Source: Promicromonospora sukumoe 327MFSha3.1
GTDB taxonomy: Bacteria; Actinomycetota; Actinomycetes; Actinomycetales; Cellulomonadaceae
NCBI RefSeq assembly: GCF_000385135.1
Contig: NZ_ARQM01000018.1
Location: 124,001-188,000, forward strand
DNA: 64,000 nucleotides
Direction of reading: 5' to 3'
Of the stretch, positions 1 to 64,000 are shown piece after piece. The notes under the pieces were generated by a model. That model searched no databases, was not told the DNA's origin, and worked only from the letters and a program-made list of their open reading frames with translations. How positions within the stretch are numbered: the stretch's first letter is position 1; the number at the start of each line of letters is the position of its first letter. The translations under genes were made by a program, and so were the position numbers.

Positions 1-1
1 C

Positions 2-706
2 TACGCCATCGACCGTAGCGCCATCGTGAACGCGAGCGGCGGCACGCAGCTCGGCGCCCAGTCCACGACGATCATCCCGCCGGCGGTCGCCGGTCACAAG
101 GACTTCGACCTGTACCCGTCGGAGGGCGGCACGGGCGACGTCGAGGCCGCGAAGAAGCTGCTCGACGAGGCCGGCCTGTCCGACGGGTTCACCCTGACCC
201 TCGACATCCGCTCGCAGGAGTCGATGCAGGCCCAGGCCGAGTCGGTCCAGCAGTCGCTCGAGCGCATCGGCATCACCGTCGAGCTCAACCTGATCGACAC
301 CTCCACGTACTACGAGACCATCGGCACCCCGTCGCAGCAGCACGACGCCGCCATCACCGGCTGGTGCCCGGACTGGGCCTCGTCGGCGGCCACCTTCATC
401 CCGCCGCTGTTCGACGGCCGCAACATCTACGAGAAGGGCAACAACAACCTCGCCCAGCTGAACGACGACGACGTCAACGCCCGGATCGACGAGATCGGGG
501 CCATGACCGACATCGCCGCGGCGAACGAGCAGTGGGGCGCCCTCGACGAGGAGATCCTCGAGCTGGCGCCGATCGTCCCGCTGATGGTCGCCAAGACGGT
601 GCTGCTGCCGGGTGAGAACGTCACCGGGCTGTACTCCTCGGCGAACGCCGCGAGCGGCGGCATCGACTACGTCGGTGTCGGCCTCAAGGACCCAGAGAAG
701 GGCTGA
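2..706 (+). CDS. ABC transporter peptide-binding protein, family 5 (3' part)
   Basis: The 5' end lies outside the window; the frame is open from base 2. The visible 234 residues are the C-terminal lobe of an SBP_bac_5 (DppA/OppA) binding protein. It starts with the YAIDR segment typical of this family and ends with the usual aromatic-rich lobe. This extracytoplasmic lipoprotein would capture a peptide or nickel/peptide-like ligand and hand it to the permeases that follow 3 bp after the stop. The conserved DppBCDF gene order makes the assignment strong; the actual ligand cannot be read from the sequence. Confidence 0.9.
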   Translation, partial: YAIDRSAIVNASGGTQLGAQSTTIIPPAVAGHKDFDLYPSEGGTGDVEAAKKLLDEAGLSDGFTLTLDIRSQESMQAQAESVQQSLERIGITVELNLIDTSTYYETIGTPSQQHDAAITGWCPDWASSAATFIPPLFDGRNIYEKGNNNLAQLNDDDVNARIDEIGAMTDIAAANEQWGALDEEILELAPIVPLMVAKTVLLPGENVTGLYSSANAASGGIDYVGVGLKDPEKG

Positions 707-709
707 TCC

Positions 710-1699
710 ATGACGTCCACCCCGACTGACCTCACGGCCGCCCAGGCCGTGGCAGCCGGGTCCGGCGACACCCCCGAGGCGCCGGCGGCACCAGCCGCCG
801 GCGCCCTCCGGGCGGGTGCCGGCGGTACCTGGCAGGCCCTGCGCCGCGACGTCGGCGCGATGCTCGGCCTCGGCTACATCGTGCTCGTCACGCTCGTCGC
901 GATCTTCGCGCCCGTCCTGACCGCCATCAGCGGCTGGACCCCGTACGAGTTCGACCAGACCGCGATCGACCCCAACCTCGGCGGCATGCCGATCGGCCCG
1001 TGGGGCGGCGTCAGCGCCGAGCACTGGTTCGGCGTCGAACCGGGCAGCGGCCGCGACATCTTCGCGCGCATCGTCTACGGCGCGCGGGTCTCCATGAGCA
1101 TCGCGCTGTCCGCCACCGCGCTGACCACCGTGCTGGGCGTCTCGCTCGGGCTCGTGGCCGGCTACTTCGGCGGCCGCGTCGACCTCGTGATCTCGCGAGT
1201 CATGGACTTCCTCATGGCGTTCCCCGCGCTCATCTTCATGATCGCGGTGCTCTCGGCGCTGCCCGCGGGCAACCGGTCCACGCTGCTGGTGGTCGTGATC
1301 TCCGTGTTCGGCTGGCCCTACCTGGCGCGCATCGTGCGCGGGCAGACCATGTCGCTCGCGCAGCGGGAGTTCGTCGAGGCCGCCCGGGCTGCCGGGGCGA
1401 GCGGCACGCGCATCGTGTTCCGCGAGATCCTGCCCAACCTGCGCTCCACGATCATCGTGATGGCCACCCTCGCCGTGCCCGGCTACGTCGGCACCGAGGC
1501 CGGCCTGTCCTTCCTCGGCGTCGGCGTCGTACCGCCCGAGCCGAGCTGGGGCCAGATGATCGCCGCGTCCGTGAAGTGGTACGCCGTCGACCCCGCGTAC
1601 TTCGTCTTCCCCGGCGTCTTCCTGTTCCTGCTCGTGCTCTCGTTCACCGTGCTCGGCGACCGACTGCGCGCCGTCGTCGACGCCCAGGAGGGCCGCTGA
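710..1699 (+). CDS. ABC transporter permease, DppC/OppC type
   Basis: 329 residues. An Ala/Pro-rich cytoplasmic N-terminus is followed by a first membrane segment near residue 50. The BPD_transp_1 core has the EAA loop near residues 220-240 (FVEAARAAGASGTRIVFREI), which docks on the ATPases. It forms one half of the membrane channel of the peptide importer. The start ATG is 3 bp after the binding-protein stop and the stop overlaps the next ATG, so translation is coupled. DppC usually follows DppB; here the order is C then B, a minor rearrangement. Confidence 0.92.
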   Translation: MTSTPTDLTAAQAVAAGSGDTPEAPAAPAAGALRAGAGGTWQALRRDVGAMLGLGYIVLVTLVAIFAPVLTAISGWTPYEFDQTAIDPNLGGMPIGPWGGVSAEHWFGVEPGSGRDIFARIVYGARVSMSIALSATALTTVLGVSLGLVAGYFGGRVDLVISRVMDFLMAFPALIFMIAVLSALPAGNRSTLLVVVISVFGWPYLARIVRGQTMSLAQREFVEAARAAGASGTRIVFREILPNLRSTIIVMATLAVPGYVGTEAGLSFLGVGVVPPEPSWGQMIAASVKWYAVDPAYFVFPGVFLFLLVLSFTVLGDRLRAVVDAQEGR

Positions 1700-2691
1700 T
1701 GCCCCGGTTCCTGATCACCCGAGTCGCCTCCGGCCTCGGCGTGCTGCTGCTGGTCTGCCTGTTCACGTACCTGGTCTTCTTCGCGCTGTCGCCGGACCCG
1801 GCGGTGCAGATCTGCGGCAAGAACTGCACGCCGGAGGTCATCGACCAGATCCGCGGCAACCTCGGGCTGGACCAGCCGTTCTGGACGCAGTTCTTCCACT
1901 TCGTCGTCGGCATCTTCGCGGGTCGCACGTACGGCGAGGGGGTCGGCGCCGTCGAGTGCGCGGCGCCCTGCCTCGGCTACTCCTTCCAGTCCAGCCAGGC
2001 CGTCTGGGACATGATCATCCAGCGCCTGCCGGTCTCCGCGACGATCGCGGTGGGCGCCGCCGTGCTGTGGCTGCTCGCCGGTCTCGCCGGCGGCCTGCTC
2101 AGCGCCGTCAAGGAGGGTACGTTCCTCGACCGGTTCACCACCGGCCTGACGCTGACCAGCATGTCCATCCCCAACTACGTGCTGGCGCTCGTGCTCCAGT
2201 ACGTGCTGGTGGTCAAGCTGCAGTGGCTGCCGTTCCCGCAGGCCGTCGCGTTCGCCGACGACCCCGGGCAGTGGTTCGCGAACTTCGTCATGCCGTGGAT
2301 CGTGCTCGCCGTCGGCTACGCGGCCGCCTACACGAGGCTGACCCGGGCCAACGTGCTCGACGTGCTGCGCGAGAACTACGTGCGCACCGCCTACGCGAAA
2401 GGCCTGGCCCAGCCGCTGGTCTGGCGCCGGCACGCCCTGCGGCCGGCCCTGACGCCGATCGTGACGATCTTCGGGATGGACTTCGCCGGCCTGCTCGGCG
2501 GCGCCCTGATCACCGAGACCGTGTTCGGCATCAACGGCGTGGGCAAGATGGCCGCCGACTCCATCGCCCGCAACGACCAGCCGGTGATCATGGGCGTCAC
2601 CCTGCTGGCCGGGTTCCTCGTCGTCGTCGGCAACATCGTGGTCGACGTCGTCTACACCGCCATCGACCCGAGAGTGCGGGTGAACGCATGA
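1699..2691 (+). CDS. ABC transporter permease, DppB/OppB type
   Basis: 330 residues beginning MPRFLITRVASG, the standard DppB N-terminal membrane helix, followed by a periplasmic-type loop with two cysteine pairs (ICGKNC and CAAPC). Five further membrane segments and the EAA loop near residue 225 (VRTAYAKGLAQPLVWRRHAL) follow. It pairs with the preceding permease. The ATGA overlap at both ends (1699 and 2688) places it inside a translationally coupled operon. The extracytoplasmic cysteines are somewhat unusual and may form disulfides. Confidence 0.92.
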   Translation: MPRFLITRVASGLGVLLLVCLFTYLVFFALSPDPAVQICGKNCTPEVIDQIRGNLGLDQPFWTQFFHFVVGIFAGRTYGEGVGAVECAAPCLGYSFQSSQAVWDMIIQRLPVSATIAVGAAVLWLLAGLAGGLLSAVKEGTFLDRFTTGLTLTSMSIPNYVLALVLQYVLVVKLQWLPFPQAVAFADDPGQWFANFVMPWIVLAVGYAAAYTRLTRANVLDVLRENYVRTAYAKGLAQPLVWRRHALRPALTPIVTIFGMDFAGLLGGALITETVFGINGVGKMAADSIARNDQPVIMGVTLLAGFLVVVGNIVVDVVYTAIDPRVRVNA

Positions 2692-3557
2692 CGCTCCTGC
2701 AGGTACGCGACCTCACCGTCACCTTCCCCACCCCGCGCGGTCCGCTCGACGCCGTCCGCTCGCTCGACCTCGACCTGGAGCCCGGCGGCGCGCTGGGCAT
2801 CGTGGGCGAGTCCGGCTCCGGCAAGTCCATGACCAGCCTGGCGATCATGGGCCTGCAGCCGCGGGCCGCGCAGCGCACCGGCAGTGTGCGCCTGCGCGAC
2901 CAGGAGCTGGTCGGGCTGTCCGAGGCCGAGCTGCGCCGTGTGCGCGGCGACCGCATCGCGATGGTCTTCCAGGACCCGCTGTCCTCGCTGAACCCGTACT
3001 ACACGGTCGGGCTCCAGATCGAGGAGGCGTACCGCGCCCACCGGCCCGGCACCACGCGCCGCGTGGCCCGCCGGGTCGCGATCGAGGCGCTGGAGCGGGT
3101 GCACATCCGCGACGCCGCGCGGCGCGTGGACCACTACCCGCACCAGTTCTCCGGCGGCATGCGCCAGCGCGTCATGATCGCCATGGCCCTGAGCACCGAG
3201 CCCGAGCTGCTCATCGCCGACGAGCCCACCACGGCGCTCGACGTCACCGTGCAGGCGCAGATCCTCGACCTGCTGCAGGAGATCCGGCGCGAGACCGGCA
3301 CCGGCCTGGTGCTGATCACGCACGACCTGGCCGTGGTCAGCGAGGTCACCGACCACATCGTCGTCATGAAGGACGGCGTGTGCGTCGAGCGCGGGCCCGT
3401 CGAGCAGATCTTCACCGACCCACGGCACGCGTACACCCAGGCGCTGCTCGACGCGGTGCCGCGCATCGACGACGAGATCGGCGCGCTGCGCGCGGTCACG
3501 GCCGGCGGCGCCGGCGACGCCGCGGCGAACGACAAGAAGGACGGAGGCCCCGCATGA
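2688..3557 (+). CDS. ABC transporter ATPase, DppD/OppD type
   Basis: 289 residues with Walker A GESGSGKS at 40-47, Q-loop FQDP, ABC signature FSGGMRQR near 154 and Walker [13 protein letters not shown]. The C-terminal oligopeptide-transporter extension that normally carries an Fe-S cysteine cluster is short here. It powers peptide import together with the next ATPase. The start ATG overlaps the permease stop. No regulatory site precedes it, so it is expressed from the upstream promoter. Confidence 0.93.
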
Positions 3558-4405
3558 GCACGCCGCTCCTGAGAGCCACGAACCTCGTCAAGGAGTTCCC
3601 GGTGCTGGGCACCGGCGGCCTGCTGCGCCGTCCGGACACGTTCCGGGCCGTGGACGACGTGAGCTTCGAGATCAACGCGGGCGACACCCTCGCCCTGGTC
3701 GGTGAGTCGGGCTCCGGCAAGTCGACGACGGCGCGCCTGGCCGCTCGCCTGCTCGACGTCACCTCGGGCACCGTCGAGCTCGACGGCGAGGACGTCACCG
3801 GGCTCGGCCGCGCCGACCTGCGCCGGTTCCGCAGCGAGGTCCAGGTGGTCTTCCAGGACCCCTACTCCTCGCTCAACCCGCGGCACACCGTCGAGCGCAT
3901 CGTCACCGCGCCCCTGCTCTACCAGCAGCGGAGCATCCCGGGCGGCGCCCGCGCGTTCACCCGGTCGCTCATGGAGCGGGTCGGGCTGGACCCGGACCAC
4001 TCGCAGAAGTACCCGGCGCAGTTCTCCGGCGGCCAGGCGCAGCGCATCGGCATCGCCCGCGCGCTCGCCGTCGGGCCGCGCGTGGTGGTGTGCGACGAGG
4101 CCGTCTCCGCCCTGGACGTCTCCGTCCAGGCCCAGGTGATCAACCTGCTGCGCGAGCTGCAGCGCGAGGAGGGCCTGACGTACCTGTTCATCGCGCACGA
4201 CCTGGCCGTGGTGCGGCAGATCGCCACGCGCGTCGCGGTGATGACGCAGGGCCGGATCGTCGAGGAGGGCGACCGGGACGCCGTCTTCGACGCGCCACAG
4301 CACGAGTACACGCGCAAGCTGCTCGACGCCGTGCCCCGCATCCGCCCCGAGTGGGAGCGGGAACGACGGCGCAACGCGGCCCTCGCGGCGGGAGCTTCGG
4401 CATGA
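3554..4405 (+). CDS. ABC transporter ATPase, DppF/OppF type
   Basis: 283 residues. Walker [10 protein letters not shown] starts at residue 50, the signature is [15 protein letters not shown] and Walker B is [12 protein letters not shown]. It is the second nucleotide-binding subunit of the importer. It begins with 4-bp overlap with the preceding ATPase and ends with 4-bp overlap with a proline-specific peptidase. Transport and peptide hydrolysis are therefore on one transcript. Confidence 0.93.
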
Positions 4406-5694
4406 GCGCGGGCTGGACCACCTACCTGCTGCCGGGCATCGGCGTCCGCGAGCGCCGCCTGGCGGTGCCGCTGGACCGGTCGGGCCGGCTGGCGGGCGAG
4501 GTGACGCTGCTGGTCCGCGAGCTGGTGGACCCGACGCGCGCCGACGAGGACCTGCCGCTGCTGGTGTACCTGCAGGGCGGGCCGGGCGGGGCCAACCCGC
4601 GGCCGCTGCGGCGGGACGGCTGGCTGGACGTGGCGCTGCGTGACCACCGCGTGGTGTTCGTGGACCAGCGCGGCACGGGCGGCAGCTCGCCGCTGGACGG
4701 GGAGGCGCTGGCGGGGCTGGGCGCGCGCGAGGGCGCCGACCTGCTGGCGTGCTACCGGGCCGACTCGATCGTCGCGGACCTGGAGGACGTGCGCCGTCAG
4801 GTGTACGGCGGGCGGCCGTGGACGACGCTGGCGCAGAGCTTCGGCGGGTGGATCACGCTGACGTACCTGTCGTTCGCGCCCGAGGCGCTGCGCGCCTGCT
4901 ACGTGGCGGGCGGCATCCCGGGCACGCCGCCGGACGCCGCGGAGGTCTACCGCCGCACGTTCGGCCGGGTGGCGAGCAAGACGGCGGCGTTCTACCGGCG
5001 TTACCCGGCCGACGTCGACGCGGTGGCGGCGATCGCGGACCGGCTGGCCGAGGGCGACGTCCTGCTGCCGGACGGCGACGTGCTGACGGTGCACCGGTTC
5101 CAGTCCATGGGCATCGACCTGGGCATGAAGCCGGGGCCGGAGCGCCTGCACTGGTTCGTCGAGAAGGCGTTCGCGGCGCCGGGCCGGCTGTCGACGGGGT
5201 TCCTGCAGGAGGCGATGGTCCGCACCGCGCAGGCGGACGGGCCGCTGTTCTGGACGCTGCAGGAGTCGATCTACGGGCACGGCGGAAACGGCCCCACGGG
5301 CTGGGCGGCGCAGGCCGAGCGGGACCGGCGCCCGGAGTTCGACGCGGACCGCCGTCCGCTGCTGTTCACGGGCGAGATGGCGTTCCCGTGGATGTTCGAC
5401 GAGATCCGGCTGCTGCGGCCCTTCGCCGGGGCGGTGCACGAGCTGGCGGCGCGCGAGCAGTGGTCGCCGCTGTACGACCTGGACCGCCTGGCCGCCAACG
5501 AGGTGCCCCTGGCGGCGATCGTCTACCACGACGACATGTTCGTGGACTCCGGCCTGCAGCTCGACACGCTCTCGCGGGTCGGGTCGGCGCAGGCCTGGGT
5601 CACCAACGAGTACGAGCACGACGGGATCGGTGACGCACGCGTGCTGGAGCGCCTGCGCGAGCTGGTCCGCGACCGAGGAGGAGAGATTCGATGA
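4402..5694 (+). CDS. Prolyl aminopeptidase (proline iminopeptidase), S33 alpha/beta hydrolase
   Basis: 430 residues, no signal peptide, so cytoplasmic. Family marks are the oxyanion segment [12 protein letters not shown], the [12 protein letters not shown] strand and the nucleophile elbow AQSFGGW, all typical of S33 prolyl aminopeptidases. A late His is in YEHDGIGD. It removes N-terminal Pro (possibly Hyp) from peptides delivered by the ABC importer. It overlaps the OppF-type gene by 4 bp and the Xaa-Pro aminopeptidase by 4 bp. Longer than the roughly 310-residue classical Pip; it matches the larger actinobacterial/lactobacillar PepI-like subgroup. Confidence 0.85.
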
Positions 5695-7133
5695 GCACGC
5701 ACCACACCCCTGGCCGGCCCCCGTACGCCGGCACCCGCGCGCCCCGGCTGGCCGAGAGCGACGCGTTCAACGCCCACATGGCCCGCGGCTGGGGCGCGCC
5801 GGACGTCGTCGTCCCGGTGATCCCCGGCGCGCCGGAGGCCGCAGCCGACCACCGCCGCCGCCTGTCCGAGCGCATCGGCGCGCGCGACGCCGTGGTCGGC
5901 GCCGGGCGCGCGCCGCTGCGCAACGGCGACGCGATGTACGGGTTCCGCGCCGACAGCGACTTCGTGTGGCTCACGGGCGTGCAGGCCGAGGACGGCGTCC
6001 TGGTGCTGCGGGCGGCCGACGGCGGGCACGACGCGACGCTGTACCTGCCGCCGCCCGCCAAGCCGGGCGAGAGCGCGTTCTTCGGCAACGCGGCCTACGG
6101 CGAGCTCTGGGTGGGGCCCTCCCCCGACCTGGCCGCGTGGGCCGAGGCGTTCGGCATCGCGGTCGAGCCGCGGGCCGCGCTGGACGGCGTGCTGGAGAAG
6201 CTGGACGGCGCGCTCGCCTCGCCGTCGGTCGACGAGGACCTGGTGCGCCGGTTCGGCCTCAAACCGTCCGAGGACCTGGTCCGTGCGCTGTCCGACCTGC
6301 GGATGATCAAGGACGACTGGGAGATCGGCCAGCTCCGCGAGGCGATCGACCACACCGTGACCGGGTTCGACGCCGTGGCCCGCGAGGTGCCGCGCGCCGT
6401 CGGCGGGCTCGGCGAGCGCTGGCTGCAGGGCACGTTCGACCGGCACGCGCGCACGTTCGGCAACGGGCCGGGCTACTCGACGATCGTCGGCTCCGGACCG
6501 CACGCCCCGACCCTGCACTGGGTGCGGTGCGACGGCCCGATCCTGCCCGACATGCCGCTGCTGCTCGACATGGGCGTCGAGGCCAACTCCCTGTACACGG
6601 CCGACGTGACCCGCACCATCCCGCCGTCGGGCACCTTCAGCCCGATCCAGCGGCAGGTGCACGACCTGGTGGAGAAGTCGCACCGCGCCGGCATGGCACA
6701 GATCCGGCCCGGCGTGGAATACCTGGACTTCCACTTCGCGGCCATGGAGGTCATCGCCCAGGGGCTGCACGACTGGGGGCTGCTCGACGTCTCCGTCGAC
6801 GAGGCGCTCTCCCCCGGCGGGCAGCAGCACCGGCGCTGGCTGGTCTGCGGTATCGGCCACCACCTGGGGCTGGACGTGCACGACTGCGCCCACTCCGACT
6901 ACCAGGCGTACCAGGCCGCGCCCCTGGCCCCCGGCGTCGTGATGACGGTCGAGCCCGGCCTGTACTTCCACGCCCACGACGAGACCGTGCCGCCCGAGCT
7001 GCGCGGCATCGGCGTGCGTCTGGAGGACGACCTGCTGGTCACCGCCGACGGCGCCGAGGTGCTCTCGGACGCGCTGCCCATCGACGCCGCCGGTATCGAG
7101 CGCTGGACCGCGGAGCGGATCGGCGATGCCTGA
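5691..7133 (+). CDS. pepP: Xaa-Pro aminopeptidase (aminopeptidase P, M24B)
   Basis: 480 residues with the N-terminal AMP_N domain followed by the pita-bread fold. The dinuclear-metal ligands are visible: Asp in LLLDMGVEANSLYTADVTRT (two Asp), His in GIGHHLGLDVHD, Glu in VEPGLY and Glu in VRLEDD. It removes any N-terminal residue that precedes proline, complementing the prolyl aminopeptidase just upstream. The RBS GAGGAGGAGA is 6 bp before the ATG. No export signal is seen. The 3' end overlaps the GH127 gene by 8 bp. Confidence 0.9.
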   Translation: MSTHHTPGRPPYAGTRAPRLAESDAFNAHMARGWGAPDVVVPVIPGAPEAAADHRRRLSERIGARDAVVGAGRAPLRNGDAMYGFRADSDFVWLTGVQAEDGVLVLRAADGGHDATLYLPPPAKPGESAFFGNAAYGELWVGPSPDLAAWAEAFGIAVEPRAALDGVLEKLDGALASPSVDEDLVRRFGLKPSEDLVRALSDLRMIKDDWEIGQLREAIDHTVTGFDAVAREVPRAVGGLGERWLQGTFDRHARTFGNGPGYSTIVGSGPHAPTLHWVRCDGPILPDMPLLLDMGVEANSLYTADVTRTIPPSGTFSPIQRQVHDLVEKSHRAGMAQIRPGVEYLDFHFAAMEVIAQGLHDWGLLDVSVDEALSPGGQQHRRWLVCGIGHHLGLDVHDCAHSDYQAYQAAPLAPGVVMTVEPGLYFHAHDETVPPELRGIGVRLEDDLLVTADGAEVLSDALPIDAAGIERWTAERIGDA

Positions 7134-9849
7134 GGCCCTGCTCTCCTCGCCGGGCGTGGGGACCCGGGTGGCCGAGCCGTTCCCGCTGGCCGACGTCGAG
7201 GTCACGGGCGGCGTCTTCACGCGCGCCCGCGACCAGATGCTGCACCTGGCCCGCGTCTACCCCGTCGACCGGCTGCTCGCCGTCTTCCGCGCGAACGCCG
7301 GGCTGGACACGCGCGGCGCGCTGCCGCCGGGCGGCTGGGAGGACTTCGGCCACCCCGACGAGGACGCCTGGGGCCCGGACGACTACCCCGGCCGCGAGGC
7401 CGCGCCCACCGCCAACCTGCTGCGCGGCCACTACGCGGGACACTTCCTGTCCATGCTGGCGCTCGCGGCCGGCGGCCCGGGCGACGCCGCGGAGCGGGCC
7501 GAGCTCAAGGCCAAGGTCGACGACATGGTCGAGGGGCTGCGGGAGGTCCAGGAGACGCTGGCCGCGACCGGCCGGTACAGCCACCCCGGGTTCCTGGCCG
7601 CCTACGGCGAGTGGCAGTTCTCCCGCCTGGAGGGCCTGGCGCCCTACGGCGAGATCTGGGCGCCGTACTACACGTGCCACAAGATCATGGCCGGGCTGCT
7701 GGACGCCCACCGCCACACGGGCTCGGCCGTGGCGCTGGAGGTCGCCGCCGGGATGGGCCGGTGGGTGCACGGGCGGCTGTCCGCGCTGCCCGCGGAGCAG
7801 CGCGCGGCCATGTGGGCCCTGTACATCGCAGGCGAGGCCGGCGGCATGAACGAGGTGCTGTGCGACCTCACCGTGCTCACCGGGGACCGCACGTTCGTCG
7901 AGACGGCGCGCCTGTTCGACCTCGACACCCTGCTGGAGTTCGCGGCGGCGGGCCGCGACGAGCTGGACGGCATGCACGCCAACCAGCACGCCGCGACGCT
8001 GCTCGGCTACCTCGCCCTGGGCGACCTGACCGGCGAGGCGCGGTACACGGACGCCGTCGTCCACCTGTGGGACATGCTCGTGCCCGGGCGCACCTACGCG
8101 CACGGGGGCTCCGGCGAGAACGAGCTGTGGGGGCCGGCGGGCGCCGTCGCGGGCGACATCGGCAACCGGAACGCCGAGACGTGCGTGACCTACAACATGC
8201 TCAAGATCGCCCGCGCCCTGTTCGAGCGCACGGGCGAGGCCCGGTTCGCGGACTACTACGAGCGGGCCGTGACCAACCAGATCCTGGGCTCGCGGCGCGA
8301 CGCCGACTCGGACGACTCGCCCGAGGTGACGTACATGTTCCCCGTGCACCCGGGAGCGCTGCGCGAGTGGGACAACGTGGGCACGTGCTGCGGTGGGACG
8401 GGGCTGGAGAACCACGTCAAGTACCAGGACTCGGTGTACTTCCGGTCGTTCGCCGGTGCCGCGCGCGTCGTCTGGGTCAACCTCTACGTGGCCTCGACGG
8501 CCGTGTGGGCGGAGCAGGACGTCCGGCTGGTGCAGCGCACGGACTACCCGCTGGAGGGCAGCAGCCGGATCGAGGTCGACGCGACCGGCGACCTGGAGCT
8601 GCGCCTGCGGGTGCCGGCCTGGGTCGCGGGCGGCGCCTTCACCGTGACGGTGGACGGGGAGGTTCAGTCCGTCCGGGCCGACGGCGGGTACGTCGCCCTG
8701 CGGCGCGACTGGCGCCCCGGCACCGTCGTCGAGATCGACATGCCGCTCACCCTGCGCGAGGTCCCGGCCCCCGACGACACGTCGGTGGTCACCCTGGAGC
8801 TCGGACCGACGGTGCTGCTGGCCCGCAGCGCCGCCACGACCTGGCTGCCCCTGGAGGCCGCGACCTGGCGGCGGCTCGGCGGCACGCTGGCGGCCCCGCT
8901 GACCTCCGCCGACGACGGCACGTGGCGCCTCGGCGACCTCGTCCTGGAGCCCACGTGGTCCGGGTCCGACGCCAGGTACCACATGTACCTGCGCCGGTCC
9001 GACGCGCGGATCGCGTTCGCGGGGACCGGCCCCGCGGCGGACTCGGGCGTGCCGAACGCGGCGCGCGCGGACGGTCGCACGTTCCTCGACGTGCTGTGGT
9101 CGGACGGCGGGTTCGCCGACCGTTCCGCGTTCGTCGAGGCCGTGCTGCGCACGACGCACGAGTTCGTGGACCTCGGCCTGCTCAGCGCCGCGGAGGGGCG
9201 CGGGGTGCTGGTGGCGGCGGCGCGCTCCGGCGTCGGGCGGCCGCCCGAGGCCGACGGCGGGCCCGGGTCCGACGTCCGGGCCGCGGAGGAGGCCGCGCTC
9301 CTGTCGCGGGCGCCGACCACCACGCACGAGGGCTCCGCTCCGCGCGTCGAGATCGTCGCGGCCGACGCGCCCGGCGTCAGCGGCTGGTACCTCCGGCCGG
9401 CGGAGCTCACCGTCACCGCACGGGCCGACGTCGGCGAGCCGGTCGTCGAGGTCCGCGTCGACGACGGGCCGTGGACGCCCGCCGGGCGGGAACCGCTGGT
9501 GCTGTCCGACGGCGTGCACACGGTCACCGCGCGCGCCGTCGACGTGGCGGGGCGGGAGCGGCGCGTCGTCCGCGAGGTCAGCGTGGACACCCGGCCGCCG
9601 CGGACCAAGGTGACGACCAAGCGCCTGGGCCCGCGGGGAGTCGAGATCAACCTCGCCGCCGCCGACGACGTCTCGGGCGTGGACAGCATCCGGTGGAAGG
9701 GGCCGGACACGTTCTGGGCCACGTTCGCCGAGCCGTTCAGCCGGGCGCTGTCCGACGTGCCCCAGGTGATCGAGTACGCGGCGACCGACCGGGCGGGCAA
9801 CCAGGAGCCCGTGCGCACCCTGGTGCTCCCGCCCGCCGAAGCCGACTAA
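7126..9849 (+). CDS. GH127 (DUF1680) beta-L-arabinofuranosidase, apparently intracellular
   Basis: 907 residues. The GH127 catalytic region spans roughly residues 15-650. It carries the zinc/nucleophile residues of the family: Glu351 and Cys353 in NAETCVTYNMLK, and Cys421-Cys422 in GTCCGGTG. In the family these bind Zn and supply a cysteine nucleophile. Two Ig/FN3-like beta domains follow (about 740-905). The characterised bifidobacterial member releases arabinose from beta-L-arabinofuranosides linked to hydroxyproline. No signal peptide precedes the catalytic domain, so the substrate must be imported. It overlaps pepP by 8 bp and closes the peptide-uptake operon; a long palindrome begins 2 bp after its stop. 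Confidence 0.87.
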   Translation: MPEALLSSPGVGTRVAEPFPLADVEVTGGVFTRARDQMLHLARVYPVDRLLAVFRANAGLDTRGALPPGGWEDFGHPDEDAWGPDDYPGREAAPTANLLRGHYAGHFLSMLALAAGGPGDAAERAELKAKVDDMVEGLREVQETLAATGRYSHPGFLAAYGEWQFSRLEGLAPYGEIWAPYYTCHKIMAGLLDAHRHTGSAVALEVAAGMGRWVHGRLSALPAEQRAAMWALYIAGEAGGMNEVLCDLTVLTGDRTFVETARLFDLDTLLEFAAAGRDELDGMHANQHAATLLGYLALGDLTGEARYTDAVVHLWDMLVPGRTYAHGGSGENELWGPAGAVAGDIGNRNAETCVTYNMLKIARALFERTGEARFADYYERAVTNQILGSRRDADSDDSPEVTYMFPVHPGALREWDNVGTCCGGTGLENHVKYQDSVYFRSFAGAARVVWVNLYVASTAVWAEQDVRLVQRTDYPLEGSSRIEVDATGDLELRLRVPAWVAGGAFTVTVDGEVQSVRADGGYVALRRDWRPGTVVEIDMPLTLREVPAPDDTSVVTLELGPTVLLARSAATTWLPLEAATWRRLGGTLAAPLTSADDGTWRLGDLVLEPTWSGSDARYHMYLRRSDARIAFAGTGPAADSGVPNAARADGRTFLDVLWSDGGFADRSAFVEAVLRTTHEFVDLGLLSAAEGRGVLVAAARSGVGRPPEADGGPGSDVRAAEEAALLSRAPTTTHEGSAPRVEIVAADAPGVSGWYLRPAELTVTARADVGEPVVEVRVDDGPWTPAGREPLVLSDGVHTVTARAVDVAGRERRVVREVSVDTRPPRTKVTTKRLGPRGVEINLAAADDVSGVDSIRWKGPDTFWATFAEPFSRALSDVPQVIEYAATDRAGNQEPVRTLVLPPAEAD

Positions 9850-9851
9850 CC

Positions 9852-9895
9852 GTGTCAGGCGTATAGGTCACCCGGGTGACCTGTACGTCTGACAG
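9852..9895. terminator. Palindrome family A, copy 1 (probable terminator)
   Basis: A 44-nt inverted repeat with 22-nt arms and three mismatches. It starts 2 bp after the GH127 stop and has no T-run. The right arm has the same sequence as family-A copies 2 and 3 (core CTGTACGTCTGACA). It is probably the intrinsic terminator of the importer/peptidase/GH127 operon. Confidence 0.7.
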
Positions 9896-9991
9896 CTCCG
9901 CCGGGTGGGCGGGCGCGCACCCCGTGGGGCAGGCAAGGTTCCACCGACGCACGACCAGCGAACCGTCAGACCAGCGAACAGGAGAGCACGC

Positions 9992-11200
9992 ATGAACCAG
10001 CGAGCCGTCCGGAAGTCCCTGGCTCTACCGCTCGCGGCGATCGCCGCGAGCGCCCTTGCCCTCGGCGCCGTGCCCGCGGGCGCGGCGGCCGCCCCGCCGT
10101 CCTCCGCGGTCGCCGCCCCGGCGTCCGACGCCTGCCGCCTGCCCGCCGCCGTCGGCGGCCTCGGCTCGGGGTTCCCGGTCGACGACCAGGCGCTCCCCGC
10201 CGTCGGCGACCTCAAGGCGGCGCTGCTGCTCGTGGACTTCGACGACCACCCGGCTTCCGCCGCCTCCGCGGACGAGGCGGAGGCCAACCTCGCGTCGGGC
10301 GTGGAGTACCTGGAGCGGGTCTCGGGCGGCCGGCTGGACGTGACCACGACGACGTCGGACGGCTGGGTGCGGATGCCGGAGCCGTCGACGTCGTACCCGT
10401 TCGAGCGGGGCCTGAGCTACGAGGACCACGTGCGGTACATCGGCGACGCGATCGCGGCCGCCGACGACACGTTCGACTTCTCCGACGTGGACGTCGTGTG
10501 GGTGACGGCCACCAGGGAGGCGCCGAACATCACGTACTCGCCCACGACGAACTTCCTGGACGTCACGGCCGACGGCAACCACCTGACGCACGCCGTGACG
10601 TTCGGCTACGACCAGTGGCGCTGGGGCGGGCTGGTCCTGGCCCACGAGTCGGGGCACACGCTGGGCCTGCCCGACCTCTACCTGTTCGAGGCGCCGCCGG
10701 AGGACCCGGGCAACTACCACGCCGCGGTCGGCGGCTGGGACCTGATGGGCCTGATCTCGGGCGCCGGCCCGGAGTACTTCGCCTGGCACCGCTGGCAGCT
10801 CGGCTGGCTCGACGACGCCCAGGTGGTGTGCGCGGGCGACGACCGGACGACGTCGGCGCGGCTGGCGCCGGTGGCTCGTTCGGGTGAGGCGCTCCCGGGG
10901 CAGGCCGCCATGGTGGTCTACCCGGTGTCGGAGACGCGCGCCGTCGTCGTCGAGAACCGGCAGCCGGTGGGCTACGACGAGGGCATCGAGGCGCGCGGCG
11001 CCCTGGTGTACACGGTGGACACGTCCGTGCCGTCGGGCGAGGGCCCGGTCCGGGTGGTCGACTCGACGCCGGGTTCGGCGGACGGCCTGGACGACGCCCC
11101 GTTCGCGGCGGGCTCGTCCTGGACCGAGCCGACGACGGGTGCCGAGCTCACGTTCCGGGCCGGCCCGGCGGGCACGCTCAAGGTGACGGTCCAGCCCTGA
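9992..11200 (+). CDS. Secreted M6-like zinc metalloprotease
   Basis: 402 residues. A Sec signal peptide covers about residues 1-36 (basic MNQRAVRK, hydrophobic core, AGA-AAA cleavage region). The mature part is an M6/immune-inhibitor-A-like catalytic domain with the zinc motif HESGH at 218-222 followed by GLPDLY. A C-terminal beta domain lacks obvious membrane anchoring. It should act outside the cell on proteins. The start is chosen at ATG 9992 with GGAGAG 7 bp upstream. It is separated from the GH127 operon by palindrome A1 and followed by palindrome A2, so it is a single-gene unit. Confidence 0.85.
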   Translation: MNQRAVRKSLALPLAAIAASALALGAVPAGAAAAPPSSAVAAPASDACRLPAAVGGLGSGFPVDDQALPAVGDLKAALLLVDFDDHPASAASADEAEANLASGVEYLERVSGGRLDVTTTTSDGWVRMPEPSTSYPFERGLSYEDHVRYIGDAIAAADDTFDFSDVDVVWVTATREAPNITYSPTTNFLDVTADGNHLTHAVTFGYDQWRWGGLVLAHESGHTLGLPDLYLFEAPPEDPGNYHAAVGGWDLMGLISGAGPEYFAWHRWQLGWLDDAQVVCAGDDRTTSARLAPVARSGEALPGQAAMVVYPVSETRAVVVENRQPVGYDEGIEARGALVYTVDTSVPSGEGPVRVVDSTPGSADGLDDAPFAAGSSWTEPTTGAELTFRAGPAGTLKVTVQP

Positions 11201-11209
11201 CCACCTCCC

Positions 11210-11253
11210 GTGTCAGACGTACAGGTCACCCGGGTGACCTGTACGTCTGACAC
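11210..11253. terminator. Palindrome family A, copy 2 (perfect 22-bp arms)
   Basis: A perfect 44-nt palindrome whose left arm begins GTGTCAGACGTACAGGTCAC. It lies 9 bp after the metalloprotease stop and has no T-tract. It is the least altered copy of family A in the window and probably terminates the protease transcript. Confidence 0.72.
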
Positions 11254-11373
11254 GTGGGGCGCGGCGGGCGGGCCGACGGCGGGGCGTGGTGGCCCGCCGC
11301 AGCGGATGCGGTGGGCCCGTGGCGGAGGCATCGTGTTGCTCGGGGGCCGCACACCCGCCGCAGGAGGACCGGC

Positions 11374-12189
11374 ATGAGCAGCGCGCAGCGGACACCAGAC
11401 CCAGGACAGCGGATCGACATCCCCGCCGTCCCCAATCTCCGGGACATCGGTGGCTACCCGACGGCGACGGGCGGGCGGGTGCGCCGGGGCCAGCTGTACC
11501 GGTCCACCGACCTCACGCACCTCCAGGGCGCGGACCTGGAGCGGTTCGCCGACCTCGGTGTCCGCGTCGTGTTCGACCTGCGGACGGCGGACGAACGGGC
11601 GGCCGAGCCCGACGTCGTCCCCGAGGGCACCGAGGTCGTCGTGTGCGACGTCCTGCAGGACCGGACCGGCGCCGCACCGGCGCTGGTGCTCCAGGCGCTG
11701 GGCGACCCCGCGGCGGCGGAACGGCTTTTCGGCGACGGCCGGTCGGCCCAGCTGTTCGAGGGCGGCTACCGGGAGATCGTGAGCCTGCCCAGCGCGCTCG
11801 GTGCCTACCGCGCCTTCTTCACCACGATGGCCGAGGACGTGAGCCGGCCGGCGCTGTTCCACTGCACGACCGGCAAGGACCGCACCGGCTGGGCCGCGGC
11901 GGCGACGCTGCTGCTGCTCGGGGTGTCCGAGGCCGACGTGTTCCACGACTACGAGCTGACCAACCGTGACCTGCTGCCGGCGCTCAAACCGCTCTTCGAG
12001 CAGTTCCGGGCCGCCGGCGGCGACCCGGTGCTGCTGGAGCCGGTCTTCGGGGTCCAGCCGGCCTACCTGCGCTCGGCCCTGGACGAGATGGACCAGCGGT
12101 TCGGGTCGATCGAGAGCTACTTCGCCGATGGCCTGGGCATCGGCCCGGACGAGCAGCGGCGGAGCCGCGAGGCGCTCGTCGAACCGTAG
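11374..12189 (+). CDS. Tyrosine/dual-specificity protein phosphatase (DSP family)
   Basis: 271 residues. N-terminal NLRDIGGYPTATGGRVRRGQ is the hallmark of the PtpB/Y_phosphatase3 family. The catalytic P-loop is HCTTGKDRTG (general C-x5-R, with nucleophile Cys in FHCTTGKDRT). Members hydrolyse phosphotyrosine or phosphoinositides; the substrate here is unknown. The RBS CAGGAGGA precedes ATG 11374. It is followed after 12 bp by the 2H phosphoesterase gene and may be co-transcribed. Confidence 0.88.
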   Translation: MSSAQRTPDPGQRIDIPAVPNLRDIGGYPTATGGRVRRGQLYRSTDLTHLQGADLERFADLGVRVVFDLRTADERAAEPDVVPEGTEVVVCDVLQDRTGAAPALVLQALGDPAAAERLFGDGRSAQLFEGGYREIVSLPSALGAYRAFFTTMAEDVSRPALFHCTTGKDRTGWAAAATLLLLGVSEADVFHDYELTNRDLLPALKPLFEQFRAAGGDPVLLEPVFGVQPAYLRSALDEMDQRFGSIESYFADGLGIGPDEQRRSREALVEP

Positions 12190-12201
12190 GAGGTGCACGA
12201 C

Positions 12202-12843
12202 ATGACCGACCTGACCGCGATCGACGTCCTGATCGACCCGGACCAGACGATGATGACCCGGGCCAAGGCCGTCAACGCCGCGATGCGGGAGAGCCTGCCC
12301 GTCGGGTTCGCTCTCGACGAGCACCATCAGCCGCACGTCACGACCCTGCAGCGATACGTCCGCAGTGCCGACCTCACCGAGGTGTACGACGCCGTGGGCT
12401 CCGTGCTCGACTCGGTGGAGCTGGGGGACCTCGCGCTCACCGCGACCGGGATCCGGCACATCGCGCTGGCGAAGGACAGGGGTGTGGGCCTGGCCGGCAT
12501 CGTGGTGCGGCCGTCACCCGAGGTCCTGGAGTTCCAGGCCCGGCTGATCGCGGCCGTGGCGCCGTTCAGCGAGGACGGGGGCACCGCTGACGCGTACGTG
12601 CGCACCGACGCCGAGCCCGAGATCAACCAGGACACGATCGACTACATCGAGCACTACGTCCCCGAGCACAGCGGTGCGAGCTACGTCGGGCACGTCACCG
12701 TCGGGCTGGCCACGCTCGACGACATGAGCGCCCTGGAGGCCGGACCGTTCGAGGAGTTCACCTTCTCCCCCGTGGGCCTCAGCGTCTACCAGCTCGGCAA
12801 CAACGGCACGGCCGCCCGGCGGCTGCGGAGCTGGACGGCCTGA
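12202..12843 (+). CDS. 2H phosphoesterase-superfamily protein
   Basis: 213 residues with two HxT-type motifs about 115 residues apart, PHVTTL and GHVTVGL. This spacing and pattern define the 2H phosphoesterase fold (2'-5' RNA ligase/cyclic phosphodiesterase-like). The reaction may be opening of 2',3'- or 1'',2''-cyclic phosphates; the substrate is not evident. The start is set at ATG 12202 because AGGAGG (12188-12193) sits 8 bp upstream; a GTG at 12193 lies inside that RBS. Located just after the phosphatase gene. Confidence 0.75.
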   Translation: MTDLTAIDVLIDPDQTMMTRAKAVNAAMRESLPVGFALDEHHQPHVTTLQRYVRSADLTEVYDAVGSVLDSVELGDLALTATGIRHIALAKDRGVGLAGIVVRPSPEVLEFQARLIAAVAPFSEDGGTADAYVRTDAEPEINQDTIDYIEHYVPEHSGASYVGHVTVGLATLDDMSALEAGPFEEFTFSPVGLSVYQLGNNGTAARRLRSWTA

Positions 12844-12912
12844 CGGCGTCGGGCAGGCGCCGGGTACCAAGTACCCGGGGCCGGGCGCCCGGCCGATGTC
12901 AGTGGCGGCGTC

Positions 12913-12918
12913 TACCGT
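12913..12918 (+). promoter_or_regulatory. Candidate -10 box for a leaderless mRNA (epoxide hydrolase)
   Basis: TACCGT is 6 nt before ATG 12925 and no RBS precedes that ATG. This spacing matches the actinobacterial leaderless-promoter pattern. Confidence 0.5.
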
Positions 12919-12924
12919 CGTGGG

Positions 12925-14043
12925 ATGAGCGAGCCCCGGCCCTTCACGGTGCATGTCCCCGACCAGGTTCTCACCGACCTGCGCGACCGCCTGGCGCGCA
13001 GCCGGATCCCCGCCGACTCGCCCCGGCGCCCGCCGTCCGGTATGACGGCGGCCTACCTGCACGAGCTCGTGGACCACTGGATCAGCTGGGACTGGCGCGC
13101 GCGGGAGGCGTGGCTGAACACGCACCCGCAGTTCCTCGCCACGATCGACGGCGCGGACGTGCACTTCGCGCACCTGCGTTCCGAGCAGCCGGACGCGCCC
13201 GCGCTGCTGGTGCTGCACGGGTGGCCGCACACGTTCGCCCTGCAGCTCGACTTCGCGGACCTGCTGCCCGACTTCCACGTCGTGGTGGCGAGCCTGCCCG
13301 GCTTCGCGTTCTCGACGCCGTACTCGGACGGCGAGATGTCCGAGAAGCGGCTGGCCGCCACCATGCACGCGCTGATGACCGACGTGCTCGGCCACGGGCG
13401 GTACTTCACGTACGGCGAGGACGTCACGGCCAACGTCAGCGACCTGATCGCGGCGCGGTACCCGGAGCACGTCGCGGGCATCGTCGCCACGCACGCGCAC
13501 TTCCCGACCACCGCGGAGCGGGCGGAGCTCGACGACCCCGAGGCCAAGGAGTTCTTCGACGGCATCGCCGCGCAGCACCAGACCGACGGCGCCTACGGAC
13601 ACGTCCAGGCCACCCGGCCGGACACGCTCGCGACGGCGCTCAACGACTCCCCCGCCGGCCTGCTGGCGTGGCTCACCGAGAAGCTCGTCGAGTGGAGCGA
13701 CACCCCGCCCGGCGACCCGAGCGCCGTGGAGCAGCGCATCTCGCGCGACCGCCTGCTCACGGAGGCGACGATCTACTGGGCCACCCAGACCATCGCGTCG
13801 TCGTTCCGGCCCTACTACGAGGGCGCCGACCAGCCCGACCCGATCGCGCCGACGACGGTGCCGGCGGCGGTGCTCGTCCAGCGGCACGAAGCCGGCTACC
13901 CCGAGTCGCTCGCGCGCCGCCACTACCTCGACCTGCGCGTGTTCGACCGCCTGGAACAGGGCGGTCACTTCACGGTGGGCGAGGTGCCCGAGGAGATGGC
14001 GGCGCGCGTGCGGGAGTTCGTCCGGTCGGTCAGCCCGGGCTGA
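12925..14043 (+). CDS. Epoxide hydrolase (EHN + alpha/beta hydrolase)
   Basis: 372 residues. The N-terminal EHN domain (FTVHVPDQVLTDLRDRLARSR) is followed by an alpha/beta-hydrolase fold. The HGWP oxyanion motif is at about residue 98 and the putative nucleophile Asp is in YGEDVTANVS. The terminal His is in QGGHFTVGEVPEE. It would open epoxides to diols in the cytoplasm. The nucleophile motif departs from the usual GGDWG. No RBS is visible; the gene is probably leaderless. Confidence 0.82.
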   Translation: MSEPRPFTVHVPDQVLTDLRDRLARSRIPADSPRRPPSGMTAAYLHELVDHWISWDWRAREAWLNTHPQFLATIDGADVHFAHLRSEQPDAPALLVLHGWPHTFALQLDFADLLPDFHVVVASLPGFAFSTPYSDGEMSEKRLAATMHALMTDVLGHGRYFTYGEDVTANVSDLIAARYPEHVAGIVATHAHFPTTAERAELDDPEAKEFFDGIAAQHQTDGAYGHVQATRPDTLATALNDSPAGLLAWLTEKLVEWSDTPPGDPSAVEQRISRDRLLTEATIYWATQTIASSFRPYYEGADQPDPIAPTTVPAAVLVQRHEAGYPESLARRHYLDLRVFDRLEQGGHFTVGEVPEEMAARVREFVRSVSPG

Positions 14044-14048
14044 ACGGG

Positions 14049-14480
14049 TCAGGCCTTGGGCTCGAGCCGGATCACCGGGAACTTGCGGTCGGTGTGGGTC
14101 TCGTACACCTTGGCGTCGGGCCAGTACGCGGCCCAGATCCCGTAGAGCCGCTCCCACTCGGGCGACGTCGGGCGCACCACCGTGGTGGTCGCCCGCAGCG
14201 TCTGGTCGCCCACCTCGATGGTGGTCTCGCCGGCGCCGTCCTCCACGTTGGCCACCCAGACCGGGTCCTTGGGCGCGCCGCCCATCGAGCCGACGACCAG
14301 GTAGGCGTCGCCGTCGGTCGCGGCCACCAGCGGCGTCACGTACTGCTTGCCGCTCACGCGGCCCACGTGGTGCAGCAGCACCAGCCGCTTGCCGTCGAAG
14401 TGCCCGCCCGCGACGGGCGACTCGACGATGCCCGCGTTGGCGCGGAACGCCTCGATGATCTCGGTGTTCATGTCTGACAT
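14049..14480 (-). CDS. F420-type (deazaflavin) nitroreductase, DDN family
   Basis: 143 residues. Family features are HHVGRVSGKQYVTPL (phosphate/F420-binding GRxSGK), PVWVANV and the C-terminal RKFPVIRLEP. Members use reduced F420 to reduce nitro compounds or quinones. ATG 14480 is chosen because GGAGGAGG lies just upstream on this strand. It is divergent from a TetR gene 85 bp away with a shared operator-like palindrome, suggesting control by that regulator. Its stop is 5 bp from the epoxide hydrolase stop (convergent). Confidence 0.85.
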   Translation of the reverse strand: MSDMNTEIIEAFRANAGIVESPVAGGHFDGKRLVLLHHVGRVSGKQYVTPLVAATDGDAYLVVGSMGGAPKDPVWVANVEDGAGETTIEVGDQTLRATTTVVRPTSPEWERLYGIWAAYWPDAKVYETHTDRKFPVIRLEPKA

Positions 14481-14517
14481 CTGGTCCTCCTCCTGCCTGC
14501 GCCGACCCCCTGGCCGG

Positions 14518-14542
14518 CCTAACCGGACTTTACCCCGGTTAA
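14518..14542. promoter_or_regulatory. Operator-like palindrome between the nitroreductase and tetR
   Basis: CTAACCGG is followed after 7-8 bp by CCGGTTAAG, an imperfect inverted repeat in the 85-bp divergent spacer. A TetR dimer site controlling both genes is the likely reading (inference). Confidence 0.55.
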
Positions 14543-14565
14543 GCTCCGCCGGATAGCATCCGGAC

Positions 14566-15177
14566 ATGAGCACGCCGATGACGTGGGGCACACCGCGGCC
14601 GGAGCGGGCCGACGCCGCGCGCAACCGGGAGCTGCTGCTCGCCAGCGCGCGCGAGCTTCTGGCCGAGTCGGGGCCCGAGTGCCTCACGATGGACCTCCTG
14701 GCCGAGCGCTCCGGGCTCGGCAAGGGCACGGTCTTCCGGCGGTTCGGGTCGCGGGCGGGGATCTTCCAGGCGCTGCTCGACGACGCCGAGCGCGACCTGC
14801 AGCAGCAGGTGCTCAGCGGTCCGCCGCCGCTCGGGCCCGGGGCGCCGCCGGTCGACCGGATCGTCGCCTACGGCACGGCCCGGGTCCGGTTCCTCGCCGA
14901 GCACCACGCCGTCGCGCGCGCCACGCTCGACGGGCGCCACGCCGCCGGGCGGCGTCGGCCGCTGTCCGAGATCCACCTGCGCGTGCTGCTGCGCGAGGTC
15001 GACCTGCCGGGCGCCGACATCGAGGTGCTCGCGGGCCAGCTCGCGTACGCGCTGGACGGCCCGCTGCTGCTCCAGCTCTTCGCCGGCCCGGAGCTGGCCG
15101 GGCCGGAGCCGACGGCTCGGTTCGAGGCGGGCTGGCGCGACCTGGTCGAGCGGGTGTGCGGGGTCTCGGGGAGGTAG
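14566..15177 (+). CDS. TetR-family transcriptional regulator
   Basis: 203 residues. The N-terminal TetR DNA-binding domain has the recognition helix segment LAERSGLGKGTVFRRFGSRAGI; the C-terminal ligand domain is variable. It is divergent from the deazaflavin nitroreductase with a palindrome in between, so it probably represses both. No strong RBS is present; the ATG is close to the start of the spacer. Convergent with the CDF transporter across a repeat block. Confidence 0.88.
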   Translation: MSTPMTWGTPRPERADAARNRELLLASARELLAESGPECLTMDLLAERSGLGKGTVFRRFGSRAGIFQALLDDAERDLQQQVLSGPPPLGPGAPPVDRIVAYGTARVRFLAEHHAVARATLDGRHAAGRRRPLSEIHLRVLLREVDLPGADIEVLAGQLAYALDGPLLLQLFAGPELAGPEPTARFEAGWRDLVERVCGVSGR

Positions 15178-15200
15178 CAAACCCGCTGGTCGGGCGCACC

Positions 15201-15290
15201 GCTGGTCGAGCCTGTCGAGACCCGGCTTTCGTTGGTCGAGCCTGTCGAGACCCCGCTTCGCGACCCAGGTCTCGACAAGCTCGACCAGCG
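15201..15290. repeat. Family E repeat cluster (two direct, one inverted copy)
   Basis: GGTCGAGCCTGTCGAGACCC occurs twice in direct orientation (within 15201-15223 and 15231-15253), then inverted as GGTCTCGACAAGCTCGACCA (from 15269). It fills the gap between the convergent tetR and CDF genes. From memory, this motif recurs in intergenic DNA of many actinobacteria. It can fold as alternative hairpins and may terminate both transcripts. Confidence 0.75.
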
Positions 15291-15295
15291 GCGCC

Positions 15296-16234
15296 TCAGG
15301 CGTGCGTAGGCGCCTCGTGCCGGGCGTGCTCGGCGGGCTCGAGCTGGAACGTCGAGTGCTCCACGCGCACGTCGAACTGGGTGGCCACGCACTTCTGCAG
15401 GGCGTCGAGCACGGGTGGCGCCTGCCCGTCGCGGAAGCACACGTCGCGCACCACGACGTGCGCGCTGATGGTCGGCAGGCCGGTGGCGACGAGCGACGCG
15501 TGCAGGTCGTGGACCTCCTCGACGTGCTCCACCTCCAGCAGCCGGGCCCGGACCTCGTCCAGGTCCATGCCGGGCGGGGTCGACTCGAGCAGCACGCTCG
15601 CCGAGTCGGCCAGCAGCCGGGCGGCCCGCGGCAGGATCAGCACGGCGATGACCAGGCCGGCGACGGCGTCGGCGCGCTGCCAGCCCGTCGTCGCGATGAC
15701 GACGGCGGCCACGATCACCGCGACGGAGCCCAGCGCGTCGTTGACCACCTCCAGGAACGCGGCGCGCAGGTTGAACGACGACGAGCGTCCGCCCGCGAGC
15801 ACGAGCAGCGCCACGACGTTGCCCACCAGGCCGACGATGCCGAACACCAGCAGGCCCGGCCCGGGCGCCTCCGCCGGTCCGAACAGGCGGCTCACACCCT
15901 CTATCAGCGCGTAGACGCCGACGGCGAGCAGCACCGCGGCCTGCGCCAGCGCGGCCAGGATCTCCGCCCGCCGGAACCCCCAGGTGCGGCGCGGCGACGG
16001 CGGCCGCAGCGCGAGCGACGCCGCGCCGAGCGCGATGGCGAGGCCCGCGACGTCGGTCAGCATGTGCGCGGTGTCGACCAGCAGCGCGAGGCTGCCGGTG
16101 AGCAGGGCGCCGACGGCCTGGGCCACGAAGACGGACGCCGTGATGCCGAACGCGACGGCCAGGCGCCGCCGCCCGCCCGCGGCCGCTCCCGCGTCGCCGT
16201 GCGTGTGGCCGCCGGGTCCGTGGCCGTGGCTCAT
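15296..16234 (-). CDS. Cation diffusion facilitator (CzcD-like zinc/cobalt efflux)
   Basis: 312 residues with a His-rich N-terminus (SHGHGPGGHTHGD). Six membrane segments follow, with metal-site residues HMLTD (TM2) and the VVNDALGS motif (TM5). The C-terminal cytoplasmic domain binds metal (VRVEHSTFQLE). It exports Zn2+ or similar ions in exchange for protons. The start overlaps the ArsR gene by 4 bp, giving a metal-sensor/efflux operon. The C-terminal tail is again His-rich (HARHEAPTHA). Confidence 0.92.
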   Translation of the reverse strand: MSHGHGPGGHTHGDAGAAAGGRRRLAVAFGITASVFVAQAVGALLTGSLALLVDTAHMLTDVAGLAIALGAASLALRPPSPRRTWGFRRAEILAALAQAAVLLAVGVYALIEGVSRLFGPAEAPGPGLLVFGIVGLVGNVVALLVLAGGRSSSFNLRAAFLEVVNDALGSVAVIVAAVVIATTGWQRADAVAGLVIAVLILPRAARLLADSASVLLESTPPGMDLDEVRARLLEVEHVEEVHDLHASLVATGLPTISAHVVVRDVCFRDGQAPPVLDALQKCVATQFDVRVEHSTFQLEPAEHARHEAPTHA

Positions 16235-16677
16235 GACGTAGCCCCCGTCGTCCCGCCCGCGTGCGAAGCCGCCCCGGACGGGTGCGCGACCGCGTCCGGC
16301 GTGTGCGCCGCCGAGCCGTCCGCGCCGTAGACCGGGCACAGCGCGACGGCGTCGCCGGTCAGCGCCAGGAGCTGCTCCGCGGCGGCGAGCACCTGGAGCG
16401 TCGCCTCGGGGTGGGTCAGCGAGAACACCGACGCCCGGCCCTCCGGCCGGGACTCGACGAGCCCGCAGTCGCGCAGGCACGCCAGGTGCTTGGACACCGT
16501 GGACTGCGCCAGTCCGAGGTGCCCGGTCAGGTCCACGACCCGGTGCTCACCGAGGGCCAGGTGCTGCAGGATCGCCAGCCGCGACGGGTCGGAGAACCCG
16601 TGGAACAGGTACGAGGCGACGGCCATCGCCTCGGACTCGGCGGGCTTCACATCGTCCGGAACCTTTGTCATCGCCAT
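16231..16677 (-). CDS. ArsR/SmtB-family metal-sensing repressor
   Basis: 148 residues with a winged-helix domain. LAILQHLALGEHRVVDLTGH and the recognition helix LAQSTVSKHLACLRD match CzrA/SmtB-type repressors. The long C-terminal tail contains Cys and several His (LCPVYG, HTPDAVAHPSGAASHAGG) that could bind metal. It is upstream of and overlaps the CDF gene, so it very likely represses that operon until Zn or a similar metal binds. Confidence 0.9.
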   Translation of the reverse strand: MAMTKVPDDVKPAESEAMAVASYLFHGFSDPSRLAILQHLALGEHRVVDLTGHLGLAQSTVSKHLACLRDCGLVESRPEGRASVFSLTHPEATLQVLAAAEQLLALTGDAVALCPVYGADGSAAHTPDAVAHPSGAASHAGGTTGATS

Positions 16678-16708
16678 GCGACGATGCTAGCAGCCGCCCC
16701 CCTCTCTC

Positions 16709-16773
16709 CTTCGAGGCCTAAGTTTCTTGTCTTTGAGCCGCCCCTAAGCGAAGATACTTAGGCCTCAAAGGGG
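16709..16773. repeat. Palindrome family B, copy 1 (degraded)
   Basis: Left arm begins TTCGAGGCCTAAGTTTCTTG and the right arm ends CTTAGGCCTCAAAGG, with several mismatches. It lies downstream of the epimerase gene on the minus strand and just upstream of the arsR start. Flanks outside the stem (CCGCCCCCCTC before, GGGACGGGCCCG after) recur around copy 4. Confidence 0.7.
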
Positions 16774-16856
16774 ACGGGCCCGACGGCGGCGGCCCCGCGC
16801 GCCGACCGCGGCAGCACTCCGCGCTCGACCTCAGCCCGCCGCCTCAGCCCGCCGCC

Positions 16857-17798
16857 TCAGTTCTCCGCCCGCGCTCGCCAGGCCTCCGCCGTCGCGTCCA
16901 GCACCTCGGCCCACGGCGTCAGGCGGACGCCGAACACCTCCGTCGTCGCCGACCCGTCCGCGACGAACGGCCGGTCGAACTGGTAGAGCACGCCGAGCGC
17001 CTCGCGCAGCAGCGGCACCACCAGCCCGCCGGCCCGGAGCACGCCGCGCGGCACCCTGCGCAGCCGCGGCTCCCCCGTCCCGGCCCGCACGCCGAGCTGC
17101 CGCAGCACCTCGCGGACGGTCGCCGGCGGGTTGGAGGGCACGATCCACGGCGACCCCCAGGCGCGGTCGTCGGCGCCGAGCGCCACGAGGGTCGCGGCGA
17201 CGTCGTCGACGGCGGTCCAGGTGTGCGGCTGGTCCGGATCGGCCATGACCGAGGCGGTCTTCCCGGCGAGCGTCGCGGCCGCGTACATGGGCAGCAGGCC
17301 GTGCGACGCCGGCACCGTGGGCCCGATGTAGTCCGACGCGCGCGCCTCGGTGACCCGCACCCGCCCGGCGCGGTGCGCGGCGAGCGCCTCCTGCCAGAGC
17401 CTCGCCCGGAGCCGGCCCTTGTGGTCGGACGCCGCCGGCGGCAGGTCCCGGGTCATGACGCCGTCGACCGGACCGTAGCCGTAGAGGTTGCTCAGCGTCA
17501 CGAGCACCGCGCCGGAGGTCTCGGCGGCGTGCAGCGCCGCCGCGGCCAGCGGGGGCCAGCCGCGCTTCCACGCCTGGTAGGAGCCGGGGTTGGCGCAGTT
17601 GTAGAGCACGCCGGCACCCCGCGCGGCGTCCGCGAGCGCCGTCGCGTCCGTGGCGTCCAGGGCTACCCGCTCGACGCGGGGGTGCTCGGGGCCGCGGCCC
17701 GAGCGGGTCACCACGGCCACGGTGCGCCCGGCGCGGGCGAGGCGGAGGGCGAGCGCGGTGCCGACGGGCCCGGCGCCGACGACGAGGTGGGTTGCCAT
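16857..17798 (-). CDS. NAD-dependent epimerase/dehydratase-like protein
   Basis: 313 residues. The N-terminal Rossmann motif is HLVVGAGPVGTALALRLARAG; SNLYGYGP and ARASDYIGP match atypical extended SDRs. The YxxxK pair is not clearly preserved, so it may act as a sugar-nucleotide or NAD(P)-binding reductase of unknown substrate. It starts close to a divergent dehydratase gene whose promoter palindrome is only 40-60 bp away. Confidence 0.72.
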   Translation of the reverse strand: MATHLVVGAGPVGTALALRLARAGRTVAVVTRSGRGPEHPRVERVALDATDATALADAARGAGVLYNCANPGSYQAWKRGWPPLAAAALHAAETSGAVLVTLSNLYGYGPVDGVMTRDLPPAASDHKGRLRARLWQEALAAHRAGRVRVTEARASDYIGPTVPASHGLLPMYAAATLAGKTASVMADPDQPHTWTAVDDVAATLVALGADDRAWGSPWIVPSNPPATVREVLRQLGVRAGTGEPRLRRVPRGVLRAGGLVVPLLREALGVLYQFDRPFVADGSATTEVFGVRLTPWAEVLDATAEAWRARAEN

Positions 17799-17831
17799 GC
17801 GCCCAGCGTGCCATCGGCACGCGCCGCGATG

Positions 17832-17860
17832 TAGTCATACAGGTTTCGGACTTGTATGAT
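17832..17860 (+). promoter_or_regulatory. Promoter with overlapping GntR-type operator for the aldarate dehydratase
   Basis: TAGTCA, 17 bp, then TATGAT give a good -35/-10. An inverted repeat TCATACA-N11-TGTATGA overlaps both boxes. The gene encoded two positions downstream of this promoter is a FadR-type GntR regulator, the likely ligand-responsive repressor acting here (inference). Confidence 0.65.
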
Positions 17861-17892
17861 TGCAAGCGAACATCCCGCCGCAAAGGAGCGCC

Positions 17893-19026
17893 ATGACGTA
17901 CCAGCCCGACGCCATCCGGACCGTGCAGCTCTCGACTGTCACGCTGCCGCTGGCCACCGCGATCTCCGACGCCAAGGTCTTCACCGGCCGGCAGAAGCCG
18001 ATGACCGAGGTCGTCTTCCTGTTCGCGGAGATCACCACCGAGCAGGGGTTCGAGGGCCTCGGCTTCTCCTACTCCAAGCGCGCCGGCGGCCCCGCGCAGT
18101 ACGCGCACGCCAAGGAGGTGGCGCAAGCCGCGATCGGCGAGGACCCGAACGACATCGCCAAGCTGTACACGAAGCTGCTGTGGGCGGGCGCGTCGGTCGG
18201 CCGCTCCGGCGTCGCGACCCAGGCCCTGGCCGCCATCGACATCGCCCTGTACGACCTCAAGGCCAAGCGCGCGGGCCTGCCGCTCGCCAAGCTGCTCGGC
18301 GCGCACCGCGACTCGGTGCGCACGTACAACACCTCGGGCGGGTTCCTCAACGCGAGCATCGAGGAGGTCAAGGAGCGCGCGAGCCGGTCGATCGCCGAGG
18401 GCATCGGCGGCATCAAGATCAAGGTCGGCCTGCCGGACAACCGGCGCGACCTGGAGCGCGTCGCCGCCGTCCGCGAGCACATCGGCGCCGACGTGCCGCT
18501 CATGGTCGACGCCAACCAGCAGTGGGACCGCACCACCGCGCTGCGCATGGGCCGGCGCCTGGAGGAGTTCGACCTCGTCTGGATCGAGGAGCCGCTGGAC
18601 GCGTACGACGCCGAGGGCCACGCCGCGCTCGCCGCCGCCCTGGACACGCCGATCGCCACCGGCGAGATGCTGGCCTCCGTGGCCGAGCACGAGCGGCTCA
18701 TCGCGACCCGCGCGTGCGACATCATCCAGCCGGACGCCCCGCGCGTCGGCGGGATCACGCAGTTCCTGCGCCTGCTCACGCTCGCCGACCAGGCCGGCCT
18801 GGACCTCGCGCCGCACTTCGCGATGGAGATCCACCTGCACCTGGCGGCCACCTACCCGCGCGAGCCCTGGGTGGAGCACTTCGACTGGCTCGACCCGCTG
18901 TTCAACGAGCGGCTGGAGACCAAGGACGGCCGCATGCTCGTCCCCGACCGCCCCGGCCTGGGCGTCACGTTCAGCGAGCAGGCCCGCGCCTGGACCACGG
19001 ACAGCGCCACCTTCGGCCCGGCCTGA
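17893..19026 (+). CDS. L-talarate/galactarate dehydratase (enolase superfamily, MR subgroup)
   Basis: 377 residues. The capping domain is followed by a barrel with catalytic KxK at Lys175/Lys177 (GGIKIKVG). Metal ligands are in MVDANQQWD and WIEEPLDAYD. The general base His308 is in LAPHFAMEIHLH. The C-terminal stretch WVEHFDWLDPLFNERLE is shared with characterised talarate/galactarate dehydratases. It would make 5-keto-4-deoxyglucarate, the KdgD substrate encoded at 24.7 kb. RBS AAAGGAG precedes ATG 17893. A strong promoter with an operator lies upstream. Confidence 0.85.
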   Translation: MTYQPDAIRTVQLSTVTLPLATAISDAKVFTGRQKPMTEVVFLFAEITTEQGFEGLGFSYSKRAGGPAQYAHAKEVAQAAIGEDPNDIAKLYTKLLWAGASVGRSGVATQALAAIDIALYDLKAKRAGLPLAKLLGAHRDSVRTYNTSGGFLNASIEEVKERASRSIAEGIGGIKIKVGLPDNRRDLERVAAVREHIGADVPLMVDANQQWDRTTALRMGRRLEEFDLVWIEEPLDAYDAEGHAALAAALDTPIATGEMLASVAEHERLIATRACDIIQPDAPRVGGITQFLRLLTLADQAGLDLAPHFAMEIHLHLAATYPREPWVEHFDWLDPLFNERLETKDGRMLVPDRPGLGVTFSEQARAWTTDSATFGPA

Positions 19027-19043
19027 CCGACCGCACCCTCGAC

Positions 19044-19087
19044 GTGTCAGACGTACAGGACCCCCGAGGGATCTGTACGTCTGACAC
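19044..19087. terminator. Palindrome family A, copy 3
   Basis: Arms share GTGTCAGACGTACAG with the perfect copy 2; the loop region differs. It lies 17 bp after the dehydratase stop and ends 26 bp before the GntR start. It probably attenuates transcription between the two genes. Confidence 0.68.
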
Positions 19088-19113
19088 GTTGGGTCAGATG
19101 GGAGCATGAGCCC

Positions 19114-19830
19114 ATGGCCCAGACCCTGAGCGGCACCCTCGTGGAGACGCTGCGCGCGCGCATCGTCAACGGCGACATCGCCCCCGGCGAGAAGCTGCCG
19201 AGCGAGCCGCGCCTCGCCGTCGAGCACCAGGTCAGCCGCACCGTGGTCCGGGAGGCCATCGCGCGCCTCAACCTGGAGGGCCTGGTCCACACCCGGCGCG
19301 GCAGCGGCAGCTACGCCCTGACCCCGCCCACCGAGGACGACGACGGCGCGCCCGTCGCCCGGTCCCTCGCCGACCGGCTCGCGCTGGTGGAGTACCGCAT
19401 CGCGCTGGAGACCGAGGCCGCGGCGCTGGCCGCCGTCCGGCGCACGCCCGCGCAGCTCGCGGCGCTCGCCGACCGGCTGGGCGCGCTCGCGTCGTCCGAC
19501 GGGCACCCTGCCACCGCGATGCAGCACGACTTCGCGTTCCACCGCCTCGTCGCGGAGGCCGCGGGCAACAGGTTCCTCCTGGAGGCGCTGGACCGGCTGG
19601 GCCCGCAGATGATCGCGATGCCCCGCGGCCGCCTCGACCGCCACACCGACGACGAGGCGCTGCCGACCGACGGGCACCGCGACGCCGGCCGCTTCACCGC
19701 CGTCGTCCAGGAGCACCAGGCCATCCTGGACGCCCTCGACGCGAAGGACCCGCAGGCCGCGGCTGCGGCCATGCGGGTCCACCTGACGTCGTCCCGCCGC
19801 CGCCTGGAGACGGAGTCGGGAAGTCGTTGA
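19114..19830 (+). CDS. GntR-family (FadR subfamily) regulator
   Basis: 238 residues. The N-terminal winged helix (GEKLPSEPRLAVEHQVSRTV, VREAIARLNLEGLV) is followed by an all-alpha FCD ligand domain with metal-binding His residues (HDFAFHRLV, EHQAIL). FCD members often sense sugar acids. It follows the galactarate/talarate dehydratase and is the likely regulator of the palindrome at 17838-17861. Its TGA stop lies inside the left arm of palindrome C1. Confidence 0.88.
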   Translation: MAQTLSGTLVETLRARIVNGDIAPGEKLPSEPRLAVEHQVSRTVVREAIARLNLEGLVHTRRGSGSYALTPPTEDDDGAPVARSLADRLALVEYRIALETEAAALAAVRRTPAQLAALADRLGALASSDGHPATAMQHDFAFHRLVAEAAGNRFLLEALDRLGPQMIAMPRGRLDRHTDDEALPTDGHRDAGRFTAVVQEHQAILDALDAKDPQAAAAAMRVHLTSSRRRLETESGSR

Positions 19831-19886
19831 CCACAGCAGCTGCTGCCAGGCGGGACGGCCTCCTGGCAGCAGCTGCTGTGGTCAAC
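19826..19886. terminator. Palindrome family C, copy 1 (perfect 25-bp arms)
   Basis: The left arm begins GTTGACCACAGCAGCTGCTG; the right arm is its exact complement, with an 11-nt loop. The GntR stop codon (19828-19830) is part of the arm. It sits between convergent gntR and usp and probably acts as a two-way terminator. Confidence 0.72.
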
Positions 19887-19925
19887 ACCGCGCCCGCCGG
19901 GCGGCAGGGCGGCCGACGGCGGCCG

Positions 19926-20321
19926 TCAGCGCGGCGGCTTGACCGCCAGCACCGGGCGGTCGGCCTGGAGCAGGATGCGCTGCGCCACCGAGCCCATGAT
20001 GAACTTGCCGACCGTGCTGCGGCGGCGCAGGCCGATCACGATCAGCGAGGCGTCGTGCTGGTCGGCGAGGTCCAGGATCTCGTCGGTGAAGTCGTCCCGG
20101 TGCGTGCCGCGCACCACCTTGGCCGCCACGCCCGCCGCGGCGGCCAGCTCGACCACCCGGTCCAGGTCCTCCTCGGCGGCCACGGTGGTCTCGACCACCG
20201 CGCCCTCGCGTGCCGAGTTGACGACCAGGAGGTCCTCGCCCCTCAGCCCGGCCTCGGCGACCGCCGCCTGGACGGCGGCCTCCCCCGCGGGCGTGGGCAC
20301 GTAGCCGACGACGATGCTCAT
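19926..20321 (-). CDS. Universal stress protein (UspA family)
   Basis: 131 residues, single Usp domain. It ends with the ATP-binding loop pattern G-x2-G-x9-G-S/T seen as GLRRRSTVGKFIMGSVAQRI, then the DRPVLAVK terminal strand. The ATG overlaps the tctA stop by 4 bp, so it is the last gene of the tctC-tctB-tctA-usp operon. Usp proteins are often paired with carboxylate transporters; a regulatory role on the transporter is inference. Confidence 0.9.
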   Translation of the reverse strand: MSIVVGYVPTPAGEAAVQAAVAEAGLRGEDLLVVNSAREGAVVETTVAAEEDLDRVVELAAAAGVAAKVVRGTHRDDFTDEILDLADQHDASLIVIGLRRRSTVGKFIMGSVAQRILLQADRPVLAVKPPR

Positions 20322-21883
20322 ACGGACTCTTCCTCTCGGTTCTTCGCCGACGCACCGTCGGACGACCCATCAGCCGCTGCCGTGGCACCGGCCGGCACCG
20401 CCGCCCGCCGCTCACGGACGGCACGGATCAGGGGCAGCACGGCCACCACCACGAACACCACCAGCAGCGTCGCGGAGATGGGCCGGGTGAAGAACCCGGC
20501 GGCCGACCCGTCGAACATCAGCAGCGAGCGCCGCAGACTGGACTCCAGGAGCGAGCCCAGCACGAACGCCAGGACGAGCGGCCCCGGCTCGAAGCCGAAC
20601 TTCTTCATCAGGTACCCGACGGCCCCGAAGACGACGACCAGCAGGACGTCGAACACGGAGTTGTTGATGGTGTACGCGCCGATCATGGTGATCAGGGCCG
20701 TGACCGGCGCCAGGATGGCCGCGCGCACCCGCAGGATGCGGACGAACACTCCGACCAGCGGGATCGACATGATCAGCAGCAGCACGTTGCCGATGTACAT
20801 CGAGTTGACGACGCCCCAGAACAGCTCGGGGTGCTCGGACACGAGCTGCGGGCCGGGCGTGATGCCCTGGATGAGCAGCGCGCCGAACATGAGCGCCATC
20901 GTCGCGTTGGCGGGGATGCCGAGCGTGAGCAGCGGGATGAACGAGCTGGTGGCGGCGGCGTTGTTCGCCGTCTCCGGCCCGGCCACGCCCTCGATGGCGC
21001 CCTTGCCGAACCGGCTCGGGTCCTTGGCGCGCTTCTTCTCGGCCGCGTAGGCGGCCATGGAGGCGATGGTCGCGCCACCGCCGGGCAGGATGCCGAGGAA
21101 GAACCCGAGCACCGACCCGCGGGTGACGGCGCCCGACGACTCCTTGAGGTCCTTGCGCGACGGCCAGACGTTGGCGACCTTGCCGGGCGCGTGCACGGCG
21201 CGGTGCCGCTCCTCCAGGTTGTAGAGGATCTCGCCGAGGCCGAACAGGCCCATCGCGACGGGCACGAAGTCGATGCCGTCGGCCAGGCTCAGGCTGTCGA
21301 ACGTGAAGCGTTCGGCGCCCGTGAAGGCGTCGCGCCCGACGGTGGCCAGCAGCAGGCCGATCGCCGCGGCGATGAGCGCCTTGACCTTGGCGCCGGACGC
21401 GATGGTCGAGACCAGCAGGATGCCGAGCAGGGCCAGGGCGGCGTACTCGGGCGGCCCGAAGTCGAGGGCGAAGCCCGCCACGACCGGGGCCAGGAACGTC
21501 AGTCCGACGATGGCGACGGTGCCACCGATGAACGACCCGACGGCGGCGACGCCGAGCGCCGTGCCGGCCTTGCCCTTCCTGGCGAGCGCATGCCCGTCCA
21601 GGACCGTGACCACCGAGCTGGCCTCGCCCGGAAGGCGCAGCAGCACGGACGTGATGGTGCCGCCGTACTGGGCGCCGTAGAAGATCCCGGCGAGCATGAT
21701 GATGGCGGTGACCGGCTCCACGCCGTAGGTGAGCGGGAGCAGGATGGCGATGGTGGCCGCCGGGCCGAGACCCGGCAGCACCCCGATGAGCATGCCGATG
21801 ACCACCCCGACGAGGCAGTACAGCAGGTTCGTCGGTTCGAGCACGACGGCGAACCCGGCGGCTACGTTCTGCAGTGATTCCAC
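20318..21883 (-). CDS. tctA: Tripartite tricarboxylate transporter, large membrane subunit
   Basis: 521 residues with about 12 membrane segments. Conserved TctA features include GLGPAATIAILLPLTYG, GIFYGAQYGGTITSVLLRLP and ANNAAATSSFIPLLTLGIP. It forms the translocation pathway for a carboxylate delivered by TctC. GTG start. Given the surrounding aldarate genes and divergent LysR, glucarate or galactarate is a more likely cargo than citrate (inference). Confidence 0.93.
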   Translation of the reverse strand: MESLQNVAAGFAVVLEPTNLLYCLVGVVIGMLIGVLPGLGPAATIAILLPLTYGVEPVTAIIMLAGIFYGAQYGGTITSVLLRLPGEASSVVTVLDGHALARKGKAGTALGVAAVGSFIGGTVAIVGLTFLAPVVAGFALDFGPPEYAALALLGILLVSTIASGAKVKALIAAAIGLLLATVGRDAFTGAERFTFDSLSLADGIDFVPVAMGLFGLGEILYNLEERHRAVHAPGKVANVWPSRKDLKESSGAVTRGSVLGFFLGILPGGGATIASMAAYAAEKKRAKDPSRFGKGAIEGVAGPETANNAAATSSFIPLLTLGIPANATMALMFGALLIQGITPGPQLVSEHPELFWGVVNSMYIGNVLLLIMSIPLVGVFVRILRVRAAILAPVTALITMIGAYTINNSVFDVLLVVVFGAVGYLMKKFGFEPGPLVLAFVLGSLLESSLRRSLLMFDGSAAGFFTRPISATLLVVFVVVAVLPLIRAVRERRAAVPAGATAAADGSSDGASAKNREEESV

Positions 21884-21918
21884 GTGCGTTTCCCTTGCGG
21901 ATCAGACCTGCGGTGCGG

Positions 21919-22518
21919 TCAGAAGAGGTGCGGGACGTTGGTGCCGAGCGCCCCGACGAAGACCCCGTACAGCACCCCGACCACGAGCACCGAGTACAGG
22001 ACGGCGGAGCGCCAGGACTCGCCGCCGAGGAACTTCATCCAGACGAGGCTCAGCACCAGGGCGGGGATCTCGAAGCCGATCACCGGCAGCAGCGCCACGA
22101 GCCCCAGCAGGGTCGCGAGTCCCACCAGGGAGAGCCACGAGTACCGGGAGAACTTCTCGCCGTCGCCACCCCGGCGTCCGATGAACACCTGGGCCAGCGA
22201 CAGGACGATCACGGCGACGCTGATCGCCAGCGGCCACAGGCCCGCGCCCGGCTGGTTCAGGGTGCCGAGGCCCAGGCCGAGCGCCGTCACCGCCCCGAGG
22301 ACGCCGATGCCGGCCGTCACCAGGCCGGCCGCGAGGTTCGCGACCGGGCCGGCGGGCGGCGGGGCGTCCTCGGCCCACTCCTCGGCCAGCGCCTGGGCCG
22401 GGTCGGCGGGCGCGACGGCCGCGGCGCCGTCCGCCCCGCCGGCACCCGCGCCGTCCGAGCCGTCCGGCCTGCCGTTCGAGCTGCCGTCCACGCGTGCCTC
22501 CTTGGTTGCCGTTGCCAC
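21919..22518 (-). CDS. tctB: Tripartite tricarboxylate transporter, small membrane subunit
   Basis: 199 residues. A 70-residue Gly/Asp/Ala-rich cytoplasmic N-terminus is followed by four hydrophobic segments typical of TctB. GTG start; 35 bp before tctA and 6 bp after tctC. The extended N-terminus is longer than in most TctB proteins. Confidence 0.85.
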   Translation of the reverse strand: MATATKEARVDGSSNGRPDGSDGAGAGGADGAAAVAPADPAQALAEEWAEDAPPPAGPVANLAAGLVTAGIGVLGAVTALGLGLGTLNQPGAGLWPLAISVAVIVLSLAQVFIGRRGGDGEKFSRYSWLSLVGLATLLGLVALLPVIGFEIPALVLSLVWMKFLGGESWRSAVLYSVLVVGVLYGVFVGALGTNVPHLF

Positions 22519-22524
22519 GAGGGA

Positions 22525-23544
22525 TCAGCCCTCTGCGAGGCTGATGTCGTACTCCTCGGTGAGCGCCTTGTACTTGTCGGCGAGCTCGGTCCACTCGGTG
22601 GTGACCTCTTCGCCCGAGATCTCGTGCGGCGTCAGCAGGTTGTTCTCGTTGAACGAGGTGTAGGTGTCCGAGGCGATGGCGGCGTCGATCGACTCGACGA
22701 GCCGGGCCTTGACGTCCTCGGGCAGCCCCTTGGGCGCGGCCAGCGCGCGGTACTGCGAGACCGGGACGTCGTAGCCCTCCTCGACGGCCGTCGGCACGTC
22801 GGGCAGGAACTGGTTGCGCTCGGCCGAGAAGGCCAGCAGCGGCACCACCTTGCCGGCGTCGATCTGCGGCTTGGCCTCGCCGAGCTGCACCGTGGCCACC
22901 TGCACCTGGTCGCCGACGACGGCGGTCAGCGCGGGCGAGCCCGAGTCGAACGGGACGGGCGTGCCGTCGATCTCGGCCTGCGCGAACAGCGCGGCCTGCG
23001 CGAGCTGCGAGCCGGTGCCCACGCCCGTGGTGCCGTACTTGATGTCGCCGGACGCGCCCTTGAGGTCGTCCAGGTTCTCGAACCCGGAGTCCACGCTGGC
23101 CAGCAGCACGTAGTCGTCCTGCGAGAGGCCCTTGATCACGTCGAGGTCGGCCAGGTCCACGGCCTCGTCCTCGGACACCGCGAGCGGCGTGATCGTGATG
23201 AGGGAGGCGTTCAGCAGCACCAGCTCGTACCCGTCGGCCGGCTTGCCCGCGACCTCCTCGGTCGCGACGGCGCCGTTGGCCCCGGCCCGGTTGACGACGG
23301 GGACCGCGACGCCGAGGTCCTCGGCCATGCCCTCGGCCACGGCGCGGGCGATGAGGTCGGTCGAACCGCCGGCGTCCTGCCCCACGGTGATGGTCACCGG
23401 GCCGGACGGGAAGTCCTCGCCCTCGCCGCCCCCGGCGGCGCCCACGTTGCCGCCGCAGGCGGCGAGCGTCAGGGCCGCGGCCGCGGCGGTGGCACCCAGG
23501 GCGACACGGCGGAGGCGGGGGCTACGGCGGTCAGGAGTTGTCAT
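22525..23544 (-). CDS. tctC: Tripartite transporter substrate-binding lipoprotein
   Basis: 339 residues. The lipobox LTLAACGG gives a lipid-anchored Cys near residue 29. The mature protein is a TctC/Bug-type binding protein (FPSGPVTITVGQDAGGSTD; NRAGANGAVATEEVAG). The Bug pocket usually binds a carboxylate through two water molecules. ATG 23544 is preferred because GAGGAGAG precedes it; an in-frame GTG lies directly upstream. Divergent from a LysR gene. Confidence 0.92.
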   Translation of the reverse strand: MTTPDRRSPRLRRVALGATAAAAALTLAACGGNVGAAGGGEGEDFPSGPVTITVGQDAGGSTDLIARAVAEGMAEDLGVAVPVVNRAGANGAVATEEVAGKPADGYELVLLNASLITITPLAVSEDEAVDLADLDVIKGLSQDDYVLLASVDSGFENLDDLKGASGDIKYGTTGVGTGSQLAQAALFAQAEIDGTPVPFDSGSPALTAVVGDQVQVATVQLGEAKPQIDAGKVVPLLAFSAERNQFLPDVPTAVEEGYDVPVSQYRALAAPKGLPEDVKARLVESIDAAIASDTYTSFNENNLLTPHEISGEEVTTEWTELADKYKALTEEYDISLAEG

Positions 23545-23635
23545 CACAGCTCTCCTCGTTGAGATCTTCGACGGGCATCTGCCGGTCGGGCGTTGAGCAT
23601 AGGAAGCCCATACGATGCCTGTCTAAGCCTCTTAC

Positions 23636-23660
23636 TGCATTGCTTGATACTCGGAATGCA
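23636..23660. promoter_or_regulatory. LysR-type operator between tctC and lysR
   Basis: TGCATT-N13-AATGCA in the divergent spacer, 22 bp before the lysR GTG. Similar ATGC/GCAT palindromes recur upstream of kdgD, supporting one regulon (inference). Confidence 0.6.
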
Positions 23661-23681
23661 TCAGTTCCCGGAAAGGCCATC

Positions 23682-24560
23682 GTGTACACCCTCGATCAGG
23701 TCCGCTGCTTCCTCGCCGTCGCGGAAGAGCTCCACTTCGGCCGCGCGGCGGAACGACTCAACATGACCCAGCCGCCCCTGAGCCGCCAGGTCCAGAAGCT
23801 GGAACGCGCCGTCGGCGTCCCCCTGCTGGAGCGCGACAACCGGCACGTCGAGCTGACGACGGCCGGCACCGTGTTCCTCGAGGAGGCCCGGCGCCTGCTG
23901 ACCGCCGCCGACGCCGCCCCCGCCCTGGCCCGCAAGATCGCCGCGGGCCGCGCGGGCGTGCTGCGCCTCGGGTTCACCGCCGCCTCGGGGTTCAGCCTGC
24001 TGGGCACGCTGGTGCAGGAGATCACCGACTTCATGCCCGACGTCGACCTGGACCTCCAGGAGCTGGTGACGATCGAGCAGATCGAGGCGATCCGCCGCGG
24101 CGAGCTCGACCTGGCGCTCGGCCGGCCACCGTTCGACCAGGAGAGCTTCGACTCCCGGCTCCTGCTGTCCGAGGACCTCGTGCTCGCCGTGCCGCCCGGC
24201 CACGCGCTGACCCGCCTGGACCGTCCCGTGACCGCCGCCGACCTGCGCGACCAGCCCGTCGTCGGCCACCATCCCACCAAGGCGCGGTACTTCTACGACA
24301 TGGTGGTGCGGTACATCGCCGTCGAGCACGGCAACGTGGTGCACGTCGTCAGCCAGATCCTGACGATGTGCTCGCTGGTCGCCGCCGGGCGCGGCGTGGC
24401 GTTCGTCCCGGAGTCGGCGCGCCTGCTGGGGCTGCCGGGCGTGACGTTCGTGGAGCTCGACGTGCCGCACGGCGTCGTCGAGCTGCACGCCATCTGGGAC
24501 CGGAGCTCGAAGAACCCGGCCCTGCACGAGTTCCTGCGCTACCTCCACCCCTCGTCCTGA
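23682..24560 (+). CDS. LysR-family regulator of the aldarate/Tct genes
   Basis: 292 residues beginning at GTG with GAAAGG 5 bp upstream. HTH: HFGRAAERLNMTQPPLSRQV. The C-terminal two-lobe effector domain is of the BenM/CatM-like type. It stands between the divergent tctCBA-usp operon and the downstream kdgD gene, with ATGCAT-type palindromes on both sides, so it probably activates both in response to an aldarate or its metabolite. Confidence 0.88.
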   Translation: MYTLDQVRCFLAVAEELHFGRAAERLNMTQPPLSRQVQKLERAVGVPLLERDNRHVELTTAGTVFLEEARRLLTAADAAPALARKIAAGRAGVLRLGFTAASGFSLLGTLVQEITDFMPDVDLDLQELVTIEQIEAIRRGELDLALGRPPFDQESFDSRLLLSEDLVLAVPPGHALTRLDRPVTAADLRDQPVVGHHPTKARYFYDMVVRYIAVEHGNVVHVVSQILTMCSLVAAGRGVAFVPESARLLGLPGVTFVELDVPHGVVELHAIWDRSSKNPALHEFLRYLHPSS

Positions 24561-24580
24561 CCCCATGCGATAGCTGAGCG

Positions 24581-24606
24581 ATGCAGTTGCGGCATGAGTT
24601 GATGCC
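24581..24606 (+). promoter_or_regulatory. Palindromes upstream of kdgD
   Basis: ATGC-N7-GCAT (24581-24595) overlaps GGCAT-N6-ATGCC (24591-24606). These resemble the half-sites in the tctC-lysR spacer and are probably LysR binding sites for the kdgD operon. Confidence 0.5.
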
Positions 24607-24709
24607 GTTTTGGGCTTGGACAGGCATCGTGGACGGTTCTTACCGTGGCCGCGAGAACCTAGCCGATCAGCATGTCATCGCCGACGTCTGTCACAGGAGG
24701 GGGCCACCC

Positions 24710-25672
24710 TTGGCCACGTATGCACCCCAGGAGCTCGCCGTCGCCCTCAAGGACGGGCTGCTGTCGTTCCCCGTCACGCCGTTCACCGCGGACGGGCGGA
24801 TCGACGAGGAGCGCTACCGCGACCACATCGACTGGCAGTCGAGCTTCCGGATCGGCGGCCTGTTCGCCGCCGGCGGCACGGGCGAGGGCTTCAGCCTGAC
24901 GCCGCAGGAGTCCGCCGAGGTGGTGCGGCTCGCCGTCGAGACCGCCGCCGGCCGCACGCCGGTGCTCGGCAGCGCGGGCGGCAACACCGCCCAGGCGATC
25001 CAGAACGCGCGCGCCGCGCAGGACGCCGGCGCCGAGGGGCTGCTGCTCCTGCCGCCGTACCTCACCGAGGCCGACCAGGACGGCCTGCTGGAGCACGCCT
25101 CCGCCGTCTGCGCCGCGACCGACCTCGGCGTCATCGTCTACAACCGCGGCAACGCGATCTACTCCGCGCGGACCGTGGCGCGGCTGGCCGAGCGCCACCC
25201 CAACTTCATCGGGTTCAAGGACGCGATCGGCGACATCGAGCACCTCACGCGCGTCTACGCCGCCAACGGCGACCGCCTGTTCTACCTGGGCGGGCTGCCC
25301 ACCGCCGAGACCTACGCCCTGCCGCTGCTGCAGCTCGGCATGAGCACGTACTCGTCGGCCATGTACAACTTCGTGCCCGAGTTCGCCCTGGAGTTCTACC
25401 ACGACGTGCGGGCGCAGGACCACGCGGCGGTCACGGAGAAGCTGCGCCGGTTCGTGCTGCCCTACCTCGACATCCGCGACCGCACCAAGGGGTACGGCGT
25501 CTCGATCGTCAAGGGCGGCATGAAGGCGATCGGCCGCGACATGGGCAGCGTGCGCGCGCCCCTGCAGGACCTCACCGACCAGGACCTCGCGGACCTCGGC
25601 GCCCTGATCGACGCCGCCGGGGTGCGCCCCGCCGCGGCCGCGACCGCCGCCGTCGACACGCTGGCCGGCTGA
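24710..25672 (+). CDS. kdgD: 5-dehydro-4-deoxyglucarate dehydratase (DHDPS/NAL family)
   Basis: 320 residues. The TTG start at 24710 is chosen because AGGAGGGGG lies 6 bp upstream and the N-terminus then matches the family ([17 protein letters not shown]). The Schiff-base Lys170 is in GFKDAIGD and the catalytic Tyr in VIVYNRGN. It converts 5-keto-4-deoxyglucarate to 2,5-dioxopentanoate with loss of CO2 and water. It begins the kdgD-dehydrogenase-gudD block, 42 bp before the dehydrogenase gene. Confidence 0.9.
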
Positions 25673-25714
25673 CCGAACGTCCTCGGCTGACCCGAACGTC
25701 CTAGGAGACACTCC

Positions 25715-27343
25715 ATGACCCAGCTCACCGGCCACTCGATCGTCGCCGGCGCGCCCCTGCAGGGCACCGCCGGCACCTTCGCCGGGCAGGACCCGGCCAC
25801 CGCCCAGAGGCTCGAACCCGCCTACTCCCTGCTCGACGAGGCGCAGGTCGCCCAGGCCACCGCCGCCGCGCAGGAGGCCTTCGCCTCCTTCTCCGCGCTC
25901 GCCCCCGAGCCCCACGCCCGCTTCCTGGAGCAGGTCGCGGCCAACATCGAGGCGATCGCGCCCGACGTCGTCGCGCGGGCCATGCGGGAGACCGGCCTCC
26001 CAGCGGCCCGCCTCACGGGCGAGGTCGCCCGCACCACGAACCAGCTCCGCCTGTTCGCGCAGGTCGTGCGCCAGGGCGACCACCGCGGCGTGCGGATCGA
26101 CCCCGCCCTGCCCGACCGCGCTCCCCTGCCCCGCGCCGACATCCGCCAGCGCAAGGTGCCCGTGGGCCCCGTGGCCGTGTTCGGCGCCAGCAACTTCCCG
26201 CTCGCCTTCTCCACCGCGGGCGGCGACACCGCCTCCGCGCTGGCGGCGGGCTGCCCCGTCGTCGTCAAGGCGCACAACGCGCACCCCGGCACGGCCGAGC
26301 TCGTGGGCCGCGCGGTGGCCGACGCCGTCGCCTCGTGCGGCCTGCACCCCGGCGTGTTCTCCCTGGTCTACGGGCCGGGCAAGGTCGTGGGCCAGGCCCT
26401 GGTGTCCGACCCGGTGATCCAGGCCGTCGGCTTCACCGGCTCCCGCGGCGGCGGCCTCGCGCTCGTCGGGGCGGCCGCGGCCCGCCCCGTGCCGATCCCC
26501 GTCTACGCCGAGATGAGCTCGATCAACCCCACGATCCTGCTCGACGGCGCCCTGGCCGGCGACGTCGACGCGCTCGCCACCGCGTACCTCACGTCGGTGA
26601 CCGGCTCGTCGGGCCAGCTCTGCACCGCCCCGGGCCTCGTCTTCGTGCCGGACGGCGAGCGCGGCGACGCGTTCGTGGCCGCCGCCGGGCGCGCCGCGGC
26701 CGCCGCCGCCGGGCAGACCATGCTCACCGACGGCATCGCCCGCGCCTGGCAGGACGGCGTGGACACGCTGGCCGCGCAGGACGGCGTGACGCTCGTGGGC
26801 GCCGGGGCACCCGGCGCGACGAAGAACGCCCCGGCCCCCGCGGTGTTCGCCAGCGCGGTGCCGACCCTGCTGAGCAACCCCGTGCTGCAGGCCGAGATCT
26901 TCGGCGCGGCCTCGCTCGTGGTCCGGTACTCCGGCCCCGCCGAGCTGCTGGCCGCCGTCGAGCGGCTCGAGGGGCAGCTCACCGTGACGCTGCACCTCAC
27001 CGAGGACGACGCGGCGACCGCGACCACCCTGCTGCCCGTGCTGGAGCGCAAGGCGGGCCGCATCCTGGCCAACGGCTGGCCCACCGGGGTCGAGGTGGGG
27101 CACGCGATGGTGCACGGCGGGCCGTTCCCGGCGACGTCGGACGGGCGCACCACCTCGGTGGGCACGCTCGCGATCGAGCGGTTCCTGCGCCCGGTGGCCT
27201 ACCAGAACCTGCCGGAGTACCTGCTGCCGGAGCCGCTGCGGTCGGACAACCCGTGGCACCTGACGCGGCGGGTGGACGGCGTGCTCGACGTGGTGCTGGG
27301 CGCGTCCGAGACCGCGGCCGACAAGACCGAGGCCGCCCGGTGA
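25715..27343 (+). CDS. 2,5-dioxovalerate (alpha-ketoglutarate semialdehyde) dehydrogenase
   Basis: 542 residues, NADP-type aldehyde dehydrogenase. Nucleophile Cys303 is in [40 protein letters not shown] and FTGSRGGG form the coenzyme site. The AGGAGAC RBS precedes ATG. It oxidises 2,5-dioxopentanoate to 2-oxoglutarate, the last step of the aldarate route. Its stop overlaps the gudD GTG. Confidence 0.9.
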
Positions 27344-28665
27344 GCCACCCCACGATCGCCGCCGTCGAGGTCGTGCCCGTCGCGGGCCACGACTCGATGC
27401 TGCTGAACCTGTCCGGCGCGCACGCCCCGTTCTTCACGCGGAACGTCGCGATCGTCACCGACTCCGACGGCCGCACCGGGCTGGGCGAGGTGCCCGGCGG
27501 GGAGAAGATCCGGGCCACGATCGAGGAGGCCGGGCGGGTCGTCGTCGGGCAGCCGGTGGCGCGGTACCGCTCCCTGCTGCGCGACGTCGCCCGCACCTTC
27601 GCCGACCGCGACGCGGGCGGGCGCGGGCTGCAGACCTTCGACCTGCGCACCACGGTGCACGCGGTCACGGCCCTGGAGTCCGCGCTGCTCGACCTGCACG
27701 GCCAGGACCTGGGTGTGCCCGTCGCCGAGCTGCTCGGCGACGGCGTGCAGCGCACCGCCGTGCCGATGCTCGGGTACCTGTTCTACGTGGGCGACCCGGG
27801 CGTGACCGACCTGCCGTACCTGCGCGGGGACGACGAGTCCGACGCGTGGGGGCGGCTGCGCCGCGAGGAGGCCATGACGCCCGACGCCGTGGTACGGCTC
27901 GCCGAGGCGGCCGCCGCGCGCTACGGGTTCACCGACTTCAAGCTCAAGGGCGGCGTGCAGGCCGGCGACCTCGAGGTCGACACGGTGGTGGCGCTCAAGG
28001 AGCGGTTCCCGGACGCCCGGATCACCCTCGACCCCAACGGCGGGTGGCTGCTGGAGGACGCGATCCGGCTGGGCCGGCGCATGCGCGGCGTCGTCGCCTA
28101 CGCGGAGGACCCGTGCGGGGCCGAGGGCCGGTTCTCCGGCCGCGAGGTCATGGCCGAGTTCAAGCGGGCGACCGGGCTGCCCACGGCGACCAACATGATC
28201 GCCACCGACTGGCGGGAGATGGCGCACGCAGTGCGCGCGGGCGCGGTCGACATCCCGCTGGCCGACCCGCACTTCTGGACCATGGCGGGCTCGGTGCGCG
28301 TGGCCCAGCTCTGCCACGAGTTCGGTCTCACGTGGGGGTCGCACTCGAACAACCACTTCGACATCTCGCTGGCCATGTTCACGCACGTCGGCGCCGCCGC
28401 GCCGGGCGAGATCACGGCGCTCGACACGCACTGGATCTGGCAGGACGGGCAGGGCCTGACCACGGCCCCGCCGCAGATCGCCGGCGGCGAGATCCAGGTG
28501 CCGACGACGCCCGGGCTGGGTGTCGAGCTCGACCGCGAGCGCCTGGCCGCCGCGCACGAGCTGTACCTGGAGCACGGGCTCGGCGCCCGCGACGACGCGA
28601 TCGCGATGCAGTACCTGGTGCCGGAGTGGGAGTTCGACCCGAAGCGCCCGTGCCTCGTGCGATGA
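27340..28665 (+). CDS. gudD: D-glucarate dehydratase (enolase superfamily)
   Basis: 441 residues, GTG start overlapping the upstream stop. Diagnostic pieces: [13 protein letters not shown] near the N-terminus, catalytic KxK Lys201/Lys203 (FKLKGG), [23 protein letters not shown] and GSHSNNHFD with His335/His339. It dehydrates D-glucarate (and L-idarate) to 5-keto-4-deoxyglucarate, feeding KdgD encoded in the same operon. Confidence 0.93.
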
Positions 28666-28687
28666 GGCGCCCGCTGGGAACCTGCCC

Positions 28688-29668
28688 GTGACGGGGGTGC
28701 TGCTCGGGTTCGCGATCGTGCTGGTGCTGGTGGGCGTGGGTCTCGTCGCGGCGTGGCTGCTGCCGGGCGAGGCCCACGCCATGCAGCGCGGCATCGCACC
28801 GCTGGTGTACTACATCACCAACCCGGCGCTGATGTTCCAGCTCATGTCGGACGCCGACCTGGGGGCCGTGCTGCGCACCTACACCCCGATCGCGCTGATC
28901 ACCGCGGCGGCCACGGGGCTGCTGTACGCGCTGGTCGCCGGCGGGCTGCTGCGGCGGCCCGCCGGCCCGGTCGCGGCCGGGGCGATGGCGAGCTCCTACG
29001 TGAACGCGGGCAACATCGGCGTGCCGATCGCGCTCTACGCGGTGGGGACGGCGGCCCCGGTGGTCTCCGTGCTGATCGCGCAGCTGCTGGTGGTCGCGCC
29101 GGTGTACCTGTCGGTGTTCGCCTGGTGCCGGCACCGGGCGGCGCGGGCGGCCCGGTTCGCGGAGGCCGACGCGGACGGCGTCGTCCCCGAAGGGACCTCC
29201 CGGTCCCTGGGCGCGACCCTGGGCCGGTCGCTGGCCAACCCGGTGACGGTCGCGACGGGGCTGGGCCTGCTGGCCGCGGCGTTCTCCCTGGACCTGCCGG
29301 TGGTGCTGGCGCAGCCCGTCGAGATGCTGGGCGCGGCGTCGGTGCCGCTGCTCCTGCTGCTGTTCGGCATGTCGCTGCGCGGTCAGCGGCCGCTCGGCCG
29401 CGACGCCCGGGCCGAGGTGGTGCTGGGCACGGTCCTGAAGTCGCTGGTCATGCCGGTGCTGGCCTGGGTGGTCGGCCGGTTCCTGTTCGGGCTGGACGGC
29501 CTGGACCTGCTCGGTGTGGTGCTGATGGCGGCGCTGCCCACAGCGCAGAACGTGTTCCTGTTCGCGGGCCACTTCCGCCTGGCGACGACGTCGGTCCGCG
29601 ACATCACGCTGCTGAGCATGCTCCTGGCGCTCCCGACCTCCCTCCTGCTCACCCTGCTCCTAGGCTGA
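28688..29668 (+). CDS. AEC-family permease (auxin efflux carrier/malonate-malate type)
   Basis: 326 residues, about ten membrane helices. Conserved ITNPALMF (helix break) and SYVNAGNIGVPIALY are typical of AEC transporters. GTG start 22 bp after gudD, so probably co-transcribed. It may move a dicarboxylate product or substrate; direction and cargo are unknown. Start not certain: a weak GGGA lies upstream. Confidence 0.8.
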   Translation: MTGVLLGFAIVLVLVGVGLVAAWLLPGEAHAMQRGIAPLVYYITNPALMFQLMSDADLGAVLRTYTPIALITAAATGLLYALVAGGLLRRPAGPVAAGAMASSYVNAGNIGVPIALYAVGTAAPVVSVLIAQLLVVAPVYLSVFAWCRHRAARAARFAEADADGVVPEGTSRSLGATLGRSLANPVTVATGLGLLAAAFSLDLPVVLAQPVEMLGAASVPLLLLLFGMSLRGQRPLGRDARAEVVLGTVLKSLVMPVLAWVVGRFLFGLDGLDLLGVVLMAALPTAQNVFLFAGHFRLATTSVRDITLLSMLLALPTSLLLTLLLG

Positions 29669-29670
29669 CG

Positions 29671-29757
29671 ACCCACCCCACGGCGTTGAGCACAGCGGTT
29701 GCTGCCAGGAAGGGCGGCCGTGTGGCAGGAACTGCTGTGGTCAACGCCGGGGGTGGG
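29671..29757. terminator. Palindrome family C, copy 2
   Basis: Core arms GTTGAGCACAGCGGTTGCTG and the near-complement ending CTGCTGTGGTCAAC match copy 1 with changes. Additional outer pairing (CCCACCCC with GGGGGTGGG) lengthens the stem. The TGA of the convergent tetR lies in the right arm. Probably a two-way terminator. Confidence 0.65.
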
Positions 29758-30373
29758 TGATACCCGTCAGCACGTTGTCGACCAGCGCATCGGCGAACGG
29801 CTCCGTGACCGGCTCGTCCGGGACCAGGAGGCGGTGGTAGACCGCGCCCCAGAGCTGGTCGACCACCACCTGCACGTCGACGTCGTCGCGCACCTGCCCC
29901 GCCTCCTGCGCCGCCCGCAGCCGTTCGGCCGCGAGGCGGCGCCGCTCGGACGAGTACAGCGTGCGGTAGGCGACGGCGAGGTCCGGGTCGGTCTGCGACT
30001 GGCCGATGAGCTCCGCGAGGATGCGGCCCGCGGGCGTCGTGGTCATCAGGTGCACGAACGCGCGGAGCTGGTCGCGCAGGTCGGCCCGGATGTCGCCGGT
30101 GTCGGGGAACGCGAGGGTGTGCTGCACCGCGTGGAAGTAGCCGTCCAGGGCCAGCGCCCCCTTGGAGGGCCACCACTTGTACAGGGTCGTCTTGCTGACG
30201 CCGGACAGGCGCGCAATCCGCTCGAACGTCAGGTCGGCGATGCCCTCGCCCAGCAGCACCTCGCCGGCGGTGCGCAGCACGTCGGCGCGCACCTCGTCGG
30301 CGGGCCGCCGACCGCGGCCCCGACTGCGGGCGGGTGCCTGCTCGGCGCCGGACGCCGTCGCCTGCTCGGTCAT
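29741..30373 (-). CDS. TetR-family regulator
   Basis: 210 residues. N-terminal HTH (ERIARLSGVSKTTLYKWWPS) and C-terminal TetR_C_16-type domain. RBS GGAGGAGGG precedes the ATG. Basic N-terminal tail RSRGRGRR. No gene partner is certain; the next genes on the same strand are two SDRs beyond palindrome D1, which it may regulate. Confidence 0.87.
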   Translation of the reverse strand: MTEQATASGAEQAPARSRGRGRRPADEVRADVLRTAGEVLLGEGIADLTFERIARLSGVSKTTLYKWWPSKGALALDGYFHAVQHTLAFPDTGDIRADLRDQLRAFVHLMTTTPAGRILAELIGQSQTDPDLAVAYRTLYSSERRRLAAERLRAAQEAGQVRDDVDVQVVVDQLWGAVYHRLLVPDEPVTEPFADALVDNVLTGITHPRR

Positions 30374-30441
30374 GTGCCCTCCTCCAGTTCCCCTGCCAGG
30401 GCTGCGCGCCAGTGTAGATGCGGGGCGGTCGGCGATCCGCT

Positions 30442-30505
30442 CGGTCGGCAGGATGTCAGGTGATCGGTCGCCCGGGTTGCCGATCACCTGACATCCTGCC
30501 GACCG
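30442..30505. repeat. Palindrome family D, copy 1 (perfect 26-bp arms)
   Basis: The left arm contains GGATGTCAGGTGATCGG and the right arm is its exact complement. The arm codes for the last residues and stop of the SDR gene (GRQDVR-stop). It lies between the SDR 3' end and the start of tetR and probably terminates the SDR operon. Confidence 0.72.
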
Positions 30506-31422
30506 TCCGGGGTCGCGGCCGCCGGGGCCGCGCTCGCTGCCGCGCCCGGCAGCAGGTCCGGGAGGCCCACCCGGGTCAGGAACTCGCGCCGGGTCTCGTC
30601 GGCGAGGTCGGAGACCGCCTCGGAGCCGTCGTCGGCCGGGTCGATGTGCACCCGGTAGGGCCGCTGCCCGGCGGGCAGCGCGACGATGCGGGCGATCTCG
30701 TCGGAGACGAGCGACACGTCGGCGTCGGGCGCCAGGGCCGCGAGCTTCTCCGCGACCTGGCCCATCAGCCCGGCGTACCGGGTCTCGTACTCGGCCTCCA
30801 CCGCGGCGTCGGCCGGGTGGCCCGCATGCGCGAAGTGGTTGGTGCCGCTCGTGAACGAGCCGGGCACCACGATCGACGTCTCCACGCCCCAGCGGGCCAG
30901 CTCAGCGGCGTACGAGACCGCGAGGGAGTCCATGCCCGCCTTGGCCGCGAAGTACGGCGCGAGGTACGGCGGGGTGCCGCCCTTGACGCTGGAGCTGGAC
31001 ACCCAGATCACGAGCCCCGCACCCCGCCGCCGCATACCGGGCAGGACCGCCCGGTTCACGCGCTGGGTGGACAGCACGTTGACGTCGTAGAGCTGTGCGA
31101 GCTGCTCCGGCGTGAACGCCTCGGCCGGGCCGACCACCATGTGCCCGGCGTTGTGGATCAGCACGTCCACTTTCCCGTGCTCGGCCTCGATCCGCCCGAC
31201 GGCGCGGTCGACCGACTCCTGCGAGCTCACGTCGAGCTCGATCGCGCGCAGGTCCGCGTGGTGCTCGGCGGCCCAGGCCGCGGCGGCGTCGACCTGCGGC
31301 GCGTTGCGCCCCTCGGTCTGCCGCATGCCCGCGTACACGGTGTTGCCCGCGGCGGCCAGGGCGCGCGCCGTCAGCGCACCGAACCCGCTCGACGCCCCGG
31401 TGATGACGACGACGGCGCTCAT
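30484..31422 (-). CDS. Short-chain dehydrogenase/reductase
   Basis: 312 residues. Classical SDR motifs: TGASSGFG, NAGH, SSSS and YLAPYFAAKAG with the Ser-Tyr-Lys triad (Y-x3-K within PYFAAK). A 50-residue C-terminal extension is Ala/Pro-rich and ends in residues coded by palindrome D1. Overlaps the following (upstream) SDR gene by 4 bp, giving a two-SDR operon. Substrate unknown. Confidence 0.85.
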   Translation of the reverse strand: MSAVVVITGASSGFGALTARALAAAGNTVYAGMRQTEGRNAPQVDAAAAWAAEHHADLRAIELDVSSQESVDRAVGRIEAEHGKVDVLIHNAGHMVVGPAEAFTPEQLAQLYDVNVLSTQRVNRAVLPGMRRRGAGLVIWVSSSSVKGGTPPYLAPYFAAKAGMDSLAVSYAAELARWGVETSIVVPGSFTSGTNHFAHAGHPADAAVEAEYETRYAGLMGQVAEKLAALAPDADVSLVSDEIARIVALPAGQRPYRVHIDPADDGSEAVSDLADETRREFLTRVGLPDLLPGAAASAAPAAATPDGRQDVR

Positions 31423-32177
31423 GCCAGGCCCCCGTTGGTGTAGATGACCTGGCCGTTGACCCAGCGCGCGGGGCCGGCCAGGAAGGCGACGGACTCGGCG
31501 ATGTCCTCGGGCTGGCCGAGGCGCTCGAGCGGCACGGCGTTCGCCAGGTTCTGGACGGTCTGCTCGTCCTTGCCGTTCAGGAACAGCGGGGTGGCCGTGG
31601 GGCCGGGCGCCACCACATTGACGGTGATGTCCTTGCCGCGCAGCTCGCGGGCCAGGATCAGCGTCATGCCCTCGACGGCGGCCTTGCTGGCCACGTACGG
31701 GGCATAGCTCGGGAACTGGGTCCGGGCCACCGACGTCGAGAAGTTGATCAGCGCGCCCCCGGCACGCAGGCGGTTCGCGGCGAGCTGCGCCACGACGAAC
31801 GTGCCGCGGATGTTGGTGCGGTGCATGCGGTCGAGGTCGTCGAGGTCGAAGCTCGCGACCGGGCCCAGGATCATGATGCCGGCCGTGTTGACGACGACGT
31901 CGACGCCGCCGAACGCCGCCTCGGTCGCGTCGAACGCGGCCGCCATCGCGGTCTCGTCCGCGACGTCGCCGCCGACGGTGATCGCCTGGCCGCCCGAGGC
32001 CTGGACCTCGGCCACGACCTCGTCGGCCCGGGCCTGGTTGCCCGCGTAGTGGACGGCGACGGCGTAGCCGTCCGCGGCGAGGCGGGTGACGACGGCGCGG
32101 CCGATGCCGCCGGACCCGCCGGTGACGAGCGCGACTCGGGTGGTGCCGGTGCTGCTGGTCTCGGTTGTGGTGCTCAC
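31419..32177 (-). CDS. Short-chain dehydrogenase/reductase (3-oxoacyl reductase-like)
   Basis: 252 residues. TGGSGGIGRAV, NTAGI, Ser in NFSTS, YAPYVASKAA triad and PGPTATPLF are typical of FabG-like SDRs. First gene of the two-SDR operon, translationally coupled to the next. The upstream 308 bp hold AT-rich promoter-like sequence close to the start and three hairpins farther away. Confidence 0.87.
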   Translation of the reverse strand: MSTTTETSSTGTTRVALVTGGSGGIGRAVVTRLAADGYAVAVHYAGNQARADEVVAEVQASGGQAITVGGDVADETAMAAAFDATEAAFGGVDVVVNTAGIMILGPVASFDLDDLDRMHRTNIRGTFVVAQLAANRLRAGGALINFSTSVARTQFPSYAPYVASKAAVEGMTLILARELRGKDITVNVVAPGPTATPLFLNGKDEQTVQNLANAVPLERLGQPEDIAESVAFLAGPARWVNGQVIYTNGGLA

Positions 32178-32485
32178 GGGGTGCTCCCTGGTCTCGATGT
32201 GGACTGTGCGTTCATATAACCACGGATGTGTACGCCACGTCCATATCTTCGGAGAAACTGGTCCCGCGCCACACGAAAGTGGTCCGCCTCCAGCAGGTGA
32301 TCGCGCGGGCTCCGGGGCCGGAGCACGTGCAGGATCACCTGCTGGAGGCGGACCTTCGCGGACGACGGCCGGGCGCCCCCAGAGCAGCCCGGCCGTCGTC
32401 GGTCATGGGCCGCCCCGCCGGACGGCGGCGGGGCGGCGTCCGTCCGGCCGTACGGCGGCCGGCCGGACCTCGATCAGGTCGTGGG
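32178..32485. terminator. Intergenic block with three strong hairpins downstream of dctA
   Basis: Arms GGTCCGCCTCCAGCAGGTGA (from 32281) and its complement (to 32354) form a 22-bp stem; GACGACGGCCGGGC pairs with GCCCGGCCGTCGTC (32362-32401); GCCGCCCCGCCG pairs with CGGCGGGGCGGC. All lie 3' of dctA on its transcript. The first 80 bp hold the probable SDR promoter (AT-rich CATATAAC). No gene is seen here. Confidence 0.65.
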
Positions 32486-33889
32486 TCAGACCGAGCTGGG
32501 CTCGGCCGTCCTGGTGCGCCGGTCCTCGGTGTCGTCGACGGTGTCGGCCTCGTCGGCCGGCTCAGCGGCATCGTCGGGGCCGTGCAGGTCGTCCGCGGCG
32601 GTCTCGTCGAACGGGAGGCGGCCCGAGAGCACCTCGTCGACGCGGGCGCGGTCGATCTCCTTGGTCCAGGTGCCGATGATCACCGTGGCCACGGCGTTGC
32701 CCGTGAAGTTGGTCAGCGCGCGGGCCTCGGACATGAACCGGTCGATGCCCACCACGATGCCCACGCCGTCGACCAGGTCGGGGCGGTAGGTCTGCAGGCC
32801 GCCCGCGAGGGTGGCCAGGCCGGCGCCGGTGACGCCGGCGGCGCCCTTGGACGCGATGATCATGAAGGCGAGCATGCCGATCTGCTCCGGCACGGACAGC
32901 GGCGTGCCCATCGCGGAGGCGATGAACAGCGACGCCATGGTCAGGTAGATCGCGGTGCCGTCCAGGTTGAACGAGTAGCCGGTCGGCACGGTGATGCCCA
33001 CCACCGGCTTGGACACGCCCAGGTGCTCCATCTTGGCGATCAGGCGCGGCAGGGCCGCCTCGGACGACGAGGTGCTGACGATCAGCAGGTACTCGCGCGC
33101 CAGGTACTTCATGAGCAGGAAGATGTTCACGCCCGACACCAGCTTCAGCACGAGGCCGAGCACCACCGCGATGAACACGACGCAGGTGAGGTAGAACCCG
33201 ACCATCAGGGTGCCGAGCGCGACGACGGCGCCCCAGCCGGTCTCGCCGACGACGCCCGCGATGGCGCCGAACGCACCCACGGGGGCGACCCAGAGGATCA
33301 TCGTGAGGACGCGGAACACGATCGCCTGGATCATGCGGATGGCGTCGAGTGCGGGCTTGCCGCGCGCGCCGAGCTGCTGGATGGCGAACCCGACGAGCAG
33401 CGCCACGAACAGGGTCTGCAGCACGGACTCGCCGGTGAGCGGCGAGACGAGCGTGGTGGGGATGATGCCGAGCACGAAGTCGACCAGGCCCTCGGCCTCG
33501 CCCTCCGCCTCGTAGCTGGCCCCCGCGATGTTCAGGCCCTCGCCCGGGTGCAGCACGTTGCCGACGACCAGGCCGATGAACAGCGCGAACGTGGACATCA
33601 CGATGAAGTAGAGCAGCGCCAGCCCGCCGACCCGGCCTACGGTGGCGGCCTTGGCGATGGAGCCGATGCCCAGCACGATGGTGCAGAAGATGACCGGCGA
33701 GATCATCATCTTGATCAGGGCCACGAACCCGGTACCGAGCGGCTTCAGTGCCACTCCGGTCTCCGGGGAGGCCAGGCCCACGATGACGCCGGCGACGACG
33801 GCGACGATCACCGCGATGTACAGGTAGTGACTCTTGTCGAGCCGGCGGCGCGGGGTGGTCCCGGCACCGGCGGACTGTGTTTCCGCCAT
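32486..33889 (-). CDS. dctA: C4-dicarboxylate/glutamate:cation symporter (DAACS family)
   Basis: 467 residues. The Ser-rich re-entrant loop STSSSEAALP, GYSFNLDGTAIY, ASKGAAGVTGAG and DRFMSEARALTNFTGN are diagnostic. It imports succinate, fumarate or malate with protons/Na+. A 55-residue acidic C-terminal tail is unusual in length. Divergent from a DcuS-type sensor kinase 122 bp away, which likely controls it. Confidence 0.92.
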   Translation of the reverse strand: MAETQSAGAGTTPRRRLDKSHYLYIAVIVAVVAGVIVGLASPETGVALKPLGTGFVALIKMMISPVIFCTIVLGIGSIAKAATVGRVGGLALLYFIVMSTFALFIGLVVGNVLHPGEGLNIAGASYEAEGEAEGLVDFVLGIIPTTLVSPLTGESVLQTLFVALLVGFAIQQLGARGKPALDAIRMIQAIVFRVLTMILWVAPVGAFGAIAGVVGETGWGAVVALGTLMVGFYLTCVVFIAVVLGLVLKLVSGVNIFLLMKYLAREYLLIVSTSSSEAALPRLIAKMEHLGVSKPVVGITVPTGYSFNLDGTAIYLTMASLFIASAMGTPLSVPEQIGMLAFMIIASKGAAGVTGAGLATLAGGLQTYRPDLVDGVGIVVGIDRFMSEARALTNFTGNAVATVIIGTWTKEIDRARVDEVLSGRLPFDETAADDLHGPDDAAEPADEADTVDDTEDRRTRTAEPSSV

Positions 33890-34011
33890 GGGTGTGTTCC
33901 TCTCACAACGCTGTGTGGTCAGCGACAAGAGTGCTGGTGGAGGCCGCGAACCCCACCATTGCGTACATAGTGTTCTCGACGTGGTCCCTGGCACGGCGCG
34001 GGCGGGTCACA

Positions 34012-35724
34012 ATGGGTCCCGTGGCGCAGCGACGGGGTGCGAGTATCGCGAGGTGGTTCCTCGCCGTGCACACGGCACTCCTGTTCGCGGGCGCGGTCAT
34101 CGTGTTCGGGCTCCTGGCGCTGGACGCCCGGTCGTCGGCGGAGTCGCACGCCGCGAAGGAGAGCACCGACCTGGCGGCCACGGTCGCGGCGGAGTCGCTG
34201 GTGATCGACACGGTCGCGAAGGCGCACGCCGCCGCCGGCACGGACCGGGACGGCACGGTCGCCGAGGTCTCGGCCCTGCTGCAGCCGTACGCCGAGCGCG
34301 TCATGGCGACCACGGAGATCGACTACCTGACCGTGATGGACACCGACCGCACCCGGTACACGCACCGCAACACCTGGCAGATCGGCCGCGAGTTCGTGGG
34401 CACCACGGCGCCGGCGCTGCGGGGCGAGACGTTCACGGAGGTCTACGACGGCACGCTCGGCCCGTCGGTGCGCGCCGTCGTGCCCGTGGTGACCGACGAC
34501 GGCGAGGTGGTCGGCATGGTCTCCGCCGGGGTCACGCTCGACCGGCTGTGGGACAGCATCGTGCCGCGCCTGGTGATCGTCGGCGTCGGCACGCTCCTGG
34601 CGTTCGGCACGGGCGCCGTCGCCGCGACGCTGCTGGCCCGCCGGCTGGACCGGATCACGGAGAGCAAGGGCCCCGACGAGCTGGCCCACCTGTTCACCGC
34701 GCACGAGGCGGTGCTGCACTCGGTCGAGGAGGGCATGCTCCTGGTCGAGGACGGCACGGTGGTGCTGGCCAACGACGAGGCGCTGCGGCTGCTCGACGTC
34801 CCGGACCTGACCGCCCCGTTCGCCGTGGCCGACCCGCGCCTGTCCCCCGCCGTCCGCGACCTGCTGGGCGGCGCCGCGCCGGAGGGGCCGGTCCGGGTGG
34901 GCGACCGGGTGCTGCTCGTGGGCCGCGACACCGCGGCGGCGGCCGGGCGGAACGTCGGCGAGGTGGTCTCGCTGCGCGACCGGACCGAGCTGCAGCGCGT
35001 CACGGGCGAGCTGTCGTCGGTGCGCACCATCTCCGAGGCGCTGCGCGCGCAGACCCACGACTTCAGCAACCGCCTGCACACCATCGCCACGCTCATCGAG
35101 CTGGGGCGCAGCGACGAGGCGCTGCGGTTCGTGGCCGGCGAGCGCGACCTGGGCCAGCGCCTCACCGACCGCGTAGTCCAGGCGATCGAGGAGCCGGTGA
35201 TCGCCGCGCTCGTGCTGGGCAAGGCCGCCCAGGCCCGCGAGCGCGCCGTCGAGATGCACTTCGAGACCCACCTGACGCCGGGGACGCACTGGCTGGAGCC
35301 GGTGGACGTGGTGACGATCCTGGGCAACCTGATCGACAACGGGATCGACGCCGCCGCCGGGCACGCCCTGGACGTCGCCCGTCAGGACACCGGCCCGGAC
35401 GCGGCCGGGCAGGTCCCGGAGGCGTGGGTGGAGATCTACCTCGCCAACGGCGACGACGGCTCCCTGGTGTTCCAGGTCTCCGACAGCGGCGCCGGCATCG
35501 CGGACACCGACCTGGACCGCATCTTCGACCAGGGCTGGAGCACCAAGGACGCCGTCGCGGGCGGGCGCGGCTACGGTCTCGCGCTCGTGCGGCAGGTGGT
35601 GGAGAGCTTCGGCGGCGACATCGAGGTCTCCCGCGGCGCGGGCACCGGCGCCGTCTTCACGGTCACGCTCCCCCGGCCCGACGCCGTCGGGCAGGCGGCG
35701 CCGCCCGCTGAGGTGCCCGCGTGA
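34012..35724 (+). CDS. DcuS/CitA-family sensor histidine kinase
   Basis: About 570 residues: N-terminal membrane helix (WFLAVHTALLFAGAVIVFGL), extracytoplasmic Cache/PAS sensor, second helix (LVIVGVGTLLAFGTG), cytoplasmic PAS, H-box with His349 in QTHDFSNRLHTIA, and HATPase (NLIDNGIDAA, DSGAGI, GGRGYGLALV). It probably senses C4-dicarboxylates and drives dctA through the next gene. ATG 34012 is used; GTG 34021, 7 nt after a CACAAT -10-like hexamer, is a good leaderless alternative. Confidence 0.88.
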   Translation: MGPVAQRRGASIARWFLAVHTALLFAGAVIVFGLLALDARSSAESHAAKESTDLAATVAAESLVIDTVAKAHAAAGTDRDGTVAEVSALLQPYAERVMATTEIDYLTVMDTDRTRYTHRNTWQIGREFVGTTAPALRGETFTEVYDGTLGPSVRAVVPVVTDDGEVVGMVSAGVTLDRLWDSIVPRLVIVGVGTLLAFGTGAVAATLLARRLDRITESKGPDELAHLFTAHEAVLHSVEEGMLLVEDGTVVLANDEALRLLDVPDLTAPFAVADPRLSPAVRDLLGGAAPEGPVRVGDRVLLVGRDTAAAAGRNVGEVVSLRDRTELQRVTGELSSVRTISEALRAQTHDFSNRLHTIATLIELGRSDEALRFVAGERDLGQRLTDRVVQAIEEPVIAALVLGKAAQARERAVEMHFETHLTPGTHWLEPVDVVTILGNLIDNGIDAAAGHALDVARQDTGPDAAGQVPEAWVEIYLANGDDGSLVFQVSDSGAGIADTDLDRIFDQGWSTKDAVAGGRGYGLALVRQVVESFGGDIEVSRGAGTGAVFTVTLPRPDAVGQAAPPAEVPA

Positions 35725-36422
35725 TCCGGGTGCTGGTCGTGGAGGACGACCCGCACACCGCCGAGGCGCACGGCGAGTACGTGCGCCGCGTGGACGGGTT
35801 CGAGCTGGCCGGGGTGGTGCACACCGCGAGCGAGACCGTGCGCGCGCTGCGCGACGCCCAGGCCGCCGGCGAGGAGGTGCACCTGCTCCTGCTGGACATG
35901 AACCTGCCCGACCGGCACGGCCTCGTGCTGTGCCGGCAGCTGCGCGCGGCGGGCCTCGTGGTCGACGTGATCGCCGTGACCGCGGCCCGCGAGCTGGAGG
36001 TGGTGCGCGAGGCGGTCGCCGTCGGCGTCGTGCAGTACCTGATCAAGCCGTTCGCGTTCGGGCTGTTCGCCGAGAAGCTCGGCGCGTACCGCAAGTACTT
36101 CGACCAGATGCGCTCGCCCGTCTCGACGATGAGCCAGCGCGAGGTGGACACCGCGTTCGCGGCGCTGCGCACCTCCAACGCCGCGGGGCTGCCGAAGGGC
36201 CTGTCGCAGGAGACGCTCGACACGGTGTCCGACCTGCTGGCCCGGGCGGCTGGGCCGCTGTCGGCGAGCGAGGTGGCCGACGAGCTGCACCTGGCCCGGA
36301 TCACGGCCCGGCGGTACCTGGAGTTCCTGGCCGACCGCGGCGTCGCGACCCGCGCACCCCGGTACGGCACGCGCGGCCGTCCGGAGCTGGAGTACGCGCG
36401 ACAACGCGCGGACTCGCTCTGA
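35721..36422 (+). CDS. DcuR/CitB-family response regulator
   Basis: 233 residues, GTG start overlapping the kinase stop. Receiver domain with acidic pair EDD, phospho-acceptor Asp59 (LLLDMNLPD), Thr and Lys of the switch (VTAARE, LIKPFAFG). The C-terminal HTH is ADELHLARITARRYLEFLAD. With the kinase it forms a two-component system facing dctA. Confidence 0.9.
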   Translation: MIRVLVVEDDPHTAEAHGEYVRRVDGFELAGVVHTASETVRALRDAQAAGEEVHLLLLDMNLPDRHGLVLCRQLRAAGLVVDVIAVTAARELEVVREAVAVGVVQYLIKPFAFGLFAEKLGAYRKYFDQMRSPVSTMSQREVDTAFAALRTSNAAGLPKGLSQETLDTVSDLLARAAGPLSASEVADELHLARITARRYLEFLADRGVATRAPRYGTRGRPELEYARQRADSL

Positions 36423-36484
36423 GACCCGAGCCCGACTCCCCGGGCGCCCGATTCCCGTGAATCCGATCCCGTCGGAGCCGATTC

Positions 36485-36549
36485 CCTTTGAGGCCTAAGT
36501 TTCTTCGCTTTGACCCGGGGTCAAAGCGAAGAAACTTAGGCCTCGAAGG
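36485..36549. terminator. Palindrome family B, copy 2
   Basis: Arms GAGGCCTAAGTTTCTTCGCT... and its complement, about 30 bp each, almost perfect. It sits between convergent response-regulator and hypothetical genes and probably terminates both. Confidence 0.72.
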
Positions 36550-36560
36550 AGAGAGAAGGA

Positions 36561-37136
36561 TCAGCGCCCGACGGCGGCCGTGAGCCGGTCGATGAAGTCG
36601 CGCTCGCCCGTGGAGACCATGACGCGCTTGCTGAAGAACCCGCCCTCCTTGGTGCCGGCGGCCTCGGCGACCTCCTCGGCGATCCGCAGGATCCAGTCGG
36701 CGTAGGCCTCGACGTCGGCGGCGTCCGCGCGCTCGCGGAGCACCTTGACCGAGGCGGCGGTCAGCTCGACCGCGCGGGCCGTCTCGCCCTCGGGGTCGGG
36801 CCGCGCACCCTCGGTGGCCGCGCGGTCGGTGGCCGCGCGGTCGGTGGCCGCGGCAGCGGAGGCGACGCCGACCTGCGACGCCGGGTTGCGGGCGGCCTCC
36901 GCCTCGGCCGCGTTCTGCTCCCCCAGGCGGGCGCGCATGGCGACCGCCACCTCGCGGACGAAGTCGTTCTCGTGCTCCTGGGCCTCGCGGAACACCTTGG
37001 CCCCCGACGCCATCTCCTTGAAGAACTGGATCGCCCCGGGCTGGCCGTCGGCGAGGGTCGCGCCCTTCAGCACGGCGCCCGGCGCGTCCAGGATCTGGTC
37101 GAGCTCGTCATCACTGAAGTCGGACAGGTTCGTCAT
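36561..37136 (-). CDS. Hypothetical protein with tandem ATDRA repeat
   Basis: 191 residues, not recognised. The N-terminal half is acidic/helical (LSDFSDDELDQILDAPGAVL). A central low-complexity part has ATDRAATDRAATEGA coded by a 15-bp tandem repeat (36811-36853). The C-terminal half (YADWILRIAEEVAEA, FFSKRVMVSTGERDFI) is helical. No signal or membrane segment. It stands alone between palindrome B2 and a WYL regulator. Probably a soluble actinobacterial protein of unknown role. Confidence 0.75.
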   Translation of the reverse strand: MTNLSDFSDDELDQILDAPGAVLKGATLADGQPGAIQFFKEMASGAKVFREAQEHENDFVREVAVAMRARLGEQNAAEAEAARNPASQVGVASAAAATDRAATDRAATEGARPDPEGETARAVELTAASVKVLRERADAADVEAYADWILRIAEEVAEAAGTKEGGFFSKRVMVSTGERDFIDRLTAAVGR

Positions 37137-37234
37137 GCGCACGCTCTCTGTTGGGGTCGTGTCCTGCGGCAACGCATCAACATACTGTGCGGTTCCCCGC
37201 CGGCGCGCCCCCTTCTCGCAGGCCAGGCAACAGC

Positions 37235-38224
37235 TCAGTCCGGCACCGCCGCGGCGTAGCGCGCGCCCAGGTCGCGGACGGCGGTCACCAGCTCGGGCGG
37301 CCCCACCACCTCGAAGGGCACGCCGAAGACGCCGAGCCGGCCGGCCAGCCCGGCCCAGGACCACGAGCCGAGCACCACGCGGCACCGGGGCTCGCCGTCG
37401 ACGTCCGGCAGCGGCTCGCACAGCCCGTAGGTGCCGACCCAGGGCGCGATGTCGGCGGCCCGCGCGTGCAGCACCGCCTCGCCGTGCACCGGCGAGCGCG
37501 AGCCGCTGATCCGGGAGCCCACGAAGCCGGCGACGTCGCCGCCGGGCACCTCCCGCGCGACGAACCGCGGTCCGGTGCCCGAGCGCAGCGTGAGCCGGTC
37601 CACCCGGAACAGCCGCCAGTCGTCGCGGTCCAGGTCGAACGCGACCAGGTACCAGCGCCCCTCGGAGGTGACCAGGTGGTGCGGCTCGACCCGGCGCGGC
37701 GGCCGGAACGCGGCGTCGCCCTCGCCGACCGTGGCCATGGTGCCGCCCTCGTAGTCGAACCGGACGACCTCGCGCGCCTGGCACGCGGAGCCGAGCGACA
37801 GCAGCAGGTCGGGGTCCACCTCCGGCTCCGCGGGCCCGGTCCGACGCCGCACCGTGGTCACCTCGAGCGCGTCCAGACGCGCCCGCAGCCGGGCCGGCAT
37901 GACCTGGCGGATGGTCGCCAGGGCCCGCAGCGCGCCCTCCTCGGCCCCAGGGATGGCGCCGGTGCGCAGCGCGACGGCGACGGCGACCGCCTGCTCGTCG
38001 TCGAACAGCAGCGGGGGCAGCTCGGCGCCGGCGTCGAGGCGGTAGCCGCCGTCGGGCCCCTTGGTGGCGGCGACGGGGTAGCCGAGCTCGCGCAGCCGGT
38101 CGACGTCGCGTCGCACGGTGCGGGGGCTGACGTCCAGCCGCTCGGCGAGGAGCGGGCCGGGCCAGTCCCGGCGGGCCTGGAGCAGCGACAGGAGGGCGAG
38201 GAGGCGTCCGGAGGTCTCGAGCAC
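37235..38224 (-). CDS. WYL-domain transcriptional regulator (YafY/DeoR-like HTH)
   Basis: 329 residues, GTG start. N-terminal HTH (LLAERLDVSPRTVRRDVDRL) and WYL domain (GRWYLVAFDLDRDDWRLFRVD), then a WCX C-terminal extension. WYL proteins bind nucleic-acid or nucleotide ligands. It is divergent from a DrrAB-type exporter across 103 bp and likely regulates it. Confidence 0.87.
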   Translation of the reverse strand: MLETSGRLLALLSLLQARRDWPGPLLAERLDVSPRTVRRDVDRLRELGYPVAATKGPDGGYRLDAGAELPPLLFDDEQAVAVAVALRTGAIPGAEEGALRALATIRQVMPARLRARLDALEVTTVRRRTGPAEPEVDPDLLLSLGSACQAREVVRFDYEGGTMATVGEGDAAFRPPRRVEPHHLVTSEGRWYLVAFDLDRDDWRLFRVDRLTLRSGTGPRFVAREVPGGDVAGFVGSRISGSRSPVHGEAVLHARAADIAPWVGTYGLCEPLPDVDGEPRCRVVLGSWSWAGLAGRLGVFGVPFEVVGPPELVTAVRDLGARYAAAVPD

Positions 38225-38327
38225 GGATTCAGGATCGCACGCGGAAGAGGACAGGAACTGACCGCTACCGACGACAGGCTGAGGGGGTACCGCACGAAGC
38301 AAGCACGGACCGCAAGAAGGAGACATC

Positions 38328-39373
<1,046 letters not shown>

Positions 39374-39377
<4 letters not shown>

Positions 39378-40189
39378 GCGCCGCGACCCTGACCCCCGCC
39401 ACGCCGACGTCCGCACGCCCTCAGGTCCGCCGCAGCTTCGTGCGCGACACCCGCATCGTGCTGCTGCGCGAGCTGCGCCCCGTGGCGCGCGACCCGTTCT
39501 CGCTGCTGTTCGGCCTCATCCAGCCGCTCGTGTTCCTCGGGCTGTTCGGCCCGCTGCTGGTCGGCTCGGCCGGCGCGACCCTGGGCTCCGACGTCTGGCT
39601 GTGGTTCGTGCCCGCCGTCCTGGCGATGACCACGCTGTTCGGCAGCTCGGTGACCGGCTCCAACCTGCAGCTCGACATCTCCTCCGGCGTGCACGAGCGG
39701 ATGCTGGTGACGCCGCTGTCCCGGTCGGCGCAGCTCGTGGGCCGCGCCCTGAAGGAGATGGTGCCGGTCCTGGCCCAGTCCGCGGTGGTGCTGCTGGTCA
39801 TGCTGCCGTTCGGCCTGCGCCCGAACCCGCTCGGCGCGGTGCTCACCCTGCTGCAGCTCGCCGTGCTCGGCATCGGCGTCGGCGCCCTGTCGTACTCGCT
39901 GGCGCTGGCGGTGCGCAAGCAGGAGTGGATGTTCTGGGTGGTGCAGCAGACCGTGCTGTTCCCGGTGATGCTGCTGTCGGGCATGCTGCTGCCGCTGGAG
40001 ACCGGGCCCGCGTGGATGCGCGCCGTCTCGACGGTGAACCCGCTGCGCTACGTCGTCGACTCGGGGCGGGCGGCGTTCGCGGGCGACCTGGCGTCGTCCG
40101 CCGTCGCGTGGGGCTGGGTGGCTGCGGTGGTCACGGCTGCCGTCGGGCTCACGGTCGGGGTCCGGGCGATGGTCCGCTCGGCGGACTGA
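39374..40189 (+). CDS. ABC-2 type exporter permease, DrrB type
   Basis: 271 residues, six membrane helices, ABC2_membrane domain (RDPFSLLFGLIQPLVFLGLF; FPVMLLSGMLLPLE). Coupled to the ATPase by ATGA overlap. Followed 20 bp later by palindrome B3, its probable terminator. Confidence 0.9.
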
Positions 40190-40208
40190 CCGCCGTCGTG
40201 CGGCGCGG

Positions 40209-40278
40209 TTCCCTTTGAGGCCTAGGTTTCTTCGCTTTGACCCGAGGTCAAAGCGAAGAAACCTAGGCCTCAAAGGAA
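40209..40278. terminator. Palindrome family B, copy 3 (CCTAGG variant)
   Basis: Arms TTTGAGGCCTAGGTTTCTTC... and its exact complement, with a CGA loop. Both arms carry the compensating change AAG to AGG/CCT relative to other copies, which keeps pairing. Lies 20 bp after the exporter permease stop. Confidence 0.75.
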
Positions 40279-40289
40279 ACCAGACCGCA

Positions 40290-40568
40290 ATGTCCGGTTC
40301 GGTGCTGCCCGGCCTCGCCGAACCGGAGCGCCAGGGGGTGATCTTGGACGCCGCCGAACGGCTTGTCCGGTCCACCCACGACCGGCCGGATGCCGGCCCC
40401 GCCGGCGTCGCCGCCGCCCTGCCGAAGGTGCTGGATGCGCTGGAGGACGGGGTCGACCGGCTCGTCGGGAACGCCGCTCCGGACCGCCCGACGACGGCCG
40501 TCCCGCGGCCTCGGGAGCACCCCGCGGCCACCCCGCGTGACCTCGCCGGGCCCGGTGCCCGGTCGTAG
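40290..40568 (+). CDS. Small hypothetical protein (uncertain)
   Basis: 92 codons from ATG 40290 with about 89% G/C at third positions, ending at TAG 40566-40568 inside the -10 box of the patatin gene. A helical N-terminal half (AERLVRS, PKVLDALEDGVDRLV) is followed by a Pro/Arg-rich tail. No clear RBS. Either a real small gene or GC-driven open frame. Confidence 0.35.
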   Translation: MSGSVLPGLAEPERQGVILDAAERLVRSTHDRPDAGPAGVAAALPKVLDALEDGVDRLVGNAAPDRPTTAVPRPREHPAATPRDLAGPGARS

Positions 40569-40571
40569 TGT
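40566..40571 (+). promoter_or_regulatory. -10 box, leaderless patatin gene
   Basis: TAGTGT is 7 nt before ATG 40579; the same hexamer and spacing precede ATG 47703. No RBS is present. Confidence 0.5.
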
Positions 40572-40578
40572 GCGAGGC

Positions 40579-41442
40579 ATGACGGACGCACTCGTACTCG
40601 GAGGTGGCGGCGTGGCCGGCGTCGCCTGGGAGCTGGGCGTGCTGCAGGGCATCGCCGACAAGGACCGGGAGCTCGCGTCCCGGCTGCTGGGCGCCGACCT
40701 GGTGGTCGGCACGTCGGCCGGGTCGGCCGTGGCCGCGCAGATCACCAGCGGCACGCCGCTGGAGACGCTCTACGAGGCGCAGCTCGTCGACGACGGCCTC
40801 GACTTCGTGGTCGAGTTCGACGGGCCCGCGATGTTCGCGGGCTGGACCGCCGCCTTCGAGCCCGCCCCCGACGGCACACCCCCGGACCCGCTGGAGATCC
40901 GACGCCGGATCGGCGCGATGGCGCTGGCCGCGTCCACCACGGACGAGGCAACCCGGCTCAAGGAGCACGAGGCGCTCCTGCTGAACAGCGAGTGGCCGGC
41001 TACCGACCTCGCCATCCCCGCGGTCGACGCCGAGTCGGGTGAGCTGCGGGTCTTCCGCCGCGACTCGGGCGTGCGGCTCCTGGACGCCATCGCCGCGAGC
41101 TGCGCGGTGCCGGGGGTGTGGCCGCCCGTGACCATCGACGGCCGGCGCTACGTGGACGGCGGCATCCGGTCCGTCGCGAACGTCGACCTGGCCGCCGGTG
41201 CCGACCACGTGCTGGTCGTCACGCCGCAGCGGCCGGGGTCGCCGTCGCCGTTCGGCCCCTCGGCGACCGAGCAGGTCGCGGCCCTGGCGCCCGCGAAGGT
41301 GCTGATGATCTGCGCCGACGACGCCTCGATGGAGGCGTTCGGCATCAACCCGCTCTCCCCCGCCACGCGGGCGCCGTCGGCCGCCGCGGGCCGCGCGGTG
41401 GGGCGGGCGCAGGCCGCGGAGCTGGCGGCGCTGTTCGCCTGA
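40579..41442 (+). CDS. Patatin-like phospholipase
   Basis: 287 residues. Oxyanion loop LGGGGVAGVAWELGVLQG, nucleophile Ser46 in VVGTSAGS, and catalytic Asp in YVDGGI form the Ser-Asp dyad. RssA/YchK-like bacterial patatin acting on lipids or acyl esters. Probable leaderless transcript. Convergent with the broken dienelactone hydrolase gene. Confidence 0.88.
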   Translation: MTDALVLGGGGVAGVAWELGVLQGIADKDRELASRLLGADLVVGTSAGSAVAAQITSGTPLETLYEAQLVDDGLDFVVEFDGPAMFAGWTAAFEPAPDGTPPDPLEIRRRIGAMALAASTTDEATRLKEHEALLLNSEWPATDLAIPAVDAESGELRVFRRDSGVRLLDAIAASCAVPGVWPPVTIDGRRYVDGGIRSVANVDLAAGADHVLVVTPQRPGSPSPFGPSATEQVAALAPAKVLMICADDASMEAFGINPLSPATRAPSAAAGRAVGRAQAAELAALFA

Positions 41443-41454
41443 GCCGGGGTCGCG

Positions 41455-42174
41455 TCACCCCCGGCCGGGCCCGCCCAGGTGCTCGGTGAGAAAGGCGAAC
41501 GTGCGCTCCCACGCGTCCGCCGACGCCGCTGGGTCGTGCGACATGCCCTGGATCAGGATCAGCATGCCGAGCGCACCGGTGTACCGGGCCAGGAACGAGT
41601 GCGTCGCCTCGGGGTACACCTTGAGGTCCACGGGCACCCGGTGCGCTCCAGCCCGGCGCGGAGCTTGTCCACCTCGCCGAGGTCCACCACCTTGTCGCGG
41701 GCGCCGTAGCTCGCCACGACCGGGCACGGCGCCGACAGCATCCGCTCGAGCTCGGCCGGCTCCTGCCTGCCGGGCGGCAGCAGGCCGTAGTTCACGGCGG
41801 CGGCGTCGAACAGGCCGCGCCCCGCGGCGACCAGGGCGAACCGGCCGCCCAGGCAGAACCCCATGACGCCCACGCGGCCGGTGCAGTCGGGCCGGGCCGC
41901 GAGCGCCGCGCGCTCGGCCTCGAGCCGCTCGTAGGTGGGGCCGGCGTCGTCGAGCAGGCTGCGGAAGGTCTGCCGCAGGCAGCGTCCGCGCTGGTAGAGG
42001 GACGGGGCGTGCACGAGGAAGCCGTTCGCGGCGAGGTGGTCGCAGACGCGCCGCAGCTCGGCGGTCATCCCGTAGGCGTCGTGCACGACGACGACGCCGG
42101 GGAACGGTCCGTCGCCGTCGGGGACGGCGGTGTGTCCGGGGTGCACCGTCGGACCGTACCAGGATCGTGTGCAT
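41455..42174 (-). pseudogene. Dienelactone hydrolase family protein with two frameshifts
   Basis: Reads MHTILVRSDGAP in one frame, then GHTAVPDGDGPFPGVVVVHD through GFCLGG (nucleophile Cys) to GLERTG in a second frame. It then returns to the first frame as VPVDLKVYPEATHSFL to the stop. The first change lies at a GGGG run (42138-42141, one base too many) and the second at a CCC run (41637-41639, one too few). Together they restore the start frame. Repaired, it is a full-length DLH-type hydrolase. Either a decayed gene or homopolymer errors in the assembly. Confidence 0.75.
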
Positions 42175-42207
42175 GATGCATAGACCCCCGTGGTGGATGC
42201 CCCGTGG

Positions 42208-42669
42208 ATGATGGGCAGCATGTTCACCAGCGCAGACGGGTCCATCGACCTGCGGGTCTCCGCGTACGCGGTCGTCACCGACGAGGCGGGCAGGCTGCTC
42301 CTGCCCCACTGGTCCGAGGGCGGCCGCCAGGGCTGGACGATGCCCGGCGGCGGCATCGACCCGGGCGAGCACCCGGCCGACGCCGCGGTCCGGGAGGTCT
42401 ACGAGGAGACCGGCTACCACGTGGAGCTGGACGGCCTGCTCGGCGTCGACAGCATCGTGATCGCCGCCGCGGACCGCGGGCACCCGGCGGACCGCCCGGG
42501 GCAGGCCCTGCGCATCGTCTACCGGGCCCGCGTCACCGGCGGCGACCTGCGGGTCGAGGAGGACGGCTCCACCGACGGCGTCGCCTGGCACACCCCGGCG
42601 GAGGTCGACGCGCTCGACCGGGTCGACCTGGTCGACCTCTCGCGCCGCTGGGCGGGCCTGCTCCCCTGA
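42208..42669 (+). CDS. NUDIX hydrolase
   Basis: About 153 residues. The Nudix box GGGIDPGEHPADAAVREVYE continuing ETGY fits GX5EX7REUXEEXGU. Hydrolyses a nucleoside diphosphate derivative of unknown nature. Start uncertain: in-frame ATG at 42208, 42211, 42220 and GTG at 42190; no clear RBS. Divergent from the dienelactone hydrolase; ends 1 bp before palindrome A4. Confidence 0.87.
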   Translation: MMGSMFTSADGSIDLRVSAYAVVTDEAGRLLLPHWSEGGRQGWTMPGGGIDPGEHPADAAVREVYEETGYHVELDGLLGVDSIVIAAADRGHPADRPGQALRIVYRARVTGGDLRVEEDGSTDGVAWHTPAEVDALDRVDLVDLSRRWAGLLP

Positions 42670-42670
42670 C

Positions 42671-42714
42671 GCGTCAGACCGACAGGTCACCCGAGGGGCC
42701 TGTCGGTCTGACAC
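42671..42714. terminator. Palindrome family A, copy 4 (diverged)
   Basis: GTCAGACCGACAGG and its complement around a GC loop. Both arms carry the same change from GACGTACAGG, so pairing is kept. It fills the 46-bp space between convergent nudix and histidine-phosphatase genes. Confidence 0.68.
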
Positions 42715-42715
42715 G

Positions 42716-43308
42716 TCAGGGGCGGGGCGACGGCGGGAAGCCCGTCCAGCGCAGGTCGGCGGGCAGGTGCCCCATGTCGTTGAACAGCACCACCGTGGGC
42801 GGCACGCCGTCGCGGTACTGGATCACGGTCAGCCCCGTGTTGCCGCTGTTCAGGCCGATCCAGCGGGCCGGGGGCGCGTCGAGCGCGTGCCGCAGCAGCC
42901 ACGCGACCTGGAACGCGTGAGTCACCAGCACCTCGTGCGTCTCGACGTCGGCGGTCCGCGCGAACCGCTCGACGAGCGCCGCGGCGAGGCTCTCGCCCTG
43001 GACGCGCTCGGCGTCGTCGTACCCGTCGAAGAAACCGGCCCAGGCGGGCGCGAGGTCCGCGCCGGTGGGGACGTAGGGCACGTGGTCGACGAGCTCGGCC
43101 GCCTCGGCGACCGGGACGTCCGGCAGGTGCGTGCCGATCACGCGCGCGCTCGCGGCGGCGCGCGGCAGGGGCGAGTGCCAGACGGCGGCGACGGGGAGCC
43201 CCGCGAGCCGTTCGCCGAGCAGGCCGGCCTGCGTGCGGCCGACGTCGTCAGCTCGCCGAACGCGTCCGCCGCGCCGTGCCGGGCCAGGTAGAGATGTCGG
43301 GTCGCCAT
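42716..43308 (-). pseudogene. Histidine phosphatase family protein with one frameshift
   Basis: The start codes MATRHLYLARHGAADAFGEL with the RHG phosphohistidine motif. Near 43245 the frame breaks. A one-base shift continues as GRTQAGLLGERLAGLPVAAV and WHSPLPRAAA, then VIGTHLPDVP to THAFQVAWLL (second His) and the stop. The 593-nt span is one base short of a multiple of three. One inserted base (GACGTC for ACGTC context) restores a normal 197-residue phosphatase. Disrupted or mis-sequenced. Confidence 0.78.
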
Positions 43309-43352
43309 GCGACGAACCTACCGGCCGGGGCTCGCGCCCCCGGGGCGGCGCG

Positions 43353-44024
43353 CTACTCGCCGCGCTGCTCGGCGCCCTGCTCGGCGCGCGGGATGCCGAG
43401 GGTCGAGAGAAGGTCCTCGTGCAGCTCCATCCACACGGTGTGGCATGAGCTCAGGCCGGTGCCGGCGACCCACTCCCCCTGGCCGGCACGCGCCCGGTCG
43501 AGCGCGGCGGTGAACCGCGTGTCGTACCCCTCGAACCGCGCCAGCACCGAGGAGAGCGAGGCGACCAGGGGCGTCAGCTCGTCGCGCAGCGTCCCGAGCT
43601 CGTCCAGCACGCGCGCGTCCCACTCGGGGTCGGTGTGATGGTTCGGGGTGAGCCGGTCGTCCTTCTCCGGCAGGAGCTGCCAGTCCGTGCACGCCTGCAG
43701 CAGGCGGGCGTTCAGGGGTCCGAACACCTCGTGCGCCCGCTCGACGACACCCCGCGCGTCAGCGTCAGCCAGCTCCTCGGCCAGACGCCTGTCGTCCTCG
43801 GCGCGGCCGCGGTCCGTCAGCGACCAGCCCGCCGTCGTGCCGAACGCGGCGCGGCGCACCCAGCCGTACGCCTCGTCGTCGAGCAGCACCTCGTGGGTGT
43901 CCGCGCGGTCGAGCCCGAACCGCACGGCGACGGCGTCGTCGTCGGCCATGCCCTGGATCCGCACGGAGTGGAGCACGAGGAGCTCCGGCTGAGAGGATCG
44001 GCCGAGCACCGGGATGTGGGTCAT
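43353..44024 (-). CDS. Winged-helix-like regulator, partner of PEP-utiliser domain
   Basis: 223 residues. The first 80 residues look like a small winged helix (LVLHSVRIQGMADDDAVAVRF ... TTAGWSLTDRGRAEDD, split here). The rest is helical with HTDPEWDARVLDELG and HTVWMELHEDLLSTLGI. No named family is certain. Divergent from a stand-alone PEP-utiliser swivel protein 63 bp away; I infer a functional pair. Confidence 0.65.
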   Translation of the reverse strand: MTHIPVLGRSSQPELLVLHSVRIQGMADDDAVAVRFGLDRADTHEVLLDDEAYGWVRRAAFGTTAGWSLTDRGRAEDDRRLAEELADADARGVVERAHEVFGPLNARLLQACTDWQLLPEKDDRLTPNHHTDPEWDARVLDELGTLRDELTPLVASLSSVLARFEGYDTRFTAALDRARAGQGEWVAGTGLSSCHTVWMELHEDLLSTLGIPRAEQGAEQRGE

Positions 44025-44087
44025 AGTGCACCGTGCATCGCGGGGCAGCCGGTGTCAACGCGGGCGAATACGCCCAGGGAGGAAGTC

Positions 44088-44420
44088 ATGACCGACCACC
44101 CCGCCACCGAACTGGCTGGTACGCCCGGCAGTCCGGGCCTCGCGTCCGGTCCGGCGCGCGTCGTGCACGGCCCCGACGATTTCACCCGCGTACGCCCCGG
44201 CGACGTGCTCGTGTGCCGGTTCACCGAGCCGGCGTGGACCGCCCTGTTCGGCGTCGTGGCCGGCGTGGTCACCGAGACCGGCGGCGTCCTGTCGCACGCC
44301 GCGATCGTGGCCCGCGAGCACGGCATCCCCGCCGTCCTGGCCGTGCCCGGCGCCATGACCACGCTCCGCGACGGCCAGCCGGTCACCGTCGACGGCGGGG
44401 CCGGGCGGGTCGCCGCCTGA
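44088..44420 (+). CDS. Stand-alone PEP-utilising enzyme mobile (swivelling His) domain
   Basis: 110 residues. TGGVLSHAAIVAREHGIPAV contains the phospho-accepting His of PPDK/PEP synthase swivel domains; GQPVTVDGGAGRV is the terminal hairpin. No ATP-grasp or PEP-binding domain is fused or adjacent, so it must be phosphorylated by a separate partner or act otherwise. RBS GGAGGAAG precedes the ATG. Divergent from a regulator-like gene. Confidence 0.87.
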   Translation: MTDHPATELAGTPGSPGLASGPARVVHGPDDFTRVRPGDVLVCRFTEPAWTALFGVVAGVVTETGGVLSHAAIVAREHGIPAVLAVPGAMTTLRDGQPVTVDGGAGRVAA

Positions 44421-44542
44421 CCCCACCGGAGCACCCGTCCGGGGAGCCGTCCAGGGGCAGCCCTACCCATGGGCACCGCGGCGTGGGGCGTGTCAGCCTT
44501 CCGGCGTCAGACCAAGAGTCAGACCCAGGATGGAGAGCACCA

Positions 44543-45475
44543 ATGACAGTCAACTCCCCGTTCCGCAGAAGATCCGCCAGGCAGTGGGCGCTCGCCGCGC
44601 TCACCGCGCTCGCCCTGGTCGCCGCACCGGCGTCCGCGGCCACGGCGTCGTCCCTGTCCCCCCTGTCCGCCTCGGACGGCGCCGGTGTGCTGGCGACCGC
44701 CCACAAGTCGCCGTTCAGCTGCGGCAAGACGTTCTACGCCAACAACTGGAGCGGCGGCCACAGCCCCAACGGCTCCATCGACTGGCAGACCTACGGCAGC
44801 GACGCGATCAACGGCGAGACCGTCCGCGCCACGGCCGGCGGCACCGCCACCTTCGACGACGAAGGCGGCACCAGCTACGGCAAGTGGGTGCAGATCGTGC
44901 ACGGCGACGGCACCCGCACCCGGTACGCCCACCTCGCCACGATGGTCCGCAACCCGGGCCAGACCATGTCGGTCAGCCAGGGCACCGTGATCGGCACCGT
45001 CGGCTCCACCGGCGGGTCCAGCGCACCGCACCTGCACTACGAGCAGCGCAGCTCCTCCGGCGTGGTCGACACCTCGCCCACGGTCGACGGCGTGACCGTC
45101 TCGGTCGGCCAGAAGAAGGCCGTGACCAGCACCAACGGCTGCGGGTCCAGCAACCCGTACACGCCCGTCGAGGTGTGCGGCAGCGGCTTCGCGGTGATCG
45201 ACCAGGCGGCGCTCGGCTCCGTGGGGCGCACCTACCTGCTGTACAACTCGGGCACCGGCAGCAACTGCGTGGTCACCCTGAAGTCGACCAACCTCGGCAC
45301 CCCGAGCGCCGTCGCGGCCTTCCTGGAACCCCAGGGCGCCTCGCGCACCACCGACTCCGGGAACTTCTCCTACTACGCGGGACCGGTCAAGCGCTCGGCC
45401 CCCGGCACCTGCGTCAAGTGGGGCGGCTCGGTGGGCTCCACCAGCTACACCAGCCCGTTCGAGCACTGCGGCTGA
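44543..45475 (+). CDS. Secreted M23-family (lysostaphin-like) peptidase
   Basis: 310 residues. Sec signal peptide about 1-33 (RRRSARQWALAALTALALVA, ASA). LytM/M23 domain with GSIDWQ (Asp ligand), RYAHLATM and APHLHYEQ (His-x-His). A C-terminal domain has four spaced cysteines, probably disulfides, in place of a known binding module. It would cut peptidoglycan cross-bridges or peptides outside the cell. RBS GGAGAG. Followed by a strong hairpin terminator. Confidence 0.9.
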   Translation: MTVNSPFRRRSARQWALAALTALALVAAPASAATASSLSPLSASDGAGVLATAHKSPFSCGKTFYANNWSGGHSPNGSIDWQTYGSDAINGETVRATAGGTATFDDEGGTSYGKWVQIVHGDGTRTRYAHLATMVRNPGQTMSVSQGTVIGTVGSTGGSSAPHLHYEQRSSSGVVDTSPTVDGVTVSVGQKKAVTSTNGCGSSNPYTPVEVCGSGFAVIDQAALGSVGRTYLLYNSGTGSNCVVTLKSTNLGTPSAVAAFLEPQGASRTTDSGNFSYYAGPVKRSAPGTCVKWGGSVGSTSYTSPFEHCG

Positions 45476-45490
45476 CGGCGGCTCTGCGAC

Positions 45491-45529
45491 ACCGAAGGCC
45501 CCCGGGGTACGTCCCCGGGGGCCTTCGGT
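45491..45529 (+). terminator. Intrinsic terminator of the M23 peptidase gene
   Basis: A perfect 17-bp stem (ACCGAAGGCCCCCGGGG) with a 5-nt loop, 15 bp after the stop. No long T-run. Confidence 0.8.
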
Positions 45530-45559
45530 CTTGACCGGGCGGTCCGACAGAGCCTTCCC

Positions 45560-45565
45560 TAAACT
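45560..45565 (+). promoter_or_regulatory. -10 box, leaderless small ORF
   Basis: TAAACT lies 6 nt before ATG 45572 and there is no RBS, giving a leaderless arrangement. Confidence 0.5.
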
Positions 45566-45571
45566 CACGAC

Positions 45572-45712
45572 ATGCAAGCCATGAGCGCGTACCGCAGGTG
45601 GAGCGAAGTGCGGCCGGAGATCGTCGAACGGCTCGGAGAGGAGGCCCTCACCGAGGCCCACGAGCGCACCCAGGCCTACGTCGACGAGCACCGGCTCGAC
45701 GAGCGCCACTGA
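45572..45712 (+). CDS. 46-residue protein resembling the N-terminus of XRE/HigA regulators
   Basis: MQAMSAYRRWSEVRPEIVER continues LGEEALTEAHERTQ and ends VDEHRLDERH, then stop. It resembles the pre-HTH helix of XRE antitoxin-type proteins (Y-x-W-x2-VR-x-E), but the HTH is absent. It has its own -10 box and good codon use. Either a free-standing small protein or a truncated regulator. Convergent with the VOC gene, stops 4 bp apart. Confidence 0.5.
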   Translation: MQAMSAYRRWSEVRPEIVERLGEEALTEAHERTQAYVDEHRLDERH

Positions 45713-45716
45713 CCGC

Positions 45717-46100
45717 TCAGGCGTCCTTCGGGGGCTCGATCAGGTCCCACGGCATGCCGTACAGGTCCTCGAAGACCGCCACCGTGCCGTAGGCCTCGTA
45801 CCGCGGCTCCTCGCGGAACCGGACGCCGGCGGCCACCATGCGGGCGTGCTGCGCGGCGAAGTCGTCGGTCTCCAGGAAGAACGCGACCTTGCCCGCGGCC
45901 TGCCGCCCGACGGCGTCGGCGGCGTCGGTCAGCGCGAGCACCAGGCCGGTACCGCCGTCCGCGGGGCCGACGACGACGCGGCGGCGTCCGGCGGCGTTGG
46001 TCTCGTCCTCCCGCAGGGCGAAGCCGAGGGAGTTCACGAAGAAGGCGATCGCCTCGTCGTGGTCGCGGACGAGGTAGGTGACGTCGGAGAGTCGCAGCAC
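45717..46100 (-). CDS. VOC/glyoxalase-family protein
   Basis: 127 residues. Two beta-alpha-beta3 repeats: LSDVTYLVRDHDEAIAFFVN and the second half ending EDLYGMPWDLIEPP. Possible metal ligands are Glu/His at strand ends. Fold members include lyases, dioxygenases and antibiotic-binding proteins; function is open. Start ATG at 46100. Confidence 0.85.
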   Translation of the reverse strand: MLRLSDVTYLVRDHDEAIAFFVNSLGFALREDETNAAGRRRVVVGPADGGTGLVLALTDAADAVGRQAAGKVAFFLETDDFAAQHARMVAAGVRFREEPRYEAYGTVAVFEDLYGMPWDLIEPPKDA

Positions 46101-46191
46101 CCGACGATCCTAGGCGGCACTCGACCCTCACCCTGCCAGTGGCATGATTCCGGTTGCCGACCCCGACCACCGGAAAGAGGAAGATCGCTCC

Positions 46192-46647
46192 ATGAGCTTC
46201 TCCCACCCCACCGGGACCCGCGGAGCCCGGGTACCCGGACCCGTGTTCCGCTGGCTGAACCGCCTCATGATGCGGCACGCCAAGCGCACCACGGGCACGA
46301 CCATGGGCAAGAACCTCCTGGTCCTGACCACGGTCGGGCGCAAGAGCGGCGAGGCCCGGCCGACGCCGCTCGCCTGGTTCCCCGGGCCGGACGGCTCCTG
46401 GCTCGTCGTCGCCTCCGCCTGGGGCGCGGCGACCAACCCGGCGTGGTACCTCAACCTCGCCGCCCACCCGGACCGACTGACCGTCGAGCAGGGCGGCCGC
46501 ACGGTCGCCGTCACCGCCACGGAGCTGCACGGGGACGAGCGCGCGGAGGCGTGGCAGAAGATCACCGCCGAGGCCGCGAACTTCCGCCGGTACGAGCAGA
46601 CCACCGACCGCGAGATGCCGGTCATCCGGCTCACGCCGCGCGCCTGA
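46192..46647 (+). CDS. F420-type nitroreductase (DDN family), second copy
   Basis: 151 residues. LVLTTVGRKSGEARPTPLAW and MPVIRLTPRA are the DDN signature and end. N-terminal 35 residues (FRWLNRLMMRHAKRTTG) are amphipathic, as in membrane-associated members. RBS AAAGAGGAAG. Distinct from the copy at 14.0-14.5 kb; both imply an F420-making host. Confidence 0.87.
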   Translation: MSFSHPTGTRGARVPGPVFRWLNRLMMRHAKRTTGTTMGKNLLVLTTVGRKSGEARPTPLAWFPGPDGSWLVVASAWGAATNPAWYLNLAAHPDRLTVEQGGRTVAVTATELHGDERAEAWQKITAEAANFRRYEQTTDREMPVIRLTPRA

Positions 46648-46735
46648 GCGGCGCGCCCGGCCCGGCGCCGGCGCCCGGCCCGGCAGACATAGCCTGCTCC
46701 CAGCCTCCTGCCGGGCCGGACATAGCCCCGCGCCC

Positions 46736-46741
46736 TACGTT
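46736..46741 (+). promoter_or_regulatory. -10 box, leaderless intradiol dioxygenase gene
   Basis: TACGTT, 6 nt before ATG 46748; no RBS. Confidence 0.45.
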
Positions 46742-46747
46742 CGGCGC

Positions 46748-47674
46748 ATGAGCACCCACGGCAGCAGGCATGGACACCCGGCGCACGACGACGAGACCCC
46801 CGAGGCCCACGACCTCGGCCTCTCGCACGACCTGCCGACCCTCCTCAACCGGCGGCACGCCATCGGCCTGCTGACCGCGGGCGGGCTCGCGGCGGCGCTC
46901 GCGGCCTGCTCCGGCACCGGTTCGTCGGGCACCGGCACGGGCCCGGGCGGCGCGCCGTCGGGCGGCCCGGGCGGCGCACCGCCCGGCGGCGGCGAGGGCG
47001 GCCCGGGCGGCGGCGCGCCCGGCGACGTCTCGCAGGCCGACGTCGGCGAGGGCGAGATCCCGGAGGAGACCAACGGCCCCTACCCCGCCGACGGCACCAA
47101 CGGCCCCAACGCCCTGACCATGACGGGCGTGGTCCGCAGCGACATCACGTCCAGCTTCGGCGACTCGTCCGGCACGGCCGACGGCGTCCCGCTCACCTTC
47201 TCGCTGACCGTCGTGGACGTGTCGGGCGAGGGCGACGCCGGGACCCCCGTCGCGGGCGCCGCCGTCTACGCGTGGCACTGCGACCGCGACGGCAAGTACT
47301 CGATGTACGACATCGCCGACCAGAACTACCTGCGCGGCGTCCAGGAGGCCGACGCCGACGGCAAGGTCACGTTCACGTCGATCTTCCCCGCCTGCTACGC
47401 GGGCCGGTGGCCGCACATCCACTTCGAGATCTACCCCTCCCTGGACGACGCCACCAGCGCCACCAACCGCATGCGCACCTCGCAGCTCGCCCTGCCGCAG
47501 GACGTGTGCGACACCGTGTACGCGACGTCGGGCTACGAGCAGAGCGTGACCAACCTGGCGGGCGTCACCCTCGACTCGGACAACGTGTTCTCCGACGGGT
47601 ACGCGCTGCAGCTGGCGAAGGTCTCCGGCTCGGTGGGCAAGGGGTACACGGCGACGCTCCGCGTCCCGGTGTGA
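46748..47674 (+). CDS. Tat-type lipoprotein with intradiol ring-cleavage dioxygenase fold
   Basis: 308 residues. An RR motif (LNRRHAIGLLTAGG) and lipobox (LAACSG) suggest Tat export and lipid anchoring. A Gly/Pro-rich linker (GPGGAPSGGPGGAPPGGGEG) follows. The catalytic fold shows TNGPYPADG, AWHCDRDGKYSMYD and WPHIHFEIY (Tyr/His iron ligands). Family members cleave catechols; surface-anchored forms are known in actinobacteria, but the substrate is unknown. Probably leaderless. The next gene is DUF1684, also leaderless. Confidence 0.85.
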   Translation: MSTHGSRHGHPAHDDETPEAHDLGLSHDLPTLLNRRHAIGLLTAGGLAAALAACSGTGSSGTGTGPGGAPSGGPGGAPPGGGEGGPGGGAPGDVSQADVGEGEIPEETNGPYPADGTNGPNALTMTGVVRSDITSSFGDSSGTADGVPLTFSLTVVDVSGEGDAGTPVAGAAVYAWHCDRDGKYSMYDIADQNYLRGVQEADADGKVTFTSIFPACYAGRWPHIHFEIYPSLDDATSATNRMRTSQLALPQDVCDTVYATSGYEQSVTNLAGVTLDSDNVFSDGYALQLAKVSGSVGKGYTATLRVPV

Positions 47675-47689
47675 CGTCGCCGCGGTGGG

Positions 47690-47695
47690 TAGTGT
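47690..47695 (+). promoter_or_regulatory. -10 box, leaderless DUF1684 gene
   Basis: TAGTGT, 7 nt before ATG 47703; identical to the patatin promoter hexamer and spacing. Confidence 0.5.
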
Positions 47696-47702
47696 CGTGC
47701 GC

Positions 47703-48428
47703 ATGACGCACGCCACCACCTCCCCGGCCACCACAGCACTCCAGACCGCGGACTGGCGACGGCGCGTCTTCGCGCTGTACGCCGAGGCCCGCGCCCGCGC
47801 CGTCGTGAACCCCGCGGCGGCGCACGCCGGGTGGGTCGCCGCGCGCGACGAGCTCTTCGCGACCCACCCCGTCTCCCCGATCCTCCCGGAGGAGCGGGCC
47901 GGCTTCACCGGCCTGAGCGTCACCCCGTACGACCCGGCCTGGCGCCTCAGCGCACCGATCGTCCCGGCGGAGCCCGGGCCGGACGGCGCCCCGCGCCGCC
48001 TCGACGTCCCCACCGGGACCGACGGCGTGGTGCCGTTCGAGCTGCTCGGCACGGTCGCCCTGGGGTCCGACGCCCTGGGCGACCTCGGCACCCTCGACGT
48101 CTGGCGCCTCGCCTCCTACGGCGGCGGCCTGTTCGTGCCGATCAAGGACGCGCTGGCCGGCCCGCCCGGCGGCACCTACGGCGGCGGCCGCTACCTCATC
48201 GACACGATCAAGGGCTCCTGGCTCGGGCACACCGGCGGGTCGGACGGCGGCGAGGGCGGCGGCCCCGACGACTTCGGCGTCGGCGACCTGGTGCTCGACC
48301 TCAACTTCGCCTACAACCCGTCCTGCGCCTACGACCCGGCATGGACGTGCCCGCTCGCCCAGGACGGCAACACGCTGTCCGTCGAGGTCCCGGTGGGCGA
48401 GCGCACCCCGGCCAAGCCGGCGTACTGA
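47703..48428 (+). CDS. DUF1684-domain protein
   Basis: 241 residues, no signal. Ends with the family hallmark LDLNFAYNPSCAYDPAWTCP and VEVPVGER. Earlier RYLIDTIKGSWLG fits the same family. Function unknown; the conserved Cys pair in NPSCAYDPAWTC could bind metal. Separate leaderless promoter, followed by palindrome B4. Confidence 0.85.
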   Translation: MTHATTSPATTALQTADWRRRVFALYAEARARAVVNPAAAHAGWVAARDELFATHPVSPILPEERAGFTGLSVTPYDPAWRLSAPIVPAEPGPDGAPRRLDVPTGTDGVVPFELLGTVALGSDALGDLGTLDVWRLASYGGGLFVPIKDALAGPPGGTYGGGRYLIDTIKGSWLGHTGGSDGGEGGGPDDFGVGDLVLDLNFAYNPSCAYDPAWTCPLAQDGNTLSVEVPVGERTPAKPAY

Positions 48429-48449
48429 GCCGGGCGGCTGCCCCCCTCA

Positions 48450-48513
48450 CCTTCGAGGCCTAAGTTTCTTCGCTTTGAGCCAGCGGAAAGCGAAGAAACT
48501 TAGGCCTCGAAGG
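48450..48513. terminator. Palindrome family B, copy 4
   Basis: Arms CTTCGAGGCCTAAGTTTCTT... and its complement around a short irregular loop, 21 bp after the DUF1684 stop. Flanks CTGCCCCCCTC and GGGGACGGGCCCG match those of copy 1, outside the stem. Confidence 0.72.
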
Positions 48514-48528
48514 GGACGGGCCCGCAGC

Positions 48529-48547
48529 AAAGGTGAGGCTCGCCAAC
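48529..48547 (+). promoter_or_regulatory. Candidate IdeR/DtxR iron box upstream of VIT1-type gene
   Basis: AAAGGTGAGGCTCGCCAAC agrees with the consensus TTAGGTTAGGCTAACCTAA at 12 of 19 positions and keeps the central GGC/CC symmetry. It lies 49 bp before the start of an iron-transport gene. Confidence 0.5.
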
Positions 48548-48596
48548 CCAGCCCCCGGTGTTGGCCCCGCGGCGAGACTCCTGGTTGCCTGAGGCC

Positions 48597-49403
48597 ATGA
48601 CCACAGAACCGTCCGGTGCGGATCGCCCGGACACCGTCGGCGCGGCCGCCGACAGCGCCACCGCCGGGCAGCCCGAGGCCACGGCCCGCCCCGCCGTCGG
48701 GCACGCGGACGAACCCCACACCGACGGCCTCGCCGAGCGGCTGAACTGGCTCCGCGCCGGGGTGCTCGGCGCGAACGACGGCATCGTGTCCGTCGCCGCT
48801 GTCGCCGTCGGTGTCGCCGCCGCGACCTCGCAGACCGGGCCCATCCTCACCGCCGGGCTCGCCGCCCTCGTCGGCGGCGCCATCTCGATGGCGCTGGGCG
48901 AGTACGTCTCGGTGTCCAGCCAGTCCGACACCCAGAGGGCCCTCATCGCCAAGGAGAAGGCCGAGCTCGCCGAGATGCCGCAGGAGGAGCTCGCCGAGCT
49001 CGCCGCCATCTACGAGGCCAAGGGCCTGTCCCCCGCCACCGCCCGGCAGGTCGCCGTCGAGCTCACCGAGCACGACGCGCTGACCGCGCACCTGGAGGCC
49101 GAGCTCAACATCGACGAGGACGGCGTCGTCAGCCCCTGGCACGCGGCGCTCGCCTCGGCCGTGGCCTTCACCCTCGGCGCCGTGCTGCCGCTCGCCGCGG
49201 TGCTCCTCGTCCCGGAGCCCTGGCGGGTCGGCGCCACGTTCGCCGTCGTGCTGGTCGCGCTGGCCGGCACCGGCTGGATCGCGGCCTGGATCGGCGACGC
49301 GCCCCGGGTGCGCGCCACGGGTCGCGTCGTCGTCGGCGGGGCGCTGGCGCTCGGCGCCACCTTCGCGCTGGGCTCACTGCTCGGCACGACGGCGGCCGGG
49401 TGA
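48597..49403 (+). CDS. VIT1/CCC1-family iron/manganese transporter
   Basis: 268 residues. A 50-residue disordered N-terminus precedes LNWLRAGVLGANDGIVSVAA, the family's first helix. ISMALGEYVSVSSQSD follows, then a Glu-rich cytoplasmic metal-binding segment (AKEKAELAEMPQEELAELAA) and three more helices. It moves Fe2+/Mn2+ out of the cytosol. An iron-box-like site lies upstream. Confidence 0.9.
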   Translation: MTTEPSGADRPDTVGAAADSATAGQPEATARPAVGHADEPHTDGLAERLNWLRAGVLGANDGIVSVAAVAVGVAAATSQTGPILTAGLAALVGGAISMALGEYVSVSSQSDTQRALIAKEKAELAEMPQEELAELAAIYEAKGLSPATARQVAVELTEHDALTAHLEAELNIDEDGVVSPWHAALASAVAFTLGAVLPLAAVLLVPEPWRVGATFAVVLVALAGTGWIAAWIGDAPRVRATGRVVVGGALALGATFALGSLLGTTAAG

Positions 49404-49419
49404 GTACCGTTAGCGCCCG

Positions 49420-50697
49420 ATGAACACCATCGACATCACACCGCCCCCGGCCGGCACACCCTCGTCGGCGTACGGCGTCCACTCCGAGGTGGGCCGCCTG
49501 CGCAAGGTGCTGGTCTGCGCCCCGGGCCTGGCCCACCAGCGCCTCACCCCGTCCAACTCCGCGGACCTGCTGTTCGACGACGTGCTGTGGGTCGAGCGCG
49601 CCCAGCAGGACCACGCCGACTTCGTGACCGAGCTGCGCGACCGCGACGTCGACGTCGTCGAGCTGCACGCCCTGCTCGCGCAGACGCTGCGCGTGCCGGG
49701 CGCCCGCGACTGGCTGCTCGACCGCAAGATCGTGCCGGAGATCGTGGGCAACGGCCTGGTCGAGGCCACGCGCGAGTACCTGGAGTCGCTGCCGGAGCAC
49801 GAGCTGGCCCGGTACCTGATCGGCGGCCTGGCCGTGGCCGACGTCCCCGAGCTGCCGCCGGGCTTCCGCGCGCTGGCCGACCTGAGCCCGGACGCGCGCG
49901 AGTACCTCATGCCGCCGCTGCCCAACACGCTGTTCACGCGCGACACGACGTGCTGGATCTACGGCGGCCTCACCCTGAACCCGCTGTACTGGCAGGCGCG
50001 CCGGGACGAGACGCTGCTGATGAAGGCGATCTACACGTTCCACCCCGACTTCGTGGGCAGCCGCGTGTGGTGGGGCGACCCGGAGACCACCCACGGCGAG
50101 GCCACCTTCGAGGGCGGCGACATCATGCCGATCGGCAACGGGACCGTGCTGATGGGCATGAGCGAGCGCACCTCGCGCCAGGCCATCACGCAGGTCGCCG
50201 CCTCGCTGTTCGAGGCGGGCGCGGCCGAGCAGATCGTCGTGGCGGGCATGCCCCGGCTGCGCGCGGCCATGCACCTGGACACGATCATGACGTTCGTCGA
50301 CGTCGACACCGTCACCGTGTACCCGCGCATCGTCGACCGCGTGCACCCGTTCGTGCTGCGCCCGGACTCCGGCCCGATCGGCGTCTCCGTGACCGACGCC
50401 GGGGCGTCGTCGTTCCTCGACGTCGTCGGCAAGGTCTCGGGGCTGGGCCGGCTGCGCGTCATCGAGACCGGCGGCGACGTCTACGAGTCCGAGCGTCAGC
50501 AGTGGGACAGCGGCAACAACTCCGTGGCCGTCGAGCCCGGCGTGGTGTTCACGTACGACCGGAACACGACCACCAACGACCTGCTGCGCAAGGCCGGAAT
50601 CGAGGTGATCGAGATCGCGGGCGGCGAGCTCGGCCGCGGCCGGGGCGGCGGGCACTGCATGACCTGCCCGATCATCCGGGAGCCCGTGAGCTGGTAG
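49420..50697 (+). CDS. arcA: Arginine deiminase
   Basis: 425 residues. [35 protein letters not shown], catalytic His in [11 protein letters not shown] and nucleophile Cys413 in GGGHCMTCP. Hydrolyses arginine to citrulline and ammonia. No arcB or arcC neighbours, so it may serve acid tolerance or nitrogen supply. A TACCGT hexamer 9 nt before the ATG suggests a very short leader. Confidence 0.92.
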
Positions 50698-50774
50698 GCG
50701 GCTGGACCGCGCCGCACCCACCACCGACCGACAGTTACTCTGCATTCCGGACAAAACCCTTGAAAGGAGTCCGG

Positions 50775-51614
50775 ATGTCGGTCGGTGGCGTGCCAGTTCG
50801 CGAGCGCCTGCGCAGGCTGGTCGAGCACCAGTGGTTCCAGCGGACGGTGCTCGGCGTGATCATCGCCAACGCCGCGATCCTCGGCCTGGAGACGTCGATC
50901 CTCGACGGCCCGGTGGACGAGGTGCTCCAGGTGATCGACGACGTGATGCTGTGGTTCTTCGTCGCCGAGATCTCGCTGCGCCTGGTGGCCCACGGCCCGC
51001 GCTTCTTCCGCGATCCCTGGAGCGTCTTCGACCTGCTGGTGGTCGGCATCGCCCTGATCCCGGCGACCGGCCCGCTGTCGCTGCTGCGCGCCCTGCGGAT
51101 CCTGCGGGTGCTGCGCCTGGCCGACTCCGTGCCCTCCATGAAGCGCGTGGTCAACGGCCTCGTCGCGGCCGTGCCGGGCATGGGCTCGGTGGGCGCGCTG
51201 CTGGTCCTGGTCATGTACGTCTCCGTGGTGATCGCGACCAACCTCTACGGCGCGATCGCCCCCGAGCACTTCGGCGACCTGGGCACCACGGCGTTCACGC
51301 TGTTCCAGGTCATGACCGGCGAGGCCTGGCCGGACATCGCGGACGACGTCATGGAGGTCGAGCCGACGGCGTGGATCTTCTTCGTCGTGTTCATCCTGGT
51401 GGTCTCGTTCGCTGTGCTGAACCTGTTCATCGCCGTGGTCGTCAGCGGCATGGAGAGCATCGACGACCTCGCCGAGCACGAGGAGAAGAACGACGCCGAG
51501 GTGATGAACGAGCTGCGCGCCATCCGGGCGCAGCTCGCCGCCGTGCAGGCCGAGCTCGCGGCGTCCCGCGCCGCGTCCCCGGACCCGGAACCCGAGACGG
51601 TGCCCGCGCCCTGA
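50775..51614 (+). CDS. Single-domain voltage-gated cation channel (BacNaV-like)
   Basis: 279 residues. Six helices; S4 has four spaced Arg near 105-114 (LLRALRILRVLRLAD). The pore loop FQVMTGEAWPDIADDV carries the selectivity filter with Glu as in NaChBac-type sodium channels, though TGEAWPD differs from TLESW. A cytoplasmic coiled coil (NELRAIRAQLAAVQAELAAS) should drive tetramer formation. RBS AAAGGAG precedes ATG 50775. Confidence 0.88.
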   Translation: MSVGGVPVRERLRRLVEHQWFQRTVLGVIIANAAILGLETSILDGPVDEVLQVIDDVMLWFFVAEISLRLVAHGPRFFRDPWSVFDLLVVGIALIPATGPLSLLRALRILRVLRLADSVPSMKRVVNGLVAAVPGMGSVGALLVLVMYVSVVIATNLYGAIAPEHFGDLGTTAFTLFQVMTGEAWPDIADDVMEVEPTAWIFFVVFILVVSFAVLNLFIAVVVSGMESIDDLAEHEEKNDAEVMNELRAIRAQLAAVQAELAASRAASPDPEPETVPAP

Positions 51615-51891
51615 GCGGGCGGGGACCGCGGTCCCGCGCACGGTGCCGACGGCGCGACACGCCGTGGGGACGCGCCACGCCGGTTCCTTGATGCATCCTT
51701 GGGTTGCAGTTCCGGAAAAGCCATAGACGCTGTCAAGTCCTCGTTGTACCTTTCTTCACACACGGACTCCGCGCCGTGGCGGCAGGTTGTGTGTCAGTGA
51801 CCGCCTGCCCCGCGTCCCGGGTACCGCCGACAGCACCACGAACAGCAACTTCACCAGCCACTTCAAGAAACGGGAAAGGACGAGATCCACG
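51615..51891. other. Spacer upstream of a small ORF
   Basis: This stretch is less GC-biased around 51690-51780 (TTGATGCATCCTTGGGTTGC, ACCTTTCTTCACACAC), which suggests a promoter and leader. I see no gene with convincing codon use here on either strand. Confidence 0.4.
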
Positions 51892-52026
51892 ATGGTTCGC
51901 ACGAGCATCACGCACCGGGCCGCAGGCCTGAGCAAGGCCAGTGCCGCCACCACCTCGTCCTTCCCGACCACAGCGCAGCACCTCTGGGACGGCCGCGAGG
52001 CCATCCGGGGCGCCATACGCCGCTGA
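51892..52026 (+). CDS. 44-residue hypothetical protein
   Basis: MVRTSITHRAAGLSKASAAT, then TSSFPTTAQHLWDGREAIRG and AIRR. GGAAAGGA lies about 13 bp upstream. Basic, Ser/Thr-rich, no membrane segment. Followed by a GAGCCGCC hairpin. Possibly a small DNA/RNA-binding or leader peptide; not recognised. Confidence 0.45.
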   Translation: MVRTSITHRAAGLSKASAATTSSFPTTAQHLWDGREAIRGAIRR

Positions 52027-52051
52027 TCCGGTTCCGCCGGACCAGTGCTGT

Positions 52052-52085
52052 GAGCCGCCTCGGGACCCCTGTTCCCGGGCGGCTC
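52052..52085 (+). terminator. Hairpin after the 44-residue ORF
   Basis: GAGCCGCCTCGGGA pairs with TCCCGGGCGGCTC (one bulge), followed by TTGTCGT. Confidence 0.6.
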
Positions 52086-52177
52086 TTGTCGTCCCGGGCC
52101 CAGGGGTGCAGCACCCCCAGCACCATCCGAAGGACAAGAAGAACCGAGACGACAAGCTCACCGGAAGGAGCAGGCCC

Positions 52178-52648
52178 GTGGCCGACGTCCTAGTCCTCAA
52201 TGCCGGCTACGAGCCGCTGCACCGGGTATCGGTCCGGCACGCCATCCACATGCTCGTGCGCGAGGTCGCGGTCGTGGAGGAGGCGGTCGACGGCCGCTCC
52301 TTCGGGCCGTTCCCCTTACCGCGCGTGCTGCGGCTGGTCCGGTACGTGACGATGCGGTGGCTCTACAAGTCGGGCGGGGCGCCCGCGTGCACCAAGCTCG
52401 GCGTCAAGCGTCGCGACGGCCTGTGCGCCTACTGCGGCGGCCCCGCCGAGACCGTGGACCACATCCTCCCGCGGTCCCGTGGCGGGCCCTCGACGTGGAT
52501 GAACCTCGTGGCCGCCTGCTACGAGTGCAACTCGCACAAGGCGGACCGCACCCCGGCCGAGGCCGGCATGGTGCTCCACGTGACGCCGCACGTCCCACGC
52601 GCGGACTACGCGCGCGCCATCCGGCACAGAGCGGCGCGCGCGGCTTAG
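52178..52648 (+). CDS. HNH endonuclease
   Basis: 156 residues, GTG start with AAGGAG 7 bp upstream. HNH/zinc module CAYCGGPAETVDHILPRSRG, then ACYECNSHKADRTP. The N-terminus LVLNAGYEPLHRVSVRHAIH is shared by a widespread actinobacterial/cyanobacterial HNH group of uncertain biological role (DNA repair or mobile-element functions have been proposed for HNH proteins). Followed by a canonical terminator. Confidence 0.9.
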   Translation: MADVLVLNAGYEPLHRVSVRHAIHMLVREVAVVEEAVDGRSFGPFPLPRVLRLVRYVTMRWLYKSGGAPACTKLGVKRRDGLCAYCGGPAETVDHILPRSRGGPSTWMNLVAACYECNSHKADRTPAEAGMVLHVTPHVPRADYARAIRHRAARAA

Positions 52649-52673
52649 GCCGGGGCGCGCGAACGATCGGTAG

Positions 52674-52720
52674 AAGGTCAGGTGATCGGCAACTCGAGTT
52701 GCCGATCACCTGACCTTTTT
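52674..52720 (+). terminator. Palindrome family D, copy 2: canonical terminator with T-run
   Basis: Perfect 22-bp arms (AAGGTCAGGTGATCGGCAAC...) with a central CGAG, followed by TTTTT. Shares GTCAGGTGATCGG with copy 1. It is the only family member with a T-tract and supports a terminator role for the set. Confidence 0.85.
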
Positions 52721-52818
52721 GCAGCTCACTTGCCGGCGTGCCCCGTCATCCGGCTCCTTGTCGCCGCGGTGAAGTCCGGGGTCCGGGGCGCGCACTTCCT
52801 GCCACTTTCAACATATAG

Positions 52819-54414
<1,596 letters not shown>

Positions 54415-54558
54415 GCCGTCCGGACGCCGCCTTAGCAGGTCGCCCGGTGAACCGCCTGGTGAGGCCGAAACACGCCGGGTGAAGAGCCCCGGTACCCTGT
54501 CCGCGTTCATGACCCTCGCCACGACACTGTCCGGCGACCGGAGAAGGGGGACGCCCGA

Positions 54559-56232
54559 GTGAGCGTCGAAACCGCTGGGTGGCCGCGCGCCGTAGTGGTC
54601 GTGCGCGACGACGGAACGGGGCAGGTGGCCATCAACGGCCAGACCGTGCCTGTCTACCGCAGCAGCCTGGGCGAGACCCGCAGCGAGGTCATGCGCCTGG
54701 TCATGGAGTACTCGGCGAGCATCGGGCTGGCCGTCGAGGTCCAGGCGCTGGGGCCCGAGGGGCCCAGTGCGCTGACCGTCCACCCCGACGGCCGCGTGGT
54801 GCACGACGACGGCGTGGGCGCCATCCAGGCGGCGCAGGCAGCGCAGGCCGCTCAGGCCGCTCAGGCGGCCCAGATCGCCGCGCAGGCCGCGCTCGCGCAG
54901 CCCGCGCCCGCCCCGGCCGCCCCCGTGCAGGCGGCGGCCGCCCCGGCCGCCGCCGTGCAGACGGTGCCTGCTCCCGCCCAGCCGGACGTGCAGGCGGACG
55001 CCCAGACGGCCCCCGCCCCGACCGCTCCGGCACCCGCCGCCGCACCGGCCGGCCCGGCCGCACCGGCCCCGGCGCCCGTCGCCGCCGCCGAACCCGGCCT
55101 GGTGCCGCACGGCGCGCCGGCGCAGGACACGCAGGCGCCGCCCATCACGCTGCTCGGGCCGCAGGCCGACCTGGAGCCCGAGGCCACGACGCCCGGCGGC
55201 ACGATCGCCCCGCCGTCCGCCCCGGCCCCGGCCCCGGCCGAGCCTTCCGGCGAGCCGCCCCTCGGCCCCGGCGGGCCCAGCGGCGCTGGCAGCTCCGACG
55301 TCGGCCGCCGGGACAGCCGCCGGTCGTCGTTCCTGGTCCAGGACCGCCTCGACGAGCCCGCCACGCAGGGCGTGCGCGGCGTGCTGGCCCGGGTGGGCCT
55401 CCGCGTGGGACCCAGCGAGTCCGAGCGCGCCGAGCGGGCCGACGAGCAGGCCGTGAGCCTGCACTGGCAGGGCCCCCGCACCATCTCGATCGTGAACGGC
55501 AAGGGCGGCGCGGGCAAGACACCGTCGACCGTGCTGCTCGCGGCGGTGTTCGCGCAGTTCGGCGGCTCCGGCGTCGTCACCTGGGACAACAACCAGACCC
55601 GCGGGACGCTGGGCTGGCGCACCGAGCAGGACCAGCACGAGGCGACCCTGCTCGACCTGATCCCCCGCACCGAGCACTTCCTGGGCCCGGCGGCACAGCT
55701 CGGCGACCTGGCCGGGTTCGTGCACCACCAGTCGCGGATGCGGTTCGACGTGCTGCGGTCCAAGCCGATGGCGCTGGCGCACGAGCAGCGCATCTCGTCG
55801 GAGGACGTCGACGCCATCCACGCGGTGCTCGCCAAGTTCTACCGGCTGATCTTCATCGACTCCGGCAACGACGAGTCCGACCCGATGTGGCTGCGCATGA
55901 TCGACCACACCGACCAGCTAGTGGTGGCCACCAGCACCCGCGACGACCACGCCGAGGCCGGTGCGCTGCTCCTGGAGGCGCTGACGGGCCGCGGGGAGCA
56001 CATGGCGGAGCTCGCCCGGAAGGCCGTCGTCGTGGTGAGCCAGTCCGACCCGAAGGCGACGCCGGCCGACATGCGCCGGGTCGCCCAGGGCTACCGTGCG
56101 CTGGCGCGCGAGGTCGTCACCGTCCCGTTCGACCCGGCCATGGTGGACGGCCAGCTCGACTACCGGGCCCTGCGCCCCCAGACCCGCCGGGCCTGGCTGG
56201 CCGCGGGCGCGGCGGTCTCGCGCGGGTTCTGA
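54559..56232 (+). CDS. EspI/MinD-like ATPase with Ala/Pro-rich linker, paralogue 1
   Basis: 557 residues, GTG start, GAGAAGGGGG RBS. The N-terminal domain (about 8-88, WPRAVVVVRDDGTGQVAING) is shared with paralogue 2. A QAA repeat and Ala/Pro linker (90-250) follow, then a conserved neck (ATQGVRGVLARVGLRVGPSE). The MinD/ParA domain has deviant Walker A KGGAGKT at 315-321 and SGNDESDP in place of the Walker B Asp-rich strand. The usual DxDPxxG switch is WDNNQTRG. The layout matches mycobacterial ESX-1 EspI, so a type VII secretion-related role is likely (inference). Confidence 0.8.
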   Translation: MSVETAGWPRAVVVVRDDGTGQVAINGQTVPVYRSSLGETRSEVMRLVMEYSASIGLAVEVQALGPEGPSALTVHPDGRVVHDDGVGAIQAAQAAQAAQAAQAAQIAAQAALAQPAPAPAAPVQAAAAPAAAVQTVPAPAQPDVQADAQTAPAPTAPAPAAAPAGPAAPAPAPVAAAEPGLVPHGAPAQDTQAPPITLLGPQADLEPEATTPGGTIAPPSAPAPAPAEPSGEPPLGPGGPSGAGSSDVGRRDSRRSSFLVQDRLDEPATQGVRGVLARVGLRVGPSESERAERADEQAVSLHWQGPRTISIVNGKGGAGKTPSTVLLAAVFAQFGGSGVVTWDNNQTRGTLGWRTEQDQHEATLLDLIPRTEHFLGPAAQLGDLAGFVHHQSRMRFDVLRSKPMALAHEQRISSEDVDAIHAVLAKFYRLIFIDSGNDESDPMWLRMIDHTDQLVVATSTRDDHAEAGALLLEALTGRGEHMAELARKAVVVVSQSDPKATPADMRRVAQGYRALAREVVTVPFDPAMVDGQLDYRALRPQTRRAWLAAGAAVSRGF

Positions 56233-56262
56233 GCCGGGAGAACCGGGAGACCGACGCCGTCG

Positions 56263-56859
56263 CTACGCGGCCGGGGCGACGATCCGCGTGACCACGCGGT
56301 GCACGTCGGCCCGGCCGTCGGCGGCGGCCGCCGTGTCCTCCGGGACGGCGAGCATGCCGCCGACGGTCAGCACGGAACCGTGCACCGCGGCGAGCACCTG
56401 CCCCAGCAGCCGTTCGGCGGGCACCGTGGCGTCGATGCGCTCCGGGTGCCGGGCCTGGGCCTCGCGCAGCGCCTCGACCTTGGCCGCGCTGGACGTCGCC
56501 GACCGCTCCAGGGTGCCGAGCATGCCCGGCCGCTCCAGGGTGTGCCAGAGCAGCAGCCGGACCAGCTCCGGGTGGCCCACCGTGAAGTCGAACAGGCGCA
56601 CCGCGTAGCCGGGCAGGTCGTCGGCGTCGAACGGCACGGCGTCGAGCAGGTCGAGGATCCGGGCGCTGACCACCTGGTCGAACAGCACCTCCTTGCCGCC
56701 GAAGTACGCGTAGATGCGCTGCTTGTTCGCCGCCGCGTGCTCGGCGATCCGGTCCACGCGGGCGCCCGCCAGGCCGTACCGCGCGAACTCGTCGGCGGCG
56801 GCCTCCAGGATGCGGGTCGGCGTCGCGGCACGTCCGACGTCGGCAGCGGGGGTGGGCAT
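56263..56859 (-). CDS. TetR-family regulator of the SDR pair
   Basis: 198 residues. HTH: DRIAEHAAANKQRIYAYFGGKEVLFDQVV, shown here in two parts: DRIAEHAAANKQRIYAYFGG, KEVLFD. The C-terminal domain resembles TetR_C_33-type. It ends 10 bp before the second SDR's stop region on the same strand, so it is the third gene of the SDR-SDR-tetR unit and may bind the palindrome at 58778-58793. Confidence 0.85.
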   Translation of the reverse strand: MPTPAADVGRAATPTRILEAAADEFARYGLAGARVDRIAEHAAANKQRIYAYFGGKEVLFDQVVSARILDLLDAVPFDADDLPGYAVRLFDFTVGHPELVRLLLWHTLERPGMLGTLERSATSSAAKVEALREAQARHPERIDATVPAERLLGQVLAAVHGSVLTVGGMLAVPEDTAAAADGRADVHRVVTRIVAPAA

Positions 56860-56869
56860 GTCGCTCAGC

Positions 56870-57841
56870 CTAGCTCCGGGCCGCCGGCAGGGCGGTGGAG
56901 GTGACCTCCTCGGCGACGGCCCACAGCCGCCCCGCCGTCGCGTCGTCGCGCATGCGCCGGTTGAGCAGGGCGCGCCGCGGCGGCCCGGCCAGGCCGGACA
57001 TCGGCCCGTAGTAGGCGCCCTGGGCGACGTCACGCCGGGTGGCGGCCACGAGCAGCGAGCCGACGCCGTGCTCGGGGGCCGCCATCGGCAGCAGCCCGCT
57101 CCCCCAGCGCACCGGCCGCTCTCGCCCCATGCTCGGCCCGGTGACCTGGAGGTTCGTGCGGGTCAGGCCGGGATGGGCCGCCGTGCTGACCAGGGCCCAG
57201 CCGCGGCGCCCAGCGGTGCGGGCGAGGTGCCGCGCGAGGTGCAGGTCGGCGAGCTTCGACTGCGCGTAGGCGGGCAGCGCCCGGTACTCGCGGCGCTCCC
57301 AGTCCAGGTCGTCGAAGTCGATGCGGCCCTGGTTGGCGGCGTACGAGCACATCGTGGCCACGCGCGGGTCCGGGGCCGCCAGGAGCAGCGGCAGCAGCAG
57401 GTTGGTCAGCGCGAACGGGCCCAGGAAGTTGGTCCCCCACTGCAGCTCGTGGCCGTCCGCCGTCAGGTACCGCCGCGGCGGGACCGAGACGCCGGCGTTG
57501 TTGACGAGCGTGTCGAGGCGGTCCAGGTCGCGTGCGAGCCCGTCCGCGAACGCCCGGACCGAGGTGAGGTCGGCGAGGTCGAGCACCCGCACCTCCGCCT
57601 GCGCGCCGGGCCGGGTGGCGAGCACCTCGGCGAGCGCCTCGGCGCCCTTCCGGGGGTCGCGGACGGCGAGGACCACGTGCGCCCCGGCGGCCGCGAGGCG
57701 CTTGGCGGCCTCGCGTCCCGTGCCGCTGTTGGCCCCCGTGACCACGACCGTGCGCCCGGTCTGGTCCGGCACGTGGGGCCGGGCGGGCAGGTCCGCCGTC
57801 GCCGCGCCGCCGGCGGCCGGGCCGTTCGTCGGGCCGTTCAT
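56870..57841 (-). CDS. Short-chain dehydrogenase, tandem duplicate 2
   Basis: 323 residues. TGANSGTGREAAKRLAAAGA, NNAGV and YAQSKLADLH (Tyr-x3-Lys), typical of the retinol-dehydrogenase-like/WWOX-type SDR group. An added 25-residue N-terminus precedes VPDQTGRTVVVTG. Most of the sequence equals that of the next gene. The start overlaps the stop of duplicate 1 by 4 bp. The catalytic Ser segment is MCSYAAN, where the copy has MSSGVAN, so activity may differ. Confidence 0.88.
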   Translation of the reverse strand: MNGPTNGPAAGGAATADLPARPHVPDQTGRTVVVTGANSGTGREAAKRLAAAGAHVVLAVRDPRKGAEALAEVLATRPGAQAEVRVLDLADLTSVRAFADGLARDLDRLDTLVNNAGVSVPPRRYLTADGHELQWGTNFLGPFALTNLLLPLLLAAPDPRVATMCSYAANQGRIDFDDLDWERREYRALPAYAQSKLADLHLARHLARTAGRRGWALVSTAAHPGLTRTNLQVTGPSMGRERPVRWGSGLLPMAAPEHGVGSLLVAATRRDVAQGAYYGPMSGLAGPPRRALLNRRMRDDATAGRLWAVAEEVTSTALPAARS

Positions 57842-58746
57842 CCGACCGGGACGGCGGTCGAGGTGATCTCCTCGGCGACGGCCCACAGCCGGGCCGCCGT
57901 CGCGTCGTCCCGCATGCGCCGGTTGAGGCGCGCCGGGCGGGGGTCCCCGGTCAGCCCGAACCGGGGCCCGTAGTAGGCGCCGGAGGAGGCGGCCGGGTCG
58001 GCGGCCGCCAGCAGGACCGATCCCGCGCCCTCGGGCGCCTCCATCGAGGGCAGGACGCTCCCCGGCGACCAGCGCACCGGCTGCTCCTTGCCCATGCTCG
58101 GGCCCGTGACCTGGAGGTTGGTCCGCGTGAAGCCGGGGTGCGCGGCCGTGCTCACCAGCGCCCAGCCGCGGCGTCCGGCCAGGTGCGCGAGGTGCCGCGC
58201 GAGGTACAGGTCGGCGAGCTTGGACTGCCCGTAGGCGGCCCAGGTGCGGTAGGGACGGCGCTCCCAGTCGAGGTCCGTGAAGTCGATGCGGCCCGCGTTG
58301 GCCACGCCGGAGCTCATGGTGGCCACGCGCGGCGCGGGCGCCGCCAGGAGGAGCGGCAGGAGCAGGTTGGTGAGCGCGAACGGGCCCAGGAAGTTGGTGC
58401 CCCACTGCAGCTCGTGACCGTCGGCGGTCGCGTAGCGCTGCGGCGTCGCCATCACGCCGGCGTTGTTCACCAGGGTGTCGAGCCGGCCGAGGTCGCGCCC
58501 GAGCCCGTCCGCGAAGGCCCGGACGGACGCCAGGTCGGCGAGGTCCAGGAGCCGCACCTCCGCCTGCGCGCCTGGCCGGGTGGCGAGCACCTCGGCGAGC
58601 GCGTCGGCGCCCTTCTCCGGGTTGCGGACGGCGAGGACCACGCGGGCGCCGGCGGCGGCCAGGCGCTTGGCGGCCTCGCGGCCGGTGCCGCTGTTTGCGC
58701 CGGTGACGACGACGGTGCGGCCGGTCTGGTCGGGCACGGTGTACAT
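57838..58746 (-). CDS. Short-chain dehydrogenase, tandem duplicate 1
   Basis: 302 residues. TGANSGTGREAAKRLAAAGA, NNAGV, MSSGVAN and YGQSKLADLY show an intact NAD(P) site and triad. RBS GAGGAGC is close to the ATG. It is the first gene of the unit, with a perfect 7-2-7 palindrome 31 bp upstream. Substrate unknown. Confidence 0.9.
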   Translation of the reverse strand: MYTVPDQTGRTVVVTGANSGTGREAAKRLAAAGARVVLAVRNPEKGADALAEVLATRPGAQAEVRLLDLADLASVRAFADGLGRDLGRLDTLVNNAGVMATPQRYATADGHELQWGTNFLGPFALTNLLLPLLLAAPAPRVATMSSGVANAGRIDFTDLDWERRPYRTWAAYGQSKLADLYLARHLAHLAGRRGWALVSTAAHPGFTRTNLQVTGPSMGKEQPVRWSPGSVLPSMEAPEGAGSVLLAAADPAASSGAYYGPRFGLTGDPRPARLNRRMRDDATAARLWAVAEEITSTAVPVG

Positions 58747-58777
58747 GGGGCTCCTCGGTGGCGGTTCCGGCTGGGCC

Positions 58778-58793
58778 AACCAACCAGTTGGTT
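58778..58793 (-). promoter_or_regulatory. TetR operator upstream of the SDR operon
   Basis: AACCAAC-CA-GTTGGTT, a perfect 16-bp palindrome in the promoter region of the SDR-SDR-tetR unit, consistent with autorepression by the downstream TetR. Confidence 0.65.
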
Positions 58794-58847
58794 GACGTTC
58801 CCACTATGCACCCGCTCCCCCGGCGGGACAAGCCCCGGGTACGAGAA

Positions 58848-58877
58848 GGGGTGCCGGATCCGAGGATCCGGCACCCC
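58848..58877 (-). terminator. Perfect hairpin after the LLM oxidoreductase gene
   Basis: GGGGTGCCGGATCC-GA-GGATCCGGCACCCC; 14-bp arms, downstream of the LLM gene on the minus strand. Confidence 0.75.
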
Positions 58878-58925
58878 TGCGGTGCCCGCTCAGGCGGCGC
58901 CGCGCCGGCCGCGGCCGGCGGGTCG

Positions 58926-59987
58926 TCAGGCGCTCAGCGCGCCCGCCACCAGCTCCAGCGTCTGCGCCCGGCCGAAGGTGGCCTCCAGCGGCTCGTCGTC
59001 GCGCGACCCGGCGACGGGGACGAGCATGACCTCCTCGACGCCGTGCCGCTCGGCCAGGCCGCGCACCTCGGCGGCCACGTGCCCGGCGTCGCCGATCAGC
59101 CAGCGGGCCCGCATCGCCTCGATCGACTGGGCGAGCATGCCGTCGGCCGGCTCGTCACGCGTGGCGCGCAGCGCCTCCTCGACCGTCTCCAGCGCGCCGA
59201 GCTTCTGCCCGGACCGCAGGCGGGCCATCTGGCGCAGCTGCGGCAGGGCGCGGTCGTGCGCCTCGTCCGACGTCGGCGCGGCCACCGCGTTGACCGTCAC
59301 GAACGTGCGCGGCTCCGGGTGCTCCTCCGACGGCCGGTAGCCGTCGCGGTACAGCGCGAGGATCTGGTCCATGCCCTGCCCGGAGAAGTGGTTGGCGAAC
59401 ACGTACGGCAGCCCGAGCTCGGCCGCGAGCCGCGCCGAGTAGTCGCTGGAGCCCAGCAGCCACACCGTGGGCACGCTCGCGGCGGCCGGCGTCGCGCGGA
59501 CGTCGTAGATGTCGCCCGAGACCAGGCGCAGCCGGGCGCCGTCGGGCCCCATGAGGCTCAGGATGTCGGTGACGTGCTGCGGGAACCGGTCCACGTCCGC
59601 CGTCGGCCCCGTGGCGCGCAGCAGCGAGGTGACCACGGGGTCGCTGCCCGGGGCGCGGCCGATGCCGAGGTCGATGCGGCCGGGGGCCACGGCCTCCAGC
59701 GCCGCGAACTGCTCGGCGACCACGAGCGGGGCGTGGTTGGGCAGCATGACGCCGCCCGAGCCCACACGGATGCGCTCGGTCCGCGCGGCGGCCGCGGCGA
59801 TCATGACCGGCGGCGACGACGCCGCCACCGCCGCCATGTTGTGGTGCTCCGCGAACCAGTAGCGTTCGTAGCCGAGCCGGTCGGCGAGCGCCGCCAGGTC
59901 GAGCGAGGCCGACAGGGCCTGGGCGCTGGTCTGGCCCGAGCGGACGGGCACGAGGTCGAGGACGGAGAGGCGCGGCGTGGTGTTCAT
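58926..59987 (-). CDS. LLM-class flavin-dependent oxidoreductase
   Basis: 353 residues. YWFAEHHNMAAVAASSPPVM and VGSGGVMLPNHAPLVVAEQF are signatures of the group of luciferase-like monooxygenases with the MsnO8/YhbW pattern. Uses FMNH2 or F420; substrate unknown. ATG 59987 is preferred; an in-frame TTG is 12 bp upstream. A TACCG-N4-CGGTA palindrome (60051-60064) lies in its promoter region. Confidence 0.9.
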   Translation of the reverse strand: MNTTPRLSVLDLVPVRSGQTSAQALSASLDLAALADRLGYERYWFAEHHNMAAVAASSPPVMIAAAAARTERIRVGSGGVMLPNHAPLVVAEQFAALEAVAPGRIDLGIGRAPGSDPVVTSLLRATGPTADVDRFPQHVTDILSLMGPDGARLRLVSGDIYDVRATPAAASVPTVWLLGSSDYSARLAAELGLPYVFANHFSGQGMDQILALYRDGYRPSEEHPEPRTFVTVNAVAAPTSDEAHDRALPQLRQMARLRSGQKLGALETVEEALRATRDEPADGMLAQSIEAMRARWLIGDAGHVAAEVRGLAERHGVEEVMLVPVAGSRDDEPLEATFGRAQTLELVAGALSA

Positions 59988-60050
59988 CGCCTGCGTCAAC
60001 CGTCGCGGGGACCGGCGTGTTCCGGCCCGAGTCGCCCTTTACCAGTTCTG

Positions 60051-60064
60051 TACCGTTTTCGGTA
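60051..60064. promoter_or_regulatory. Operator-like palindrome between LLM and GNAT genes
   Basis: TACCG-TTTT-CGGTA in the 126-bp divergent spacer; possible regulator site. Confidence 0.4.
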
Positions 60065-60101
60065 TCGCGGAACATCATGGCGCCCACCCGGGTCGGCCTG
60101 A

Positions 60102-60107
60102 CATGAT
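60102..60107 (+). promoter_or_regulatory. -10 box, leaderless GNAT gene
   Basis: CATGAT lies 6 nt before GTG 60114; no RBS. Confidence 0.45.
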
Positions 60108-60113
60108 CGCGTC

Positions 60114-60593
60114 GTGTCTGTTGATGTGCGCCCCGCGACCGACGAGGACGTCGACGCCGTGGTCGACCTGTTCCGGCAGTACCTGTGGTTCTACGGGCAG
60201 GAGGTGCCCGACGCCGAGGCGCGGGCCTACCTGACCGCGCGCCGCGACGCGGGCGACAGCGTGCTGCTCGTCGCGGAGGTGGCCGCGGAGGGCGCGGATC
60301 CCGCGGAGGACGCCCGGATCGTGGGGTTCGCGCAGAGCTACCCGACGTGGTCGTCGGTGAGCCTGAGCCGGTCGTGGGTGCTGAACGACCTGTTCGTCTC
60401 CCCCGCCGCGCGCGGGACGGGCGGAGCGCGCGCCCTGGTGCAGGAGACCTGCCGCCTGGCCAAGGAGGCCGGGGCCATCCGGGTCTCGCTCGCCACCGCG
60501 TGGGACAACCTCGCCGCGCAGGGGCTGTACGAGTCCGAGGGCTTCGTGCGCGACCAGAACTTCCACCACTACGCGTACGTGACGGGCGCCTGA
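60114..60593 (+). CDS. GNAT-family N-acetyltransferase
   Basis: 159 residues, GTG start. VLNDLFVSPAARGTGGARAL is motif A with the acetyl-CoA pyrophosphate loop (RGTGGA), then LATAWDNLAAQGLYESEGF (motif B). Acetylates an unknown amine. Probable leaderless transcript, divergent from the LLM gene. Confidence 0.9.
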   Translation: MSVDVRPATDEDVDAVVDLFRQYLWFYGQEVPDAEARAYLTARRDAGDSVLLVAEVAAEGADPAEDARIVGFAQSYPTWSSVSLSRSWVLNDLFVSPAARGTGGARALVQETCRLAKEAGAIRVSLATAWDNLAAQGLYESEGFVRDQNFHHYAYVTGA

Positions 60594-60739
60594 CCTCACG
60601 CGAGCGCAGGACGCGCGGCGCGCACCTCCGGCTTGGTGTCGGTGGCCCGCGCTAGGGTGTGCCCCGGCCAGGAACAGACCTGGTCAGAAGGCCAAACTGC
60701 CGATTCGGGGAGACCCCGGGAACTGGAGCGCACACCACC

Positions 60740-61561
60740 ATGATGGGAGGCAACCACGCCGCGACGGGAGCCGCGGCCTGGGTAGCGGTCACCGCGTCGA
60801 CGCCGATCGCCTTCGGCTGGTATCCGGTGACCGACACCGGCGTGATCGCGGGAGCGCTCGTCTGCGCCGGGGCCGCGCTCCTGCCGGACGCCGACCATCA
60901 CTCGGGCACCATCGCGAACTCGCTCAAGCCGGTGTCGAACGGCGTGGTCAAGGTCATCGAGGCGGTCTCGGGCGGGCACCGCAAGGGCACGCACTCGATC
61001 CTCGGCATCGCCGTGTTCACGGCCATCGCCTGGGGGCTCAGCTTCCTGAGCATCGACACGGGCAACGAGCAGATCGGCTCGATCCTGATCGGCCCGGGCA
61101 TCATGTGCGTGCTGCTGGTCGCGTTCGCCCTCAAGGCCCTCAAGATCACGCGCGACACCAAGCTGCTGCCGTGGACCACGTCGGTCACGCTGGCGGTGCT
61201 GATCGCGATCTTCGCGCCCGAGGAGTGGTTCTGGATGCCGTTCAGCGTGGCGCTGGGCTGCACCGTGCACATCCTCGGCGACATGATCACCACCAACGGC
61301 GTGCCGCTGCTGTGGCCGCTGAAGTTCCGCAGCCCCCGCTGGATGCGTGACGGGCGCGGCCTGGAGCTCGACATGATCTGGCGCTCCGGCGGCAACCTCT
61401 CGCTGCCGATCCTGGGCGACGCCGGGTCGGTCCGGGAGTGGATCTTCCTCATCCCCGTGTCGCTCTACGCGATCATCGGCATCGTGTGGGCCCTGCTCAA
61501 CGAGATGGGCTACGACACCATGGCGGTGTGGAACCAGGTGCTCGCGCTCTTCCCGGGCTGA
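60740..61561 (+). CDS. DUF457/YdjM-type membrane-bound metal-dependent hydrolase
   Basis: 273 residues. GNHAATGAAAWVAV, LLPDADHHSGT and HRKGTHSILG carry the conserved His/Asp residues of the YdjM/DUF457 family, within four to six membrane helices. LexA-regulated homologues exist; no LexA site is seen here. Start ATG 60740 with GGAGCG 12 bp upstream; a second ATG follows. Confidence 0.85.
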   Translation: MMGGNHAATGAAAWVAVTASTPIAFGWYPVTDTGVIAGALVCAGAALLPDADHHSGTIANSLKPVSNGVVKVIEAVSGGHRKGTHSILGIAVFTAIAWGLSFLSIDTGNEQIGSILIGPGIMCVLLVAFALKALKITRDTKLLPWTTSVTLAVLIAIFAPEEWFWMPFSVALGCTVHILGDMITTNGVPLLWPLKFRSPRWMRDGRGLELDMIWRSGGNLSLPILGDAGSVREWIFLIPVSLYAIIGIVWALLNEMGYDTMAVWNQVLALFPG

Positions 61562-61594
61562 GCCCGCCGCGGGCCCGGCCCGCGCCCCGACGTC

Positions 61595-61631
61595 GACCGG
61601 CCCCAGCCCAGATCCTGGGCGGGGGCCGGTC
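61595..61631. terminator. Two-way hairpin between convergent genes
   Basis: GACCGGCCCC ... GGGGCCGGTC with an inner GCCCAG/CTGGGC stem; lies between the DUF457 gene and EspI-like paralogue 2. Confidence 0.7.
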
Positions 61632-61666
61632 CGTCGTTGCAGCTGTTCGGTCGCCGGGGCGACCGG

Positions 61667-63412
61667 TCAGAGACCGCCGGCCACGGCCGCGCCGGCGGCG
61701 AGCCAGGCGCGCCGCGTCTCGGGGCGCAGCGCGCCGTACCGCAGGTGGCCGTCGACCATGGCGGGGTCGAACGGGATGGTCACGACCTCGCGGGCCAGGG
61801 ACCGGTAGCCGTCGGCCACCTTCTCCAGCTCGCCCGAGGACTCCTTCTGGTCGGCCTGGCTGACGACGACGACGGCCTGCTGCGCCAGGTAGGCCGACCG
61901 GCCGTCGCGGGTGCCGAGCGCCTCGAGCAGCAGGGCCCCGGCCTCGGCGTGGTCGTCGCGCGTGGTGGTCGCCACCACGAGCTGGTCCGTCAGGTCGATC
62001 ATCCGCTGCCACATGGGGTCGGACTCGTCGTTGCCGGAGTCGATGAGGATCATCCGGTAGTACTTCGAGAGCACGGAGTGGATCGCGTCCACGTCCTGCG
62101 GCTCGATGCGCTGCTCGTTGGCCATGGCGATCGGCTTGGACCGCAGCACGTCGAACCGGTCGCGCGTCTGGTGGTGCACGTACCGCGCCAGGTCGGCCGC
62201 CTGGGCCGACGGCCCCAGCAGGCGGTCCGTCTGCGGCAGCAGGTCCAGCAGCGTCGACTCGTGCGGGCCCTGCTCGGTGCGCCAGCCCAGCGTCCCGCGG
62301 GTCTGGTTGTTGTCCCACGTCACCACGCCCGCGCCCCCGAACTGCGCGAACACCGCCGCGAGCAGCACCGTCGACGGCGTCTTGCCCGCGCCGCCCTTGC
62401 CGTTCACCATCGAGATCGTGCGCGGGCCGGGCCAGTGCTGGCTCACCGCGCGCTCGTCGGCGCGCTCGAGCCGTTCCGACTCGCTGGGCCCCACGCGGAT
62501 GCCCATGCGGGTCAGCATCCCGCGGAAGCCCTGCGTGGCCGGGTCCTCGTCCTGCTGGTGCGTGAGGAACGACTGGCGCGCCTCGCGGCGGGAGCGCGGC
62601 GCGCTCGGCTCGCCCGCCGGCACGGGGGCCGACGCCGGGTCGGACAGACTTGCGTCCGGCCCGCCGTAGCCGGCGGTCGGCACGGCGTCCACGGGAGCCG
62701 ACACGGGGCTCGCCACGCTGCCGGGGATCGCGGCCGGGATGCCGCCGTGGGCACCGTTCGACCCGTTGCCCGGGCCGTCCTGCGCCGCGTTCTCGCGGAC
62801 CCAGTCGGCCACGCCCGCGTCGCCGTCGGCGTCCGCACCGCCGGACGGGACCGGGATGGTGGGCAGGTCGCCCTGGGCGGGCCCGCCCAGGGCGAGGTCC
62901 GACGGCGCCTGCGCGGCGTCCGGCAGCTCGGGGGTCCGCGGGGCGCGGCGCACCGTGTCCGTGTCGATCGGGTCGGCGGGCTCGGCGTCCCCGCCCGGGG
63001 CCAGGTCCGCGACCGGGACGCCCTCGAACGCGGGGGCCGGGATGGTTCCCGGCCCCGTGGTGGGCTCCTGCGGCGCGGCCGCCGGCGGTGTCGCCGCGGG
63101 CGGCGCGGCGGCTGGTGGCGCCTGCGGCGTCGGCGACGACGGCGGCGCGAGCTCGTCCTCCTCCGGTACCACGGTGCCGTCCGGGTGCACGATCAGGTTC
63201 CAGAGCCCCTCGGGGCCGGTCGCGGAGGCCCGCACCGGCCGGCCGATCTGGGCGGCGTTCTCCGTCACCCGCCGCAGGACCTCCACCCGTGCCTCCTCCA
63301 GGCTGCCGGTGGCGATCGGGTGGAACGTCCCGTCGATCGTCACCTCACCTGAGCCGTCCTCCCGGACGATCGCGTCGATCCGGGGCCAGCGGGGCACGGT
63401 GTCAGAGCTCAT
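61667..63412 (-). CDS. EspI/MinD-like ATPase with low-complexity linker, paralogue 2
   Basis: 581 residues; RBS GGAGGAAA before ATG 63412. N-terminal domain (WPRIDAIVREDGSGEVTIDG) aligns with that of paralogue 1. A Pro/Ala/Gly linker (about 90-290) is followed by the same neck (DPATQGFRGMLTRMGIRVGP) and an ATPase domain with KGGAGKT at 339-345, WDNNQTRGTLGWRTE and DSGNDESDPMW. The C-terminal 260 residues are nearly the same in both proteins, the linkers are unrelated. Divergent from a DESTQ-repeat protein gene. Role probably in type VII secretion or cell-pole partitioning. Confidence 0.8.
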   Translation of the reverse strand: MSSDTVPRWPRIDAIVREDGSGEVTIDGTFHPIATGSLEEARVEVLRRVTENAAQIGRPVRASATGPEGLWNLIVHPDGTVVPEEDELAPPSSPTPQAPPAAAPPAATPPAAAPQEPTTGPGTIPAPAFEGVPVADLAPGGDAEPADPIDTDTVRRAPRTPELPDAAQAPSDLALGGPAQGDLPTIPVPSGGADADGDAGVADWVRENAAQDGPGNGSNGAHGGIPAAIPGSVASPVSAPVDAVPTAGYGGPDASLSDPASAPVPAGEPSAPRSRREARQSFLTHQQDEDPATQGFRGMLTRMGIRVGPSESERLERADERAVSQHWPGPRTISMVNGKGGAGKTPSTVLLAAVFAQFGGAGVVTWDNNQTRGTLGWRTEQGPHESTLLDLLPQTDRLLGPSAQAADLARYVHHQTRDRFDVLRSKPIAMANEQRIEPQDVDAIHSVLSKYYRMILIDSGNDESDPMWQRMIDLTDQLVVATTTRDDHAEAGALLLEALGTRDGRSAYLAQQAVVVVSQADQKESSGELEKVADGYRSLAREVVTIPFDPAMVDGHLRYGALRPETRRAWLAAGAAVAGGL

Positions 63413-63578
63413 GCGTTTCCTCCGAAGTTCCTGGGTAGGCGGACGGCGCGGCGGGTTCGCCCCCGAAGCAAGGGTCGGACATGATCGGCCGGCTGGCCAG
63501 CCCAACGGGGCATTCACCCCACCTGGTAGGTTCTCGCGCAACCTGTCGCAACCAGGACAACGACCGAGGAGCCCTTGC

Positions 63579-64000
63579 GTGTCCGACGACCAGACCCGCC
63601 GTATTCCTGCGGCGGCCGACCCGACGCAGATCCAGCGACCGCCCGCTCGCCCGGGGCAGCCCGGCGCCCCGTCATCGTATGACGCGACGCAGCGGATGAG
63701 CTCCTTCGCACCGGGTGATGCTGCTGGACAGCGCGCCGCGGGAGGACAGGGCGGCTCCCCCGTCGACGAGCACACGCAGATCATGCCGCCCCCGCGGCAG
63801 GGCTCCGTGGTGGACGAGTCGACCCAGGTGATGCTGCCGACGCGCGGCGCGTCCCCGGTCGACGAGTCCACCCAGCTCCTCCCGCCGACGCGCGGCGGCT
63901 CGCCGATCGACGAGTCCACGCAGGTCATGCCGCCGCCGCGCGGCGCCTCCGGCGTCGACGAGTCGACCCAGCTCCTGCCGCCCGCCGGAGCGCAGCAGCG
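63579..64000 (+). CDS. DESTQ-repeat protein (5' part)
   Basis: The first 140 residues from GTG 63579 (GAGGAGC RBS nearby) run off the window. Disordered, Pro/Gln-rich. From residue 62, five units with exact 16-residue spacing place Thr66, Thr82, Thr98, Thr114 and Thr130 in VDE(H/S)TQ(I/V/L)(M/L); DPTQ and DATQ occur earlier. The acidic-x-Thr-Gln context resembles FHA-domain/Ser-Thr kinase target sites. Domain after the window end unknown. Divergent from an EspI-like ATPase. Confidence 0.7.
   Translation, partial: MSDDQTRRIPAAADPTQIQRPPARPGQPGAPSSYDATQRMSSFAPGDAAGQRAAGGQGGSPVDEHTQIMPPPRQGSVVDESTQVMLPTRGASPVDESTQLLPPTRGGSPIDESTQVMPPPRGASGVDESTQLLPPAGAQQ

Follow-up and report, generated by a model that had tools for sequence, protein, structure and literature searches.

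Several bacterial systems resemble the locus described here in part. In Bifidobacterium longum, HypAA, HypBA2, HypBA1 and a β-Ara2 importer (BLLJ_0208-0213) likewise target the hydroxyproline (Hyp)-linked β-L-arabinofuranosides of Hyp-rich glycoproteins, and the HypBA1 system also combines an intracellular clan GH-P β-L-arabinofuranosidase with an ABC importer (PMC7263609). According to that account, the disaccharide is released outside the cell and a sugar importer takes it up, whereas in the operon analysed here the importer is of the peptide type (SBP_bac_5) and is joined by peptidases, with Hyp catabolism genes close by. Bifidobacterial Bll4HypBA1 and Xanthomonas XeHypBA1 are described as GH146 enzymes acting on Araf-β1-Hyp (PMC10850190), and that account connects them with neither a peptide importer nor proline peptidases nor Hyp catabolism; the enzyme studied here is GH146-like by its structure matches, and is likened to them by description. 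The bacterial trans-4-hydroxyproline (t4Hyp) pathway (4HypE, c4Hyp oxidase, DapA-type deaminase, α-KGSA dehydrogenase) is represented by the same enzyme families, clustered and adjoining our importer. In PMC4113996, “several types of transport systems” are mentioned as neighbours of 4HypE genes, and a t3HypD cluster in Bacilli is described as accompanied by peptidases and ABC/TRAP transporters; its main text contains neither “oligopeptide” nor any word beginning with “glycos”. Finally, an in-silico proposal for extensin use by Latescibacteria shares GH127 for Hyp-linked arabinose and notes oligopeptide importers, but in the account of PMC4454575 the functions are separate, arabinose is freed as a monomer, and neither a joint operon nor Hyp catabolism appears. 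No description of this operon or route was found in titles, abstract starts and passages of the open-access PMC literature, where a full-text mention may have been missed. The statement of the preliminary description that it knew of no described operon joining these functions with a dedicated importer agrees with this outcome.

The stretch of Promicromonospora DNA under analysis (the window, 64,000 nucleotides) opens mid-gene, within the gene for the SBP_bac_5 binding protein that belongs to a peptide ABC importer. The window edge thus cuts an operon-type unit, and a divergent Hyp operon beyond this gene lay outside the view of the preliminary description. The full binding-protein (SBP) gene spans L006:10994-12706 (G000:C18:122994-124706), and its start lies 1007 bases before window base 1. 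Its C-terminal part occupies positions 2 to 706 (Pfam and NCBIfam scans), and a lipobox, LAAC, was seen by eye in the N-terminus of this predicted lipoprotein. All genes that follow lie on the same, forward strand. They encode a DppC/OppC-type permease (PermC, 710 to 1699; PF00528 and PF12911), a DppB/OppB-type permease (PermB, 1699 to 2691, start codon ATG at 1699; PF00528 and PF19300, scanned from 1732), and two ATPases of the DppD/OppD type (AtpD, 2688 to 3557) and the DppF/OppF type (AtpF, 3554 to 4405), each with PF00005 and PF08352. These are followed by an S33-type α/β hydrolase, a putative prolyl aminopeptidase (4402 to 5694; PF00561 over the cut-off), an M24B protein of the aminopeptidase P (Xaa-Pro aminopeptidase) type (5691 to 7133; PF00557, Peptidase_M24, and PF05195, AMP_N, over the cut-off), and a clan GH-P glycosidase, a GH146-like β-L-arabinofuranosidase by sequence (7126 to 9849; PF07944 and PF20736). 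No signal peptide was seen in either peptidase or before the glycosidase. The junctions, read directly, show a 3-nt gap between SBP and PermC, a TGATG at 1699, ATGA overlaps at 2688, 3554, 4402 and 5691, and an 8-nt overlap at 7126. The layout proposed earlier, an importer followed with stop/start overlaps by S33, M24B and a leaderless glycosidase, was confirmed by the Pfam and NCBIfam scans and by these junctions, except that the glycosidase is GH146-like and not GH127.

The importer has the complete composition of an Opp/Dpp peptide ABC system, with SBP_bac_5, two BPD_transp_1 permeases and two ATPases with oligo_HPY. None of the peptide equivalogs of NCBIfam listed for it scored above its cut-off, and the same was found for the listed Nik models (NikA/B/C/D/E equivalogs). 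The models closest to PermC were oligopeptide and nickel permeases, all below cut-off; the top models were OppD/DppD for AtpD and GsiA and DppF-like for AtpF, also under their cut-offs. The nearest solved structure to the binding protein was 2wok, oligopeptide binding protein 2 (E 1.5e-93), far above the NikA chains (about 5e-13). A nickel importer was rejected on these family scores and on this kinship, and the nickel preference that had been named as a danger to the earlier reading is not what the sequence of the binding protein suggests. As a member of SBP_bac_5, the protein also differs from a sugar binding protein of the bifidobacterial type.

The glycosidase matched 5opj (which we take to be BT0349) with 199 bits and 8k7y/8k7x (presumably Bll3HypBA1) with 184/183 bits, against 67, 55 and 51 bits for 6ex6, 4qjy and 5mqo on the GH127 side; 3wkw was absent among its structure matches at E 0.001. 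The family of each compared GH146 and GH127 chain, taken in part from general background, was confirmed by the reverse check: a P. soli relative of operon GH127s scored 355 bits with 4qjy against 28 with 5opj, its best matches being 4qjy, 6ex6 and 3wkw. The GH127 label given previously was consequently replaced by GH146-like. The Pfam scan did not report the GH127 C-terminal domain PF20737 for the window enzyme, and found it in the P. soli, Pseudoclavibacter and Microbacterium (L075) genes. Residues E333, E351, C353, C421 and C422 were kept in 82 of 82 aligned sequences. Among them E333 is presumably the acid/base, and E351, C353, C421 and C422 conform to the GH146 pattern of a zinc site made of Glu-x-Cys and Cys-Cys with a Cys nucleophile, the zinc residues of Bll3HypBA1 being given in PMC10850190. 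The C-terminal region, at about 760-900, is Ig/OmpL47-like (Pfam, NCBIfam); such a region is usual in surface proteins and odd in a cytoplasmic enzyme, which counts against our preferred explanation. Activity on Hyp-Araf is also made less secure by the best solved relatives, 5opj and 8k7y/8k7x, since the enzymes are described as acting on arabinan- or AGP-type linkages (PMC10850190). Judging by names, the structure matches did not include Bll4HypBA1, the GH146 enzyme specific for Hyp; GH146 enzymes acting on Araf-β1-Hyp do exist, as the same source describes.

Secretion signals were compared between operon and non-operon relatives. On a simple hydropathy score all operon glycosidases had values of 1.43 or less, while 29 of 31 non-operon relatives reached at least 1.49, with a dividing line that was picked after the scores had been seen. 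The two exceptions are L138, which starts near a contig start, and L121, in which a signal-like stretch is skipped by the start-codon rule. Of the 31 non-operon loci 28 matched a crude Tat pattern, but so did 8 of the 49 operon loci, there apparently in the overlapping M24 region. In a tree from which L094 and L138 were excluded as truncated, one branch (SH-aLRT 100, quick method) separated leaderless operon copies from signal-bearing non-operon relatives; the tree checks flagged long branches (L129, L139, L100), a doubtful join (L077-L129) and odd composition (L139, L108, L122). A secretion signal on the enzymes of homologous loci, which had been named as speaking against the earlier reading, was not observed in the operon copies by the hydropathy score.

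The two peptidases could be assigned with different precision. Aminopeptidases P were the best solved relatives of M24B (E 7.9e-45), and together with AMP_N and Peptidase_M24 they place it by sequence in the aminopeptidase P type, although it scored 180 against a cut-off of 465 with the NCBIfam equivalog PRK10879. The S33 product had Arabidopsis At3g61540 as its best solved relative (E 4.8e-95) and fell far under the cut-offs of the NCBIfam prolyl aminopeptidase models (24.4 bits vs 259.75, 23.1 vs 500 and 21.1 vs 167.65). Of the prolyl aminopeptidase claimed earlier, the S33-type hydrolase (PF00561) remains; by its sequence it is a putative prolyl aminopeptidase. S33 is also the least constant part of the operon, absent from 4 of 14 operons found through the binding protein and from P. 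soli. It was dropped as a hallmark of the system, as five S33 matches away from the importer (L144, L145, which is in the own genome, L146, L148 and L149; 48-57% identity; a subset of all such matches) had no importer genes nearby.

Directly upstream of SBP, in divergent orientation, a predicted complete t4Hyp catabolic operon was found. Family scans identified DapA, DAO and a GntR-FCD regulator; the epimerase candidate is a member of the proline racemase family in which both Cys motifs of the active site are present, and the aldehyde dehydrogenase was assigned from the ORF reading and its conserved position. The candidate 4HypE, the DAO-type oxidase, the DapA-type deaminase and the aldehyde dehydrogenase are all together at the locus. 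The best solved relative of the epimerase is the proline racemase 7pb3, a point against our explanation. The Cys-Cys type is described as covering both ProR and HypE (PMC4364671), and the genomic context argues for Hyp, not Pro, as the probable substrate. PMC4113996 describes the enzyme families of the pathway and reports that t4Hyp induces it in Streptomyces lividans. In the divergent intergenic region a 30-nt block was invariant in 6 of 6 compared Promicromonospora, and no convincing GntR palindrome was found in this comparison.

The gene order was found to be conserved well outside the source strain, as the preliminary description had proposed to check. Among the 49 operon-type loci anchored on the glycosidase, which belong to ten actinobacterial families, 40 (eight families) have SBP-PermC-PermB-AtpD-AtpF-S33-M24-GH intact and on the same strand, and an accidental neighbourhood was rejected on this basis. 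Within the genus, all eight genes from importer to glycosidase are present in 5 of 8 loci. At least one Hyp gene lies in the examined flank of 32 of the 49 loci and the epimerase gene in 24; in the other 17, many of them flank- or contig-limited, no Hyp gene was seen. The position of the Hyp cluster varies by lineage, being divergent, downstream or upstream. The carriers include many actinobacteria associated with soil and plants.

For a second set the binding protein served as the anchor; apart from the own genome it comprised 14 genomes, of which 4 also occur in the first set. A gene of the β-L-arabinofuranosidase families is present in 13 of these 14 loci, the 14th stopping at a contig end; M24 is found in 13, S33 in 9 and at least three Hyp genes in 11. 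In 6 of the 13 (G130, G248, G167, G244, G640, G440) a GH127 gene lies upstream of SBP and heads the operon, with no GH146 in the examined stretch. By sequence, two families, GH127 at the operon head and GH146-like at its end, fill one slot. No Hyp catabolic enzyme gene was found in the examined stretches of G130 and G244, and only a DapA homologue in that of G167. The binding protein at E 1e-160 or better occurs in 13 of 396 genomes order-wide and 2 of 396 phylum-wide, own included; this rarity among sampled genomes counts against our explanation.

These loci also bear on two other explanations. The importer could serve Hyp peptides that carry no sugar, for example fragments of collagen or gelatin, with the glycosidase as an unrelated passenger. 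Peptidases and Hyp catabolism would suit collagen equally well, and for S33 prolyl aminopeptidases a connection with Hyp-rich peptides, collagen among them, has been described (PMC9147577). A passenger, however, would hardly be kept in nearly every SBP-anchored locus and be supplied by both GH127 and GH146, and the preserved slot makes the collagen-only reading very improbable. Alternatively, deglycosylation may take place outside and only bare Pro/Hyp peptides be imported, the cytoplasmic glycosidase acting on arabino-oligosaccharides or Hyp-arabinoside entering separately. The same genome does encode a Tat-type secreted GH146 paralogue and additional GH127-family genes, as well as a GH127 without visible leader whose neighbours are an ABC importer of the sugar type and a LacI regulator, a locus resembling the bifidobacterial β-Ara2 route as described in PMC7263609. 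We nevertheless consider this unlikely: in 13 of the 14 SBP-anchored loci the glycosidase gene and the genes of the peptide importer form one run on the same strand, no sugar importer gene was identified in the SBP-anchored runs, and eight operon GH127s and four GH36s inspected by eye showed no clear signal peptide.

In Pseudoclavibacter and Leucobacter a GH36 α-galactosidase gene separates M24 from GH146 (Pfam), and in four Glycomyces such a gene lies near the operon (by similarity), amounting to 6 of the 49 operon-type loci. Extensin is described as bearing Ser-α-Gal besides Hyp-β-Araf (PMC8012813), and the GH36 genes, matching this Ser-galactose, therefore support extensin as substrate. The main substrates could instead be arabinosylated plant peptide hormones, host signals being removed rather than extensin debris consumed, which seems distinctly improbable. 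Hormone peptides are of the size taken by Opp importers, but they are scarce. CLV3/CLE and PSY1 bear Hyp-arabinosides, CLV3 a single Hyp-Araf3, according to PMC8012813; on the other hand, GH36 suits the Ser-Gal of extensin and not the hormones, and the linkage to Hyp catabolism points to nutrition.

Downstream of the glycosidase gene there is a palindrome of 21+21 nt with 90% complementary arms (9853 to 9894). Near-identical copies lie at 11211-11252 and 19045-19086, and seven half-site matches were counted in the window against 0.01 expected. The hairpin described earlier as closing the unit does directly follow the glycosidase, but it has no T-run and is a repeated intergenic element; an operon-specific terminator was rejected, as the element recurs elsewhere in the window. 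The next gene (9992 to 11200, forward strand) encodes an M6-family metalloprotease (TIGR03296 over the cut-off) with a signal-like N-terminus, as judged by eye. Of 8 other Promicromonospora loci, 5 have this gene behind the glycosidase, and its membership in the system is uncertain.

Taken with the conserved gene content and order, the lack of recognisable signal peptides, the catalytic residues and the Hyp-gene linkage, the locus is quite probably a catabolic system for arabinosylated Hyp peptides from plant Hyp-rich glycoproteins, most likely extensins. The activities, the step order, the regulation or induction, and the import of whole glycopeptides rather than bare peptides are predicted as follows. 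The SBP_bac_5 lipoprotein would capture peptides with short β-L-arabinofuranosyl chains on Hyp, and the Opp/Dpp-type transporter would import them whole. The cytoplasmic GH146-like enzyme would strip the sugars, as would GH127 in other lineages, sometimes with GH36 for Ser-Gal. M24B and, where present, S33 would cut the Pro/Hyp peptides down to free amino acids. The divergent operon, which also has the GntR/FCD regulator, would supply the epimerase, oxidase, DapA-type deaminase and aldehyde dehydrogenase for the final conversion of trans-4-Hyp to 2-oxoglutarate. The route suggested in the preliminary description (import of whole Hyp-glycopeptides, arabinose stripped inside, Pro/Hyp trimming) finds support in the synteny, the leaderless copies and the kinship of the binding protein, and is strengthened by the adjoining Hyp operon, the replacement of GH146 by GH127 and the added GH36 genes. 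A broader proposal, which we put forward only tentatively and hold to be unlikely as a whole, is a dedicated strategy for plant glycoproteins in which intact O-arabinosylated (and Ser-galactosylated) Hyp peptides are imported and deglycosylated in the cytoplasm, the reverse of the known strategy of cutting the sugar outside, and in which plant peptide signalling in the rhizosphere would be silenced along the way, since hormones of the CLE/CLV3 type bear Hyp-Araf3 as well.

In the plant wall, Hyp-rich glycoproteins such as extensins form a tough fraction that contains nitrogen, and little was found on bacterial use of the protein portion; what the bifidobacterial route described above recovers is the arabinose. 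The present gene set predicts a full path from glycopeptide to 2-oxoglutarate, as well as an importer that would tolerate O-glycosylated peptides. It provides a conserved system for experiments in actinobacteria that are easy to handle, and unassigned members of GH127, GH146 and GH36, as well as a subfamily of S33, gain a functional tag from the linkage to Hyp catabolism.

Family scans of positions 2-9849 returned the gene content of the preliminary description, namely a substrate-binding protein (SBP) gene fragment, two permeases (PermC and PermB), two ATPases (AtpD and AtpF), an S33-type hydrolase, an M24B aminopeptidase and a clan GH-P glycosidase. The SBP gene is cut by the window edge, the full gene beginning upstream of window base 1, and the nearest solved relative of its product is the oligopeptide-binding protein 2wok. 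The continuous stop/start overlaps described previously were found from PermC onwards, but SBP and PermC are separated by a 3-nt gap. The proposed prolyl aminopeptidase is present as an S33-type hydrolase, although it scores under the NCBIfam cut-offs. The glycosidase had been labelled GH127; however, it gave 199 bits to the GH146-side structure 5opj and 55 bits to the GH127-side structure 4qjy, and the label was corrected to GH146-like. The closing hairpin exists at 9853-9894, but as one of several similar 42-nt palindromes that follow genes in the window (also 11211-11252 and 19045-19086). The palindrome half-site had 7 matches in the window vs 0.01 expected; these elements form an intergenic hairpin family, perhaps of terminators without a T-run. 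An M6-type metalloprotease with a signal-like N-terminus (9992-11200), which lies 3' of the glycosidase in five of eight other Promicromonospora loci, could supply peptides extracellularly.

A complete predicted 4-hydroxyproline (Hyp) catabolic operon was found just outside the window, divergent from the SBP gene (minus strand, positions 10759-3332 of the fetched stretch L006, which covers 112001-132000 of contig C18; the window is 124001-188000 of this contig). It comprises a GntR-FCD regulator, a DAO-type oxidase, a BFD-like [2Fe-2S] flavoprotein, a DapA-family protein, an epimerase and an aldehyde dehydrogenase, the latter assigned by ORF reading and conserved position rather than by family scan. 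The same enzyme families have been reported for trans-4-hydroxyproline catabolism (PMC4113996). The epimerase, one of two proline-racemase-family matches in the genome, carries both Cys motifs; since its closest relative of known structure is a proline racemase, its Hyp specificity rests on context. In the divergent promoter region (L006:10760-10993), a 30-nt block was invariant in all six Promicromonospora compared and is a candidate shared operator. This neighbouring operon, not visible from the window, is decisive for reading the importer operon as a system for glycopeptide use.

Within the genus, an operon-type glycosidase was detected in 8 of 12 other genomes searched (best piece ≥80% identity). 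All eight genes from importer to glycosidase were in order, with divergent Hyp genes, in five of the eight (G012, G011, G003, G007 and G006; in G012 and G006 the fetched stretch stops before the last Hyp genes are complete). The P. soli operon (G005) lacks S33 (L038:6079-6210) and opens with a GH127 as first gene (L062:885-2945). G010 is a gapped draft, and the G009 locus is on a short contig. In G004 the importer arm is absent from the fetched stretch and a C-terminal stub of the glycosidase adjoins the Hyp genes (L147:9977-10341), as if the arm had been deleted.

Beyond the genus, a search with an alignment of seven glycosidases gave 176 loci, and in 49 of the best 80 relatives of S33 or M24 were nearby. 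These operon loci span ten families. The eight-gene order was kept on one strand in 40 of them (eight families), supporting the expected synteny. The other nine comprise four contig-limited loci (L064, L075, L077 and L095), a gapped draft (L066), one locus without S33 (L062) and three that are rearranged or partial (L084, L100 and L125). Within the flank covered, at least one Hyp gene was present in 32/49 loci and the epimerase in 24/49. Where the Hyp cluster lies depends on the lineage: it is divergent in Promicromonospora, but lies downstream in Glycomyces and Microbacterium and upstream in Kineosporia and Streptomyces (in the latter, the epimerase was seen). The linkage thus outlives rearrangement.

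The glycosidase had been described as lacking a signal peptide, and this agrees with the comparison. The best 15-residue hydropathy near the start ranged from -0.37 to 1.43 (median 0.79) in the 49 operon loci vs a median of 1.75 in 31 non-operon loci, where only L121 and L138 were below 1.45; the score is a simple one rather than a trained predictor, and its dividing line was set after the values were known. A crude Tat pattern occurred in 28/31 non-operon vs 8/49 operon loci. The paralogue in the same genome (contig C12, L046:12488-14545, minus strand) is 58% identical and has a visible Tat-type leader and no importer genes nearby; its homologous C-terminal part is located about 1 kb beyond. 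The C-terminal Ig/OmpL47-like region of the operon enzyme is common to secreted relatives and may therefore predate the operon/secreted split. In a quick LG+G4 tree of 80 sequences (78 of the 80 loci, the window copy and its paralogue), one branch parted 50 operon from 30 non-operon glycosidases (SH-aLRT 100); the tree gives no direction of change.

As a test without bias towards the glycosidase, the SBP was searched (E 1e-160 or better) in genomes sampled at three ranks, 246 from the class, 396 from the order and 396 from the phylum, yielding 14 distinct genomes besides the own one. Ten were new, while G374, G386, G448 and G632 overlap with the Kineosporia, Kineococcus and Ruaniaceae loci of the glycosidase search. 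Thirteen had a beta-L-arabinofuranosidase-family gene within the gene run, and the same thirteen had M24; in the remaining one, G323, the contig stops after AtpF. S33 was found in 9/14 (absent in G244, G424, G387 and G361), at least three Hyp genes in 11/14 (exceptions G130, G244 and G167) and the epimerase in 9/14.

Judged from gene content, the most likely function is a glycopeptide route. Arabinosylated Hyp peptides would enter through the Opp-type importer, lose their sugars inside the cell and be trimmed by the proline-directed peptidases, and Hyp would finally be oxidised to 2-oxoglutarate. One step may be swapped: for the S33 prolyl aminopeptidase of S. marcescens, a paper cited in PMC9147577 reports additional room in the active site and high activity towards acetylated Hyp, so an S33 enzyme might free still-substituted Hyp ahead of glycosidase action. 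In the same genome, a GH127 without visible leader lies next to genes that were read by eye as a sugar ABC importer and a divergent regulator of LacI-like type (L054:8427-13697), an arrangement resembling the bifidobacterial beta-Ara2 import system. This GH127 could take the outer beta1,2-Araf as beta-Ara2 and leave the Hyp-linked Araf to the operon GH146, which would fit the reported place of Bll4HypBA1 as the final enzyme (a paper cited in PMC10850190).

In extensin motifs, Ser is reported to bear alpha-galactose and Hyp to bear beta-linked Araf (PMC8012813). A GH36 gene lies between M24 and the glycosidase in Pseudoclavibacter (L069) and Leucobacter (L077) according to Pfam; by similarity to these, GH36 was also placed divergently upstream in four Glycomyces and beside the operon in G167. 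An extra GH127 occurs in or near 9/49 operon loci (Pfam-checked in L062, L069 and L075). In six of the 14 genomes from the SBP search (G130, G248, G167, G244, G640 and G440) a GH127 stands upstream of SBP in place of the terminal GH146. These six share 51-61% identity with the P. soli GH127, whose scores (355 bits to 4qjy, 28 to 5opj) are the reverse of those of the window enzyme. Two families filling one slot are the strongest sign that the function maintained by selection is the removal of beta-L-arabinofuranose.
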